Of a stretch of 46,864 bases of DNA, positions 1 through 46,864 are shown in pieces (position 1 is the first letter of the stretch; the number at the start of each line of letters is the position of its first letter). The stretch lies in IMG/VR virus record IMGVR_UViG_3300033153_005007, positions 1-46,864 of that record, one strand, 5' to 3'. A model generated the notes under the pieces. The model did no database searches and was not told where the DNA came from. It was given only the letters and a program-made list of their open reading frames with translations. A program made the translations under genes and the position numbers. Source of the stretch: a virus.

Positions 1-114
1 AGGCTAGAACTTGACTGCTGAATCCTCTGTCTTTGGTGAATCCCCGCCTTCTTCCCAACTCTCAGGAGCAACACTAATAATAGTGTGCAACTGTCTTGGT
101 TCTTTCTCGCCTTT
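1..114. repeat. Left copy of 114-bp terminal direct repeat (circular contig overlap)
   Basis: Bases 1-114 are identical to 46751-46864. The repeat lies inside the 3' end of a leftward gene that continues cleanly across the junction. The simplest reading is an assembly overlap of a circular or circularly permuted genome. A true short terminal repeat cannot be excluded. Confidence 0.95.
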
Positions 115-786
115 CGGTGTAAACTTCGAGAACGACACCGTTAGTGTCATCTCAGCAAACTTCTCAATCGCTGTCTCCAGCGTTGCTTTATCGGAAAACT
201 CCAATCCAATCGTGAAAAACGCATCAGCGAGTTTCTCAATCGGTGTTTTCTTGGCTTTGCCTGTGCGTTCTTCACTGTCAAGATTGTACGACTTCCATAC
301 CTTACGTTTCTTGAACTTTTCGCTTACTACCTCTAATTCGTAACGGAGACGAGTATAAGCATCATAATCTTCCCCAGTCCTCTCGCTCGTTCCTGCATCA
401 ACATCCTCAATCTTTGCTGAATTAACGATACAGATGTTGTTTTTCCCTGTCATTACCTCAAAATCGTTATCCTTTACCACTTCTGGTTTGTAGCCTGCTA
501 GGTCAAATGTCATATCTGCTTCCTTTCCGTTGAATATTTGTTTAATTTCTTCCACTCGTTCTTTTTTCCCGCTCCAAGTCTCATCGACGATTTCATCGCC
601 TTTCAAGACAATCTTGTACCCGCATTTAAGAGATACTGACGTTGAACCATCAGCATTCTTCTTCATCCCGTGACAGACGGCTGTTCGGTAGTCATCTGCA
701 ATGGTTGGTTGATAGACCAGCGGGTTTTCGCAAAATGGACACACAACTAAGGCATGTTCATCTGGACTATCTGGGTTATATGTCAT
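4..786 (-). CDS. SSB-like single-stranded DNA-binding protein (DUF669-like), Sak4 partner
   Basis: A 260-aa protein. The N-terminus has a CPFC zinc-knuckle pair (residues 16-19) and later cysteines at the CHGM and KCGY segments. The middle and C-terminal part (about 90-240) resembles phage DUF669/SSB-like proteins, with beta-rich segments and a FSDKATLETAIEKF helix, and the tail is acidic (EEGGDSPKTEDS). Its ATG overlaps the stop of the upstream Sak4-like ATPase gene (ATGA), so the two are probably translationally coupled. In other phages Sak4-type ATPases commonly sit beside an SSB that stimulates annealing. Likely role: coating single-stranded DNA during recombination-dependent replication. 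The family call rests on pattern and context; gene boundaries are firm. Confidence 0.7.
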   Translation of the reverse strand: MTYNPDSPDEHALVVCPFCENPLVYQPTIADDYRTAVCHGMKKNADGSTSVSLKCGYKIVLKGDEIVDETWSGKKERVEEIKQIFNGKEADMTFDLAGYKPEVVKDNDFEVMTGKNNICIVNSAKIEDVDAGTSERTGEDYDAYTRLRYELEVVSEKFKKRKVWKSYNLDSEERTGKAKKTPIEKLADAFFTIGLEFSDKATLETAIEKFAEMTLTVSFSKFTPKGEKEPRQLHTIISVAPESWEEGGDSPKTEDSAVKF

Positions 787-1490
787 TTCTTACCCCCAAA
801 CGACTTCTTGATTACGTCATAAACCATCTCTGGTTTATCTGGCTCAAACTCGATAGCCTCTGGTAACAGCTTACTCTTATCTCCTGCCTCCCAATACAAG
901 CTTGGCTTAGTTCTCATCACCCCTATCTCCTCTCCCCCTTTCATTTCGCTGTCCATGAACAGAATAATGTCCATTAGGTTCAGCACTGCGTTCTGATTCT
1001 TACCACTTAGGTCAATAGTAAAACGATTATACTTCTTGGTCTTAGTTTCTATTTCTTCTTGTTTGCTGTGGCTGACCAATATCAACCCATAAGGCAACAT
1101 TGCGAGCTTGGTTAGGACTCTCCTGAGCTCCTGAGTGGCTAAAAACCATCCTTTTCCATGAGGAATGTCGCCAATATAATCCACCTCATTAACTTCTTCG
1201 ACATATGCTTGAATGAGAGGTACGAGGTTGTCAATAGTATCAATGACGATGGTTTTGAACTCATGCTTTCCCTCCGATATTTCTTTACAAGCCTCCATGA
1301 AACCTTTCCAGCTGGTTACATTGACCTTGAAAACCTCTAATTGATTAAGTCCTGGCTCGGTTGCGAGAAACAGCGCCTTGTCAAACTTACTGCACAGCGT
1401 AGACTTTCCGATTTTTGGACGCCCGTAGACTAAAATAATCTGTTTACCGAGTTCATTTTCCTTTTGTGACAGTGTTTTTGGTAATGCCAT
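783..1490 (-). CDS. Sak4-like RecA-fold ATPase (AAA_24), phage recombinase
   Basis: A 235-aa protein with a Walker A motif GRPKIGKST near residue 24 and a Walker B strand FKTIVIDTID near residue 78. A LPYGLILVSHSKQEE segment matches the sensor strand of RecA-core ATPases. Length and layout fit the Sak4/AAA_24 group, which promotes single-strand annealing in phage recombination. It starts at an ATG inside the stop of the preceding 55-aa gene (TAATG) and ends in ATGA overlap with the SSB-like gene, so all three are co-translated. It is probably the central recombinase of the leftward arm. Confidence is high for the ATPase fold and good for Sak4. Confidence 0.85.
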   Translation of the reverse strand: MALPKTLSQKENELGKQIILVYGRPKIGKSTLCSKFDKALFLATEPGLNQLEVFKVNVTSWKGFMEACKEISEGKHEFKTIVIDTIDNLVPLIQAYVEEVNEVDYIGDIPHGKGWFLATQELRRVLTKLAMLPYGLILVSHSKQEEIETKTKKYNRFTIDLSGKNQNAVLNLMDIILFMDSEMKGGEEIGVMRTKPSLYWEAGDKSKLLPEAIEFEPDKPEMVYDVIKKSFGGKK

Positions 1491-1657
1491 TATTTTTTAT
1501 CCCCTTTCTTTATCTTGACGAGGTCATCTTCTGAAACATAAGCCATTGACCACCCAGAACCACAAACTGTATACTTGACCTTATCACCAACCATCCTGAT
1601 TTCTGTGATTTTACCCAACATGACAACATGAACTTCTTCCCCTAGTTTAAAAGACAT
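1490..1657 (-). CDS. Small hypothetical protein (55 aa)
   Basis: A 55-aa ORF begins MSFKLGEEVHVVMLGKITEI behind a very strong SD (GGGGGAGG, about 5 bases from ATG). The sequence alternates hydrophobic and charged residues like a small SH3-type beta barrel and ends in a lysine-rich tail. Its TAA overlaps the ATG of the Sak4-like gene, so translation of the recombinase is probably coupled to it. I do not recognise the family; a small beta-barrel role is a guess. Confidence 0.8.
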   Translation of the reverse strand: MSFKLGEEVHVVMLGKITEIRMVGDKVKYTVCGSGWSMAYVSEDDLVKIKKGDKK

Positions 1658-1685
1658 GTCCTCCCCCTATATTAATAATTATTAA

Positions 1686-1946
1686 TTAACCCCAGATAAA
1701 ATGAAAGCCCAGAGCCATCATTCCTGCGACCATCAAAACACTGAGAACAACCCTCACCCACATTGGCTTTGCCCAAACATGCTGGGAGAGAGTTTTTCCA
1801 GTAAAGGTCTTAAGCAACCATTCCGTTAGTCCGAAAAACACCAACCAGATTGTCAGGAATATACCCTGCCAGAATAGTCCTACAGAGAAACAGAATACTG
1901 GAGCCGCTACTTGAAGAATCGTTAATACCCATTCATTTGGTTTCAT
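1686..1946 (-). CDS. Small membrane protein (86 aa), two to three TM segments
   Basis: I chose the ATG at 1946 (MKPNEWVLTIL) because AGGAGGAG lies about 5 bases upstream; the frame is open further up but without such a site. Hydrophobic stretches ILQVAAPVFCFSVGLFWQGIF, LTIWLVFFGL and VVLSVLMVAGMMALGFHFIW indicate two or three membrane spans with a short basic loop between them. The start overlaps the 3' end of the upstream zinc-knuckle gene by 14 bases. Function unknown; early-region membrane proteins of phages often act in superinfection exclusion or host takeover, but nothing here decides that. Confidence 0.8.
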   Translation of the reverse strand: MKPNEWVLTILQVAAPVFCFSVGLFWQGIFLTIWLVFFGLTEWLLKTFTGKTLSQHVWAKPMWVRVVLSVLMVAGMMALGFHFIWG

Positions 1947-2079
1947 CTTTCTCCTCCTCATCTGGAAAAACACAGTCACAGGGGTCTTTATCCACATCCC
2001 ATTCATCAATACGGACGAGAACATACCCCTTACCGTGACAGAATCTACACTCAGGGTTTGGTTTATCCATTGGTTTCAT
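1933..2079 (-). CDS. Tiny DnaJ-type zinc-knuckle protein (48 aa)
   Basis: A 48-aa ORF starts MKPMDKPNPECRFCHGKGY. It contains a CRFCHGKG knuckle typical of DnaJ-like zinc centres and a second pair, CDC, near residue 34, then an acidic/lysine tail. GGGAG lies about 4 bases before the ATG at 2079; an in-frame ATG at 2070 is possible. It overlaps the following membrane-protein gene by 14 bases. The four cysteines suggest one zinc site. Function unknown. Confidence 0.7.
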   Translation of the reverse strand: MKPMDKPNPECRFCHGKGYVLVRIDEWDVDKDPCDCVFPDEEEKDETK

Positions 2080-2193
2080 CTAGCTCCCTATGTATTTGAG
2101 TAAAGCAAGAATTATTAATACTGTGATAAAACACTTCACCACAACATCAAAACCCTTGAGCATCAACCCACCATACAATAATAATTTATTCAT
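2080..2193 (-). CDS. Single-span membrane peptide (37 aa)
   Basis: A 37-aa ORF starts MNKLLLYGGLMLKG and has one hydrophobic helix (VVVKCFITVLIILALLKYI). Its ATG overlaps the TAA of the PD-(D/E)XK nuclease gene (TAATG), and AAAGG lies upstream. It is too short for most gene finders, but the coupling and membrane-helix composition support it. Function unknown. Confidence 0.6.
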   Translation of the reverse strand: MNKLLLYGGLMLKGFDVVVKCFITVLIILALLKYIGS

Positions 2194-2897
2194 TAAAACA
2201 CCTTTGCTTTCTTCGGCTTGGTCGCCTCGAACCTATCCTTAGCGGTGTTCCCCTCAATATTATCACAGGAGTCTTGAAACGGACAATATGAGCAGTCACG
2301 ACATCCATAGGCTCTAGGGATTGCTGGAGGCAATGACTTTTCATTCCAGTAGTTATTCAAAGATTCCAATTCTTTCATGACGTGCGGTTTCCACACCAAG
2401 AGGGAGAAATCAAAAGTCTTAATCGAATAACTATCCTTGTGAACAAAGGTCAGCCGACCGTTGTGCTTATTAAGGAAGAAACAATAAGCCATGAGTTGAT
2501 AGATATACGCCATCTTATCTTTGACGACATCGAAATTCTTATTCTTCATCAGTTTCCACTGGAAATCACCTATGGTCTTAAAGTCCTCGACATAGTCATC
2601 TCCGACGTGGTCAGCATGCCCTAAGACATGATGTTCCTCTGATTTAAACTCAATCTCAATGGCGTCTTGGGATAAAAGTGCTTGGATATCTCTATGAAAC
2701 ATATTACCAACACGAAAGATTCTCAATGCTCTAATATCAATCGGATTAGACACCCCAACACCTTGGCGATACCAATACTGCATTCGATAGCATCTACCGA
2801 AATTGCTCGTTCTCCAATATTCCCGATACTTCTTGTCGATATATTGGTCAGGCTCTTTATTAATCTCAGCGTCAATAAGTTTTTCTATATCAATCAT
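2193..2897 (-). CDS. PD-(D/E)XK nuclease with Fe-S-type cysteines (Cas4/RecB-like)
   Basis: A 234-aa protein. The core motif is HADHVGDDYVEDFKT (about residues 94-108), where the D and the E-x-K of VEDFK fit a RecB-type PD-(D/E)XK active site. An N-terminal cysteine (GRCYRMQYWYRQG) and a C-terminal CRDCSYCPFQDSC cluster resemble the four cysteines holding an iron-sulphur cluster in Cas4, AddB and related phage exonucleases. Such enzymes resect DNA ends for a partner recombinase, here probably the Sak4-like protein encoded 0.7 kb downstream. The ATG at 2897 follows AAAGGATAGGATA. The nuclease call is firm; the cluster is inferred. Confidence 0.85.
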   Translation of the reverse strand: MIDIEKLIDAEINKEPDQYIDKKYREYWRTSNFGRCYRMQYWYRQGVGVSNPIDIRALRIFRVGNMFHRDIQALLSQDAIEIEFKSEEHHVLGHADHVGDDYVEDFKTIGDFQWKLMKNKNFDVVKDKMAYIYQLMAYCFFLNKHNGRLTFVHKDSYSIKTFDFSLLVWKPHVMKELESLNNYWNEKSLPPAIPRAYGCRDCSYCPFQDSCDNIEGNTAKDRFEATKPKKAKVF

Positions 2898-3106
2898 TAT
2901 CCTATCCTTTCCAGATACTTAATCATCTGCATAGAGATTGATTTGAAACAACAAACTTTCTCCGCATAATCCCAGAGAGCACAATCACCCTTTTGGCATT
3001 TGGCTACGGTCGGAGTTACTTTTGGCGGGTTTCCAGTATTTGCAGAATCTATGCTTGTTGTTCGGCAAGACATGAGAGGACAGATAACAGGCTTTTTATC
3101 ATCCAT
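2897..3106 (-). CDS. Small cysteine-rich protein (69 aa)
   Basis: A protein of about 69 aa with five cysteines (CPLMSC, CQKGDC, CC), suggesting a metal-binding fold. Two ATGs lie in tandem at 3109 and 3106; the second has better spacing to GAGAGG. The stop region overlaps the start of the nuclease gene. The cysteine pattern resembles small zinc-binding proteins found beside phage nucleases, but I do not recognise a family. Confidence 0.65.
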   Translation of the reverse strand: MDDKKPVICPLMSCRTTSIDSANTGNPPKVTPTVAKCQKGDCALWDYAEKVCCFKSISMQMIKYLERIG

Positions 3107-3264
3107 CATTCACCTCTCTCGTCTTTTTGAATCTCACTGAGCAACTCTTGTGCTCCCCGTCTCCATGTGTCGATAACGGTAATCTCTTTATCATTTAACG
3201 CTGTTCTTAACTGGTTATCTTCTTCATTCAACGTTAAAGTTGTTTGATAGGTTGGGCTTGCCAT
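3106..3264 (-). CDS. Small hypothetical protein (52 aa)
   Basis: I start it at the ATG at 3264 (MASPTYQTTLTLNEED) because GAAAGGAG lies about 6 bases upstream. The frame is open to 3297 but that part has no ribosome site and overlaps the HTH gene deeply. The protein is short, acidic and probably partly helical (EEDNQLRTALNDKEIT). It overlaps the next gene by four bases. Function unknown. Confidence 0.6.
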   Translation of the reverse strand: MASPTYQTTLTLNEEDNQLRTALNDKEITVIDTWRRGAQELLSEIQKDERGE

Positions 3265-3430
3265 CTTGTTCTCCTTTCTCGAAATATTCCACAACATCAG
3301 AGAGACGGAATCTCAGGTATTTGCCGAATCTGATACACGGAATCTTTTGCATGCGGGTTCTTTGATACACCCAGCTTTTGTTAAGATTAAGTTTTTCACA
3401 TAGTTGTTCTATGGTTAGTAAATCATCCAT
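3224..3430 (-). CDS. Excisionase/AlpA-type helix-turn-helix DNA-binding protein
   Basis: A 68-aa protein. Residues 5-50 (LLTIEQLCEKLNLNKSWVYQRTRMQKIPCIRFGKYLRFRLSDV) are a textbook HTH_17/MerR-like winged helix as in excisionases and AlpA regulators: helix-turn-helix, then the IPxxRFGKxxRF wing. The family binds DNA to direct recombination or regulate transcription. No integrase is visible in the genome, so a regulatory job is more likely than excision. The ATG at 3430 follows GGGGGTGTG. Targets may include the early promoters or the repeats of the control region, which is inference. Confidence 0.9.
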   Translation of the reverse strand: MDDLLTIEQLCEKLNLNKSWVYQRTRMQKIPCIRFGKYLRFRLSDVVEYFEKGEQDGKPNLSNNFNVE

Positions 3431-3516
3431 AATAACACACCCCCTCTCGTCTCGTCGGCAATGTTACACGGCTGGATGCCACTTGTTATTCCAGATTGAA
3501 GGCACTGGCAACACTG

Positions 3517-3639
3517 TTACCCGACGAGGATGCGAATTAACGCATACCAGAATATAAACAAAAACACTAAGACGCATCCCCACACGGTAATAAATGCAGG
3601 GAACCCGCAGTCTTTCCAGAGATTATTGTAATTTCCCAT
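3517..3639 (-). CDS. Single-span membrane peptide (40 aa)
   Basis: A 40-aa ORF starts MGNYNNLWKDCGFPAF and has one strong membrane helix (FITVWGCVLVFLFIFWYALI). It begins inside the 3' end of the upstream 142-aa gene (17-base overlap). No good SD is visible, so expression would depend on coupling. It fills an otherwise empty gap. Function unknown. Confidence 0.45.
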   Translation of the reverse strand: MGNYNNLWKDCGFPAFITVWGCVLVFLFIFWYALIRILVG

Positions 3640-4051
3640 TATTAAAAGCCAACTGCTGTCTCGTTTGATTAAACATTTTGAGTACGTTTAGCCTCTGTTC
3701 TCGGTCGAGACTGGTAGAGAACTTTCCTCGTGTCTTTGATAGTTCAATCTTGATACTATCCGTCAAGATACCCTCTCTTTGCCATCCACCCAAGAAAGTC
3801 CTCATGACCTTAATGTCCTCTGGAGAGGTCGTGTAATCACGAGAAAGACTGAACTGTCCAGTCCGACGGAACTTACGTTTCTTGTATTTTTTCTTGGGTT
3901 GCTCTGTGCTTATGTAGGTTTTGTTCTTTGGCTGGTCGACTGTTTCCACAGCGATGTCGTAGGTTAACTTGAGGTTTGATACTCTGACTACTGCATAACC
4001 CATCTTTTGAGATAGGCTTTCCTCGATGATTCTGATGATTTCCTTTTCCAT
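3623..4051 (-). CDS. Basic hypothetical protein (142 aa)
   Basis: A 142-aa protein with a short N-terminal helix-strand unit (MEKEIIRIIEESLSQKMGY), a strongly basic linker (KKKYKKRKFRRTGQF, about 53-67) and a predicted helical C-terminal half. The basic stretch suggests nucleic-acid binding. SD GGGG lies about 6 bases before the ATG. I do not recognise the family. A small helicase-loader or crossover-nuclease role would be speculative. Confidence 0.75.
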   Translation of the reverse strand: MEKEIIRIIEESLSQKMGYAVVRVSNLKLTYDIAVETVDQPKNKTYISTEQPKKKYKKRKFRRTGQFSLSRDYTTSPEDIKVMRTFLGGWQREGILTDSIKIELSKTRGKFSTSLDREQRLNVLKMFNQTRQQLAFNNGKLQ

Positions 4052-4085
4052 TGTAATCCCCCTAGATTATTAATGGTTATTAATA

Positions 4086-4274
4086 CTACACTTTAGTTTT
4101 GATGATTCTATTGACCTCTGCCAGCAAGTTGATATCTGCCAGTCCGTAATCATGCAGGATGCTTATGCTGTCTCTGATACGAAAGAGGTCGTAAAGGTCG
4201 TATTCAGATAGCGCTTCGATGGTTCTCGGTTCTTCATGAATCGGCACTTCGCTTATTTTTACTGTTTCGTCCAT
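4086..4274 (-). CDS. Small acidic hypothetical protein (62 aa)
   Basis: A 62-aa, mainly acidic, probably helical protein (SEYDLYDLFRIRDSISILHDYGLADINLLAEV) with SD AGAGGAG about 6 bases before its ATG. It is the first gene behind the internal leftward promoter at 4406-4434, with a leader of roughly 120 bases. No family recognised. Being first after a strong promoter suggests early, abundant expression. Confidence 0.75.
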   Translation of the reverse strand: MDETVKISEVPIHEEPRTIEALSEYDLYDLFRIRDSISILHDYGLADINLLAEVNRIIKTKV

Positions 4275-4305
4275 GGTTCGCTCCTCTTTAAATACTGCTT
4301 TATTG

Positions 4306-4349
4306 CTTGGCTACGCCAAGCGAAAAGCGTGTTAGTAAAGAAAAAACAA
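4306..4349. repeat. Dispersed hairpin element, copy A
   Basis: A perfect hairpin CTTGGC-TAC-GCCAAG (4306-4320) is followed by GAAAAGC...AGTAAAGAAAAAACAA (ending 4349). A second copy lies at 36719-36758 with CTTTGC-TAC-GCAAAG, where one base pair changed on both sides. Here it sits in the leader of the leftward transcript from the promoter at 4406-4434. Confidence 0.65.
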
Positions 4350-4405
4350 CATCAGCGACGGAGAAAGAACAACTTGCGACTGAAACATCAACTTGATACC
4401 ATACC

Positions 4406-4434
4406 AATCTATCATATCATATCAGTTAAGTCAA
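4406..4434 (-). promoter_or_regulatory. Internal leftward sigma70-like promoter
   Basis: On the minus strand TTGACT (4429-4434) is followed after exactly 17 bases by TAGATT (4406-4411). The seven bases before the -10 are GATATGA, the same as in the promoters at 6397-6425 and 6874-6902. It reads into the gene at 4086-4274 and everything downstream (HTH protein, nuclease, recombinase). Confidence 0.7.
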
Positions 4435-4647
4435 CTCTTTTTTTCCATCGGGATATGTTCTATCCAGTCCTCCAACCATATCTTGAATCTTCTCAACGAT
4501 AGATGCAGGGAAATCGTTTTCAAATGGCTCCCAAATCGTAACATCCTCACTCCCGCCTTCGATTAGGTCAAGAACTTCCTCGAATGACAAACCATCTGGG
4601 TACCCGCATGTGTGATTATCCAGGGCAAACACTTGATTCTTAGTCAT
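4426..4647 (-). CDS. Acidic hypothetical protein (73 aa)
   Basis: A 73-aa acidic protein (MTKNQVFALDNHTCGYPDGL...). SD GAGGAGG is separated from the ATG by ATTAATA, the same spacer seen before other starts in this genome. Its last codons overlap the -35 of the internal promoter. Small acidic early proteins are often host-enzyme inhibitors, but no family is recognised. Confidence 0.75.
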   Translation of the reverse strand: MTKNQVFALDNHTCGYPDGLSFEEVLDLIEGGSEDVTIWEPFENDFPASIVEKIQDMVGGLDRTYPDGKKELT

Positions 4648-4649
4648 TA

Positions 4650-4769
4650 TTAATCCTCCTCGTTTATGATATCCTTAATCTTCTGCAAGGCACAAAAAGT
4701 GTCATACCCGTTTGGGATATCAACCGTTATTATGTCCAGTATCTCTTTTAATTTTTCTTCATCTGTCAT
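4650..4769 (-). CDS. Tiny acidic protein (39 aa)
   Basis: A 39-aa ORF (MTDEEKLKEILDIITVDIPN...) linked to its upstream neighbour by an ATGA overlap. Its own stop lies in the ATTAATA spacer before the next start. It is acidic and probably helical at both ends. Function unknown; support comes from coupling and tiling. Confidence 0.65.
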   Translation of the reverse strand: MTDEEKLKEILDIITVDIPNGYDTFCALQKIKDIINEED

Positions 4770-4957
4770 TTTATCCCCTTTCTTTTAAGATAATCCTCAA
4801 CAACAGCGCTCCTGCGCCTGACCTTTGGCTCCTCATCATCAAGTTCCATCCCCATGTCCGAAAAGAACCTTAAGAATGATTTATCGAGTCCATGAACCTT
4901 GGCAATATGCTTTATAATCTCTGCCTTTAATACTTCATTGTCTTTATCTGGGTTCAT
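4766..4957 (-). CDS. Small hypothetical protein (63 aa)
   Basis: A 63-aa protein, probably helical, with an acidic middle (MGMELDDEEPKVRRR) and a basic C-terminus. SD AGGGAG is separated from the ATG by TATTAAT. ATGA overlap with the following 39-aa gene indicates coupling. No family recognised. Confidence 0.7.
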   Translation of the reverse strand: MNPDKDNEVLKAEIIKHIAKVHGLDKSFLRFFSDMGMELDDEEPKVRRRSAVVEDYLKRKGIK

Positions 4958-4958
4958 A

Positions 4959-5120
4959 TTAATACTCCCTAGTCTTTATTAATATCCGCTTAATATCATC
5001 TTCGCTAAAAACATCTCTCATCTTGTCAACATGAGCGAGAGCATCGTGCAAAGAATCTTCCTCCCAAACATCCCTTTTCCCGTTGTAAAGCGTAATGATT
5101 ATCCTGAATGTCTTGAACAT
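4959..5120 (-). CDS. Small hypothetical protein (53 aa)
   Basis: A 53-aa ORF starts MFKTFRIIITLYNGKRDVWEED. A strand-rich N-terminus (FRIIITLYN) is followed by a helix (LHDALAHVDKMRDVF), like small beta-alpha phage proteins. SD AAAGGGGAAAG lies upstream. It starts inside the preceding gene (22-base overlap) and stops two bases before the next ATG. Function unknown. Confidence 0.65.
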   Translation of the reverse strand: MFKTFRIIITLYNGKRDVWEEDSLHDALAHVDKMRDVFSEDDIKRILIKTREY

Positions 5121-5314
5121 CCGCTTTCCCCTTTCCTGTTAATAATCTTCCATTTCAACCGCCAGTAGCGTTCTCTTAGGTATCCACACCGAAAGTTCTT
5201 GTATCCAAGCTCATCCAAGACATTTCTTATATGAGACGCTTTGACCTGGAACAACACGCTTTCCAGCGCAGTCCTAATAACTATTAATAACGCATCCGAC
5301 GGCTCTTTATACAT
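5099..5314 (-). CDS. Small basic hypothetical protein (71 aa)
   Basis: A 71-aa protein with helical segments (DALLIVIRTALESVLFQVKASHIRNVLDELGY) and a basic C-terminal part with two cysteines. It could be a compact DNA-binding domain, but no clear HTH signature is visible. SD GAGGGA precedes the ATG at 5314, which overlaps the upstream gene by eight bases. Confidence 0.65.
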   Translation of the reverse strand: MYKEPSDALLIVIRTALESVLFQVKASHIRNVLDELGYKNFRCGYLRERYWRLKWKIINRKGESGCSRHSG

Positions 5315-5564
5315 AATCCCTCAAGATTTGATGTTTATTCTCTGCCTTGAATCCATGCTGTAACAAGAACTCCTTGATATGCCTTAAGGTCGTATGCGAA
5401 TAGGTCGACTCAACATAAGCCTGACCATGCTCGATATAAGCGACCTCGGTATCGTAGCTTAAAAGAATTGTCCTCTCACCATCATCTACCACCCTAGCCT
5501 TACCGTAGAATGATGCTCGTGAATCATAATCTGCAAGTAAAAGCGAATTTGTGTATTTTGCCAT
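5307..5564 (-). CDS. Hypothetical protein (85 aa)
   Basis: An 85-aa protein with alternating beta strands in the first 55 residues (SLLLADYDSRASFYGKARVVDDGERTILLSYDTEVAYI) and a C-terminal helix (HTTLRHIKEFLLQHGF). The form resembles small alpha/beta early proteins. SD GGGGTGGGG lies before the ATG. Function unknown. Confidence 0.7.
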   Translation of the reverse strand: MAKYTNSLLLADYDSRASFYGKARVVDDGERTILLSYDTEVAYIEHGQAYVESTYSHTTLRHIKEFLLQHGFKAENKHQILRDYV

Positions 5565-5594
5565 TTCCCCACCCCTTTCCCTATATATAGGCTC

Positions 5595-5885
5595 CTACGG
5601 ATTGAACCTCTTGATTGGCTTAGGTTCATACCGCCCTGTGTCCTTGTCCTTAGACAGATTACTTATATCCTTACTAATCACCTGGTAAATCGGGAACAAC
5701 GTTTCAATCAGGATATCCATATCCTCGGCATTGGATGTCTCGGGATATTTCTTACCCCTAAGCTCCTTGCTGGCTATCACAAGCGCCTGGCTGATAATCA
5801 ACTGACCTCTGACGCTCGGGAATAACTCCCTGGCAATCCCCAACTTCTCCTGCTTGCTTAAACTATCCCAGTTTTTTGGCTTCAT
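5595..5885 (-). CDS. Helical hypothetical protein (96 aa)
   Basis: A 96-aa, mostly helical protein (LSKQEKLGIARELFPSVRGQLIISQALVIASKELRG). SD CGGAGGATG lies close to the ATG. The first half has amphipathic helices suited to dimerisation; the C-terminus is basic and proline-containing. Family not recognised. Confidence 0.7.
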   Translation of the reverse strand: MKPKNWDSLSKQEKLGIARELFPSVRGQLIISQALVIASKELRGKKYPETSNAEDMDILIETLFPIYQVISKDISNLSKDKDTGRYEPKPIKRFNP

Positions 5886-5908
5886 ACATCCTCCGTTATT
5901 AATAATTA

Positions 5909-6082
5909 TTATTTAACTTCACGCTCCTCATATTCGATATGAGCCTTGTATATCTTAGAATGCTTGCTTATCCCCTTAATATAGGTTATAGCATCTTCAA
6001 TCTTAGCGTATTTCCTGCTATTATCAATACGACCATGACCACTATCCCACTCAACTGACACACGAAAAAACATTGTTTTCAT
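5909..6082 (-). CDS. Small hypothetical protein (57 aa)
   Basis: A 57-aa ORF starts MKTMFFRVSVEWDSGHGRID. A beta strand, a helix (KYAKIEDAITYIKGISK) and a second strand (SKIYKAHIEYEERE) suggest a tiny ferredoxin-like half fold. SD AGGGG lies about 5 bases upstream. It is the second gene of the leftward operon. Function unknown. Confidence 0.7.
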   Translation of the reverse strand: MKTMFFRVSVEWDSGHGRIDNSRKYAKIEDAITYIKGISKHSKIYKAHIEYEEREVK

Positions 6083-6091
6083 ATATACCCC

Positions 6092-6271
6092 TTAGTATTT
6101 ATTGTTTAACCTTAGTTTATTGCAAACCTGGTACAGCGTTGTCCTATCTTTCTGGTACTCATCAAACGGTTGCCCATGCTCTTTTGCAAACCACTGCCCT
6201 ATCAACAGAGCCTTTTTAATCTTTTTATATTCTTCTTCAGTGATATCTTCTAATTTCTTCTCTGCCACCAT
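6092..6271 (-). CDS. First gene of leftward operon, small helical protein (59 aa)
   Basis: A 59-aa ORF starts MVAEKKLEDITEEEYKKIKK, behind GGGGGTG. It is highly charged and helical. It is the first gene after the main leftward promoter, with a leader of about 120 bases that contains a GTTCTC/GAGAAC hairpin (6340-6356). Position suggests immediate-early expression. No family recognised. Confidence 0.7.
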   Translation of the reverse strand: MVAEKKLEDITEEEYKKIKKALLIGQWFAKEHGQPFDEYQKDRTTLYQVCNKLRLNNKY

Positions 6272-6339
6272 ACACCCCCTTTAATTAACGCAAGAGGACT
6301 GAACGCTACCCACCAGCAAAAGCGCCCAGCCTCAAGCGT

Positions 6340-6356
6340 GTTCTCCCGACGAGAAC
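6340..6356 (-). promoter_or_regulatory. Hairpin in the leader of the leftward operon
   Basis: GTTCTC-CCGAC-GAGAAC is a perfect 6-bp inverted repeat in the untranslated leader between the promoter at 6397-6425 and the first gene. There is no U-run, so it is not a terminator. It could stabilise the transcript or be a protein-binding site. Confidence 0.4.
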
Positions 6357-6396
6357 AATCTATTAAATGTTTTATCTGATATCTCATTATGTTACA

Positions 6397-6425
6397 ATCA
6401 TATCATATCAACTTATATTAGTCAA
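6397..6425 (-). promoter_or_regulatory. Main leftward (early) promoter
   Basis: On the minus strand TTGACT (6420-6425), a 17-base spacer and TATGAT (6397-6402) form a near-consensus sigma70 promoter. The bases before the -10 are GATATGA, shared with two other promoters. It should start a transcript near 6390 reading into the leftward operon, so host RNA polymerase can express it at once after infection. Confidence 0.85.
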
Positions 6426-6873
6426 GAACTATTTTACATCTCTTTTGCTTACGGGACTCAGGAAGACTGAAAAATTTTCCGCCCAGTGCTTCTGGAATTT
6501 TCAGCTTCCGTCCTGCCGAATTTTTGTCGTAAACCTAAAAGTACCACCATCTTGGGAGAAATCACACCACCAGCCTCACCTCCTTCCGTGTAAATCTCTC
6601 ATGACTTTGTATTAATAATTATTAATCAGAACTAATCTGAACTAATCAATATCAAAGAAAGATATCAGGTAACAACACCTGAATGATGACCTGTCGCATC
6701 CTGAAAAGTTAAGATATCCAGGAAAGATTAATTACGATTAATACCAATCAATCCGTATTAATACCGATTAATACAATCCAGGAAAAACCTAAAATAAGGA
6801 AGCCCGACATATCTCAAATAGCTTCCCTAATATCACCGACGATTCAGCTGTATTAATACCGACGATAAAACGC
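6426..6873. other. Gene-free control region between divergent promoters; candidate origin or operator cluster
   Basis: No convincing gene lies here. It holds a tandem AGAACTAATC/TGAACTAATC repeat (6626-6648), a hairpin TCAGGT-AACAAC-ACCTGA (6665-6682) and a cluster of [CG]RTTAATACC-type repeats (6725-6775) flanked by two TCCAGGAAA copies (near 6717 and 6777). Position between divergent promoters and the repeat density fit an origin or regulator-binding region. Nothing in the sequence proves replication initiation. Confidence 0.45.
6665..6682. promoter_or_regulatory. Inverted repeat, possible operator
   Basis: TCAGGT-AACAAC-ACCTGA is a perfect 6-bp dyad with a 6-base gap, followed by another CCTG half-site. 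The size suits a dimeric repressor half-site pair. No regulator can be assigned. Confidence 0.4.
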
Positions 6874-6902
6874 TTGACAGTATTAATACGATATGATACC
6901 AT
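6874..6902 (+). promoter_or_regulatory. Rightward promoter for the CobS/CobT-like module
   Basis: TTGACA (6874-6879), a 17-base spacer ending GATATGA and TACCAT (6897-6902). The -35 is perfect and the -10 weaker. The shared GATATGA ties it to the two leftward promoters. It would give a leader of nearly 480 bases before the first recognisable gene at 7380. Confidence 0.55.
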
Positions 6903-7379
6903 GTAGTCCGTAGTTCGTTCATTGACAATTTTTGGTAACACCGACCACCGACCGACGACGAGAGTCTCACTCCCGCCCGCTCGTTCCTCGACGGAGAATG
7001 TGGTTTGCCAGGTTAAGCCAAGAATGAAAATTGATTCAAGGTCGCTGTTCAAGTCGATTAATACTTGCATGGATATTGACGGAAGTCTCGTCGAGAGTCC
7101 ATGAACGCAATATGGAGCCAGAAGTCGACGACGTGCACAAATAACACCTTATGACCAGAATTGATTGACGCTGAATCACCCGACGACGAGGTACTAACCC
7201 CTCGACGTGCAGTTGATTAATGCGGTTTATTTGCTGTTTGACCGTCGACGATGTTAACAGAACAGCGGGTTTTTTGTGTTTCACCCAACGAGAACACTGG
7301 CACTTATGCCTCAAATAAAATCCTAATGCTTATGATTACCTCGACGGAGATTTACTATCCTGAAAGGAAAATTAATATC
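6903..7379. other. Long gene-free leader rich in CGACG/CGTCG words
   Basis: Several frames are open here but none has a good SD or protein-like composition. A 26-aa frame from 7024 is possible but weak. CGACG or CGTCG recurs about every 60 bases (for example near 6955, 6992, 7090, 7125, 7182, 7203, 7245), far above chance. Either a long regulated leader or a protein-binding array is conceivable. Confidence 0.5.
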
Positions 7380-8456
7380 ATGAAGAAAGTTACTGATATT
7401 CAAGTGTTAGATTGTATAGAGAAAAATGGCAATAATCCTGACATACTCTCGACGGAATTGGGCATTGCAAAATCAAATGTCTTTTATCGTCTACGCCAGT
7501 TAAAGTCAAAAGGTCGACTGAATACCGACGGAGAGATTATTAAAGTGTCTCAAAACACACTCACTGAAAGCGCTTTTCCTCATGACACCGACGGTGTCGA
7601 CGAGGTTATACCATGCAATGTGGACATGGAAAGCTTGAAGTGTCCTGTTGATTCAAATTATTTCCTACGCTCTATTGATAAAAAAATCGAAAAGTTGTCG
7701 TCGAGGAAGCGTAACGTTTGCTTAATCGGTGACGCTGGTTCTGGTAAAACGAAAATGGTCGAGCAGTTATCTTCTCGACTAGACATTCCATTTTTACGAA
7801 TCGCTTGCGATGACACGACTGTCCTAAAAGACATGTTAGGTCGTCGAGAGATTAAGAATGGTACAACGTATTTTCGTACTGGTTTATTATTTGAGGTCGT
7901 GCAGAAACCGAGCGTGATATTATTTGACGAGTTTAACAGTCAAAATAGTTCACGCTTGTTCTTTCTCCACGAGCTACTCGATAATCGTCGTCTCTTAATT
8001 AAAGACGCTGACGGTGGTCGAATAGTTAATCTCCACGAGGATTGCAAAATCTTTTTGGCGTGTAACTATAATTCCGCAAAGTACAGCGGAACAAATAAAA
8101 CCAACGTTGCGTTAGGTGACCGAACCTCCGTCGAGCATGTCGAACCTTTTGAGCCTGCAACGGTCAAAAAGGTTTTCGACACTGGCAACGATGACGCCAC
8201 GAAAAACCTCATGCGTTTTTACGTCGAGGTGAACAATACTATCCGCAATCAAAATTTGCGTATGGTATTTTCTTTGCGTGGCGTAACACGAATAGTTGAA
8301 GATTTGAAAGCAGGTGACAGCGTCAAGGAATCCTTGACCTCTAACCTTTTCAACCATTCGTTGTTAACCGCTCGTGAGGAAGATGGAAAAAGCCTCGTCG
8401 AGCTTGCTCGTGTTATATTCGGAGCAGAAAAATTCGATGAACCGATTAATCAATAG
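7380..8456 (+). CDS. MoxR/CobS-like AAA+ ATPase with N-terminal winged helix
   Basis: A 358-aa protein. Residues 1-60 form a winged helix-turn-helix (VLDCIEKNGNNPDILSTELG, then AKSNVFYRLRQLKSKGRL). The AAA+ core has Walker A GDAGSGKT at 117-124, Walker B LFDEFN at 181-186, a sensor-1 type FLACNYN strand and an arginine-containing FSLRGVTR helix. This is the MoxR/CobS branch, which works with VWA proteins (CobT/CoxE type) as chaperone-like or metal-insertion machines. The next genes encode exactly such a partner. The ATG at 7380 follows GAAAGGA and an ATTAATA spacer; the frame is open upstream without support. The N-terminal wHTH fusion is unusual for CobS. Phage substrates of such pairs are not known to me. 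Confidence 0.88.
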   Translation: MKKVTDIQVLDCIEKNGNNPDILSTELGIAKSNVFYRLRQLKSKGRLNTDGEIIKVSQNTLTESAFPHDTDGVDEVIPCNVDMESLKCPVDSNYFLRSIDKKIEKLSSRKRNVCLIGDAGSGKTKMVEQLSSRLDIPFLRIACDDTTVLKDMLGRREIKNGTTYFRTGLLFEVVQKPSVILFDEFNSQNSSRLFFLHELLDNRRLLIKDADGGRIVNLHEDCKIFLACNYNSAKYSGTNKTNVALGDRTSVEHVEPFEPATVKKVFDTGNDDATKNLMRFYVEVNNTIRNQNLRMVFSLRGVTRIVEDLKAGDSVKESLTSNLFNHSLLTAREEDGKSLVELARVIFGAEKFDEPINQ

Positions 8457-8467
8457 AGGGAGAGAAA

Positions 8468-9067
8468 ATGAATCACTTGAAAGTTGTTGCAAGGCACTTC
8501 TCCGACGACACAAAAACTCAAATTGTTTTTAAAGACAATGCGAGTCCGAGTACCGACGGAGAAAGAATAATACTCCCATCGCAAGTCAACCCCGACTACA
8601 CTGATAATGTTATCGGTTCTTTGCTCCACGAGACATCGCATATAAAATACACTACAATAAATGCTATGCAAGGATTAAGCAAGTCGTCAGCGACGTGCTT
8701 GAATGTCCTTGAGGATATACGAATCGACGAGAAAACACAAGTCGAATATCCGAATAGCAAGTATTTTTATCGAAAGCTCGTCGAGGAAGTTGTGACGACT
8801 AAACTCGACCAACTTAACAAAGAACCGATTCCAGTGCGGATATTAAAGTCGCTCATATTTACATCGCATGGATATAATCCTGCGGATATTTATGACAGCG
8901 ACATCGTCAACCGATTGCAAAAATATCTACCTTATGTGGATATCGCAAAGCAATCACCGAACACCGACGAGTTAATTCCTCATGCGGTTGAATTATCCAA
9001 GAAGTTATTTGGAGAGCTCGACCAGGACAGTGGAAAAAGCGGAGATGGAAAAGAGAACACCGACTGA
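8468..9067 (+). CDS. CobT-like protein, N-terminal metallopeptidase-like part (interrupted by TGA)
   Basis: 199 aa up to an in-frame TGA. HETSH at residues 54-58 is an HExxH zinc motif, followed by NVLEDIRIDE (79-88), where the Glu/Asp would supply the further ligand. This HExxH...ED.RI(D/E) pairing is typical of the N-terminal domain of CobT-like phage VWA proteins. The end is low-complexity (DQDSGKSGDGKENTD) and is cut by TGA at 9065-9067. The same frame continues as an acidic Gly/Gln/Asp-rich linker into the VWA domain. SD GGGAGAG precedes the ATG, 11 bases after the AAA+ gene. Likely one 654-aa protein ancestrally. Confidence 0.85.
   Translation: MNHLKVVARHFSDDTKTQIVFKDNASPSTDGERIILPSQVNPDYTDNVIGSLLHETSHIKYTTINAMQGLSKSSATCLNVLEDIRIDEKTQVEYPNSKYFYRKLVEEVVTTKLDQLNKEPIPVRILKSLIFTSHGYNPADIYDSDIVNRLQKYLPYVDIAKQSPNTDELIPHAVELSKKLFGELDQDSGKSGDGKENTD
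9065..9067 (+). other. In-frame TGA dividing the CobT-like gene
   Basis: Codon 200 of the frame opened at 8468 is TGA in the context CCGACTGAGAAA. Nearby the genome repeatedly has CCGACGGAGAA, so one G-to-T change (GGA Gly to TGA) explains it. The frame then stays open for 454 codons. TGA is an ordinary stop elsewhere (for example in ATGA overlaps at 783 and 4766), so genome-wide recoding is unlikely. It is a nonsense mutation, a sequencing or population variant, or a read-through site. Confidence 0.85.
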
Positions 9068-9304
9068 GAAAAGCAAGACAGTGACAGCCAAGGAACAAAA
9101 GGCGGTCAAGGTCAAGGCAATTCTCCCGACGGTGAAAAAGACGAGCAAGAAAATGCCGACGGAGACGACGGAGAAAATCAAGAAGATGGTTCTTCTGGAT
9201 TTGACACCGACGAATCCACCGACGAGGGAAAGCAAAGCGGTGATGGAAAGCCTGGAGATAGCAAGACACAAAAACCATCGGACATCCTCAAGGAAATCGA
9301 AAAA

Positions 9305-10432
9305 TTGGAAAAAGAACTTGACAAGTTGGATAACCTTGAGACGAGCAAAAAACAAGAATGGGTTAAACACTCCGAGGATGAAAACAAGGCTTACAAGAAC
9401 CGACGAGCTAATCGCAACAAGCGTGATAATTCTAACAATCCAGAGGATGAGGCAAAATATCAAAAGCTAGTCGACAAACATCAAGAGAAACAACAAAAAG
9501 CTTGCGATGGAGTAGCTGATTCTCGACGTGAGATTCAAGAATTAAGGAACGAACAAAGCGCTTGCCAGGATGAAAAGCAGAGATTAATCAATAAGTTGGA
9601 AACGGTAGAGCACGATGGTTTCTCTTTCTCCGACGACGCTGAGATAAGCGGTTTCAAAGCGCTTGACACTCAAAAGGTGAAAGCGCCATCGGAGTTAGTT
9701 ATCGAATCAACCCAAACCCTCGACGAGATTATAGCCGAAACGGTTATTGCCCGACGAGACCAAAAGTTTGAGGATGATAACGGAGCAAACTTGAACCCTC
9801 GACAGTATGGGAGCCTTTACACCGACGTTGACCAGTTGTTTCTCGACGAGGAACAGAAACAATACAAGACAAAAGTTGCACTTGTCCTGGATGTTTCGTC
9901 GTCGACAGGTCAAACATCGGATATAGGTTCTCGTGCTAATATCATCTACAACTTATCGAAAGTTATTGCAGAGGCAATTCTAAAAGCGGAGCAAAGCGGA
10001 GCGCCAGTCGAGTTTAAAATCTTTGGTTTTACTCGAGACATCGTCGAGCTTTGCAACAGTGAGAACTACAGCAAGGACAAATTATATACCAGTTTATGCG
10101 GTTTCAGGAATGAATATTCCGACGGTACAAATTTGGCTCAAGCTGTAAACATCGTAGCTGACAAGTTACGAGACGACGAGGACAGCGACAGCGACCTCGT
10201 TGCAATCGTTCTCACCGACGCTGAAGTTTGCGAATATGAGATTAAACGGCTTGCGAATGAAAGTTGTTCGCATAATGTCCGCTTTGGTTTCGTTGCAATA
10301 CATCCATCATATGACTCTACCGACGAGGAATTTGACTTTTTGTTTGGAGAAAATATCATTAATCGAGAAGATGATGAGAAAATCGCCATCGAAAAGTTGA
10401 CTAACATCATGTTAGGTCTCGACGAGGGTTAA
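9305..10432 (+). CDS. CobT-like protein, VWA-domain part
   Basis: The listed start is a TTG at 9305 preceded by AAGGA, but the same frame is open from 9068 directly after the TGA. The protein begins with a charged coiled coil (about 1-110, EKELDKLDNLETSKKQ and EIQELRNEQSACQDEKQRL). A von Willebrand A domain follows with a full MIDAS set: DVSSS in VALVLDVSSSTGQ, the Thr of SDGTNLAQA and the Asp of VLTDAEV. VWA/CobT proteins bind MoxR/CobS-type AAA+ rings. Whether this half is made alone by reinitiation or as one chain with the metallopeptidase part is open. Confidence 0.85.
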   Translation: MEKELDKLDNLETSKKQEWVKHSEDENKAYKNRRANRNKRDNSNNPEDEAKYQKLVDKHQEKQQKACDGVADSRREIQELRNEQSACQDEKQRLINKLETVEHDGFSFSDDAEISGFKALDTQKVKAPSELVIESTQTLDEIIAETVIARRDQKFEDDNGANLNPRQYGSLYTDVDQLFLDEEQKQYKTKVALVLDVSSSTGQTSDIGSRANIIYNLSKVIAEAILKAEQSGAPVEFKIFGFTRDIVELCNSENYSKDKLYTSLCGFRNEYSDGTNLAQAVNIVADKLRDDEDSDSDLVAIVLTDAEVCEYEIKRLANESCSHNVRFGFVAIHPSYDSTDEEFDFLFGENIINREDDEKIAIEKLTNIMLGLDEG

Positions 10433-10520
10433 ATACAATCTAACATCCTAAAACGTTGATATCGTCGACGGTGTATTAATACATCGTCGTCGGTATTAAT
10501 AAAAGAAAGTGAGCCAAATC

Positions 10521-10724
10521 ATGAGTTATGAACAAAAGTTGTTTGAGGTTTTCAAGCAGTTGTCTTTTTTACAGTTGGAAAAATTAAAATCTTTGCCAGT
10601 CGAGGAAATCGAAAAGTTGTATGACACCCGACCGTTCAAGGATGATGAACCCGACGAGGAAGTAAAGATTGACGGAGTTGATTTAAAGGGAGTTAAGAAC
10701 CGAATATCCGAACATTTAAACTAA
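10521..10724 (+). CDS. Small acidic protein after the CobT-like gene (67 aa)
   Basis: A 67-aa, acidic, helical protein (MSYEQKLFEVFKQLSFLQLEKL...). The ATG at 10521 follows AAAGTGAG; a GTG at 10509 in the same frame is less likely. It is the last gene before the strong terminator at 10779-10815, so it belongs to the AAA+/VWA operon and may be an adaptor or cofactor of that complex. Family not recognised. Confidence 0.65.
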   Translation: MSYEQKLFEVFKQLSFLQLEKLKSLPVEEIEKLYDTRPFKDDEPDEEVKIDGVDLKGVKNRISEHLN

Positions 10725-10778
10725 TAAACACCGACGAGAATTAATAAGCATTAGGATGTATTAATACCAAACAAAATC

Positions 10779-10815
10779 AAGGGAGCGACCGTCAAGGTTT
10801 GCTCCCTTTTTTTTT
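10779..10815 (+). terminator. Strong rho-independent terminator
   Basis: AAGGGAGC (10779-10786) pairs with GCTCCCTT (10801-10808) around a 14-base loop and runs into nine T residues. It closes the AAA+/VWA operon and separates it from the terminase genes. Confidence 0.9.
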
Positions 10816-11008
10816 ATGCCTAAAATCCGACGAGGATTAATATTTATTAATGCGTCTCCGCTCCGCTCCGACGAACAGCAGTCTATAAAGAGAAAAGCAA
10901 CCGCAAAAACAAAAGCTCTCCCGACAAGAACTAATCCTTATTAATATCAATCCATATCATACCGACGAGAAAAGAGATAAAAACATAACATAAACACGAA
11001 TAAAGTGA
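10816..11008. other. Intergenic stretch with CGACGAG and ATTAATA words
   Basis: No gene is visible. CCGACGAG recurs near 10827, 10872 and 10962 and ATTAAT-type words near 10833, 10845 and 10939, in keeping with the surrounding island. The segment leads into the terS promoter. Confidence 0.5.
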
Positions 11009-11014
11009 TATAAT
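11005..11014 (+). promoter_or_regulatory. Extended -10 promoter before terS
   Basis: GTGATATAAT contains a perfect TATAAT (11009-11014) preceded by TGA, the extended -10 signature that can replace a good -35; no convincing -35 is seen. It lies about 40 bases before the terS start. Confidence 0.55.
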
Positions 11015-11056
11015 ACCGACGAGTATTAATCAGTATTAAAAAGTTAGGAAAATGTT

Positions 11057-11596
11057 ATGAAAAAGATTAAACCAAAAGACATGAAGTTTGCAAGGGCATT
11101 GATAAAAACCAATGGACATCAGGGCAAAGCTTATAAGATTCTACACCCGACGGTAACCGACACCGTTGCACAAGCGAGCGCAAGTAGAATGCTCGCAAAC
11201 AAGCCAGAGATAAAACAGTTTGTCGTCGAGATAATGAACACAAAAGGATTAGACGTCGGCAACCTGGTCGGCAAGCTTAAGCGCCTGACCAGTGCCAAAA
11301 AAGATAACATTATGCCGAGCGGAGAGGTCGTCAAGACGGTCGATAACCCGACCAGGCTCCAGGCGGTAAAGACTGGACTGGAACTCCATGGAGCACTGAA
11401 AACAGCGACGAGTATTAATACTGACCGACGGAGTATTAATATTAATCTCGAGGGTAGAGGGAGCGAGGAACTTAAGTTACTGACTAGCAAGCTTGATGAT
11501 TTAAACAAAGCGCTTGCGCTCGACGATGGAATGCAAGACGGAGAGATAGTAGACGCTGACTTCTCGACGACCGACGACACTATTAGTTTGGATTAA
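11057..11596 (+). CDS. terS: Terminase small subunit
   Basis: A 179-aa protein. The N-terminal 55 residues (MKFARALIKTNGHQGKAYKILHP, then ASASRMLANKPEIKQF) match the HTH domain of small terminases that recognises packaging DNA. A helical oligomerisation region follows (ELKLLTSKLDDLNKAL) and an acidic tail (DGMQDGEIVDADFSTTDD). SD TTAGGA lies before the ATG. A repeat array follows at once and may be its binding site. Unusually, the large subunit lies 2.9 kb downstream behind an inserted gene cluster. Codons in the C-terminal third contain the CGACGG and GTATTAAT words of this region. Confidence 0.88.
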   Translation: MKKIKPKDMKFARALIKTNGHQGKAYKILHPTVTDTVAQASASRMLANKPEIKQFVVEIMNTKGLDVGNLVGKLKRLTSAKKDNIMPSGEVVKTVDNPTRLQAVKTGLELHGALKTATSINTDRRSININLEGRGSEELKLLTSKLDDLNKALALDDGMQDGEIVDADFSTTDDTISLD

Positions 11597-11770
11597 TACG
11601 GATTAATACACAGCGACGGACAGCGTCGAGGTTCTCGTCGGCTCGTCGGACAGCATGAGCCAAGGCGTGCTTGAGTTGTGACCTCGTCGACCGTCGAGCC
11701 TCGAGTATTAATACGGATTAATACTGTGTTCTCGTCGACCGACGCTGTGCTGTATTAATACGCATTAATC
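11590..11770. repeat. Repeat array of GTATTAATACGGATTAATAC type after terS; possible pac site
   Basis: Three related units lie at about 11592-11611, 11704-11723 and 11752-11769, each with two ATTAAT boxes spaced alike. GTATTAATAC is itself a 10-bp palindrome. Between them lie many CGTCG/CGACG words. An array next to terS fits a packaging-initiation site, but that is inference. Confidence 0.55.
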
Positions 11771-11994
11771 GTGCCGATATCTTGGGAAACATGTGGTCGA
11801 AATCATGCGGGAATCGGGGTACCCCCCCCACCCGTCCAGGTTCAAGCTACCACTCCTATTTTTCCGAAATTTTTCCCAAAATCCCCCTCCGTCGACATTT
11901 TTCTCAGAAATATTTCTCAAGATTTAAGTTGCGTCTTCGCTTCCCCTATGTTACCATGCCTCTATCAGTTGAAACCCTAACCGAAGGAGCCGCA
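11771..11994. other. Gene-free stretch before the inserted cluster
   Basis: Open frames here lack ribosome sites. It holds a run of eight C residues (about 11822-11829), AT-rich ATTTTTCC/ATTTTTCT repeats (11859-11915) and a possible promoter (TTGCGT near 11930, 17 bases, TACCAT near 11953) for the gene at 11995. Nothing else seen. Confidence 0.45.
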
Positions 11995-12231
11995 ATGAAA
12001 GAGTTTTCCCGCACCATCGTTGAGAATCTTGACACATTCCGCAACGCCGAATCCTACCAAAAGAAAGTCCCGACGCTGGCAGTCCGAATCGAGGGTCCCT
12101 TCAAGGTTCACACCTCCGAGGGTATTATGACCTGCGAAGATGGGTACCTCTGTCGTGATGCACGAGGGTATCCATACCCAATAGCGAAAGATGAGTTCGA
12201 TTTAATTTACCGACCCAACACCGAGGACTAA
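11995..12231 (+). CDS. Small phage protein (78 aa), PGDY-like fold suspected
   Basis: The ATG at 11995 follows GAAGGAG; the open frame upstream has no support. The sequence (GPFKVHTSEGIMTCEDGYLCRDARGYPYPIAKDEFDLIY) resembles a small beta-rich domain widespread in phages, in which a tEG..tv..GDyl.rd..GE.ypi..e.F motif precedes a terminal YR. Function of that domain is unknown to me. First gene of the insert between terS and terL. Confidence 0.65.
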   Translation: MKEFSRTIVENLDTFRNAESYQKKVPTLAVRIEGPFKVHTSEGIMTCEDGYLCRDARGYPYPIAKDEFDLIYRPNTED

Positions 12232-12233
12232 TC

Positions 12234-12410
12234 ATGCCGATTAAATTTGAAGAAGAACATTTCACCGTCGAGGATGTTGCCGTGGCGAGGGGTATCACCG
12301 TGCAGGCTGTCCGCAAGGCTATCTCCGAATGTCGACTATCCGCAAAGAAGATTGCAGGCTCTTGGTTCATTTCTCGTCGAGAACTGGAAGAAAGGAAGTG
12401 GTTGAGATGA
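12234..12410 (+). CDS. Helix-turn-helix protein, excisionase-type (58 aa)
   Basis: A 58-aa ORF. HFTVEDVAVARGITVQAVRKAISECRL is a clean helix-turn-helix, and KKIAGSWFISRRELEER forms the wing and last helix of the HTH_17 family. It lies two bases after the preceding stop and overlaps the next ATG (ATGA). It probably regulates its own cluster, for example through the 20-base repeats at 12755, 12919 and 13169. That target is inference. Confidence 0.85.
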   Translation: MPIKFEEEHFTVEDVAVARGITVQAVRKAISECRLSAKKIAGSWFISRRELEERKWLR

Positions 12411-12712
12411 GTATGTATCCAGGGACGGGGGAGCACTGCAACACCTGCGGGAAGATATATTTTTATATCGGAGATATCCCGACGGGGGGATTCCCAGCAG
12501 GTCAAGAGCCATGGTGCACATGCACAAAGACTATTGTGCCAGAGCCAGCAACAACGACAGACCCAAATGCAGATTTCGTCTACACGGAGCCAGGGATACT
12601 GTTCGCCTCCTGGTGCGCCATCTGCTATCCAGAGGAGAAAGTCGGAGCATCGTTCATCTACGATGGAGTGGGGATGTGCGAGGATTGCTTCAAAAACATC
12701 CAGAGGGGATAG
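12407..12712 (+). CDS. Zinc-finger-like protein (101 aa)
   Basis: The ATG at 12407 overlaps the previous stop (ATGA) and has AAGGAAG 7 bases upstream. Four cysteine pairs (CNTC, CTC, CAIC, CEDC) suggest two zinc sites. The middle is proline/threonine-rich. The CNTCG...CAICYPEE...CEDCF pattern resembles zinc-ribbon adaptor proteins, but no function can be assigned. Confidence 0.75.
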   Translation: MSMYPGTGEHCNTCGKIYFYIGDIPTGGFPAGQEPWCTCTKTIVPEPATTTDPNADFVYTEPGILFASWCAICYPEEKVGASFIYDGVGMCEDCFKNIQRG

Positions 12713-12754
12713 CGACGGGTACACCGTCGGGGGAGACAGTTAGAGATTGATGGA

Positions 12755-12774
12755 CTTAAGGGTGAATATGATAT
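12755..12774 (+). repeat. 20-base element CTTAAGGGTGAATATGATAT, copy 1
   Basis: One of three near-identical copies (12755, 12919, 13169), each 13-37 bases before a start codon. TATGAT inside could act as a -10. It lies before the 41-aa membrane protein gene. Confidence 0.75.
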
Positions 12775-12787
12775 ATGAAAGGTACCA

Positions 12788-12913
12788 ATGCCAGACATAA
12801 CCGCAGTACCGCTGGACAAACTCGGGACAATAGGGGTTCTCATCGTGACCATAGTCCTCGCCTCCTATTTCACAATATACAAAGTAATATCATTATTGAT
12901 AAAGAAGAAGTAG
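12788..12913 (+). CDS. Single-span membrane peptide (41 aa)
   Basis: A 41-aa ORF starts MPDITAVPLDKLG and has one membrane helix (TIGVLIVTIVLASYFTIY) ending in KVISLLIKKK, a positive-inside C-terminus. AAAGG lies 7 bases upstream. It is preceded by copy 1 of the repeat and followed at once by copy 2. Size and topology are compatible with a small holin-like or exclusion protein, unproven. Confidence 0.65.
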   Translation: MPDITAVPLDKLGTIGVLIVTIVLASYFTIYKVISLLIKKK

Positions 12914-12918
12914 GTGGT

Positions 12919-12938
12919 CTTAAGGGTGTATATGATAT
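12919..12938 (+). repeat. 20-base element CTTAAGGGTGTATATGATAT, copy 2
   Basis: Differs from copies 1 and 3 by one base. Similarity to copy 3 extends upstream (AAGTA-GTGGT). Lies just before the SD of the gene at 12957. Confidence 0.75.
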
Positions 12939-12956
12939 ACTAATCTAGGGGGAGAC

Positions 12957-13202
12957 ATGGACAAGATATATTGTAGAGGATGTGAGTTCTACTATCACCC
13001 AAACATCGACGGGTATAGTATATATTCCTATTGCAGAGCATACAGGACGAGGATAGATACCCCAGACTTATTTTATTACAACAACCCTGAAACAAAAGAG
13101 GTCAATAGCAACAATGACTGTGGTCTTTACGAGCCAGGGTTTTGGAAAAGGTTAGGGAAGTATGTGGTCTTAAGGGTGAATATGATATCCAGAAAGGGGT
13201 AG
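12957..13202 (+). CDS. Cysteine-containing hypothetical protein (81 aa)
   Basis: An 81-aa protein with CRGCEFYYHP, a later YCRAY and DCGLYEPG. Four cysteines resemble small phage zinc proteins of the CxxCxxY type. SD GGGGGAG precedes the ATG. Its last dozen residues (VVLRVNMISRKG) are encoded by copy 3 of the 20-base repeat, so the natural C-terminus may have been changed when the repeat arrived. Confidence 0.75.
   Translation: MDKIYCRGCEFYYHPNIDGYSIYSYCRAYRTRIDTPDLFYYNNPETKEVNSNNDCGLYEPGFWKRLGKYVVLRVNMISRKG
13169..13188 (+). repeat. 20-base element CTTAAGGGTGAATATGATAT, copy 3
   Basis: Identical to copy 1 over 20 bases. It lies inside the 3' end of the preceding gene and 18 bases before the ATG of the RepA-like ATPase. 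A partial match (TTAAGGGTGGGAATGA) occurs on the minus strand near 14198-14213. Confidence 0.75.
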
Positions 13203-13205
13203 GGG

Positions 13206-14192
13206 ATGGCAAGCAAGGGCGAGATATTAGACGGACTAGAGTTAATGAACATCAAGGACGAGCCAGACAACTATCTCATAGACGGGTTCCTCTGGGAACA
13301 CCAGAATGTAGTAATCCTAGCCAGGGAGAAAGTAGGGAAGTCACTCCTAGCCCTCCAGATGGCATGTGCACTAAGCTCGGGAGAGGCACTATTCGGTGAA
13401 TATGAAATCCCAGAACCAATGAAGGTATTATATATCCAGACAGAGAGTACCCGACATGAGACGATAGAGAGGCTCAGGGCTATGACACACCAGTCAGGAG
13501 TTTCCTGGGACCCAGAGAACTTCCACCTCATGCACACCCCATCCCTATCATTGGACAAAGACCAGGGCATAGTATGGTTAGTGAATAAGATAGAGGAGAG
13601 AAAGATAAGACCAAGAGTTATAATAATAGACCCTCTATATATGAGCATGGCAGGAAGCTTAAGTGATGACCTAGCCGCCAGAGCAGCATCCCGCAACATA
13701 AGACTACTGAACGAACACTTCGGATGTGCCAATATCATAACCCACCATGAGCATAGACCAGTAAGAAACAGAGAGGGACATTATATGTCAGAGGGGGATA
13801 ATTCCGTCATGGGTTCCTTCGTCTGGAAGGCATTCCCTAATCATATAATCCACTTGAGGTTAGAGAAAGATAAAAAGAGAGCGCTAAGTTGTACCACTCA
13901 AAGGAGTTCCAGAGTTATCGAGAACATGAAGCTTAAGTTGGAGCACCCTCTCCCTCTCAAGTATGTCATAGACGGAGCAATCGACCATCCATCATACGTC
14001 GACATGGTAGAAAAATGGATAATAAATCACGGTCCAAAGTGCGCCAAAGAGATTTCAGAGGAGACAGGACTGAGCATTTCAGCTGTCAAAAAAGGACTCA
14101 TGAACCTCTCTCGGAGCGATGTCAACAAGCTCCGAAAACTCAATCCTGGCTCCAGACCAACAAAGTATGCAATAGTGGAGGAAATGGGATAG
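13206..14192 (+). CDS. RepA/DnaB-like RecA-fold ATPase (AAA_25) with C-terminal winged helix
   Basis: A 328-aa protein. Walker A AREKVGKS lies near residue 39, Walker B RVIIIDPLY near 136 and a THHEHRPV sensor segment near 178. This is the AAA_25 family of hexameric RepA-type helicases or accessory ATPases. The C-terminal 65 residues look like a winged helix (GPKCAKEISEETGLSISAVKKGLMNL). Codons are rich in AGA, AGG and ATA, unlike the neighbouring terS and AAA+ genes, suggesting separate origin. SD is GGGG. It is the only helicase-like protein seen, so it may drive replication, though it sits between the terminase genes. Another reading is a mobile-element or satellite replication protein. 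Confidence 0.8.
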   Translation: MASKGEILDGLELMNIKDEPDNYLIDGFLWEHQNVVILAREKVGKSLLALQMACALSSGEALFGEYEIPEPMKVLYIQTESTRHETIERLRAMTHQSGVSWDPENFHLMHTPSLSLDKDQGIVWLVNKIEERKIRPRVIIIDPLYMSMAGSLSDDLAARAASRNIRLLNEHFGCANIITHHEHRPVRNREGHYMSEGDNSVMGSFVWKAFPNHIIHLRLEKDKKRALSCTTQRSSRVIENMKLKLEHPLPLKYVIDGAIDHPSYVDMVEKWIINHGPKCAKEISEETGLSISAVKKGLMNLSRSDVNKLRKLNPGSRPTKYAIVEEMG

Positions 14193-14243
14193 AGTTCATT
14201 CCCACCCTTAAAGAGAGAAGGACTCTAATGAACACTAATTAAT

Positions 14244-14266
14244 GAACGTAGTATGATACTACGTTC
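14244..14266. promoter_or_regulatory. Perfect 11-bp inverted repeat before terL, probable operator
   Basis: GAACGTAGTAT-G-ATACTACGTTC is a 23-base dyad. It ends 12 bases before a TATAAT (14279-14284), so it would cover the -35 position of a promoter there. A dimeric regulator is expected to bind. Confidence 0.65.
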
Positions 14267-14278
14267 CATTAAGGACTA

Positions 14279-14284
14279 TATAAT
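14279..14284 (+). promoter_or_regulatory. Possible -10 box before terL cluster
   Basis: A perfect TATAAT in an AT-rich run lies downstream of the 23-base dyad. No -35 match is present at 17 bases, in keeping with an activator-dependent or repressed promoter. The run is generally AT-rich, so confidence is modest. Confidence 0.4.
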
Positions 14285-14301
14285 ATATATAAGGAACTCT
14301 A

Positions 14302-14472
14302 ATGAACTCTAAATATGTGGTAAAGGAATCACGTCCGAAATGCAAAAGAAGCGGGTGTAATTGGAAAGTTTTAGCAAAGTATAATGAAGACAAAACGATA
14401 CGATGGCAGTCTGATATGTGCCCAAAGCATTATGCCCTTGTGAGGCAAGCTGTCAGGAGGGCTTATGTCTAA
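14302..14472 (+). CDS. Small zinc-finger-like protein (56 aa)
   Basis: A 56-aa ORF starts MNSKYVVKESRPKCKRSGCN and contains C-x4-C...MCPKHY, a plausible zinc site, plus a basic C-terminus (VRQAVRRAYV). AAGGAAC lies upstream. It overlaps the terL start by 8 bases. A similar GGACTCTAATGAACACTAA sits 75 bases upstream and encodes only a four-residue peptide, suggesting a local duplication of the start region. Confidence 0.65.
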   Translation: MNSKYVVKESRPKCKRSGCNWKVLAKYNEDKTIRWQSDMCPKHYALVRQAVRRAYV

Positions 14473-16060
14473 CCTGTCAAGCCAGAATGCTTTTGAAATA
14501 TTCAAGAAAAACCCTCTCCTCTGGGGGTTCTACTATTTCCCCCATCACTTCCGTTCCCGCACACCACAATTCCACATTAAAATACTAAAAGAGGTTATGT
14601 CCAACCGTTATTTTGCCTGTCAGTGCCCTCGTGAGAGCGCCAAGAGCACCATTCTAGCCTTCCTGTTCCCCGAACACCGTATAACCTTTAAGAAAAAGAG
14701 GTTTATAGTCATAGTACAGAATACTTATCTTAAGGCAAGCCAGAGTTTAGAGACAATCAAGAGCGAATTTAGGAATAATGTCCATCTTAGGTCAGATTTT
14801 GGTGTTGAAATCACGAAAGACAGCACGGGAGACAGTGTTCTTACTCATCCTGATGGATTCCAGACCAGAGTGCTCTGTAAAGGCGCAGAGCAGATAGGTT
14901 CTGTCCGTGGAGAGAAGTTTGGAGCATATCGCCCTGATTTAATCCTAATTGACGACTTAGAAGACGATGATATGGTTCGTTCCCCCGATAGACGCCGAAA
15001 TATCAAGGATTTGTACGATAATGCGCTCGTACCAGCAGGAGATGCCGAATTGTGCGAGTATATCGCCATTGGAACCATCCTCCACGACGATTGTCTCATG
15101 GCAAAGCTAGTTTCACCCAATTCTTATCCAGAATATCGCAAATTGTTCTACAGAGCGCTGTATAAAGACAGGCAGAATGGTGATTGGAGGAGCTTGTGGG
15201 ATGAAAAATGGAGTGTTGATAATCTATTTAAGCTAAGAAAAGAGAAACCTGACGTGTTTGCGAAGGAATACCAGGGGAATCCTGTCTCTGGAGGTCTAAG
15301 AAAGTTCGATAAAGAGGATTTTAGGCAGTGGTATGTCGAGAATGACCATTATATCTTGCTGGATGACGAGGGCAGGATACAATCCAAGGGGTCACTGTCT
15401 TCCTGCAAGGCTTCCATAGGCTGTGACTTAGCTTGGGAGGAGCGTAAAGAGGCTGATTATACCGTTGTTATGCCTGGATACCTAACTCCTAACAGCGAGC
15501 TTCTCATAGACGATTATTTCTGTGAAAGGGGAGTCCGTCCTGACCAATTCGAGGAGGTATTGTTCAAGGTCGAGGAGAAATTAAGAAAAATGACTGGGAA
15601 GACCGTATATATCGGATTTGAGAAGGCAAAACTCGAAAAAGTGATGAAATGGTTCTTAAAACAGGCTATGATGAGGCGAAATCAGTGGTTAAACCTAAAG
15701 GATGTCTCTTGGGTCAACGATAAGATAAGCAGGATTGTCACTCCGTTACAGCCAAGGTACAAAATGCACAGTGTGTTTCATAAAAAGGGCATGGGAGAGC
15801 TGGAATACCAATTAATGAGGATTCCGTCGGGAACACACGACGATTTACCAGATGCAGAGCAAATCCTCTGTCGTCTTTTAGAATATGCTCCATCTCAGAA
15901 GAAAGATGAGGCTCCAATCGACGACCCGCACTTTGAATGGCTGAGAAACAACCATATCGAGAAAACAAGGCACTCAAAGGAGAAGTCTAAGGTTCCCTTT
16001 GTCTTCGGGAAGAAATCCACTAAGTTGCGGGAGTTACCCGCCAAGAAAAGCTGGAGGTAA
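14465..16060 (+). CDS. terL: Terminase large subunit
   Basis: A 531-aa protein. The ATPase half has Walker A CPRESAKST (about residues 57-65) and Walker B LILIDDLEDDD (about 159-169), with a coupling segment AIGTILHDDC. The nuclease half has IGCDLAWEERKEADYTV (about 319), where the Asp residues fit the RNase H-like active site, and a final HDDLPDAE acidic motif. It is the DNA-packaging motor. SD AGGAGGG precedes the ATG. Length and motif order are normal for podoviral large terminases. Confidence 0.95.
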   Translation: MSNLSSQNAFEIFKKNPLLWGFYYFPHHFRSRTPQFHIKILKEVMSNRYFACQCPRESAKSTILAFLFPEHRITFKKKRFIVIVQNTYLKASQSLETIKSEFRNNVHLRSDFGVEITKDSTGDSVLTHPDGFQTRVLCKGAEQIGSVRGEKFGAYRPDLILIDDLEDDDMVRSPDRRRNIKDLYDNALVPAGDAELCEYIAIGTILHDDCLMAKLVSPNSYPEYRKLFYRALYKDRQNGDWRSLWDEKWSVDNLFKLRKEKPDVFAKEYQGNPVSGGLRKFDKEDFRQWYVENDHYILLDDEGRIQSKGSLSSCKASIGCDLAWEERKEADYTVVMPGYLTPNSELLIDDYFCERGVRPDQFEEVLFKVEEKLRKMTGKTVYIGFEKAKLEKVMKWFLKQAMMRRNQWLNLKDVSWVNDKISRIVTPLQPRYKMHSVFHKKGMGELEYQLMRIPSGTHDDLPDAEQILCRLLEYAPSQKKDEAPIDDPHFEWLRNNHIEKTRHSKEKSKVPFVFGKKSTKLRELPAKKSWR

Positions 16061-16062
16061 GA

Positions 16063-16260
16063 ATGGACGAGTATAATGTTACTTATTATCGGAGCAAGTC
16101 AGGTCAGTGGGGGAATGACGACATCTGGTACGGAGAACAAGAAGAAGTTGAATTGTACGACCCAGCAACAACTCAATGGGAGGAGCTTTATCATGAAGAA
16201 GATTTCCAAGGAATCTCAGACCAGTTTCTTGCGGAAGACCTGGGATTTCCTACTCTTTGA
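16063..16260 (+). CDS. Small acidic protein (65 aa)
   Basis: A 65-aa acidic protein rich in aromatic residues (YNVTYYRSKSGQWGNDDIWYG). SD GGAGGT precedes the ATG, two bases after terL. The 3' third is overlapped by a membrane-protein gene in another frame. Function unknown; acidic aromatic-rich proteins of this size near terL are often DNA mimics or small head factors, which is speculation. Confidence 0.65.
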   Translation: MDEYNVTYYRSKSGQWGNDDIWYGEQEEVELYDPATTQWEELYHEEDFQGISDQFLAEDLGFPTL

Positions 16261-16342
16261 GGTTGGAGTATTAATGATTATTATTGCTGTATTAATAAAC
16301 CCAAAACTGTTCGACATCAAAGATACACCATACAACATATAG
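16193..16342 (+). CDS. Single-span membrane protein (49 aa) overlapping its neighbour
   Basis: The ATG at 16193 follows a strong GGGAGGAG 7 bases upstream. The protein starts MKKISKESQTSFLRKT and has one helix (FEVGVLMIIIAVLINPKLF). It overlaps the previous gene by 68 bases in a different frame, so both products share DNA. A holin- or spanin-like size and topology, but no firm assignment. Confidence 0.65.
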   Translation: MKKISKESQTSFLRKTWDFLLFEVGVLMIIIAVLINPKLFDIKDTPYNI

Positions 16343-16371
16343 TACCCAGAAAAAAATATCTACCATATACC

Positions 16372-16400
16372 TTGACAAGCTCTACATTATCGTGTAACAA
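16372..16400 (+). promoter_or_regulatory. Promoter for portal and head genes
   Basis: TTGACA (16372-16377), 17 bases, TAACAA (16395-16400). The perfect -35 and correct spacing support a sigma70-type late promoter in the gap before the portal gene. It lacks the GATATGA signature of the early promoters. Confidence 0.65.
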
Positions 16401-16487
16401 TAGTAATGTAGACTAGAATATATCCATTACCCCTAGATGGACGGGAGGGTACAGGTAATACTGTACTCTCCCAAACAAAAGGATACT

Positions 16488-18563
16488 ATGGCAGATAAAC
16501 AACCCTCCAAAGAGCGTCTATCCGCTTTGATGAGTGAAATTATCATGGCGGAGAAATTCAACGAAGAAGAACTCAAACCAATAGGAATCGAAGCGATAGA
16601 AAGATATACTGGGACATATGTTCCCAAGGTTGGCGTGGATTGGGATATCATGCTCAACGAAGTTTATCCTATCATCCAAAACAATCTCCCGTCGACATTC
16701 TTCCGTAATCCCCGAGCCTTCCTCAAACCCCGACAGAAAACATACATCGCAAAAAAGAGAGACCCCACGACGGGAAAGATGGTAGAAGTAGAAATTGATG
16801 CTGGTGAATCAGCCAAGACTCAAGAGGCTATTGTCAACTATCAGCTCGACGAGATAAAGTACAAGAAAGAGACTAGGAACGTTCTTCTTGATGCTCTCCT
16901 ATTCCCTCATGGCGTGCTATGGCATGGGTATAAGGGTGATTTCGGAATGACCGAAGAACAGAGTATTTTTGTTAAGCAGGATAAGATTTTTGTAAAACGT
17001 TTATCTCCTATGCGTTTTATTAAAGACCCCGCAGTGACATTTTCTAATCTCGAAGAAGCGACTTGGGTAGGACGCATAATAGATATAAGACTGCAAGATT
17101 TGATTGATGATGATAAGCTTGATGTTGATAAAAAATTGGTTAAAGGTTTTTCTGGTTTCGGAGAAAGGGTTGGACTGAATACTGCTATTGCCGACGCTGC
17201 TAAGGCAGGAAAGCCCGTTAACGGGGGAGATTTATCTAATGCTCACAGGAAGAACTTGCTCGACTTTGCAGACGAGGATTTTAAGAAATCATCTGCATCA
17301 CGATTTGCAAAACTATATGAAATTTATCTACGCCCGACGAAAAAAGAGGCGAGAGAAGGAATAAAGGGATGGGTCCTACTATTAACAGACGAACAAGACA
17401 AACCTTTGCGGGTTAGTTCTTGGAAAATAAAAGCCGAGGGTTTCCCATCCCATCTTTTACAGTTCAATGAAGTTCCAGACAGGATGATGGGCATACCTGA
17501 CATTGCTACCTACGCATCAATCGCAGACCAAAAGAATGTTATCACTAATCTCCAAATAAGAAATGCCCAAGAGAATACGAAAGTCTGGGTGGGTATAAAC
17601 AAAGGTGGAGCAGATGAGGAAGATATTGAAAAAGTCCAAGAGGGTGAAAATACAATTATTCTTTTTGATGGAGATACTCCAGTGGGTCAGCGCATGTTTG
17701 TTGCGTCACCAGGCGGACAAGCGTCTAGCGAGCTTTATCTTATCGACCAAAGGATACAACGTAACCTTGAAGATAAATCAGGGGTTAGCGACCTTAAGCG
17801 TGGATTTCTACAATCGGGAGAAGAATCAGCAGCAAGCGTAAAGATAAGGTCTGCTGGTTCCTCAGCCCGTCCTGCTTATCGACAAGATATTATGGCAGAT
17901 TTCTTACGAGGTTCTGTAAAATATATTGTTCAACTGAATAAGCAGTTTGTCCCCTACAAAGAGGCAGTAAGGATTGTCGGGAGCTTGGGTATTGAATGGT
18001 CTGAAAACCCATCGGAATCAGAGATACAAGCAGATGTAGACGTAGAGCTAGACGTTATATCCATGCTTCCCGAGAATCCAGAACAAGAGCTTCAGAGGTT
18101 CAGTCAGACATTACAGCTCGCAGTCCAAGCGATTACTGTCCCAGAGGTAAGGCAGAAGATTGCTCAGGAAGGTATGATGGTCAATCTCAGCCCTATCATC
18201 GAGCAGATGCTTCTTCGTCAGAGGATTCGTGACCCTGAGATATTCCGAAAGATTAAGCCAGAGGAGTCACAAGGATTCGTTAGCATTGCTGAGGTTCGTG
18301 CAGCCAAGGCTAATGTTCAAGCGGCTCTATCAGGTGAGAAGCAAATACCATCTCCTCCAGCGGAAGGGCAAGACCATAGAGCTAGATTAGAAGTATACTC
18401 GACGGTAATGCAGCTTCTTCAAGGGATGGGAGATAACATAGCCAAGAAGATAATGGGTCAGCTTATGCAAGTACAGCAGGCATTACTTCAGCAGGAGATG
18501 GAAAAACAAGCTACGCCAGGGCAGAAAGTAAATCTGCAAAAGGGCGGAGTAAAACAATTTTAA
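16488..18563 (+). CDS. Portal protein (P22-like, podoviral)
   Basis: A 691-aa protein. The ATG at 16488 (MADKQPSKERLSALM) has AAAGGAT upstream; the longer frame from 16437 lacks a site. The order is a helical N-terminus, an extended wing (VDWDIMLNEVYPIIQNNLPS... RNPRAFLKPRQKTYIAKK), a stem and clip (SPMRFIKDPAVTF) and a long C-terminal helical barrel ending in a Gln-rich coiled coil (AKKIMGQLMQVQQALLQQEM). Length matches P22-type portals. It forms the dodecameric DNA gate bound by the terminase and the adaptor. Confidence 0.88.
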   Translation: MADKQPSKERLSALMSEIIMAEKFNEEELKPIGIEAIERYTGTYVPKVGVDWDIMLNEVYPIIQNNLPSTFFRNPRAFLKPRQKTYIAKKRDPTTGKMVEVEIDAGESAKTQEAIVNYQLDEIKYKKETRNVLLDALLFPHGVLWHGYKGDFGMTEEQSIFVKQDKIFVKRLSPMRFIKDPAVTFSNLEEATWVGRIIDIRLQDLIDDDKLDVDKKLVKGFSGFGERVGLNTAIADAAKAGKPVNGGDLSNAHRKNLLDFADEDFKKSSASRFAKLYEIYLRPTKKEAREGIKGWVLLLTDEQDKPLRVSSWKIKAEGFPSHLLQFNEVPDRMMGIPDIATYASIADQKNVITNLQIRNAQENTKVWVGINKGGADEEDIEKVQEGENTIILFDGDTPVGQRMFVASPGGQASSELYLIDQRIQRNLEDKSGVSDLKRGFLQSGEESAASVKIRSAGSSARPAYRQDIMADFLRGSVKYIVQLNKQFVPYKEAVRIVGSLGIEWSENPSESEIQADVDVELDVISMLPENPEQELQRFSQTLQLAVQAITVPEVRQKIAQEGMMVNLSPIIEQMLLRQRIRDPEIFRKIKPEESQGFVSIAEVRAAKANVQAALSGEKQIPSPPAEGQDHRARLEVYSTVMQLLQGMGDNIAKKIMGQLMQVQQALLQQEMEKQATPGQKVNLQKGGVKQF

Positions 18564-18573
18564 GGGGAGCATG

Positions 18574-18777
18574 ATGGAACTCATACCTATTTCTGAAAGT
18601 ACCTTAATCAACCCAGCACAGATTGAAGCCGTAGAGATGCGGAAGGTGAAAGGCGAGAAGACCTTTGTTATTATTATTGGCGGTAAGTCTTATATACCTA
18701 ACGTGGATTCTGCTTCTTTGCTCAAAGATTTAGTTTTAGGTGGTATGAGATTGAACGAACAGTTCTTCTCGGTATAA
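18574..18777 (+). CDS. Small beta-rich head-region protein, FlbD-like pattern (67 aa)
   Basis: Tandem ATGs lie at 18571 and 18574; the second has better spacing from GGGGAG. INPAQIEAVEMRKVKGEKTFVIIIGGKSYIP resembles the short FlbD-type beta domain (iNpd.I..ve...). It shares this pattern with the following gene and probably arose by duplication. Role unknown, possibly a small capsid accessory. Confidence 0.65.
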   Translation: MELIPISESTLINPAQIEAVEMRKVKGEKTFVIIIGGKSYIPNVDSASLLKDLVLGGMRLNEQFFSV

Positions 18778-18780
18778 TAT

Positions 18781-18993
18781 ATGAAGTTTATAGAGATTGT
18801 AGAAGGCTTTGCTATCAATAAAGATGAGATTGTCTCGATTAAAGAAACAGGCGATAACATTTTGCTCATTGAAACGGAAAATAGAGAATATACAGTCCCA
18901 GCCAATTTTCGTGTGCTGTTAAATGCCCTGGACGAAGATGAAGCCAAAGCTCGCAATCTTGAAGCTATGACGAAACAATTCTTCGGAGGGTAG
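18781..18993 (+). CDS. Small beta-rich protein, paralogue of the preceding one (70 aa)
   Basis: INKDEIVSIKETGDNILLIETENREYTVPANFRVLLNAL repeats the layout of the upstream protein: INxxxI, a strand pair, then a basic/aromatic turn and a helix. It starts 3 bases after the preceding stop. The pair may form a heterodimer in the virion or regulate assembly. Confidence 0.65.
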   Translation: MKFIEIVEGFAINKDEIVSIKETGDNILLIETENREYTVPANFRVLLNALDEDEAKARNLEAMTKQFFGG

Positions 18994-18994
18994 C

Positions 18995-19405
18995 ATGGGA
19001 TTACTTGAACAGAATGATGCTTTTCAAGACAGAGGGTTAATTAAGATAACCGATGGGTTGAGGACAGCTGAGATTAATTCAGCTAACGAGCTTCTTGTAA
19101 CGCAGGGCGCTTTATCAGAGGCTATCCCATACCTCAACGAGACATTCGAGGATACGGCTTTTGTCTTAGGTGATTCTCCAGCAATTCTTAATTTTTTTGG
19201 TGCTACTGGACGTAACTCAGTTGACGGATATGTTATTTGCGATGGAATAGGAGATATGATAGTGGACTTCTCAAGAGATGGAATAACGTATGGAGGCGCT
19301 TGGACAATGCACCAGGGAGAGATGATTGGGGTGAGGAATTATGATATACACTCCTTGAGAATAACATACGTTGCTGATTCAGCATACAGGGTGAACCTAA
19401 TCTAA
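18995..19405 (+). CDS. Predicted virion protein, beta-rich (136 aa)
   Basis: A 136-aa protein with mostly beta strands (GLIKITDGLRTAEINSANELLVTQGA, YVICDGIGDMIVDFSRDGITYG, LRITYVADSAYRVNLI). SD GGAGGG precedes the ATG. The composition matches decoration or neck proteins and a block of similar small beta proteins follows. The stop overlaps the HNH gene start (TAATG). Function inferred from location only. Confidence 0.6.
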   Translation: MGLLEQNDAFQDRGLIKITDGLRTAEINSANELLVTQGALSEAIPYLNETFEDTAFVLGDSPAILNFFGATGRNSVDGYVICDGIGDMIVDFSRDGITYGGAWTMHQGEMIGVRNYDIHSLRITYVADSAYRVNLI

Positions 19406-19791
19406 TGCCATTAAAAGGACAAGCTAAAATAGATAACGACAGACGCTATTATCTTGAGAATCAAGATAAGATAAAGAAGCAGACCAGAGAATACGCTTTG
19501 AAGAACAAGGATAGGACGAAATACTGTAAGCAAGCATCTTTCTGTCGCAAGAAATTGAAAGATAGTGATATGACCGCAGATGTTATCCAGATGGTCTATG
19601 AAGATAATATAAAGAAGAACGGGACTCTTACTTGTGTTGTATGCCATAAGCGAATAGATTTTGGTCAGGATACTCTTGAGCATGACATACCTTTAAGCAG
19701 GGGTGGAACACACGATTATTGTAATCTTGGTGTTGCTCACAGGTCGTGCAATAGTTCAAAACATACAAAGACATTAGAAGAAATGTCGTAA
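19405..19791 (+). CDS. HNH endonuclease
   Basis: A 128-aa protein. A lysine-rich N-terminal half (probably DNA binding) is followed by CVVCHKRI, LEHDIPLSRGGTHDYCNL and HRSCNSSKHTK, a complete zinc-stabilised HNH/McrA-type active site with the His-Asp (HD) and Asn-His pair. It may be a free-standing homing endonuclease in the head operon or a packaging-associated HNH protein. It starts inside the previous stop (TAATG), so it is integrated into the operon rather than in an intron. Confidence 0.9.
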   Translation: MPLKGQAKIDNDRRYYLENQDKIKKQTREYALKNKDRTKYCKQASFCRKKLKDSDMTADVIQMVYEDNIKKNGTLTCVVCHKRIDFGQDTLEHDIPLSRGGTHDYCNLGVAHRSCNSSKHTKTLEEMS

Positions 19792-19800
19792 GGTGTTGGT

Positions 19801-20178
19801 GTGGTTGAGTTTAGACCATCTCAAGTAGTAGGGAACGTTACAGTAGACGGTGTTGCTCTTTCTAGCTCAAAGGCTATTGGTACAGCTATATCAGTACCAG
19901 CGTCAACGCTAACAACAATATTGACTAAGACAGCTGATTCATCCCTAACCAATATATCAATCGTCAGTGTTTCTGGAGACGACTATGCGAAGTATTTTCT
20001 TGTGATAAACGGAAGCACGATTGATACGAGGAGGTCGGGTCCCGACAGGAACCTACAGTTTGATTTCACAGCTAACCCGCTCAAGACTGTTGCGGGAGAT
20101 GTGATTGATATAAAGGTAGAGCATTTCTTTGCTGGAGACTTCTTAGACTTCGATGCAACTATATATGGATATGCGTAA
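19801..20178 (+). CDS. Beta-rich structural protein (125 aa), GTG start
   Basis: Starts with GTG at 19801 behind AAGGTG. The fold is predicted as a small jelly-roll-like beta sandwich (STLTTILTKTADSSLTNISIVSVSGDDYAKYFLVINGSTID and GDVIDIKVEHFFAGDFLDFDATIYGYA), a pattern common to phage capsid decoration and fibre-head proteins. Its TAA overlaps the next ATG. Confidence 0.65.
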   Translation: MVEFRPSQVVGNVTVDGVALSSSKAIGTAISVPASTLTTILTKTADSSLTNISIVSVSGDDYAKYFLVINGSTIDTRRSGPDRNLQFDFTANPLKTVAGDVIDIKVEHFFAGDFLDFDATIYGYA

Positions 20179-20471
20179 TGGCAGACATCGGAGTATCTGG
20201 CGGAGTTAACCCAGAACCAAATGTGAGGGTCCATAAATTATGGACAGAGCAACAAATCGCTGAGACCGAAGCGAAGATAAAACGCTTAGAGGCTGATGCC
20301 GAGGAGATAATTAAAGGTAAGCTCAAGAGGTTGGAAGCGGAGATAATAATGCTTAAACGTAAAGCAGCGTTGCTTTACAATAAATTTGATAATTTAGAAC
20401 AGTTCGGAAACGAAGAAGTTATTGACGTAAAGGGCACTAACGTCCAGCGTCTCGAACACAAGGGAGGTTAA
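20178..20471 (+). CDS. Coiled-coil protein (97 aa)
   Basis: A heptad-rich central coiled coil (EQQIAETEAKIKRLEADAEEIIKGKLKRLEAEIIMLKRKA) lies between short N- and C-terminal tails. Likely a trimeric or dimeric stalk linking neighbouring beta proteins on the capsid surface. It begins in the stop of the previous gene. Family not recognised. Confidence 0.65.
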   Translation: MADIGVSGGVNPEPNVRVHKLWTEQQIAETEAKIKRLEADAEEIIKGKLKRLEAEIIMLKRKAALLYNKFDNLEQFGNEEVIDVKGTNVQRLEHKGG

Positions 20472-20472
20472 C

Positions 20473-21594
20473 ATGGCTGATGGTATTTTCCCATCTTTGG
20501 TATCCGCAACAAGGGATGTCAATGCTGTAACTAACCCTATCTATGTGAATATAACCGACGGAACAACGGCTATTGGAGTAACCTCCAATGCGTTGGACGT
20601 TAATATTGATAACGCTACGATTGCAGTAACGCAATCTGGTGTGTGGGATATTGGGACCGTAACAACTTTAACTGGTATCACGAACGATGTGAACATTGCT
20701 GATGGCGGAAACTCTATCACAGTGGATGCGGCTAATCTTGATATTCGGGACTTGTCGGAAACGACAGACCAAGTTCTTATCTTTGCTAATACAGCTAAAG
20801 ATGGTACTGGTACAGATTATGTACCTTTGGTGGATGCTGACGGTAAGCTAATTATCTCTAATCCAGGTAGCGGGACTGAGTACACTGAAGACGTAGCTGC
20901 TCCTCAACCTGCGAGTGGTATTGCTAATGTCGTCGAGAGAGATGATGTTCTTTCTGCGATTACTCCAGCTGAGGGCGACTGGAGCAAGCTGTATTGTAAT
21001 GCTAACGGTGCATTGTGGGTAACAGTTAATGGTACAGTAGCTGTATCAGCTTCTGACCTTGACATCAGAGACCTTACTCATGTTTCTGACAGCGTTACTA
21101 TCGGAGACGGTACTGAGACATTAAATATCACAGCGGCTGGTGAAGCTGAGATTGACATTGCAGCTCAGAGCTTAACGGCTGTGAAGATTAGTAAAGATGC
21201 TTCTGCTAACACAGAGCTTAATCCTATCTACGTTCATAATGTTGATACGATTGTCTCTGGTGAAGAAATTCACGACTATGATACGGCAGCAGGCGTTGCT
21301 TCTGATGCAACGGATAACCATGACTACACTGTGGTAGGAACGATGCTACTGAAGTCTGTTATTGTATCTGGCAGTGGTAACATTAAGTTCGAGGTTCAGA
21401 CAGGTCCAACAGCTTCGCTGGTAACAGTAGCTGTCGGTTTTCTTACTGGTCGTCAGGGAGATACGAAGCAATTATTCTTTGACCCAGCAATCGAAGTTCC
21501 TGTTACGGGAACAGGGCTTGTTCGCATTATCCGTACAAACCGCCAGGGTGCGGCTACGGACTTGTATTCAACCATTATTGGTAATGATGTCTAA
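20473..21594 (+). CDS. Repetitive beta structural/fibre protein (373 aa)
   Basis: Alternating short repeats with VNITDGTTAIGV, LDVNIDNATIAVTQSGVWDIG and LDIRDL, seen at least twice (LDIRDLSETTDQV, LDIRDLTHVSDSV). Such AVTQSGxWxIGTVTT repeats are common in phage decoration or head-fibre proteins. The C-terminal 110 residues form a separate beta domain (VVGTMLLKSVIVSGSGNIKFEVQTG). SD AGGGAGG precedes the ATG. Structural role inferred from composition and location. Confidence 0.7.
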   Translation: MADGIFPSLVSATRDVNAVTNPIYVNITDGTTAIGVTSNALDVNIDNATIAVTQSGVWDIGTVTTLTGITNDVNIADGGNSITVDAANLDIRDLSETTDQVLIFANTAKDGTGTDYVPLVDADGKLIISNPGSGTEYTEDVAAPQPASGIANVVERDDVLSAITPAEGDWSKLYCNANGALWVTVNGTVAVSASDLDIRDLTHVSDSVTIGDGTETLNITAAGEAEIDIAAQSLTAVKISKDASANTELNPIYVHNVDTIVSGEEIHDYDTAAGVASDATDNHDYTVVGTMLLKSVIVSGSGNIKFEVQTGPTASLVTVAVGFLTGRQGDTKQLFFDPAIEVPVTGTGLVRIIRTNRQGAATDLYSTIIGNDV

Positions 21595-21611
21595 TTCTAT
21601 GTGAGGCGGGA

Positions 21612-21827
21612 GTGTTAAAGAGCGAATTGTCCAACGATAAGGCAAGGCTTCACATAGAGCTAGGGTTTCTACTCTTTGCACTTCTGCTGTCAGGTTGTTG
21701 TCCTTTACCTGAGACGCATCCAAGAAGATATAACTGCACGACTATCGAGCAGGGAGTCTCTTGGGAATGCTCTAAAGACGGCGTGGAATTTGAGTGCCAA
21801 TATAAACACAGGAGGGATGATGACTAA
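21612..21827 (+). CDS. Putative small lipoprotein (71 aa), GTG start
   Basis: A GTG start behind GAGGCGGGA. A hydrophobic helix (LGFLLFALLLSGCC) ends in a lipobox-like LLSGC, followed by a cysteine-containing hydrophilic region. If processed it would be a lipoprotein of about 45 residues, the size of an outer-membrane spanin. The long N-terminal extension before the helix is atypical. It is an isolated membrane candidate inside the head operon. Confidence 0.5.
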   Translation: MLKSELSNDKARLHIELGFLLFALLLSGCCPLPETHPRRYNCTTIEQGVSWECSKDGVEFECQYKHRRDDD

Positions 21828-21999
21828 GAGAGCGAATAAGAAGGGGAAGCAAGTAATTGATGTAAAGGCACAGGAACCAAAAAAAGAACAGAAGCAAGAA
21901 CCGATTCAAGTAGTTCCTGGGAATATCGGAGTGATTCAAGTCCAGTTGTTATCGGCAATACTGGTAGAATTAAGGAAGATAAATGGCAGACTTAAATGA
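21820..21999 (+). CDS. Small Lys/Gln-rich protein (59 aa)
   Basis: Tandem ATGs at 21817 and 21820 follow GGAGGG; the second has better spacing. A basic N-terminus (MTKRANKKGKQ), a charged linker and a hydrophobic C-terminal helix (GVIQVQLLSAILVELRKINGRL). Overlaps the genes on both sides. Possibly a virion accessory; family not recognised. Confidence 0.6.
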   Translation: MTKRANKKGKQVIDVKAQEPKKEQKQEPIQVVPGNIGVIQVQLLSAILVELRKINGRLK

Positions 22000-22510
22000 C
22001 CCTACAGTAAACGTCAATCTTTGGAATGATGATAAGACGAAATCTGTAACGGTAACTACCGATGGTGTGAAGGAACGTCTTGACTGCAACATGGACGGGT
22101 CAGAGATTATCATTAGCGATAGTGAATCAGCGACGAAGTACCAGATGAAAACGGACTATGATGCTGTAGGTGACCTTCTTAATGTAATCACCGATACTAT
22201 CCTCCACAGTGAGACTGGAACAGGAACGCTTGACTTCGTTGCTATCACAGGGTCAAACGCTAACTTTGAGATAACCATTGAGGTTGATGGAACGGAACGC
22301 ATTAGAATTACAATGGCAGAGTTGGCAGCGATAGGGCTATCTAATGCTACCAATGTTCCGTTCTGGGCTGAGACAGCTAACAAGAACTTTCGTTATAGCC
22401 CGAATATCCCTGTCGGTTATACGACGAGCTTCCGTATATTGGCAAAGGCAACAGGGACACCATTGGCGACTGTAAAGCATCTTACGCTGTATAGAGAGAG
22501 AATAACATAA
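21983..22510 (+). CDS. Beta-rich structural protein (175 aa)
   Basis: A 175-aa protein of alternating strands (VTVTTDGVKERLDCNMDGSEI, FEITIEVDGTERIRITMAELA, TTSFRILAKATGTPLATVKHLTLYRERI), a jelly-roll-like layout common in head or neck proteins. It starts inside the preceding gene and ends in the next ATG (TAATG). Structural role is inferred. Confidence 0.65.
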   Translation: MADLNDPTVNVNLWNDDKTKSVTVTTDGVKERLDCNMDGSEIIISDSESATKYQMKTDYDAVGDLLNVITDTILHSETGTGTLDFVAITGSNANFEITIEVDGTERIRITMAELAAIGLSNATNVPFWAETANKNFRYSPNIPVGYTTSFRILAKATGTPLATVKHLTLYRERIT

Positions 22511-22842
22511 TGAGCGTACTGTCAGAAAAGACCTTTGATGAGCTAGAGATTAGAGACACGAGTAACCATACTGGTGATACAGTGTTCAACGGTTCGTATA
22601 TCGTTAAGACTATCATTATTGAGAACGAACTGAATCAGACTATTACCTTCCAGTGCCAAGCGTCCATGCACGCTGATTTTTCTAACAATTTTGATGTAGG
22701 CTCGTCGTGGGATGTAGCAGCAAGCACAAACTCTTATCAAACCTGTGAGAGTTATTTCCCTTACTGGAGACTGACGGCTTCATGTGCTTCGTCTCCTTCC
22801 TCTGGGAATATAACTGTCTATGTCTTGGGAGTACAATCATAA
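22510..22842 (+). CDS. Beta-rich structural protein (110 aa)
   Basis: A 110-aa protein (VKTIIIENELNQTITFQCQASMHADFSNNFDVG) with even beta strands and a few cysteines. Both ends are coupled by TAATG overlaps. Belongs to the run of small predicted capsid-surface proteins between the HNH and scaffold genes. Confidence 0.65.
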   Translation: MSVLSEKTFDELEIRDTSNHTGDTVFNGSYIVKTIIIENELNQTITFQCQASMHADFSNNFDVGSSWDVAASTNSYQTCESYFPYWRLTASCASSPSSGNITVYVLGVQS

Positions 22843-23033
22843 TGGGAACACTTGACCAACCAGACGCATCAGTTGTAAAGAGACACTCTAAGGTATTGGA
22901 CATAGACGGGATGACCCGTCCTCAAGTTAAGGCTGCTCTCGACGAGTTTCTTGAGAAGGGATGGGTTCTTGCGTCTATCTATGTTGAAGGCGGAGTTGCT
23001 AGAGCTGTATTGATAAGGACGGAAGATGCCTGA
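22842..23033 (+). CDS. Small alpha/beta protein (63 aa)
   Basis: Starts at the ATG overlapping the previous stop; upstream extension is unsupported. KVLDIDGMTRPQVKAALDEFLEKGWVLASIYVEGGVARAVLIR fits a compact beta-alpha-beta fold. The stop overlaps the next start. Function unknown. Confidence 0.65.
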   Translation: MGTLDQPDASVVKRHSKVLDIDGMTRPQVKAALDEFLEKGWVLASIYVEGGVARAVLIRTEDA

Positions 23034-23412
23034 TAGAGAATACGACGATTACTTTGATAAGATATTTAAAGAACTCTGCAAGGGTCGTGAAGACCATGAG
23101 TTCAAGCACTATAACAATGCTATGGGGGTTATGATTCACAATAAAGAACATTATAAGAGGGAATTAAAGAAGCGGAGAATGGTTCCGTATGATGAAGCAG
23201 AGAGGTTGGCAGAAAAATGGGACAAGGAGCATCCCCAGAAAAAGTATGATGATTTATCACCTAGAGCTCAAGAGATTATCAACTCTCTTAAACTGTCTGC
23301 CGACTCTAAAGGGAACATCGTTCTTGGAGGACGAGCTATTGAAGCATTACAGGAAATAGGCGCTATCGGAAATGCCGATAGAGCACTGGAGGTTTCTAAT
23401 GGGGTGTGGTAA
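23026..23412 (+). CDS. Charged helical hypothetical protein (128 aa)
   Basis: A 128-aa highly charged, helical protein (YFDKIFKELCKGREDHEFKHYNNAMGVMIHNKEHYKRELKKR) with a GNIVLGGRAIEALQEIG motif near the C-terminus. It could be a scaffold cofactor, since it precedes the scaffolding gene. Family not recognised. Confidence 0.65.
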   Translation: MPDREYDDYFDKIFKELCKGREDHEFKHYNNAMGVMIHNKEHYKRELKKRRMVPYDEAERLAEKWDKEHPQKKYDDLSPRAQEIINSLKLSADSKGNIVLGGRAIEALQEIGAIGNADRALEVSNGVW

Positions 23413-23464
23413 AAAAGCAGTTAAAAAAGACAGAGGAAAAAGGCGCCAAGGTAGGCGTAAGTAA
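23399..23464 (+). CDS. Tiny basic peptide (21 aa) with strong SD
   Basis: MGCGKKAVKKDRGKRRQGRRK is encoded by a 21-codon frame with GGAGGT six bases before the ATG. Two thirds of its residues are Lys, Arg or Gly. Tiny GCGKK-type basic peptides occur in head operons of other podoviruses. It may bind DNA or RNA or the acidic scaffold. The SD and the otherwise unexplained gap before the scaffold gene support it. Confidence 0.55.
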   Translation: MGCGKKAVKKDRGKRRQGRRK

Positions 23465-23490
23465 CCAACCGCAACCGAAAGGACGGAGTT

Positions 23491-24363
23491 ATGGTAGAAC
23501 CAATCACAGATTTAACACCAAAAATAGTAGACCCTGGACAAGCCACAGGCACCCAGGAAGCACCAGCAGAGGATTTACTTTCACGGGTATCTAAGTTCGT
23601 TTCGAGCGAAGTCCCGAAGGAAGACCCAAAGCTTGAAGGTATAAGCGAACATTTCGATATTAAAGAAATCGACGCTATCACAGACCCAGTTGCCAAGGAA
23701 CAGGCTTTGCAGGCATATAAGTCATTCCAGCGTGGGTTCGGTGAAAAGTTTCAGGAACTTTCACAACTCAAGAAAGAGATGGAAGTTCTTAAGTCTCAAG
23801 GTCTCCAGCCAGCTCAAACAGAATGGACACCAGAGCGTGTTCAGGCTTTGGCTAGTGACCCGCAATTCATAGCAGCAGCAAGTCAAGTGACAGGAGCGGT
23901 CAGCGGAGATGATGATTCAATCATGTCCGACGCTGAAAAGGCTAGAATGTCCTCCCTTCAGAGAGAAGTTGAAGAACTGAAGAAGGTTAGTACCCAAGCC
24001 CTCAGAAATCAAAATGTTGCATTAAGGCGTTCCCAGCACGAGTCACTGCACACTAAGTATGCTAATTACGACCCAAAGGAGATTGACACTATCACCTCCG
24101 ACATGCTCGAAGGTAAGATACAGGCTACTCCTGAACACATTTATAAAGCGTTTAAACACGACGACAATGTGCGTAAAGCATATGAACTTGGTCGCATTGA
24201 TGAGCGAAACGGAGTAAGTACAAAAATAGCTTCAGCTTCACCAGAGGGCATCCAAACTACTCATAGTTCTCCGACTATCGAGCCAGAGAAGGACGAGAGT
24301 TCTAAGTCTTTTTTCAATAGGATTATTCAAAAGAGGCTTGCGGAGGCAGCTGGGAAAAGTTGA
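23491..24363 (+). CDS. Scaffolding protein
   Basis: A 290-aa acidic, helical protein just upstream of the capsid gene. A Pro/Ala-rich N-terminus (TQEAPAEDLLSRVSKF), a coiled coil (FGEKFQELSQLKKEMEVLKSQ), a second coil (MSSLQREVEELKKVSTQALRNQNV) and a basic C-terminal helix (FFNRIIQKRLAEAAGK) match P22/T7-type scaffolds, whose C-terminal helix binds the coat protein. SD AAAGGACGGAG. Position and profile make the call strong. Confidence 0.85.
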   Translation: MVEPITDLTPKIVDPGQATGTQEAPAEDLLSRVSKFVSSEVPKEDPKLEGISEHFDIKEIDAITDPVAKEQALQAYKSFQRGFGEKFQELSQLKKEMEVLKSQGLQPAQTEWTPERVQALASDPQFIAAASQVTGAVSGDDDSIMSDAEKARMSSLQREVEELKKVSTQALRNQNVALRRSQHESLHTKYANYDPKEIDTITSDMLEGKIQATPEHIYKAFKHDDNVRKAYELGRIDERNGVSTKIASASPEGIQTTHSSPTIEPEKDESSKSFFNRIIQKRLAEAAGKS

Positions 24364-24386
24364 ATTAAAACTTAAGGAGCATACTA

Positions 24387-25352
24387 ATGGCAACACCTTT
24401 GAATCCACAATTTATTCCTTCGGTGATTGATACCGTTGTGCTGAATACAACTCTAGCCGACTATCAAAAACGCTTGACGGATAACGTATATAATTCAAAC
24501 ATCATTCTTCGCCTTGTTAACGAATCTGATAACAAGAAAATGATTGATGGTGGCGGTACTATCGTCGAACCTCTGATTGAATACGAGCAAGACGAAGGCG
24601 GTTTCTATTTAGGAGCCGACACTTTGAACAACACTCAGACAAACACTTTGACTCAGGTTGAGTACAAGTGGCAGAACGCCTATGAGCCTATCCAAATCAC
24701 TCGTGATGAGGAACGCCAAAATAGTGGGCAGATGCACAAGATTCTTCCGCTCGTCGGAACGAAGACCTTGTTGTCTGAAAAAGCAATCAACAAGAGAATG
24801 GAGCAAGCGCTCTCGACTCCTGTTGGCGGGTCTAACAACTTGATTGACCTTGAAACGTTGATTAACACTGGCGATTTAGGTTCTATCGCTGGCGGTACTG
24901 ATACGTTCTGGCAGTCAACTGTTACGGCTTCTGGTGCATTTGCCGTCCAGGGTTTAAGTGATATGAGCACAGCATACTATGCTGTAGCGGGTTCTGCTAA
25001 CGAGGAGAACACGACTCATATCTTAACGAATAAAACCATCTTCCAGAAATATGAGCAGACTCGTCTTCCGTTGGAACGCATTTCCAATGGTAGCCTGTCC
25101 GCTAATGCTGGTTTCCGTAACTTGACCTTCAAGGGTATTCCTTTGGTCTACGGTAACTTTGTAGGCGCTGGACTGATGTTCGGATTAAACATGAATTACA
25201 TCATGATGGCTGTCGATACAGCAACTGACTTCATCACGACTGAGTTCATCACACCGACGAATCAAACGGTTAAGGTTGCTTATATCCTTTGGAGAGGCAA
25301 CTTAATTACCAACAACCGTCGTCGTCATTGGAAACTAACAGGTATCTCGTAA
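24387..25352 (+). CDS. Major capsid protein
   Basis: A 321-aa protein directly after the scaffold. An N-terminal helix, an extended E-loop-like segment (IVEPLIEYEQDEGGFYLG, with TNTLTQVEYKWQNAYEPIQI) and a strand-rich body ending in TNQTVKVAYILWRGNLITNNRRRHW. This is the layout of HK97-fold coat proteins of small podoviruses/siphoviruses (pl.ey....gwy.gyd.l...). SD AAGGAG. It forms the icosahedral head. Confidence 0.88.
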   Translation: MATPLNPQFIPSVIDTVVLNTTLADYQKRLTDNVYNSNIILRLVNESDNKKMIDGGGTIVEPLIEYEQDEGGFYLGADTLNNTQTNTLTQVEYKWQNAYEPIQITRDEERQNSGQMHKILPLVGTKTLLSEKAINKRMEQALSTPVGGSNNLIDLETLINTGDLGSIAGGTDTFWQSTVTASGAFAVQGLSDMSTAYYAVAGSANEENTTHILTNKTIFQKYEQTRLPLERISNGSLSANAGFRNLTFKGIPLVYGNFVGAGLMFGLNMNYIMMAVDTATDFITTEFITPTNQTVKVAYILWRGNLITNNRRRHWKLTGIS

Positions 25353-25365
25353 AAAGGAGTAGACT

Positions 25366-25641
25366 ATGGCAGCCGTAACACCTAGCACAACGAAGTTAAT
25401 CAGTGTCGGAAATCTCACTGGCATGATTGCTGACTTTGCAGCTACTCTCGATAACGCTGATACTTGGGCAAGTGGAATTGACAATATTGTCTTTTGCATC
25501 CCTGTCCAAGAAGACACAGCTGGTACCCAAGCAGCAACGGGTGCTGGAGCGTCCTTCGCCGCTGATGGAACGATTACGTTTCACGTCGGAGAAGATAACT
25601 CAGCTGTTCGTCTGTTAGTTCTGTATGGTGCAGCATATTAA
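25366..25641 (+). CDS. Head decoration protein (91 aa)
   Basis: Follows the capsid gene by 13 bases (SD AAGGAG). A small beta-rich protein (STTKLISVGNLTGMIADFAAT, TITFHVGEDNSAVRLLVLYGAAY) with an unstructured alanine-rich middle, as in capsid cement proteins. Exact family uncertain. Confidence 0.65.
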   Translation: MAAVTPSTTKLISVGNLTGMIADFAATLDNADTWASGIDNIVFCIPVQEDTAGTQAATGAGASFAADGTITFHVGEDNSAVRLLVLYGAAY

Positions 25642-25701
25642 ATGAGGCGGGCGGAGTGACCTATTATTAGCACTTCGCCTTTGCTTCTCTTTAAAAACAA
25701 T

Positions 25702-25717
25702 GCGGGCTTTAGCCCGC
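25702..25717. terminator. Hairpin between capsid genes, possible (partial) terminator
   Basis: GCGGGCT-TT-AGCCCGC is a perfect 7-bp stem. No T-run follows on the plus strand; a short T5 run follows it on the minus strand. More likely a transcript-end or processing hairpin that sets coat-protein RNA levels. Confidence 0.4.
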
Positions 25718-25763
25718 CATCAACCATTCCCTTGAGGTAGGGGGAATAGTTAAGGAGAATCAC

Positions 25764-26543
25764 ATGGCAGTAGCAACAACGAGTTATTTTAGCAATTCGA
25801 TTCAAGGTATCCCGCAGATTGGCGGAGATGTCGACCTGTATGTTTCTGGTACGACACCGAAGTTCGCAATCGGATATCGCATTCAACGCCAAGATGGTGC
25901 AGAGTTCGTATACTCCCATTTTGGAGCAACCACTGGTGCAGGTCAGCTTACTTCTCAAGACCTCAGTGAGTCCAGCTTAGTGGACAGTGATAACATCGTT
26001 ATCGCTCCTGCTTCTGCTGAGACAGTCACTGATGGTACTGTTGGAAGTAAGTTCCTGCAAGTAACCTTGGCTGCTGTTACAGCAGGCATGTATGCTGGTG
26101 GGTATTTAACCATTACTGATGATACAGGCGAAGGTCACACTTACCGTATTAAAGGTAATACAGCGACGGATGACCCTGCAACTGGTGATTTCAGGATTGA
26201 GCTTTGCGACAAGATTGTCGTAGCTCTTGATGCAACTTCTGATATTGCTATCACGGGAAGTCTTTATGCCAATCTTGAGCCGTCTACGACTACCGATACC
26301 GCCGTCTCTGGCGTGTCTATGGTCGCTCAGGCTGCCGCAGACTATGGTTGGGTTCAGACTGCTGGAGTTGCTGGTGTTTTAACTGAAGGAACGGTTGTCT
26401 TGGGCAGTGGAGTTATCACAGCTCCGACAGATGCTGGAGCATGTGCTCCTGCTGTCGAGACGGACATCCTAGAGCGTTTAGGTTCTGTCATCGTCGTTGG
26501 TGACGATACAGGTTATAGCCAAATTAAACTTAGCTTGGCGTAA
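25764..26543 (+). CDS. Predicted head/decoration protein (259 aa)
   Basis: A 259-aa beta-rich protein with Ala/Gly/Thr-rich repeats (TTSYFSNSIQGIPQIGGDVDLYVSGTTPKF, YLTITDDTGEGHTYRIKGNTATDDPATGDFRIELCDKIVVAL). It is preceded by SD AAGGAG and followed by a strong terminator. Similar size and place to capsid-stabilising proteins in other phages. Structural role is inferred from position. Confidence 0.65.
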   Translation: MAVATTSYFSNSIQGIPQIGGDVDLYVSGTTPKFAIGYRIQRQDGAEFVYSHFGATTGAGQLTSQDLSESSLVDSDNIVIAPASAETVTDGTVGSKFLQVTLAAVTAGMYAGGYLTITDDTGEGHTYRIKGNTATDDPATGDFRIELCDKIVVALDATSDIAITGSLYANLEPSTTTDTAVSGVSMVAQAAADYGWVQTAGVAGVLTEGTVVLGSGVITAPTDAGACAPAVETDILERLGSVIVVGDDTGYSQIKLSLA

Positions 26544-26550
26544 ACAGTTC

Positions 26551-26576
26551 GGAGGCGGGACTTCGGTCCTGCCTCC
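26551..26576 (+). terminator. UUCG-tetraloop terminator after capsid cluster
   Basis: GGAGGCGGGAC-TTCG-GTCCTGCCTCC forms an 11-bp stem (one G-U pair) with a very stable UUCG loop. It is followed by AACTTTT, a short weak U-run, so it probably attenuates rather than fully ends transcription. Confidence 0.7.
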
Positions 26577-26594
26577 AACTTTTAGGAGAACAAA

Positions 26595-26885
26595 ATGAAT
26601 CACGGCTATCCAGGAACAATATTATTAACTGCTGATACGAATGTAACAGCTGGGAGACCTACGAGGGTATTCTTCGTTCATGAGATATATGGTGCTGGCG
26701 CTGCTGGCTCTGTTCTCCGTAACGGAACAGCTGCTGGCGATACAGCATACATCCAGCTGACTTCTGTAGACAGCTCTGGTGTAACAACCAGTTTTAATGA
26801 AGGAGCCTTGTTTCCTGATGGTCTTTTCTTCGACGAGGGAACAAGTGTTACCTCAATCTTAATAGGGTATCATATAGAATTATAA
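26595..26885 (+). CDS. Small beta-rich virion protein (96 aa)
   Basis: A 96-aa protein (ILLTADTNVTAGRPTRVFFVHEIYGAGAAGSVLRNGTAAGDTAYIQL) with SD AGGAG; the body reads as a small beta sandwich ending in LFPDGLFFDEGTSVTSILIGYHIE. This profile (G...r......ng..gdt....l......f..Gl......) recurs in small phage neck/decoration proteins. Exact role unknown. Confidence 0.6.
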   Translation: MNHGYPGTILLTADTNVTAGRPTRVFFVHEIYGAGAAGSVLRNGTAAGDTAYIQLTSVDSSGVTTSFNEGALFPDGLFFDEGTSVTSILIGYHIEL

Positions 26886-26894
26886 GGAGATGCT

Positions 26895-27071
26895 ATGCCT
26901 GAGTTTACATCAATCAAAGGTAAATGGGTTCCGAAGGCTGCGGTTACAGCGCCTGCTGACCCCATTCCTGAAGCACCTAAAGAGGAAGTTAAAGAGGAGA
27001 TTAAGGAGGAGGCTCCTAAGAAGGAATCACGAAGAAGGAGACTCAACCCTATCATCGCAGAGGATGAATAG
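26895..27071 (+). CDS. Short Glu/Lys-rich protein (58 aa)
   Basis: A 58-aa ORF starts MPEFTSIKGKWVPKAAVTAP behind TAAGGAGA. A Pro/Ala linker leads to a charged run (EEVKEEIKEEAPKKESRRRRL). Likely disordered, perhaps a flexible adaptor. Function unknown. Confidence 0.6.
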   Translation: MPEFTSIKGKWVPKAAVTAPADPIPEAPKEEVKEEIKEEAPKKESRRRRLNPIIAEDE

Positions 27072-27115
27072 ATTTATAAAACGGCAGATGCAATACCAAC
27101 CGAGAGGAGTAACAT

Positions 27116-27583
27116 ATGCCAAGTTTCGTAAGCAATAAGGGACTATGGAGTCCCGCAAAAGAAGAAATCGGCTTAATCAATAAGAGCACGAAGATTATCA
27201 AATATGAAGGTAAGGATATTCACCCAGGGCAACCCTTTATTTACAAGGGACCTGATAGAGAAGCCTTGAAGATGTTAAATGATGCTGGAGCAGCGACGCT
27301 CGGTACTGACTTTCGTCATGACCCAGAGTTTCGCCAAGCAGTCCGAAATCAAGGATTCGAGAATATTGATGAGTACCTCAAACATATTGGATATGACGAA
27401 GAAGCCGACACAAAGAAATTCAAGGAGAGAACTGCCACCGTCAAAGCCCACGAGGTACCTTCAAAAGTAGAGAAGATAAACACGATGGGTGGCGGCAAGG
27501 ATTTCTCTGGAAACAAGGACAATGATATTGTCGGTGGTTTCGGAGACGAAAAGAGGGTAGGAGCCGACGGTAAGGAGAAATAA
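27116..27583 (+). CDS. Predicted head-completion or neck protein (155 aa)
   Basis: A 155-aa protein. An N-terminal half with INKSTKIIKYEGKDIHPGQPFIYKGPDREALKMLNDAG reads as a small beta-alpha domain; the C-terminal half is charged and Gly/Lys-rich (disordered). SD GAGAGGAG. Location between capsid and fibre genes suggests head-tail joining. Family not recognised. Confidence 0.6.
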   Translation: MPSFVSNKGLWSPAKEEIGLINKSTKIIKYEGKDIHPGQPFIYKGPDREALKMLNDAGAATLGTDFRHDPEFRQAVRNQGFENIDEYLKHIGYDEEADTKKFKERTATVKAHEVPSKVEKINTMGGGKDFSGNKDNDIVGGFGDEKRVGADGKEK

Positions 27584-27924
27584 TGTCACAGGGCGCTTAT
27601 TACTCAACGGGGATTGGGTCTGCTTTTGGGAAAATTGTTAGCGGTGTTACCGCTGTTCCCACTTCTGGCACAGCAGTCCAAATAACAACAACGTCAACGC
27701 CTGTCCCTGGTGTTTGGGTAGGTGGAGATGAAGCTAATGCTGGTCTCATAATAGTTGGAGATTCCAGCGTTAATGGAGTGGCTGGTTCTCAACAAGGAGT
27801 TATGGTCGAGCCTGCTGGAAACTCTATTTTCATTCCTGTGAACAATCTTAATTTATTATGGGTTGATTCATCAGTTAATGGAGGTAGAGCAACATGGGCA
27901 TACGTTCAACCAGAAACAGACTAG
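27583..27924 (+). CDS. Beta-rich structural protein (113 aa)
   Basis: A 113-aa beta protein (GTAVQITTTSTPVPGVWVGGDEANAGLIIVGDSSVNGVAGSQQGVMVEPAGNSIFIPVNNL), similar to small spike or decoration modules (vqit....vp...v.i....N.g.i.vG...v). It starts in the preceding stop and overlaps the signal-peptide fibre gene by 31 bases. Confidence 0.6.
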   Translation: MSQGAYYSTGIGSAFGKIVSGVTAVPTSGTAVQITTTSTPVPGVWVGGDEANAGLIIVGDSSVNGVAGSQQGVMVEPAGNSIFIPVNNLNLLWVDSSVNGGRATWAYVQPETD

Positions 27925-29714
27925 CTGTATTAATAATTATTAGTAGCCTGTGGTGTGGGCTTGCTCATGCTGCGGCACTAAGAACTTTAGATAGTGGTGC
28001 GTTTGTATCGTACTGTAAGCAATATGACTTTGCTGGTTCAGTAGTAACGAATACTGGAATGAACTGCACTGTCACTGAGAGTGGAGGTGCGTCAGCTCCA
28101 GCTGATGCTACTTTCATTACTCAAACCATTAATGGAACGCTCACCAATGAGCAAGCGATGTCCGCTCTTGCGAGCGGATTAGTTTATAACACAACAGCAA
28201 CAGGCGTCCAATCCATAGCGACAGCTGGGGTTGATTACATTATCCCTGCTGGAAACGTCGCTACAGCAACAGCACTCGCAGCGGACCCTTCTGATTGTGG
28301 AGCTAACGTCTTTGCTACGTCTATTGATGCTGGTGCAAATCTCACCTGTTCGGCAATCGTCGACGCTGATGTCCCCGATAATATAACGGTTGATTTGGCA
28401 GCGGCAGCAACCGCTTTAGCCGCTAATCCTACTGACTGTGCAGTTAATAACTATGCTACAGCGATTGATGCGAGTGGCAATCTTACCTGTTCAGTTCCCT
28501 CTGGCTTTGATTCAACCGCAGTCGATGATACCACATGGAGCGATGGTGCTAATGCTTCTAACATCTGGACATTCGATGTATCTGGAACAGACCATACGAT
28601 GACAATGGGCGACGATTCTGTTGCTTTCAGTGGTGCTCTCACCGCAGCAAACTTCTCTGGAACAAACACGGGAGACCAATCCTCCATAGTCGGCATAACT
28701 GGAACAACAGCTGAGTTCAATACAGCTCTCTCTGATGGTAGCTTTGCTACTGGAGGAGGAACAGCGACTGGAGCAAATACTGGAGACCAATCATCTATTG
28801 TAGGGATATCTGGGACTACGGCAGAATTTAACACGGCTCTTTCCGACGGAAGTTTTGCGACTGGTGGTGGTACTGCAACAGGAAGCAACACTGGGGACCA
28901 GATAAATATAACTGGAAATGCAGCTACTGTTACCACTAATGCCAATCTCACTGGTGGAGTAACGAGCGTAGGAAATGCAGCGACAGTTATAACTAATGCT
29001 AACCTTACGGGTGTTGTTACGTCGGTCGGTAACGCTACGGCTATAGCTGACAAGGCACTGGCTATTGCCAAACTTGCTGATGGTACCGACGGACAGTTGA
29101 TTACTTGGGATGCGGCAGGAGTTATTGCTACGGTGGCAACAGGAACGGATACTCAAGTTCTTACATCTAACGGAGCAGATACTGCTCCTACTTTTCAAGA
29201 CCCAGCAGGAGGCGGTGCTTATACTTTAGTCTCTGCAACAGCGTTCAGTGCAGCAACGACTACGGGAGATATTTCTGTAGACGTTAGTAAGATATATCTT
29301 ATTACATTTGACATGACTACGGATGCTCAGACAGCTAATGCTGTTACATTCAGATGTAATAATGATGCCACTTCCTACGGATATGTCGTTCGTGGGTATG
29401 CTCATATCACTGGTGACATAACAACATCAGGAGTAGGTGCAGCCTCTATACCTTTGGGGACGATAGATAACTCTGACTGGTACAGAAGCATGAGAGGGCA
29501 ACTCTATTTATATACGAGAGATATAGACCTCGCTGTTGATATAGCAGCGACCCTAGATGGTACATTCGGTTATCATAATACTTCTAATGGTGGTCAAGCT
29601 AGTTGCACTGTATCAGCACACTATGAGAGTAATACAGCAATATCAAGTTTTGAGTTTAATATGGGTGTAGCCTCTACGGGCACAGTATACCTATATGAAT
29701 TAACACTATCTTAG
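27894..29714 (+). CDS. Large fibre-like protein with N-terminal signal peptide and repeats
   Basis: A 606-aa protein. The N-terminus (MGIRSTRNRLAVLIIISSLW, then CGLAHAAAL) is a classical secretion signal with an AHA-A cleavage site. The start is supported by GGAGGT 8 bases upstream. The body is Ala/Thr/Asp-rich with tandem 37-residue repeats starting NTGDQSSIVG (28665-28775 and 28776-28886, then a partial copy) and NAATVTTNANLTG-type repeats, which recur in phage and bacterial fibre stalks. The C-terminal 150 residues form a separate beta domain. A signal peptide is strange for a virion fibre; it may be a secreted or surface protein made during infection. Confidence 0.75.
   Translation: MGIRSTRNRLAVLIIISSLWCGLAHAAALRTLDSGAFVSYCKQYDFAGSVVTNTGMNCTVTESGGASAPADATFITQTINGTLTNEQAMSALASGLVYNTTATGVQSIATAGVDYIIPAGNVATATALAADPSDCGANVFATSIDAGANLTCSAIVDADVPDNITVDLAAAATALAANPTDCAVNNYATAIDASGNLTCSVPSGFDSTAVDDTTWSDGANASNIWTFDVSGTDHTMTMGDDSVAFSGALTAANFSGTNTGDQSSIVGITGTTAEFNTALSDGSFATGGGTATGANTGDQSSIVGISGTTAEFNTALSDGSFATGGGTATGSNTGDQINITGNAATVTTNANLTGGVTSVGNAATVITNANLTGVVTSVGNATAIADKALAIAKLADGTDGQLITWDAAGVIATVATGTDTQVLTSNGADTAPTFQDPAGGGAYTLVSATAFSAATTTGDISVDVSKIYLITFDMTTDAQTANAVTFRCNNDATSYGYVVRGYAHITGDITTSGVGAASIPLGTIDNSDWYRSMRGQLYLYTRDIDLAVDIAATLDGTFGYHNTSNGGQASCTVSAHYESNTAISSFEFNMGVASTGTVYLYELTLS
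28665..28886 (+). repeat. Two tandem 111-bp coding repeats (37 aa each)
   Basis: The two copies encode 37 residues that differ at only two positions (Thr/Ser and the Ala/Ser end residue), yet most codons differ synonymously between copies. Confidence 0.8.
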
Positions 29715-29727
29715 GAGCGAGGGTTTT

Positions 29728-30003
29728 ATGGAAGTATGGTATGCAGCTCTTGGTACGGTCATGGCGGTCTTTGGGATAACATGGAAAATGTGTGATAAGG
29801 GTGATAAGAAGATTGGAACAGTATTCAAGAGGTTTGATGAATATAAGAAGCATCTGGAAGAAACTCATGTCAGCAAGGAGGTGTGTGGGATTCTTCATAA
29901 CCAAATCTGTGAGGACATCGTGGAGATTAAGGCTGATGGTAAAAAAACTCAAGCAGATATTCAAGAGCTTCTGCTTATGGCTAAGAAAAATGGTAATAAA
30001 TAA
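29728..30003 (+). CDS. XhlA-like membrane/coiled-coil protein (91 aa), lysis candidate
   Basis: An N-terminal membrane helix (WYAALGTVMAVFGITWKMCD) is followed by a hydrophilic helical region (FDEYKKHLEETHVSKEVCGILHNQICEDIVEIKADGKKTQADIQELL). One membrane segment plus coiled coil resembles haemolysin XhlA-like lysis accessory proteins, but in mirror orientation. SD GGAGCGAGG is somewhat far. It opens a run of small membrane genes. Confidence 0.55.
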   Translation: MEVWYAALGTVMAVFGITWKMCDKGDKKIGTVFKRFDEYKKHLEETHVSKEVCGILHNQICEDIVEIKADGKKTQADIQELLLMAKKNGNK

Positions 30004-30329
30004 TGGCAGTGATAGATGTAGACCGACACATCCTTACGGAGCTAACGATTCTCCAGGAGAAGTTGAAAAGGTGTGCAGGAGAGTTCAGACAGCAATGGGA
30101 GATTATTTCGAGTGTGCGTGTTCAGACGGAGCTTATTGTAATTGGAAACAAAGATGCCAGTCATCCCAAGCTCCCAAAATTGCGTGACCAGATAACGAGG
30201 GCTATGAAGGTGTGTAATACAAAGATGATAGTGATGGATGATTGCATGAGCCGACAGGGAGCATTATTAAATCACATGGTATCTGAAGTCATAGAGGCTG
30301 ATACCAGAAAGGGGAGAGAGAGTGCCTGA
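30003..30329 (+). CDS. Helical hypothetical protein (108 aa)
   Basis: A 108-aa helical protein (MAVIDVDRHILTELTILQEKLKRCAGEFRQQWEI) with several cysteines. It begins in the previous stop (TAATG) and ends overlapping the membrane protein gene. Possible virion accessory; unknown. Confidence 0.6.
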   Translation: MAVIDVDRHILTELTILQEKLKRCAGEFRQQWEIISSVRVQTELIVIGNKDASHPKLPKLRDQITRAMKVCNTKMIVMDDCMSRQGALLNHMVSEVIEADTRKGRESA

Positions 30330-30786
30330 ACCAACATTACAACTAATAGCATTTCTTAAACTAATCGTCGTCGCTGTCTTTGGGCTGTTGTATGGGCTCG
30401 GTGGTATGAGCGGGAAATGGAAGCGACGTTATGTTGGACCTGCTTTATATGGTCTGGCGATATGGGGATTTACCACATGGACGAATACCTTCAATGTCTT
30501 GTCCTTGTTGTCGCCCTTGCTCTTATGTGCTGCACTTCATCTAGGGTATGGCGGAAACACTACAAGCGAGAAGATTAAAAGACGTGCAATAGCGGGCTCC
30601 GCTGCTGGATGTGCTGGCATTCCATTGTTCATTGCCTTCTCAGCAACAGGCTTGCTATTTTTACATATAGCTGTATGCACAGCCATCAGCATCGTTGCTG
30701 GTGTCTGGAACGAGACATCATCTGCTCGCACTGAGGAGACCCTCATTGGAGCGATGTATGTTTTAATACCATTGTTAACGATATAA
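30322..30786 (+). CDS. Polytopic membrane protein (154 aa), GTG start
   Basis: A GTG start behind GGGGAG. About four hydrophobic segments (IAFLKLIVVAVFGLLYGLGG, FNVLSLLSPLLLCAALHLGY, IAGSAAGCAGIPLFIAFSATG, LLFLHIAVCTAISIVAGVW) plus a hydrophobic C-terminus. Phages often have such a conserved, uncharacterised inner-membrane protein near the lysis or tail genes. It could be a large holin, but that is unproven. Confidence 0.65.
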   Translation: MPEPTLQLIAFLKLIVVAVFGLLYGLGGMSGKWKRRYVGPALYGLAIWGFTTWTNTFNVLSLLSPLLLCAALHLGYGGNTTSEKIKRRAIAGSAAGCAGIPLFIAFSATGLLFLHIAVCTAISIVAGVWNETSSARTEETLIGAMYVLIPLLTI

Positions 30787-30800
30787 CAGGGAGAAACAAT

Positions 30801-31121
30801 ATGAAGAAGATTGTATTAATACTATTAATAGCATGTGTGGCTTTTATTGGCTGTGAGAAGGCAGCCGAAGCTCGTGGGTGTAGACCAAGGACAGTAGCTG
30901 CCGAAGAAGGCGGGTATAATGTCGCTGGTATTAAGATTGACGCACCTAATCTTATCAAGATTGACGAAGCAGGTGAGTGGACTCTTGGAGTCGAAGGTGG
31001 AAAGAACATCATTAAAGACATCTTCTTTGATGACAACGCTTTCCTCGAGGCTGACAAGGGATATTTCGCCTATGTTAAAGTTACATATAAAGGGTGCTTA
31101 TTGAATTGTAAGGAGGAATAA
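30801..31121 (+). CDS. Putative lipoprotein (106 aa)
   Basis: MKKIVLILLIACVAFIGCEK is a lipoprotein-type signal with a lipobox-like FIGC; Cys 18 would carry the lipid. The mature part is acidic and beta-rich (YNVAGIKIDAPNLIKIDEAGEWTLGVEG) with three further cysteines. SD CAGGGAG. It may be an outer-membrane spanin subunit or an exclusion lipoprotein. Confidence 0.7.
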   Translation: MKKIVLILLIACVAFIGCEKAAEARGCRPRTVAAEEGGYNVAGIKIDAPNLIKIDEAGEWTLGVEGGKNIIKDIFFDDNAFLEADKGYFAYVKVTYKGCLLNCKEE

Positions 31122-31217
31122 ATGAGCGAGACAATGACTTTTGTTTATCCATTTTTAATTGTCGGTGGAGTATTTGCAGTAATTGTTTACTTTACCATTA
31201 AGCGGAGGAACAAATAA
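31122..31217 (+). CDS. Single-span membrane peptide (31 aa)
   Basis: MSETMTFVYPFLIVGGVFAV, then IVYFTIKRRNK: one helix with a basic C-terminal tail. SD AAGGAGG. It directly follows the lipoprotein and overlaps the holin-like gene (TAATG). Size and topology could suit an inner-membrane partner or antiholin. Confidence 0.6.
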   Translation: MSETMTFVYPFLIVGGVFAVIVYFTIKRRNK

Positions 31218-31372
31218 TGTTCAAAGGATATAAGACATACATTGTAATGATTGTCGGGGTCCTGGTTAACGGTGCGTTTGCTATGGGATATCTCCCAGAA
31301 GCATACATCGGAACAGCCAATGCAGTTCTAGCATTCTTTGGTCTGGGTGCATTAAGAAACGGAATTAAATAA
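31217..31372 (+). CDS. Holin-like small membrane protein (51 aa)
   Basis: MFKGYKTYIVMIVGVLVNGA, then FAMGYLPEAYIGTANAVLAFFGLGALRNGIK. Two helices with a basic start (FKGYKTYI) and a basic end (RNGIK). This pattern recurs in short phage holin-like proteins (FKGYKTYIvA...GYl......a....a..alR.GI). SD GGAGG and TAATG coupling on both sides. It is the best holin candidate of the genome. Confidence 0.7.
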   Translation: MFKGYKTYIVMIVGVLVNGAFAMGYLPEAYIGTANAVLAFFGLGALRNGIK

Positions 31373-31641
31373 TGGCAGTGAGTGAGTGGGCAAAATTCGG
31401 GACAGCTCTCTCACGTCTAGCAGAGACTATCTTTGCCACTCGTGAGAGTGCTTACAATCGGAAGATGGATAAGCGGCAGGAGAAAGCTATTCAGTGTGCG
31501 GAGCAGATGATAGAGAAGCTCCACTTGCTGTTCAACTTTATCTTCGAGAGGATTGAAATAAAGGATGGCGAGAGGAAAGAGTATGATAGGCTTAAGCTGC
31601 TCATCTACAGGAAAATAAATCAGTTCAATAAGTATGACTAG
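31372..31641 (+). CDS. Helical hypothetical protein (89 aa)
   Basis: An 89-aa, basic helical protein (LSRLAETIFATRESAYNRKMDKRQEKAIQCAEQMIEKLHLLFNFIFERI) coupled to the holin-like gene. The amphipathic helices could be lytic or a coiled-coil lysis regulator; no enzyme motif is visible. Unknown. Confidence 0.6.
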   Translation: MAVSEWAKFGTALSRLAETIFATRESAYNRKMDKRQEKAIQCAEQMIEKLHLLFNFIFERIEIKDGERKEYDRLKLLIYRKINQFNKYD

Positions 31642-31650
31642 GAGAAACCA

Positions 31651-32883
31651 ATGTCAATGACATTCAACGACCTTCAAGAGGAAGTCAAGCGTAGAGCAAC
31701 GCTTAACCAAGGTGGGACTCAGTTTGATACAGCCTCAAAGAATGTATTAAACTCATCGCTGTTCCGTCTTGGTAGAGATGCCTTGTGGAGACCGCTTAGG
31801 CGCAAAGCAACCATTGATACTGTCACAACATATACGACGGGTTCAGGTGGTGGGACTTTCACCAATGGGTCTAAGGATGTCACTGTTGTGGGAGCAACAT
31901 TACTTACGGATAACATTCAGCCAGGTCGGAGAATAAAGCTGCAAGGCAGCAACACCGACTACACAATCAAAACAATCACTGGGGAGACGACGCTGACGAT
32001 AGATATTAACTTCTCTGGTACGACTATCAGCGGGACTGGAACCTACAGCATACTCGCTCAGGAGGAGTATGTCTTACCAGTCCAGTCTTCCCATAGATTG
32101 TTTATGTGGCATGAATGGTATGGTTACCCAATGATGATGACATATATCTCCGACCAGACTTTTTATAGTCGAGGGATATTCAACACCACTACCTCTATCC
32201 CCCAAGCCTATCGCATGTGGGGAGAAGATTGGATTAAGGAGCAGGTCAAGGAGCCTGGCGTTGTTACTATCGTATCGAGTGAGGCTGCTGACCAGAACAT
32301 CCAGGTTACTGTTTTTGGTACTGTCTCTGGTTACCCTGACTATGAAATCATAACCACTGATAGTAGCAATGGAACAACGCCCGTCGCTGGAAGTAAGTCT
32401 TTCAGCAGTGCGGAGAGGATTGTTAAATCTTCCAGTTCGACTGGTCGCATTACGGCTACAGCCGATAGCGGTAGTACAACACTGTCTGTTATGCCCGTCG
32501 GTGATACAACCTCTGGGATTAAGTATGCGAAGTTCCAGCTCTATCCTCTGCCGAATCAGGTTCGCCCTATTAATCTCCAGTTTTACAAAGACCCATATAG
32601 ATTGGTCAATGATGGAGATGTTAGTGAGCTTGGTCAAGAGTTTGATGAAGCGCTTATCCTCATGGCTGTTGCTAAGGTTAATTATGAGACGAACAAAGAT
32701 GAGGGCGATAAGTTCTTTGCGATGTATAAAGATGAAGTGCGGAGCTTGAAGAAACACAATGTTGATAAGATTGATTGGTTCCCTTCGTTGCATTCCAGAA
32801 GGGCTAGTGGCATTGGGAACGTTCATCCTAACCTTCTCTATCAACAGGTTGGTCCGCATTACGGAAGGAGTAGCCGCTTCTAA
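31651..32883 (+). CDS. Head-to-tail adaptor (phage adaptor with inserted Ig/beta domain)
   Basis: A 410-aa protein. The ends are typical of podoviral adaptors (MTFNDLQEEVKRRATLNQ at the start; VNYETNKDEGDKFFAMYKDEV helix near the end), interrupted by beta segments (VTTYTTGSGGGTFTNGSKDVTVVGATLL and PDYEIITTDSSNGTTPV). SD AGGAG. It should sit between portal and tail hub, in keeping with the next genes. Confidence 0.75.
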   Translation: MSMTFNDLQEEVKRRATLNQGGTQFDTASKNVLNSSLFRLGRDALWRPLRRKATIDTVTTYTTGSGGGTFTNGSKDVTVVGATLLTDNIQPGRRIKLQGSNTDYTIKTITGETTLTIDINFSGTTISGTGTYSILAQEEYVLPVQSSHRLFMWHEWYGYPMMMTYISDQTFYSRGIFNTTTSIPQAYRMWGEDWIKEQVKEPGVVTIVSSEAADQNIQVTVFGTVSGYPDYEIITTDSSNGTTPVAGSKSFSSAERIVKSSSSTGRITATADSGSTTLSVMPVGDTTSGIKYAKFQLYPLPNQVRPINLQFYKDPYRLVNDGDVSELGQEFDEALILMAVAKVNYETNKDEGDKFFAMYKDEVRSLKKHNVDKIDWFPSLHSRRASGIGNVHPNLLYQQVGPHYGRSSRF

Positions 32884-35174
32884 TGGTATTACCAGCCGCA
32901 GCAGCAGTAGCAGGATTATCTGCACAAGAATTAGCATTGTTAGTCGCTGGCGGAGCTGTAGCTGCTAAAGCAGTCATGGGTGGTAAGAAACCAGATGTGG
33001 ATATGTCTAGCATCACTGACCTGTTTGATAGTAGAAACTCTCAGGATGGACTCATCAAAACCCCAGACCAAGTTCTTGGTGGTATTCTTAAGACGGTGAT
33101 TGGGTATGGTGGAAGAATAACACATGAAGACCCGAGGGTTTCAGGGGAGAGAGAAAAAGAGAGAATGGGATTAAATACTAAAGAGGCTGGGGTTCTTGAT
33201 AACCCAGCTCCTGAGATTGATAAGAGGAATTTTATTGAGGAGTTTATACCGCCAGAGCCCGACCCTCGTGCTGGAATATTAGAGAACATTCCTCCTGAGA
33301 TAGATAGGAGAAACTTTGTCGAGGAGTTTCCATCAGAGCTTCCGCCAGAAGCAAGGTTCCCTCCATATCTTACCTCAAAGAAAAATGTTGGATATCACTC
33401 TGGCGATTTAGGAATAGCTAAAGATACTGAAATAAGAAATATGGAGAGTCGTTCATCTGGGCATTTCGGGACAGGGACATATTTTGTAGGAACAAAGAAA
33501 GGCGCAGAGACAAGTGGAAGGACAGAGGGAAGACCAGTACATGAAATAGATTTCTCTGATTATAAACTGTTTCAGCCATCAACAGGAGACAAGGCGCAGA
33601 AGCTTCATGATACCTTAAAGCAGATAAACAATCTGACAGGCAACGAACATCAAGAGTGGGTTAGACCTATATTTGGCGGAGAAGGAGAGTACCATCCAGC
33701 AGACTATAAAACCATATCAAGCAGATTGTATGACGCTGGTGTAGATATTAAACCACAGGATATTAAAGCTGCTGTTGAAGAAGTTGAGGTCGAGGTTCGC
33801 AATGCAGATAACTATTATGAGCTTGGTGGTAAGACAGCAAGCACAAGGGTTATTGAAAAAGCTGGGTATGAAGGGATAGATGTTAGGCATCTCCCAAGAT
33901 TTGATGTTCATTCATACGGAAGCGTAATATATGATTTAAAACCACAGGCACAAGGTAAGGGAGAGACAGACCTCATACCCATCAGAGACAAGTGGGACGA
34001 CAAGATACATAAGATGACTTACATTATGAGCACGGGTGAGACGATACCAGTGGTTAAAGGGAGGATGCACGGGGATGTGGTTCCCCAGGGAGTAGAAGGA
34101 ACTGATGTTATCAGAGGGTTCGTTAATGAAGACCAGAAAATATTCGGTACAAGGATTATAGAGTCTAAGGATGACCACCTGATTAGTTCTGAGGCTGACC
34201 TGACGAGAGCCATAGATAAGTCCGCAAAGAAAGAACTGGTCTTCGCTAAGAAGTTCTTCAAAGCACATCCAGAGTTTGAGGATTTTGTTCCAAGCGTAAC
34301 TCAGTTTGAGGTTGGAAGGGCTGAAATCCTTGATAGAGCTAATCTTAGAGATGACCAAATATACTCAAAGGCTCAGGTCTTCGGGGAGAAGGAGCTGAAG
34401 CAGGCTCTTGATGTCGGGATAACACCAGCGACGGAAGAACTCCCTCGGATGAAATTCTTCCTGGACAAAGCCAAAGACATGGAGTTCCCTAACTCAGCAC
34501 AGGTATTCCGTGAGAAGATATGGGAGAAGGGGGAGAGAGATTTAGGGAAGCTGTTCACTGATATCCCGACGGTCGACTTAACGGTAGAGAGAACCATTGG
34601 GGATTACGGTGGACTTGAACCAACGCTGATGGTACACATTGAGTTTGAACCTATCCACAGAGATGATGTTATTAAGCGGACAGCAAAACAAGGAAAGAAC
34701 TGGAAGCAGGACACTGTTCATTTTTCAGAGATTATAGATAACCCAATAGGCAAAGCAAAGTTAGGTACGCCTGACGCTGAGGGCTTCTCTCTTGAGCCAC
34801 AGCTAACAATAATCTTTGAGAAGCCACTGACAGAGGAGCAGTTTAATGCGTTCAATGCTAACATAAGAGAGAACTATGGTTTACCTGGTTCAACAAGATT
34901 GCCGAACGAGAATGGATTATTTATTTATAATGTGAGTCGTGGAGATTTCGGTAAGAACCCTGGACAGTTCAGAAAGGAAATAGAAAATGTCGCAAAAGAC
35001 ATACACAGTAAGAGAGGAAAGTCTAGCCTGGCTGAGGTTCTCAAAGAAAATAGGGCTACCGACACGAGCTACGGGTATCGGAAGCTCCTCATCGTCGGGA
35101 ACCCAGAGTCGGGAGCAACAAGAACCTACGAAGACTTCTCTGGACGTAAGCTTCCATCAAAAGGGAAAAAATAA
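32883..35174 (+). CDS. Large virion protein with ADP-ribosyltransferase-like domain
   Basis: A 763-aa protein. A small hydrophobic/Ala-rich N-terminus (1-35), a linker with a twice-repeated PEID[KR]RNF[IV]EEF motif, and an ART-like domain at about 168-353: GYHSGDL with its His, GHFGTGTYFVG with its Tyr, and AGYEGIDVRHLPRFDVHSYGSVIYD, the usual end of polyvalent phage ART domains. The rest is mixed alpha/beta. Such domains modify host proteins after ejection with the DNA. It lies between adaptor and tail hub. TAATG overlap with the adaptor. The ART assignment is by motif, so moderate. Confidence 0.65.
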   Translation: MVLPAAAAVAGLSAQELALLVAGGAVAAKAVMGGKKPDVDMSSITDLFDSRNSQDGLIKTPDQVLGGILKTVIGYGGRITHEDPRVSGEREKERMGLNTKEAGVLDNPAPEIDKRNFIEEFIPPEPDPRAGILENIPPEIDRRNFVEEFPSELPPEARFPPYLTSKKNVGYHSGDLGIAKDTEIRNMESRSSGHFGTGTYFVGTKKGAETSGRTEGRPVHEIDFSDYKLFQPSTGDKAQKLHDTLKQINNLTGNEHQEWVRPIFGGEGEYHPADYKTISSRLYDAGVDIKPQDIKAAVEEVEVEVRNADNYYELGGKTASTRVIEKAGYEGIDVRHLPRFDVHSYGSVIYDLKPQAQGKGETDLIPIRDKWDDKIHKMTYIMSTGETIPVVKGRMHGDVVPQGVEGTDVIRGFVNEDQKIFGTRIIESKDDHLISSEADLTRAIDKSAKKELVFAKKFFKAHPEFEDFVPSVTQFEVGRAEILDRANLRDDQIYSKAQVFGEKELKQALDVGITPATEELPRMKFFLDKAKDMEFPNSAQVFREKIWEKGERDLGKLFTDIPTVDLTVERTIGDYGGLEPTLMVHIEFEPIHRDDVIKRTAKQGKNWKQDTVHFSEIIDNPIGKAKLGTPDAEGFSLEPQLTIIFEKPLTEEQFNAFNANIRENYGLPGSTRLPNENGLFIYNVSRGDFGKNPGQFRKEIENVAKDIHSKRGKSSLAEVLKENRATDTSYGYRKLLIVGNPESGATRTYEDFSGRKLPSKGKK

Positions 35175-36716
35175 ATGACGCTACAGAAATATACCTCAGT
35201 TTCAACGTCATTCGGGAATAACCTTCTCAATGGCGGATTGAACTCTACCTCTGGACCTTTGGGTCTCCTAGACAATGAGAGCTCTGGTTTACAAAACATA
35301 GACTTCAATAAGTTTGGGAGTATCTTCCAGAGAAACGGATATAACCAGCTCAACACTGTTACAAACGGTGCAGGGACGCAGTGGGACGGACTCCACTGGT
35401 ATGAATATAACTCAGGGTCGACGGAGGTAAGGAAGGCTGTGGGTGTCGGGAACTCTTTGATAGTTAAGATGGATGACCTCGACGGAACCTTTGATGATAT
35501 CACTGGGGGGTTGACAGTCACCGACGGGAACCATTGGACGTTCACGAACTTCCTGAACACTGTCTATGCTACCAACGGAGTTGATGCTCCTTGGGATTGG
35601 GATGGAGGAGCAGCGGCAACAGCCTCTACCCTTCCTGTTGATGTCACTGTCCCTAAGTTCAACGCTCTGTTCAATAACTTTTTGTTCTATGCTCACGTTA
35701 AGCTCTCAGGAGTAACGCAGAACTCCCGCATCTATTGGAGTAACCTGAAAGATACTGGCGTTTGGGCTGCCGCTCATTACATTGATGTGGCTAAGGATGA
35801 TGGTCAGGAGATTACAGGGATTAAGGTTCTATCGGACAGGCTTGTGGTCTACAAGACACGCTCGATATATAATGTACTTTACACTGGAGATACTGACATC
35901 CCGTTCGTTCTTCCTGGCGGTGGTAAGTCAGCGTCGGTGGTAGGGTGCGTTGCCTCTCATAGTATCCAAGATGTCAACAACGGTCATGTGTTCCTGTCTC
36001 ATGATGGGTTCTATTTCTATGACGGTAATAATTCTTACAAGATTAGCGATAAAATTACTAACACACTCCTCGGGTATAACACCCTTCGCTTTGACCAGAG
36101 TGTTAGTTTAGTTCAGAGGGATAAGAACCGTTACATGTGTACGATGGTTACCTCTGGGCAGACAGACAGTGACAGAGTTGCTGTATGGGATTATTTCAAC
36201 AACGCTTGGAGTATCTATGTCGGGATTGATGCCTCCTCGATGGCTACGTTCTATACCAACGGGGATGAGGAGAAGGTATACTTTGGGGACTATGAAGGGT
36301 TTGTTTATCGCATGGACTATGGAACGAATGATAACCCTTCTGGTGTTCCGACAGCTATCTCCGCATACTACTGGACTAACTGGCGACACTTCGGAGACCT
36401 GGTTAACAAGAAAGGCGTGCCAGAGGTTGCAATATACTACCAGAGTTCTAACTCAATCCTAACCCTCTCCTACTCCTATGACTTTGAATCTGGAGAGCAG
36501 TTCTCTCAAACGTTCAGCCTTGCGGGAGCGAGTGATGTGTATGGCGCAGGGATTTATGGAACAGCCGTGTATGGCTCCAGTGGTGGAGCTGTCCGTCGGA
36601 GAGACCTGACTGGTAGAGGTAGGGTGATAAGAATTAAATATGCTAATGATGTAATCAATGAGACATTCCAGATTGATGGGATGGGGACTCTGGCACATCT
36701 TGAGACGAACACATGA
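35175..36716 (+). CDS. Tail hub / stabiliser protein (beta-propeller type)
   Basis: A 513-aa protein. The N-terminal GPLGLLDNESSGLQNIDFN and FGSIFQRNGYNQLN match the start of gp10/gp12-like podoviral tail hub proteins (LrDgEs..aqNvdFd..G.l.kR.Gy). A repeated strand pattern follows (WDWDGGAAATAS, DGFYFYDGNNSYKISD, VYFGDYEGFVYRMD) typical of a propeller. It follows the previous stop directly. It would plug or extend the tail below the adaptor. Confidence 0.78.
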   Translation: MTLQKYTSVSTSFGNNLLNGGLNSTSGPLGLLDNESSGLQNIDFNKFGSIFQRNGYNQLNTVTNGAGTQWDGLHWYEYNSGSTEVRKAVGVGNSLIVKMDDLDGTFDDITGGLTVTDGNHWTFTNFLNTVYATNGVDAPWDWDGGAAATASTLPVDVTVPKFNALFNNFLFYAHVKLSGVTQNSRIYWSNLKDTGVWAAAHYIDVAKDDGQEITGIKVLSDRLVVYKTRSIYNVLYTGDTDIPFVLPGGGKSASVVGCVASHSIQDVNNGHVFLSHDGFYFYDGNNSYKISDKITNTLLGYNTLRFDQSVSLVQRDKNRYMCTMVTSGQTDSDRVAVWDYFNNAWSIYVGIDASSMATFYTNGDEEKVYFGDYEGFVYRMDYGTNDNPSGVPTAISAYYWTNWRHFGDLVNKKGVPEVAIYYQSSNSILTLSYSYDFESGEQFSQTFSLAGASDVYGAGIYGTAVYGSSGGAVRRRDLTGRGRVIRIKYANDVINETFQIDGMGTLAHLETNT

Positions 36717-36718
36717 TG

Positions 36719-36758
36719 CTTTGCTACGCAAAGAAAAGCAGTGAGTAAAGAAAAAACA
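36719..36758 (+). repeat. Dispersed hairpin element, copy B
   Basis: CTTTGC-TAC-GCAAAG (36719-36733), then AAAAGCAGTGAGTAAAGAAAAAACAA. Compared with copy A at 4306, the stem has changed one pair on both sides (G-C to T-A), so the structure is kept. It lies just after the tail hub stop. Confidence 0.65.
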
Positions 36759-36794
36759 AAAAGCATTCGGACAGCGCTTTTGCTGTTGCTTTTT
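36758..36794 (+). terminator. Terminator after the tail hub gene
   Basis: AAAAAGC (36758-36764) pairs with GCTTTTT (36788-36794) outside an inner ACAGC/GCTGT stem (36771-36775 with 36782-36786). The T-run overlaps the outer stem. A composite rho-independent terminator at the boundary of two late sub-operons. Confidence 0.65.
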
Positions 36795-36807
36795 CCTTAA
36801 AGACTAA

Positions 36808-36824
36808 GTTTTCCGAAGGAAAAC
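36808..36824 (+). promoter_or_regulatory. Hairpin covering the SD of the next gene
   Basis: GTTTTCC-GAA-GGAAAAC is a 7-bp stem. Its right arm contains the AAGGA ribosome site for the ATG at 36829, so folding should hide the site and lower translation of that gene. Confidence 0.55.
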
Positions 36825-36828
36825 AATC

Positions 36829-37191
36829 ATGAAGATAGCGAAACAATCATTACCAGTAAACAGAGAGCCAGGGACATACGAAGACCAGCTTGACACTGAT
36901 GTCAAGAACTTATTCCTCTTATCTCAGGGGAGAATACGGTTCGGAGGAGGCACTGATGGAGACAGAGGGGAGAACATCGCAGGGGAGTTCCAAGTATATA
37001 CGTCAAATGCGGCACCGAATACTGCTGACAGTATTGTGCATACCCTGGGTTCTATTCCAGTCGGGTTTATTGTTATTAATCTTGATAAGGGAGCTGTTCT
37101 CTATGATAGTGGGACTGCTTGGACTACGACGACTCTTTCGCTCAAGGCAACGGTAGCAACAACAACATCAACAATCTTTTTAATTAAGTAG
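36829..37191 (+). CDS. Tail-fibre-like structural protein (120 aa)
   Basis: A 120-aa protein (FLLSQGRIRFGGGTDGDRGENIAGEFQVYTSNAAPNTADSIVHTLGSIPVGFIVINLDKGAVLY) with the beta-rich layout of short phage fibre heads (GenI.G.f...t..ap.t...v.H.Lg..P.gf.v...). The ribosome site is held in a hairpin. Probably a receptor- or hub-associated fibre module. Confidence 0.7.
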   Translation: MKIAKQSLPVNREPGTYEDQLDTDVKNLFLLSQGRIRFGGGTDGDRGENIAGEFQVYTSNAAPNTADSIVHTLGSIPVGFIVINLDKGAVLYDSGTAWTTTTLSLKATVATTTSTIFLIK

Positions 37192-37198
37192 GAGCAAC

Positions 37199-37600
37199 AT
37201 GACAAAAACCCCTATAGACTATGACCGACACGGGCACTGTGTAGTGTGCCACGAAGATATGCTCTACACTCAAATCATCGACGGAGAACCGCAGGTAAGA
37301 TTGGGTCCTTTATACGCTGAGACAGAATACCTTCTGGATGACGGTTCTAAGATGAGGGTAGCTATCTGTCGAGACTGTAAGAACACTCTTAAGGATGATG
37401 ATGAGGAGAAGGGACGAATCATGGACTGTGTCTTTAAAGGGTGGGAGCATGAGCTTAAGGTATATAGCCACTGGGATAAAGAGAAGAAGGATGCTTACCT
37501 AAGAGAATATTCTAAGAAGAAGATTGTTACACGCTCAGACCATATTGATGACGACATTCTTCAAAAGAAACTGAAGAAGTTTAAGGAGAAAAACAAATGA
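37199..37600 (+). CDS. Zinc-binding hypothetical protein (133 aa)
   Basis: Two cysteine pairs, CVVCHED near residue 14 and CRDCKN near residue 60, can form a zinc ribbon; the C-terminal half is a charged helix (DDDILQKKLKKFKEKNK). The tail location suggests a virion or assembly factor. No family recognised. Overlaps the next start. Confidence 0.65.
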   Translation: MTKTPIDYDRHGHCVVCHEDMLYTQIIDGEPQVRLGPLYAETEYLLDDGSKMRVAICRDCKNTLKDDDEEKGRIMDCVFKGWEHELKVYSHWDKEKKDAYLREYSKKKIVTRSDHIDDDILQKKLKKFKEKNK

Positions 37601-38262
37601 GTCTTATCAACAAGCCAAATACATTTACCGTCGGAGCGACAATCATAGCATCGGAACACAATGCTAACTTCGACACAATATACAATGATTACAACGGCAA
37701 CATCACCAATGATAATATAGCTTCTGGTGCTGGCATTGTTGATACAAAGCTGGCTCAGATAGTTACTCCTGGCAAGGTGGCTGGCGATGCTCTTACCAAC
37801 CTGGCTAATATTCCAGTAGGTGCAGGGGATATACCAGAAGCGAACATGAGTGGGAATGCTGTAACACTAACAGGAGCTCAGACTGTCGCAGGGGTTAAGA
37901 CATTCACTTCCATACCTGTCCTCCCAGCAAGCAACCCTACTGCTGACGACGAGGCAGCACGGAAAGCTTATGTTGATGCCAGCGTCGAGGATTACGGAAC
38001 AAGCACGAGTGTAAGCACGACTAGGTCATGGGGAGGCATAATCATTGCTCATGGGACTGTGACACTTTCCAGCGGTACAGCGACGATAACTAACATCGGA
38101 CCATTCACATCGACGGGTAGCTATGTTGCGTTGGTCTCTAGGAATAAATCCTCTGGAGTAAGCCAGGCGTTAGTCGTTGCACACACATCTACATCAAGCA
38201 TTACAATCACTGATACCCTTGGCGGTTCAGAGGTAGTCAACTGGTTCGTATTCGGAACATAA
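37597..38262 (+). CDS. Tail fibre protein 1 (221 aa)
   Basis: The first 40 residues (KPNTFTVGATIIASEHNANFDTIYNDYNGNITNDN) are shared with the next protein and probably anchor the fibre. A repeat stalk follows and a C-terminal beta domain (GIIIAHGTVTLSSGTATITNIGPFTSTGSYVAL), as in receptor-binding fibres. Overlaps the previous gene by four bases. Confidence 0.75.
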   Translation: MSLINKPNTFTVGATIIASEHNANFDTIYNDYNGNITNDNIASGAGIVDTKLAQIVTPGKVAGDALTNLANIPVGAGDIPEANMSGNAVTLTGAQTVAGVKTFTSIPVLPASNPTADDEAARKAYVDASVEDYGTSTSVSTTRSWGGIIIAHGTVTLSSGTATITNIGPFTSTGSYVALVSRNKSSGVSQALVVAHTSTSSITITDTLGGSEVVNWFVFGT

Positions 38263-38272
38263 GGAGAGATAA

Positions 38273-39175
38273 ATGGCTTTAGTATCCAAACCATATACAT
38301 TCAGTTCAGGTGCAACAATCATTGCTGCCGAGCATAACTCTAACTTTGACACGCTCTACAATGACTATAACGGGAACATCACTAACGCCAATGTTTCTAA
38401 TACTGCTGCGATTCATGAGAGCAAGCTAGATTTATCTTCCATAGCCCAGGATATAACCTTCACTGGCACTCTTACATTCACATCGGCTACGGTTACAGGT
38501 CTGGATATGACGTCTGGGACGATTGATTTAGTCACTTCGGATACCATCCTTCTTAATGAAACCTCGGCTCCATCAACCGCTGCTGACCAGGGAGCGCTAT
38601 ATGTCAAAGAAAGCGGAGGTCAAACGGAGCTGTTCTTTCGTGAGGAGAGCGATGGTACTGAAGTTCAAATCACAAACTCTGGTTCTGTCGTCGGTGGTAC
38701 AAGCAATGTTATCTATGCCTGGGCTGGTATTGACCACTTAACGACTCTACCTGAGACTCAGAACCATGGAATGTACATGGGAGACGAACAAAGTCCAACT
38801 ATTTCAGCAGGAGACATGCAGAACATATTCTATGTGAGAGATTGGAATAACGATGCGTCCTATGATGCATTGTTTGCATGGAAGTGGACGAAGGTAGCTG
38901 GTATTAATACTTTGACTGTCAATGCAAGGACGTGGGCTGACCCCAACAATATAACTTCGGCGTTCTTACGCCTTGATGTTGATAGCGGGACAGCGGCGGG
39001 GACATCAGTTAACTTTGTAGCGGTTACTACCCCAGCATGGCTAACAGCCTTCACATGTGATGTATCAGGTCTTACCAATGGCACAACATACGATATGGAA
39101 ATTCAAGCAGGCACAGATGACAGTTCTGGGACTATCAGAGTATATCTGAGTACAATATCTATTGAGGGAAGTTAA
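38273..39175 (+). CDS. Tail fibre protein 2 (300 aa), paralogue of fibre 1
   Basis: Shares the N-terminal anchor (KPYTFSSGATIIAAEHNSNFDTLYNDYNGNITNANV), then differs: a short stalk (SAPSTAADQGALYVKESGGQTELFFREESDGTEVQITN) and a different C-terminal sandwich (STLPETQNHGMYMGDEQ onwards). A fibre set with interchangeable tips is implied. SD AGGAG. Confidence 0.75.
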   Translation: MALVSKPYTFSSGATIIAAEHNSNFDTLYNDYNGNITNANVSNTAAIHESKLDLSSIAQDITFTGTLTFTSATVTGLDMTSGTIDLVTSDTILLNETSAPSTAADQGALYVKESGGQTELFFREESDGTEVQITNSGSVVGGTSNVIYAWAGIDHLTTLPETQNHGMYMGDEQSPTISAGDMQNIFYVRDWNNDASYDALFAWKWTKVAGINTLTVNARTWADPNNITSAFLRLDVDSGTAAGTSVNFVAVTTPAWLTAFTCDVSGLTNGTTYDMEIQAGTDDSSGTIRVYLSTISIEGS

Positions 39176-39597
39176 TGGAAGACTTAGACTATTTAGTTAA
39201 TACATATCTACTTAAGGAAGACTGGCATCAGTCAAAACTCGACGAGGAGCAAGCCAGAGTCTATTTCAGCAAGCTCATTGATGGAAAGAATGTTGTTGTG
39301 ATGAAAGAGAATGATGTCCCGATAGGCTACCTGTCTGTCTGGTTCCTTAACAACGAACAAACATCAAGGGTCTTGAACAAGCAGCCAATGCACGCAGCCG
39401 ATGAGAACATTACCGACGGGGATATAGTCTTTGTCTCTAACGCATTCGTCGAGGAGAGACACAGGAACAAGGGTAATATCAATCGCCTCAATCAAATGAT
39501 GAAAGACCAGCATAAGGACAGAGATTATGCTGGTATCATATACCAAGATGGATATAATAAAGGAAAGTTCAGCTTTTATAAAAAAGGAGAGATATAA
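39175..39597 (+). CDS. GNAT-family acetyltransferase-like protein (140 aa)
   Basis: VVVMKENDVPIGYLSVWFLN and DIVFVSNAFVEERHRNKGNI are the beta4 strand and acetyl-CoA-binding R-x-x-G-N loop of GNAT enzymes, followed by a helix and a C-terminal strand (DYAGIIYQDGYNKGKFSFYKKGE). It overlaps the fibre gene start/stop. The substrate is unknown. Such enzymes in tail modules may modify virion proteins or act after ejection. Confidence 0.75.
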   Translation: MEDLDYLVNTYLLKEDWHQSKLDEEQARVYFSKLIDGKNVVVMKENDVPIGYLSVWFLNNEQTSRVLNKQPMHAADENITDGDIVFVSNAFVEERHRNKGNINRLNQMMKDQHKDRDYAGIIYQDGYNKGKFSFYKKGEI

Positions 39598-40184
39598 TGG
39601 GAACCGAAGTAACCACGAAAAATGAAACAAGTCAAGCTACGCCTACTCCAGAAGAAAAAGAGCTGAATGCTTTGATGCTCGAGAGGGCAAAGGCTGGTCA
39701 AGAGGGATTGCTTAAAGTCCAAGACAGCGCCACTAATCTTTCAAACAGACTTCTTCTTGGAGAAAGTCTTCCAGGGTATCTCGAGGGTTTACCTGGTGGT
39801 CTCGACGAGGAAGACGTGAAAAACTTAGTTGGTCGGTCGCTTGAAGATGTTGCCAGCATGGGAAACCAGTTTGGCATACTTGATAGTGGTACTGTCCAGG
39901 AGGTAGGTGTTAAGACAGCGGCTAATATAAGAGCAGATGCTGGGAAGTTTAATATACAGAATCTCTTACAGCTTCTTAACATTGGTGTTGGAGGACAGGC
40001 TCAAGTTCAAGCGCCTCTGCTACAGCAAGAGGGAACACTTAGCACGCAACTTGCTGGGTTAAGGAGCACTACAACCAACACAAATTATACTCAAATGAAT
40101 CCGTTCTTGAAATCATTTCAGCAGAGTGCTGGCGAAAATATAGGGAACACAGGTTCCGAAGCCCTTGCAGCTTTCAGCTTCTAA
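39597..40184 (+). CDS. Internal virion / ejection protein (195 aa)
   Basis: A 195-aa helical protein with a Pro/Thr N-terminus (TPTPEEKELNALMLERAKAGQEGLLKVQDSATNLSNRL) and a long Gln/Ala-rich C-terminal half. Its place upstream of two large helical proteins resembles the T7 gp14 / P22 gp7 position, small ejection proteins that go first into the host. Family not proven. Confidence 0.6.
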   Translation: MGTEVTTKNETSQATPTPEEKELNALMLERAKAGQEGLLKVQDSATNLSNRLLLGESLPGYLEGLPGGLDEEDVKNLVGRSLEDVASMGNQFGILDSGTVQEVGVKTAANIRADAGKFNIQNLLQLLNIGVGGQAQVQAPLLQQEGTLSTQLAGLRSTTTNTNYTQMNPFLKSFQQSAGENIGNTGSEALAAFSF

Positions 40185-40194
40185 AGGAGATAAA

Positions 40195-41580
40195 ATGGCA
40201 GAACAAGATAAACAAACAACAGAGAAAAAAGAGAAGTACGACCCGAAAGAGAATATGGACCTCCAGGGTATCGCTCTCAAGCGCTTGTATAAAAATGTTG
40301 AGGAGCAGGTTGACGAAGTTTATGCCCAACATGTTAATTCTCCTGAGCCTACCGACTTCAAAGAATTGCTTGGCAATCTTCTTGAGGCGTACCCTAAGCC
40401 TGAAGCTCCAGCTCCAGCTAAAGAAGCTCCGTCACAAAAGGATATTCTCAGTCAAATCCTAGAGCTCTCTACTGCCCAAGTACCGACGGGAGAAGAAAAG
40501 AGCAGGATAGGAAACTTTATCAGAGGAGAGGGGTTCGTAAGGACTCCTGTCATGGAAGATTTAGGAGTAGACGATGCTACAAAAATCCTCCAGATACAAT
40601 CTACCCAAGCAACAGCCGCTAAATCAGAAGCTAATAAGGCAAGGATAGAGGCTAACAAGGCTGGCATGGAACAGTTCAAGACAGCTCTTGATGTTGTTAG
40701 AATGCAGATGGCTGATGAGAATGTAAAGAGGAAGATTCCGAAGGAACAGCTTGATATGCTCCAGTCTCTTTTGGATATTGCTCCAAAGCTTGACGCCCTT
40801 CTTGGAGGTCAAGAGGGTGAGTCACTCGAGAGAGATATCCAAGGGAACCTTACTACCAAGGGACTTGAGCAAGAGATAAGAACGAAGAAGCTTGCTACGG
40901 CTAGTATTGAGCGCCAAGAGAAGTTCAGAAAAGCTGAGTCTTCCATGACGTCCTATGTAAATCAGTTTGAACGCTCAGAGCAAGAGATAATTTCTAAATA
41001 TGGTCCTGGGCTTTTAGAAGCTGGCGTGGGTGGTGCCAGCCAAAGAATATTAGGCAAGGGAGCTGTAAACTTTGACCAACTCCCTATTACCGCAGCCTTC
41101 ATCAAACAAAAGCAAGCCATTGCTAACCAGACAGCGAGGAACGTCGAGGGTGGTCGTGTCACTGACTTAGACAGGAAGATTTATGCTGACGTCCTGGCTA
41201 ATGCTCTTGATGGTTCGAGCACTGAGAACGCAGAGCTTCTATCTGTTCAGCTCATTGACATGGGATTAATGTTAACCCCAGACGAGAGAATCTTAAGCAT
41301 CACTCCACAGATTGAATCATTCATGAACTCTAATTCACCAACGCTCCGTCGTGCAGGAGAGCTCGCACAGAAAACGCTAGATAATAAAGGGAACAAGGGC
41401 GAACTCCAATACGATGAGGCTAATAAGATGTGGGCAAGAGTTTACCCTGATGGTTCATACCTCGAGTTAGGACCAGATTGGCAAGGTCAGCCTGGCTTTG
41501 AAATGTATCGAGACCCCGCAGCAAAATTCCCTCAGAAAGAAAAATCCAGAGGGATTAATATAAGCATCGGAGGAAACTAA
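40195..41580 (+). CDS. Internal virion / ejection protein (461 aa)
   Basis: The ATG at 40195 follows AAAGGAG; the open frame upstream is unsupported. A helical protein rich in Ala/Glu/Lys with heptads (EANKARIEANKAGMEQFKTALDVVRMQM, IERQEKFRKAESSMTSYVNQFERSEQEIISKYG). It is the middle of three predicted ejection proteins. TAATG coupling to the next gene. Confidence 0.65.
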   Translation: MAEQDKQTTEKKEKYDPKENMDLQGIALKRLYKNVEEQVDEVYAQHVNSPEPTDFKELLGNLLEAYPKPEAPAPAKEAPSQKDILSQILELSTAQVPTGEEKSRIGNFIRGEGFVRTPVMEDLGVDDATKILQIQSTQATAAKSEANKARIEANKAGMEQFKTALDVVRMQMADENVKRKIPKEQLDMLQSLLDIAPKLDALLGGQEGESLERDIQGNLTTKGLEQEIRTKKLATASIERQEKFRKAESSMTSYVNQFERSEQEIISKYGPGLLEAGVGGASQRILGKGAVNFDQLPITAAFIKQKQAIANQTARNVEGGRVTDLDRKIYADVLANALDGSSTENAELLSVQLIDMGLMLTPDERILSITPQIESFMNSNSPTLRRAGELAQKTLDNKGNKGELQYDEANKMWARVYPDGSYLELGPDWQGQPGFEMYRDPAAKFPQKEKSRGINISIGGN

Positions 41581-43928
41581 TGGTATTTAATCCAGCTAAT
41601 GCTATATCGGAGCAAGAGGCTAAGGGACAGGGAGTATCAAGACAACCTGCACCTGAAGGAGCCTCTCCATCTGGAAAATTTAATCCTGATAACGCTGTAA
41701 AAGGTGACGAAGCTAGGCAAGTATATCTGAAACAGCAAGGTCAGAAACCTAGCCAAGAGACTATCCAGGGAGTTATTGGTCTTGGGGAAAGGGCTGGAGT
41801 CCCAGAAGCTATATCAAAACCAGTCGGTCAGTATGTTGTCCAGCCTTTATTTGAGATAGGTCGTGGATTCCAGACAGGAGGAGAGAGGCTGTGGGGTGAC
41901 CTTGACGCTGTTACTGAACTCATAGGGAGAACAACTGGCACAACGAACGGAGGACTGTTCGAGGAATGGTCTAAGAGTATGGGCGCTGCCGCACAACAAA
42001 TACCAGAGACAGACCTAAGCGCTTTTGATAAGCTGGGGTTTAATCTCGTTGGAGGGTTTATTCCTATATCAGCAGAGCTTGCTCTTGTAAAGGTTCCTCA
42101 AGCAGTTGCGGGTATGTATGCTGGCGCTACTGACGTCACAAAGTTTGCTATCCTCGGAGCCATTGATGAGTATAAGAATGACCCAGAGAGAAGGCTCTCC
42201 AGTCTCCCGAAAGGTGCGGTCAAGGGTGCTGCTGCATCTATCACTTTCCAAACAGCAGGAGCTTCTCTGAAACTTCTCCAGCATGGAGGAGAGAAAGCAG
42301 CCGAGGCTTATCTAACCTGGCTAACAAACTCTCGTCGTGCGGCAAAGAGATTACTGTCTGACGGAGGCAAGAGATTAAACCTTAATCCGTTAGGGCAGCC
42401 AAAGAATGCGATACAGATTAAAGAAGAAAATACACGGACAAAGCAGCTCTTTGATGACAAAGCAAAGACTGATTCCTTTGCCTTTAGACAGAAACAAAAG
42501 GCGAAATCTTTTGAGTTAACTCAAGATTTAACAGCCAAAGAAAAGAGTCTTGCCGTTATACATTCTGATGCCAAGAACAATCTTAAGACATCAAGCGGAC
42601 TCAAGATAGAAGAAACCGCTAGGGTTGCTGGTAAGGCTGTATCGGATATGAATAACTCAATAAAAAACAAGGCTGTTAATTTATATGATGCTGCTCTCCA
42701 GCGATTCAGTCTGGTCAAGCGACAGGCTGGTGGAGCCGTAGAGAATGCTGTCAACGCTGCCATCAACAATAATCCTGGAGCTTCTGTGCCATACAAATTG
42801 GTCAACAACCAGCTGACTAAGACCGTAAGAAAGTTCTCTCCCTTTGAGATTAAGAAGGGAAAGGTTCTTCCCCGCACTGGAGCAACCAAGGCTGAGGACA
42901 CTAACATGTTCCAGCGTATCATCGACGATTTCAAGTCCAAGAAAGCTCAGGGAGGATTAAGCATCAAGTATCTCCAAGACTTGAAGAAAGACCTGAACAA
43001 TCTCTCGACTAAATATTTTAAAGCTGGAGATAATCAGCTTGGTAAAATGTATAATGAGATGAGTAAGACTGTCAACCCAGCGAACATAGTATCTAAGAAC
43101 AGACAGCTACAGTCTAGTTTCTCTGAGATACATCAAGCAAATAGAGAATACGCTGACCTCGTTCCAAAATATGAGGCTGCCCTGAAATACTATTTCAAGA
43201 ATGATGCGTCAGGAACATATATCCCAGACCCAAACAAGGCTTTCAATGCTGTTGCTGGTAATGACAGGGCTCTCCTTCGTGAAATGGAGAAAGCTGATAG
43301 GCTCCTTGCTCCTAATGACAGGCTCTTGCCAAAGATAAGAGAACTGGACGCTCTGATGAATAAGAACATCGCTCATCAGAAGGGAATCACTCAATCTCTC
43401 AAGAGGCAGACCCAAAAGAATGCGGTCAAACTTCAGAAGGCTAAAGCAGAGTCAATGCGTAGGCTTAAGGCAGAACATAAAAACATGACTGCCAAAGAGA
43501 GAGAGCGAGCAGCGTCAGAGATTCGAGTATTTTCTGAACAACAGACAGAGGAGAGGCGGCAGATTACTCACAAGCTTGACGAGCAACTCAAGTTCTATCA
43601 AGACCAAGATGCTCTGCGTAAATTCGCAGCCAGGACTGAGACTGGTGCTGGTATCGCTCAAAGAATTATAGGATTTAGTGGTGGATTGGTAGGCGTTCTT
43701 GGCGGTGAGGGTGTAACCTCGGCAGTCCCTGCGGCTATTGCTGGTGTTACTGCTCTTTCTCCTATTGGTGCAGCTAATGTTATCAATGCGGTAGGTGGAA
43801 CAAATCGCATCCTTGACGAGACAATCGGGAAGGTTCTCCGAAACAAGTCAACCAAGGATGTCTTAATAGCAGAGCTTATAAGAAACTCAAAAAGATTAGG
43901 ACAGAAAGAAGCCCAAGGGACGCCATAA
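41580..43928 (+). CDS. Large ejection protein with coiled coils (782 aa)
   Basis: The largest protein. An N-terminal extended part repeats FNPANAI and FNPDNAV; it then has hydrophobic/Gly-rich segments (KLGFNLVGGFIPISAELALVKVPQAVAGMYAG, GLVGVLGGEGVTSAVPAAIAGVTALSPIGAANVINAVGG) able to insert in membranes and a long charged coiled coil (RQTQKNAVKLQKAKAESMRRLKAEHKNMTAKERERAASEI). That is the profile of P22 gp16 / T7 gp16-type pilot proteins. No lytic transglycosylase motif found. Last rightward gene. Confidence 0.7.
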   Translation: MVFNPANAISEQEAKGQGVSRQPAPEGASPSGKFNPDNAVKGDEARQVYLKQQGQKPSQETIQGVIGLGERAGVPEAISKPVGQYVVQPLFEIGRGFQTGGERLWGDLDAVTELIGRTTGTTNGGLFEEWSKSMGAAAQQIPETDLSAFDKLGFNLVGGFIPISAELALVKVPQAVAGMYAGATDVTKFAILGAIDEYKNDPERRLSSLPKGAVKGAAASITFQTAGASLKLLQHGGEKAAEAYLTWLTNSRRAAKRLLSDGGKRLNLNPLGQPKNAIQIKEENTRTKQLFDDKAKTDSFAFRQKQKAKSFELTQDLTAKEKSLAVIHSDAKNNLKTSSGLKIEETARVAGKAVSDMNNSIKNKAVNLYDAALQRFSLVKRQAGGAVENAVNAAINNNPGASVPYKLVNNQLTKTVRKFSPFEIKKGKVLPRTGATKAEDTNMFQRIIDDFKSKKAQGGLSIKYLQDLKKDLNNLSTKYFKAGDNQLGKMYNEMSKTVNPANIVSKNRQLQSSFSEIHQANREYADLVPKYEAALKYYFKNDASGTYIPDPNKAFNAVAGNDRALLREMEKADRLLAPNDRLLPKIRELDALMNKNIAHQKGITQSLKRQTQKNAVKLQKAKAESMRRLKAEHKNMTAKERERAASEIRVFSEQQTEERRQITHKLDEQLKFYQDQDALRKFAARTETGAGIAQRIIGFSGGLVGVLGGEGVTSAVPAAIAGVTALSPIGAANVINAVGGTNRILDETIGKVLRNKSTKDVLIAELIRNSKRLGQKEAQGTP

Positions 43929-43967
43929 AGAACAGCTGCATTGCCTCGATAAATGGATGTTTCCCTT

Positions 43968-44216
43968 TTACTGATTCCAAATCTTCATCTGATTGTGCGT
44001 AGAGCATAGAGTATTCCCCTGTTTGATACTCTCCTGATTAAGCAGAGTGATACACCGATACCCATTCTTATCCTTGTGCTTACATTGATGTCGCTTTCGT
44101 CGTTTTGGGATAGTGTAGTCCTTTACTAAATCATAAAGAGAATTGATTCTTCCGATGTAATCCACCAGGCAGTGTCTTAGTGGGTTTCCTTGTCGATGAT
44201 GTGTTGCCTTCCGCAT
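43968..44216 (-). CDS. Small zinc-finger-like protein (82 aa)
   Basis: An 82-aa basic protein with HQCKHKDKNGYRC and CSTHNQ, a possible C-x-H...C...C-x-x-H zinc site. It starts within the nuclease gene upstream (40-base overlap) without a clear SD, so the start is uncertain. Last gene of the leftward arm, 40 bases from the convergent ejection gene. Confidence 0.6.
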   Translation of the reverse strand: MRKATHHRQGNPLRHCLVDYIGRINSLYDLVKDYTIPKRRKRHQCKHKDKNGYRCITLLNQESIKQGNTLCSTHNQMKIWNQ

Positions 44217-44632
44217 GCGAGGTAGAACTGAGTAATGTACTCAGCCATCTCCTTTCTGCTTGAAGTGAAGATTGTCTGAATACCATGACGAACCCAGAGA
44301 GTAAAAAGCTTTTGCTTCATACTCCTACCGTAAATCCTGCTGTGTTTATACCCTTTACCGACCTCCGTTAAGCTTGCCTCTACAATAATCATCAGTGTTG
44401 CCTTAGCCTCCTGCGCTCTGATGATTTCCCGCTTGAATCTCTTATAACCAGTGCCCATCGTCCCATAGAGGTCTCCGAGGGATTTCCTCTCAAAAAAGAT
44501 ATTCGGGATAAAGCCTGTTTTGAATTTTACTCCATAATCTCCAAAATCAAGTTTCTTTTTCGCAACGTTGGTAATAAACCTGTGTGAGAACTTCAATGGC
44601 GCTTGTTCTCTCGTGTCACAGAGTATTACCAA
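44177..44632 (-). CDS. ERCC4-type (XPF/Mus81-like) nuclease
   Basis: A 151-aa protein. CDTREQ (residues 5-10), DFGDYGV and FFERKSLGDLYG form the GDX(n)ERKX3D active site of the ERCC4 family, which cuts branched DNA. It starts with TTG at 44632 behind AAGGA and an ATTAATA spacer. With the Sak4-like and RecB-like enzymes it makes a resolution/recombination set. Confidence high for the fold. Confidence 0.9.
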   Translation of the reverse strand: MVILCDTREQAPLKFSHRFITNVAKKKLDFGDYGVKFKTGFIPNIFFERKSLGDLYGTMGTGYKRFKREIIRAQEAKATLMIIVEASLTEVGKGYKHSRIYGRSMKQKLFTLWVRHGIQTIFTSSRKEMAEYITQFYLACGRQHIIDKETH

Positions 44633-44635
44633 TTA

Positions 44636-44821
44636 TTAATCCTTACTAGCTCTCCGCTTATGACCCCAGATAGTCTCGGTCGTTTTATGCTGGTTCATGT
44701 ATAGCTCCTGTGCACAATGAGCGCATATCCCCTTTTTATTTCTGCTAGAGGCTATCCCATGGGAATTGCATCTGGGACATATCCCGTCCATTCTACTTTC
44801 TCCTGGATTTCCTCTTGGCAT
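44636..44821 (-). CDS. Small zinc-ribbon protein (61 aa)
   Basis: CPRCNSHGIA and CAHCAQ form one zinc site. The ATG at 44821 overlaps the previous stop; an in-frame ATG at 44791 has AGGAG and may be the true start, giving 51 aa. The C-terminus is basic. Likely a DNA- or protein-binding accessory of the nuclease cluster. Confidence 0.65.
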   Translation of the reverse strand: MPRGNPGESRMDGICPRCNSHGIASSRNKKGICAHCAQELYMNQHKTTETIWGHKRRASKD

Positions 44822-44949
44822 TACCAGTCTTTCATGGAGGCATAGAGAGCTTCGACCATTTCGATATAATTATCTCTCCAGTCTGACATTAAAAATGTTC
44901 TGTTGTCTTCTATCAACCATAATAAGAAGTCATGTGCGTCAATATCCAT
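44821..44949 (-). CDS. Small acidic protein (42 aa)
   Basis: MDIDAHDFLLWLIEDNRTFL starts behind AAGGAGGAG; the frame continues helically and ends in TAATG overlap with the zinc-ribbon gene. Acidic and aromatic. Function unknown. Confidence 0.65.
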   Translation of the reverse strand: MDIDAHDFLLWLIEDNRTFLMSDWRDNYIEMVEALYASMKDW

Positions 44950-44968
44950 TATTCTCCTCCTTGTAGGG

Positions 44969-45085
44969 CTACAACTTCATAAACATTAGCAAATATATAG
45001 CATACAAAATATGTTCTTGCTGTTTTGTGAACAATCCTGAAATTGCTAAAAGCATAGAAACTGTCAGTAGAAATACATCTTTCAT
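44969..45085 (-). CDS. Single-span membrane peptide (38 aa)
   Basis: MKDVFLLTVSMLLAISGLFT has one helix at the N-terminus and a second hydrophobic part near the C-terminus. Its ATG overlaps the TGA of the upstream gene and shares its GGAGATAAGGA start context with two other genes here. Confidence 0.55.
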   Translation of the reverse strand: MKDVFLLTVSMLLAISGLFTKQQEHILYAIYLLMFMKL

Positions 45086-45276
45086 TCCTTATCTCCTTGT
45101 AGGGCTGGCAACCGTTCAAAGATATGAGTGGCAAACTCTGCTTGTTGTCCAGACATACCACACTTAGGGAACTCACCGTATAATCTCTTGTACAGGGCAG
45201 CAGTTATCACGGTAGCACCATAATCAAAGTTGGTTCTTATGTTCTTTTGCAATTCTTCTTCTGTCCATTTTTTCAT
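45082..45276 (-). CDS. Small hypothetical protein (64 aa)
   Basis: A 64-aa protein (MKKWTEEELQKNIRTNFDYGATVITAALYKRL) ending LQGDKE. Mostly helical. Its start uses the CAAGGAGATAAGGA context that also encodes the C-terminal LQGDKE of the upstream gene. Family not recognised. Confidence 0.7.
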   Translation of the reverse strand: MKKWTEEELQKNIRTNFDYGATVITAALYKRLYGEFPKCGMSGQQAEFATHIFERLPALQGDKE

Positions 45277-45569
45277 TCCTTATCTCCTTGTAGCTTACAG
45301 ATTTGCTTTACAGCGATTTCACAATCTTTCTTTAAAAACTGCTCATCTCCAGATATGGACATTAAAGCCTTGCTATGTAGCCATAATATAATCTTTCTCA
45401 CTTCTTCCTCACTCAAGCGTATATTATCAACAAACAACACCTTTCCATCTCCGACAATACAAGGTTGTTCCCTTAGCCACTTCTCCCAATCATCACAGGC
45501 TTGGTTGTAGCCTCTCCCGTGTCCTGCGTGAGTGTATCCTCTTATCTTTTTCTTCTCAGGCTTATTCAT
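45273..45569 (-). CDS. Hypothetical protein (98 aa)
   Basis: A 98-aa protein with a basic start (MNKPEKKKIRGYTHAGHGRG) and a helical C-terminal half with three cysteines (EEEVRKIILWLHSKAL, KDCEIAVKQICKLQGDKE). It ends LQGDKE like its neighbour. SD TAGGAGATAAGGA. First gene after the gene-free region; unknown function. Confidence 0.65.
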   Translation of the reverse strand: MNKPEKKKIRGYTHAGHGRGYNQACDDWEKWLREQPCIVGDGKVLFVDNIRLSEEEVRKIILWLHSKALMSISGDEQFLKKDCEIAVKQICKLQGDKE

Positions 45570-45817
45570 TCCTTATCTCCTAGCGATACTAATAATCATT
45601 AATCCTCCCAATCAGGAAGCTCCACAAGTTCTGAATGTTAATAGAAGAAACCAAACTTTTGTGAAGACGTTCTCTCCGTGCTACGCACATCGAGCTACAT
45701 CCTTACTACCTTGTGTCTTTCTGCCTTGCCACAGGGAGTTTCCGTCCGCCTAAGCGTGACGCCATCTCCCATTTAAGAACCTTGCTACCTTCGGTCTTAA
45801 GCCTTGAGACTTGAAAG

Positions 45818-45869
45818 AGGGATTTGAACCCTAGAGCCCGTGGGCTCGCCATTTGTCGTATGTAGACAA
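45818..45869 (-). ncRNA. tRNA-like fragment A (class II-like)
   Basis: T-arm AGGGTTCAAATCCCT (45818-45832), variable-arm-like GAGCCC-AC-GGGCTC (45834-45847) and an anticodon-arm-like stem (45853-45869) stand in the order and spacing of a Ser/Leu/Tyr tRNA. The loop lacks the usual U33 and no matching acceptor strand is found, so a working tRNA is doubtful. Confidence 0.35.
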
Positions 45870-46054
45870 GTAGTATCATCTTATCGCAGATAATGAGCGT
45901 TCTATTTTTATCAGTTTTTATCTCTGATTGTAGGATTTTCAAAGAACAGGATGAGTGCAAGCATTTCAACTCATCTTATATGGTCTTGTAGCCTTACCTG
46001 CGGTTTGGCGTCTGCTACTTAGGACTTATATTACAGCCTAGCCAGTTTTACATT

Positions 46055-46069
46055 GTGGAATTGAACCAC
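46055..46069 (-). ncRNA. tRNA T-arm-like motif B
   Basis: GTGGTTCAATTCCAC on the minus strand matches the T-arm consensus with a 4-bp stem. I find no complete tRNA around it. It shares strand and neighbourhood with fragment A. Confidence 0.3.
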
Positions 46070-46132
46070 GACAAGTACGCAGTTATCTCTACTCACGCCA
46101 ACTTCATCCAAGAGAAAGAGCCGACTCCGTCG

Positions 46133-46639
46133 TTAGACGAGGTCAGTGACAGCGTTGACTACCTCAAGCGTCCTATCAATAACAGATGGCTCACTGCGGT
46201 AAAGGTCAACCTTATTGTCTCTCTCCTCTGGGTCATAATAACGACGAATCTTAACTTCCGTCTTCTCGCCAGTGGAGGTCGCAACGGTTCCCTCACGCAA
46301 TCCTCTGTCACCGATATTAGCCCAAATAGCCTGCTCCAAACCAGCCAAATCACGTCTCCGATGAATCCATTCGGCTATCGTCTTGGTCACTTGTTTCCCG
46401 CCAAGCTCGACAGTCACATCGGTAGCCAGATTTGTCCTCTGGATAGCCACTCGCAACGAAAGAATCTCTTTGAGAATGTCCGAATAACCTTGCGTCCATT
46501 CCTTAATCTTCGCTTTTTGGTCTGTGTAGACTGGTGTTTCGTGCGACTGGTCAGCACAATACGTTCCAACCTTAGACTTTAAGTCTTCAGCCTTGATGCG
46601 AAGTTCCTTGATTTTCTTCATAGCTTCTATCAATTTCAT
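46133..46639 (-). CDS. DIP1984-like coiled-coil protein (168 aa)
   Basis: MKLIEAMKKIKELRIKAEDL, the IQRTN segment and the KTIAEWIHRRRDL helix match the DIP1984/DUF6847 family (MKLaEAL.eR..l..ri..L...; ...rINrTN...), long helical proteins found in bacteria and phages. The C-terminal KVDLYRSEPSVIDRTLEVVN is the phage-type ending. Its function is not established; an annotation as septicolysin is sometimes used for relatives. SD AAGGAGGT. It follows the SSB-like gene in the leftward direction across the circle junction. Confidence 0.75.
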   Translation of the reverse strand: MKLIEAMKKIKELRIKAEDLKSKVGTYCADQSHETPVYTDQKAKIKEWTQGYSDILKEILSLRVAIQRTNLATDVTVELGGKQVTKTIAEWIHRRRDLAGLEQAIWANIGDRGLREGTVATSTGEKTEVKIRRYYDPEERDNKVDLYRSEPSVIDRTLEVVNAVTDLV

Positions 46640-46737
46640 AGCAATTACCTCCTTTCACATAGATTAGGCGGGCTAGGGCACCTGCGAAGGAAAAAAAAGT
46701 TGCAAAAACCTCACGCCTGCCCTATTATTAGACAACC

Positions 46738-46757
46738 CTAGCCCTAAAACAGGCTAG
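46738..46757 (-). promoter_or_regulatory. Hairpin between the SSB-like gene and the DIP1984-like gene
   Basis: CTAGCC (46738-46743) pairs with GGCTAG (46752-46757) around an 8-base loop, overlapping the TAG stop of the SSB-like gene at the circle junction. There is no U-run directly after it. Possibly an RNA-stability or weak termination element. Confidence 0.4.
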
Positions 46758-46864
46758 AACTTGACTGCTGAATCCTCTGTCTTTGGTGAATCCCCGCCTT
46801 CTTCCCAACTCTCAGGAGCAACACTAATAATAGTGTGCAACTGTCTTGGTTCTTTCTCGCCTTT
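46751..46864. repeat. Right copy of 114-bp terminal direct repeat
   Basis: Identical to bases 1-114; see the entry at the left end. The 3' part of the leftward SSB-like gene is thus present twice. Confidence 0.95.

Follow-up and report, generated by a model that had tools for sequence, protein, structure and literature searches.

A palindromic CGWCG word concentrated in one module of a phage genome

The window analysed here is a whole virus record (IMG/VR IMGVR_UViG_3300033153_005007) of 46,864 bases, one stretch of which is strikingly rich in CGACG and CGTCG, counted together herein as CGWCG. A first-pass annotation of the sequence had noticed these words in coding and non-coding DNA, and had taken them to imply either a function at the level of DNA or a foreign origin. 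The question raised by this locus is what keeps so short a word so frequent, and why it peaks where it does.

Location and gene content of the island

Minus-strand genes, including those for a Sak4-like recombinase and a Cas4-like nuclease, fill approximately the first 6.3 kb of the genome, and are followed on the plus strand by genes for an AAA ATPase, a VWA protein, a small ORF, the small terminase subunit (terS), a RepA-like AAA protein, the large terminase subunit (terL), and capsid and tail proteins. The word island (6600–11770) holds 76 CGWCG from position 6850 and 31 ATTAAT from position 6600, with a CpG observed/expected ratio (rho CG) of 1.49 against 0.72 elsewhere. It takes in a CGWCG-rich non-coding leader (6850–7379; 25 per kb when counted over 6820–7379) and an intergenic block (11597–11770) in which CGWCG reaches 46 per kb alongside five ATTAAT. 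A shoulder at 11771–12750 contains 7 CGWCG in its 980 bp, and beyond 13 kb the density is down to about 2 per kb.

The first island gene (7380–8456, plus strand, within an ORF open from 7251) encodes a MoxR/CobS-like AAA ATPase (AAA_5, 5.5e-19; phrog_249, 8.5e-32). The CobS model itself scores far below its cut-off, indicating distant similarity only, and the N-terminus is winged-helix-like at a level below the model's cut-off (HTH_24, 0.0018). The adjacent VWA-domain frame (8468–10432, plus strand), whose N-terminal part bears a weak likeness to a phage peptidase family, is split by an in-frame TGA at 9065–9067 that sits in sequence similar to the island word. This stop may reflect a pair of genes, a gene that is disrupted or an error in base calling; a recoded TGA was rejected, as nine other genes end in TGA. 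This arrangement resembles known MoxR AAA and VWA pairs (RavA–ViaA, PMC3893208; CobS-type phrog_249) in placing an AAA_5 ATPase next to a VWA protein, and differs from them in that the similarity is distant, the ATPase carries the winged-helix-like segment and the VWA frame is interrupted by a stop.

Further downstream lie a small acidic ORF of no family (10521–10724, plus strand) and terS (11057–11596, plus strand), whose variable C-terminal part has the gene's highest word density, 24 per kb. Between these two genes, a hairpin (GGGAGCGACC...GGTTTGCTCCC) and the T run after it appear terminator-like; this region (10725–11010) folds better than shuffles (z −3.4), whilst the other non-coding parts tested do not. 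No known RNA families or tRNAs were found. Amongst the window proteins scanned there is no methyltransferase, and small proteins of HTH_17 type occur only at 3224–3430 and 12234–12410. Island genes also have weaker upstream ribosome-binding motifs: the late genes' strong motif, AGGAG, does not occur on either strand of 6850–11770 (19.5 expected). TTGCAA is 11-fold enriched over the same interval, which has 8 copies to the 6 of the remaining genome. Of about 1300 island codons, a single one specifies Trp. Elsewhere, a late gene contains a 111-bp tandem repeat of 2.2 copies (28659–28900).

Two palindromic words and their excess

From the rate in the other 41.9 kb, which holds 91 CGWCG, only 10.7 would be predicted between 6850 and 11770, where 76 are observed (Poisson p ~2e-38), confirming the island as initially described. 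Its extent to about 11770 was likewise borne out, with the addition of the shoulder. For 6841–7620 the excess stands, but the figure of about 13 sites given for it does not, a recount yielding 17. Sites do occur in non-coding DNA, and at a higher density (28.8 per kb) than in coding DNA (12.0 per kb). Markov models, a kind of test that the annotation had suggested for the whole genome, predict, when built from the island itself, 15.9 (order 1) or 23.7 (order 2) CGWCG, placing the observed count beyond base composition; for non-coding island DNA the corresponding values are 4.7 and 8.1, against 30 observed. Within the island genes, shuffling of synonymous codons leaves 19.3 ± 3.5 CGWCG where 47 are observed, and tighter coding controls leave 23–29 against 46. 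This excess extends over both strands and all three codon phases, in agreement with the earlier reading. No helical phasing of CGWCG was detected. Neither outcome that was to count against the island, namely no excess over composition and codon use or an even density across the genome, was obtained.

The central base of CGNCG in the island is A or T without exception (CGWCG:CGSCG = 76:0), and the flanks conform to YCGWCGR at 56 of 76 sites inside the island (31 % expected; p 3e-14) and at 47 of 91 outside it (29 % expected; p 4e-6). Because the centre is always W in the island, and Y and R flanks are in excess both in and outside it, the unit is a 7-bp palindrome, YCGWCGR. The form first proposed, YCGACGRG or YCGACGGA, had not captured this symmetry of the flanks.

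A second palindrome, GTATTAATAC (half-form ATTAATAC), which had gone unmentioned, is enriched about 12-fold in the island, mostly between genes and in promoter regions. Relative to expectation from the island's own trinucleotides, ATTAATAC is 90-fold over-represented, and CGACG 3-fold. An array of ATTAATAC words at 6726–6774 keeps a register of about 10 bp with the unit GATTAATACC, GTATTAATAC/ATTAATAC words again adopt this register at 11590–11609, and two tandem units of ~20 bp at 10461–10501 carry both words (ATCGTCGACGGTATTAATAC). The best promoter-like site, TTGACA-17-TACCAT with an extended TG (6874–6902, plus strand), holds GTATTAATAC in its spacer and has CGACG just upstream, and another (ATAACA-18-TATAAT; 10985–11014, plus strand) is directly followed by ACCGACGAGTATTAAT. 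Both are consensus matches only, of a kind whose number does not exceed that in shuffles.

With regard to the rest of the genome, the strictest coding shuffle, which fixes protein, codon usage, codon-boundary dinucleotides and avoided sites, was used to rank 512 pentamers. CGACG ranks second in the island (46 observed against 29) and first in the late (head and tail) genes (52 against 29), with 4 against 3.2 in the early genes, where power is low. In seven control phage records, terminase relatives included, it ranks between 215 and 489, displaying no preference. Residuals of 5-mers in the island similarly correlate with those of the window's late genes (0.15–0.17), against −0.03 to 0.06 for the controls, and a residual CGACG/CCGAC preference is common to the island and the rest of the genome. 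Since the preference persists in late genes and is absent from controls, it acts at the DNA level in much of the phage, and is not confined to the island. The drop in the head genes noted in the first-pass annotation is therefore one of raw density, the relative excess there being about equal; it is the raw density that peaks in one module, whilst a residual excess is found in late genes and none in early genes at the power available. The striking density of the island is this preference combined with a CpG- and CGA-rich composition, such that part of it follows from a composition that could have another cause.

Composition, site avoidance and relatives

The composition of the island differs from that of the remaining genome: its windows display dinucleotide distances of 154–211, as compared with 41–112 elsewhere, and CGA makes up 38 % of its Arg codons, against 7 %. 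What the two share is an entire lack of certain sites. GATC, CCGG, CGCG and GGCC never occur in the genome (about 195, 73, 57 and 62 expected, about 390 in total), nor in the island, where about 42 would be expected; CTCTTC (31.8 expected), GCCCC (17.6 expected), GAATTC, CTGCAG and ATCGAT are also absent genome-wide. Strict avoidance is usual in phages under restriction, from which a loss of restriction targets is anticipated; the absences recorded here are an extreme case thereof. As the island has the same total lack of these four, an unrelated donor is unlikely.

Four relatives identified through terL at 50–62 % identity (L044, L078, L079/G001 and L080) contain no such island in the DNA compared. 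In three of them a terS orthologue lies beside terL, and the identity of the window's terS to those of its relatives (28–32 %) is in line with values among the relatives themselves; such identities do not mark this terS as foreign, in a sample too small to prove vertical descent. The AAA protein found no match in five terminase-relative records searched, terS and VWA queries matched no virus contigs, and no DNA similarity to public phages was seen. Pattern searches (ATTAATACCGACGAG; ATTAATAC..CGACG..ATTAATAC) of virus contigs and of bacterial and archaeal genomes gave one or two matches each, and no dense word pair. The densest low-GC match, a Clostridiales MAG (L064), was rejected as a donor, its signature being rich in CGCG and GATC. 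A haloarchaeal origin, hinted at by acidic TDE/LDE words, was also rejected, as acidity is not uniform among the island's proteins and GC lies at 41–46 %. Of the two causes originally offered, a DNA-level one is thus upheld by the non-coding excess and by the survival of the excess in coding shuffles, irrespective of strand and codon phase, whilst origin in an unrelated genome is not supported in view of the shared site avoidance, the residual preference and the syntenic terS.

Two other records deserve mention. A distant terL relative (26 %; G005, comprising L088, L089 and L082) lacks GATC, CCGG and CGCG in 47.5 kb, possesses 25 GGCC, and displays no CGWCG excess. A GGAAC island in another phage (L046:10001–14963; about 50 GGAAC per kb) was rejected as a parallel, being the gene of a collagen-like repeat protein built from arrays of a 9-bp unit; the locus is without GATC, CCGG and CATG.

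Candidate explanations and meaning

The reading tentatively preferred, whilst short of being probable in its own right, is that YCGWCGR is a palindrome kept frequent in this phage lineage by a DNA-level cause, its copies serving as sites for a symmetric DNA protein and lying most densely in one module. A pressure acting on DNA would keep CGWCG mildly frequent in the late genes, and extremely so in the divergent control region, the AAA–VWA pair and terS. The words would then be read by a dimeric or palindrome-recognising protein of phage or host, which may be a methyltransferase, as proposed for the highly iterated palindromes (HIPs) of cyanobacteria, or a regulator or nucleoid-like protein that coats the module; dense sites would mark or control that module. 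Speaking against this reading are the lack of a methyltransferase among the window proteins scanned, the early genes without a CGACG excess (at low power), the relatives whose compared DNA lacks the words, and the share of the density that composition explains. A more specific proposal, which is unlikely, has the coding and non-coding DNA of the module rewritten in palindromic words for a methyltransferase or coating protein of host or phage, so that modification or binding sites would densely cover the control region, the AAA–VWA machine and terS; with its peak in a single module, this would be the phage equivalent of cyanobacterial HIPs.

The main rival, which is somewhat unlikely, holds that a different phage or element sharing the host supplied the AAA–VWA–terS segment in an exchange, the segment retaining that donor's signature (high CpG, CGA codons and operators of its own) and the words having no special role. 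Such a replacement is compatible with the location of the peak and could explain the sharp change in composition, and the dinucleotide distances, the shifted codon use and the lack of an AAA match in the five relatives' records searched all speak for it. It does not account for words that exceed the island's own trinucleotide expectation, nor for the residual CGACG preference shared by the late genes, and no genome or virus contig searched has the word pair at such a density. A mere by-product of restriction-site avoidance and of codon use favouring GAC, CGA and CpG-rich triplets explains part of the density through the shifted codon use, but is scarcely credible as a full account and already largely refuted, as the excess outlasts the strictest shuffle and is stronger between genes. 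A packaging or recombination signal, be it a large TerS recognition region or, close to where packaging begins, a zone of Chi-like protection, would suit the position of a word-dense terS inside the island, pac sites commonly lying near this gene. It is very improbable for an island that covers 5 kb including unrelated genes, given that four terminase relatives lack the words and that the late genes prefer CGACG too.

Binding of a phage repressor to the words across the module, blocking transcription in the manner of mycobacteriophage L5-type repressors, is distinctly improbable. The positions of both words at the promoter-like sites and the arrays in a register of about 10 bp are consistent with such a role. 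Cluster A stoperators likewise form many copies of a short word within one phage genome, L5-type examples being scattered genome-wide with some at promoters and most not (PMC6550527), much as GTATTAATAC overlaps a promoter-like site here. They are, however, asymmetric 13-bp sites, mostly in one orientation, at about 30 per genome (PMC6550527, PMC9283540), whereas the island words are palindromic, CGWCG is in excess on both strands, and 76 sites occupy 5 kb. A site of 5–7 bp would also be poorly specific, and no repressor for the words was identified among the window proteins scanned.

Returning to the preferred reading of a palindrome maintained at the DNA level, the closest known kind is the HIP, a short palindromic word far above expectation, as CGWCG is here. 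Alternate HIPs of cyanobacteria include the 5-bp palindrome GCSGC, whose centre is degenerate, and a cognate methyltransferase accompanies such a word where it is frequent; the densities reported are about 500–2500 per Mb (PMC4390886). HIP1 and these alternates share with the island the gross over-representation of short palindromic words; the present case differs in belonging to a phage, in involving two words that peak in one 5-kb module at about 15,400 per Mb, and in the lack of a methyltransferase among the window proteins scanned. CGWCG and ATTAAT are identical to the recognition words of M.Hpy99I and M.Hpy99XIX, respectively, in Helicobacter pylori J99, whose methyltransferase targets also include TCGA (PMC3936762). 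As both are methylated in that organism, modification enzymes could plausibly act on the two words of the island. Against the usual loss of restriction targets by phages, seen here in the complete disappearance of four 4-base palindromes, stands the gain of two that are known elsewhere as methyltransferase targets. The origin and role of highly iterated palindromes have been in question since HIP1 was described; should a modification enzyme or binding protein read the words of this island, the phage would offer a small, testable system for how such palindromes arise and what they do.
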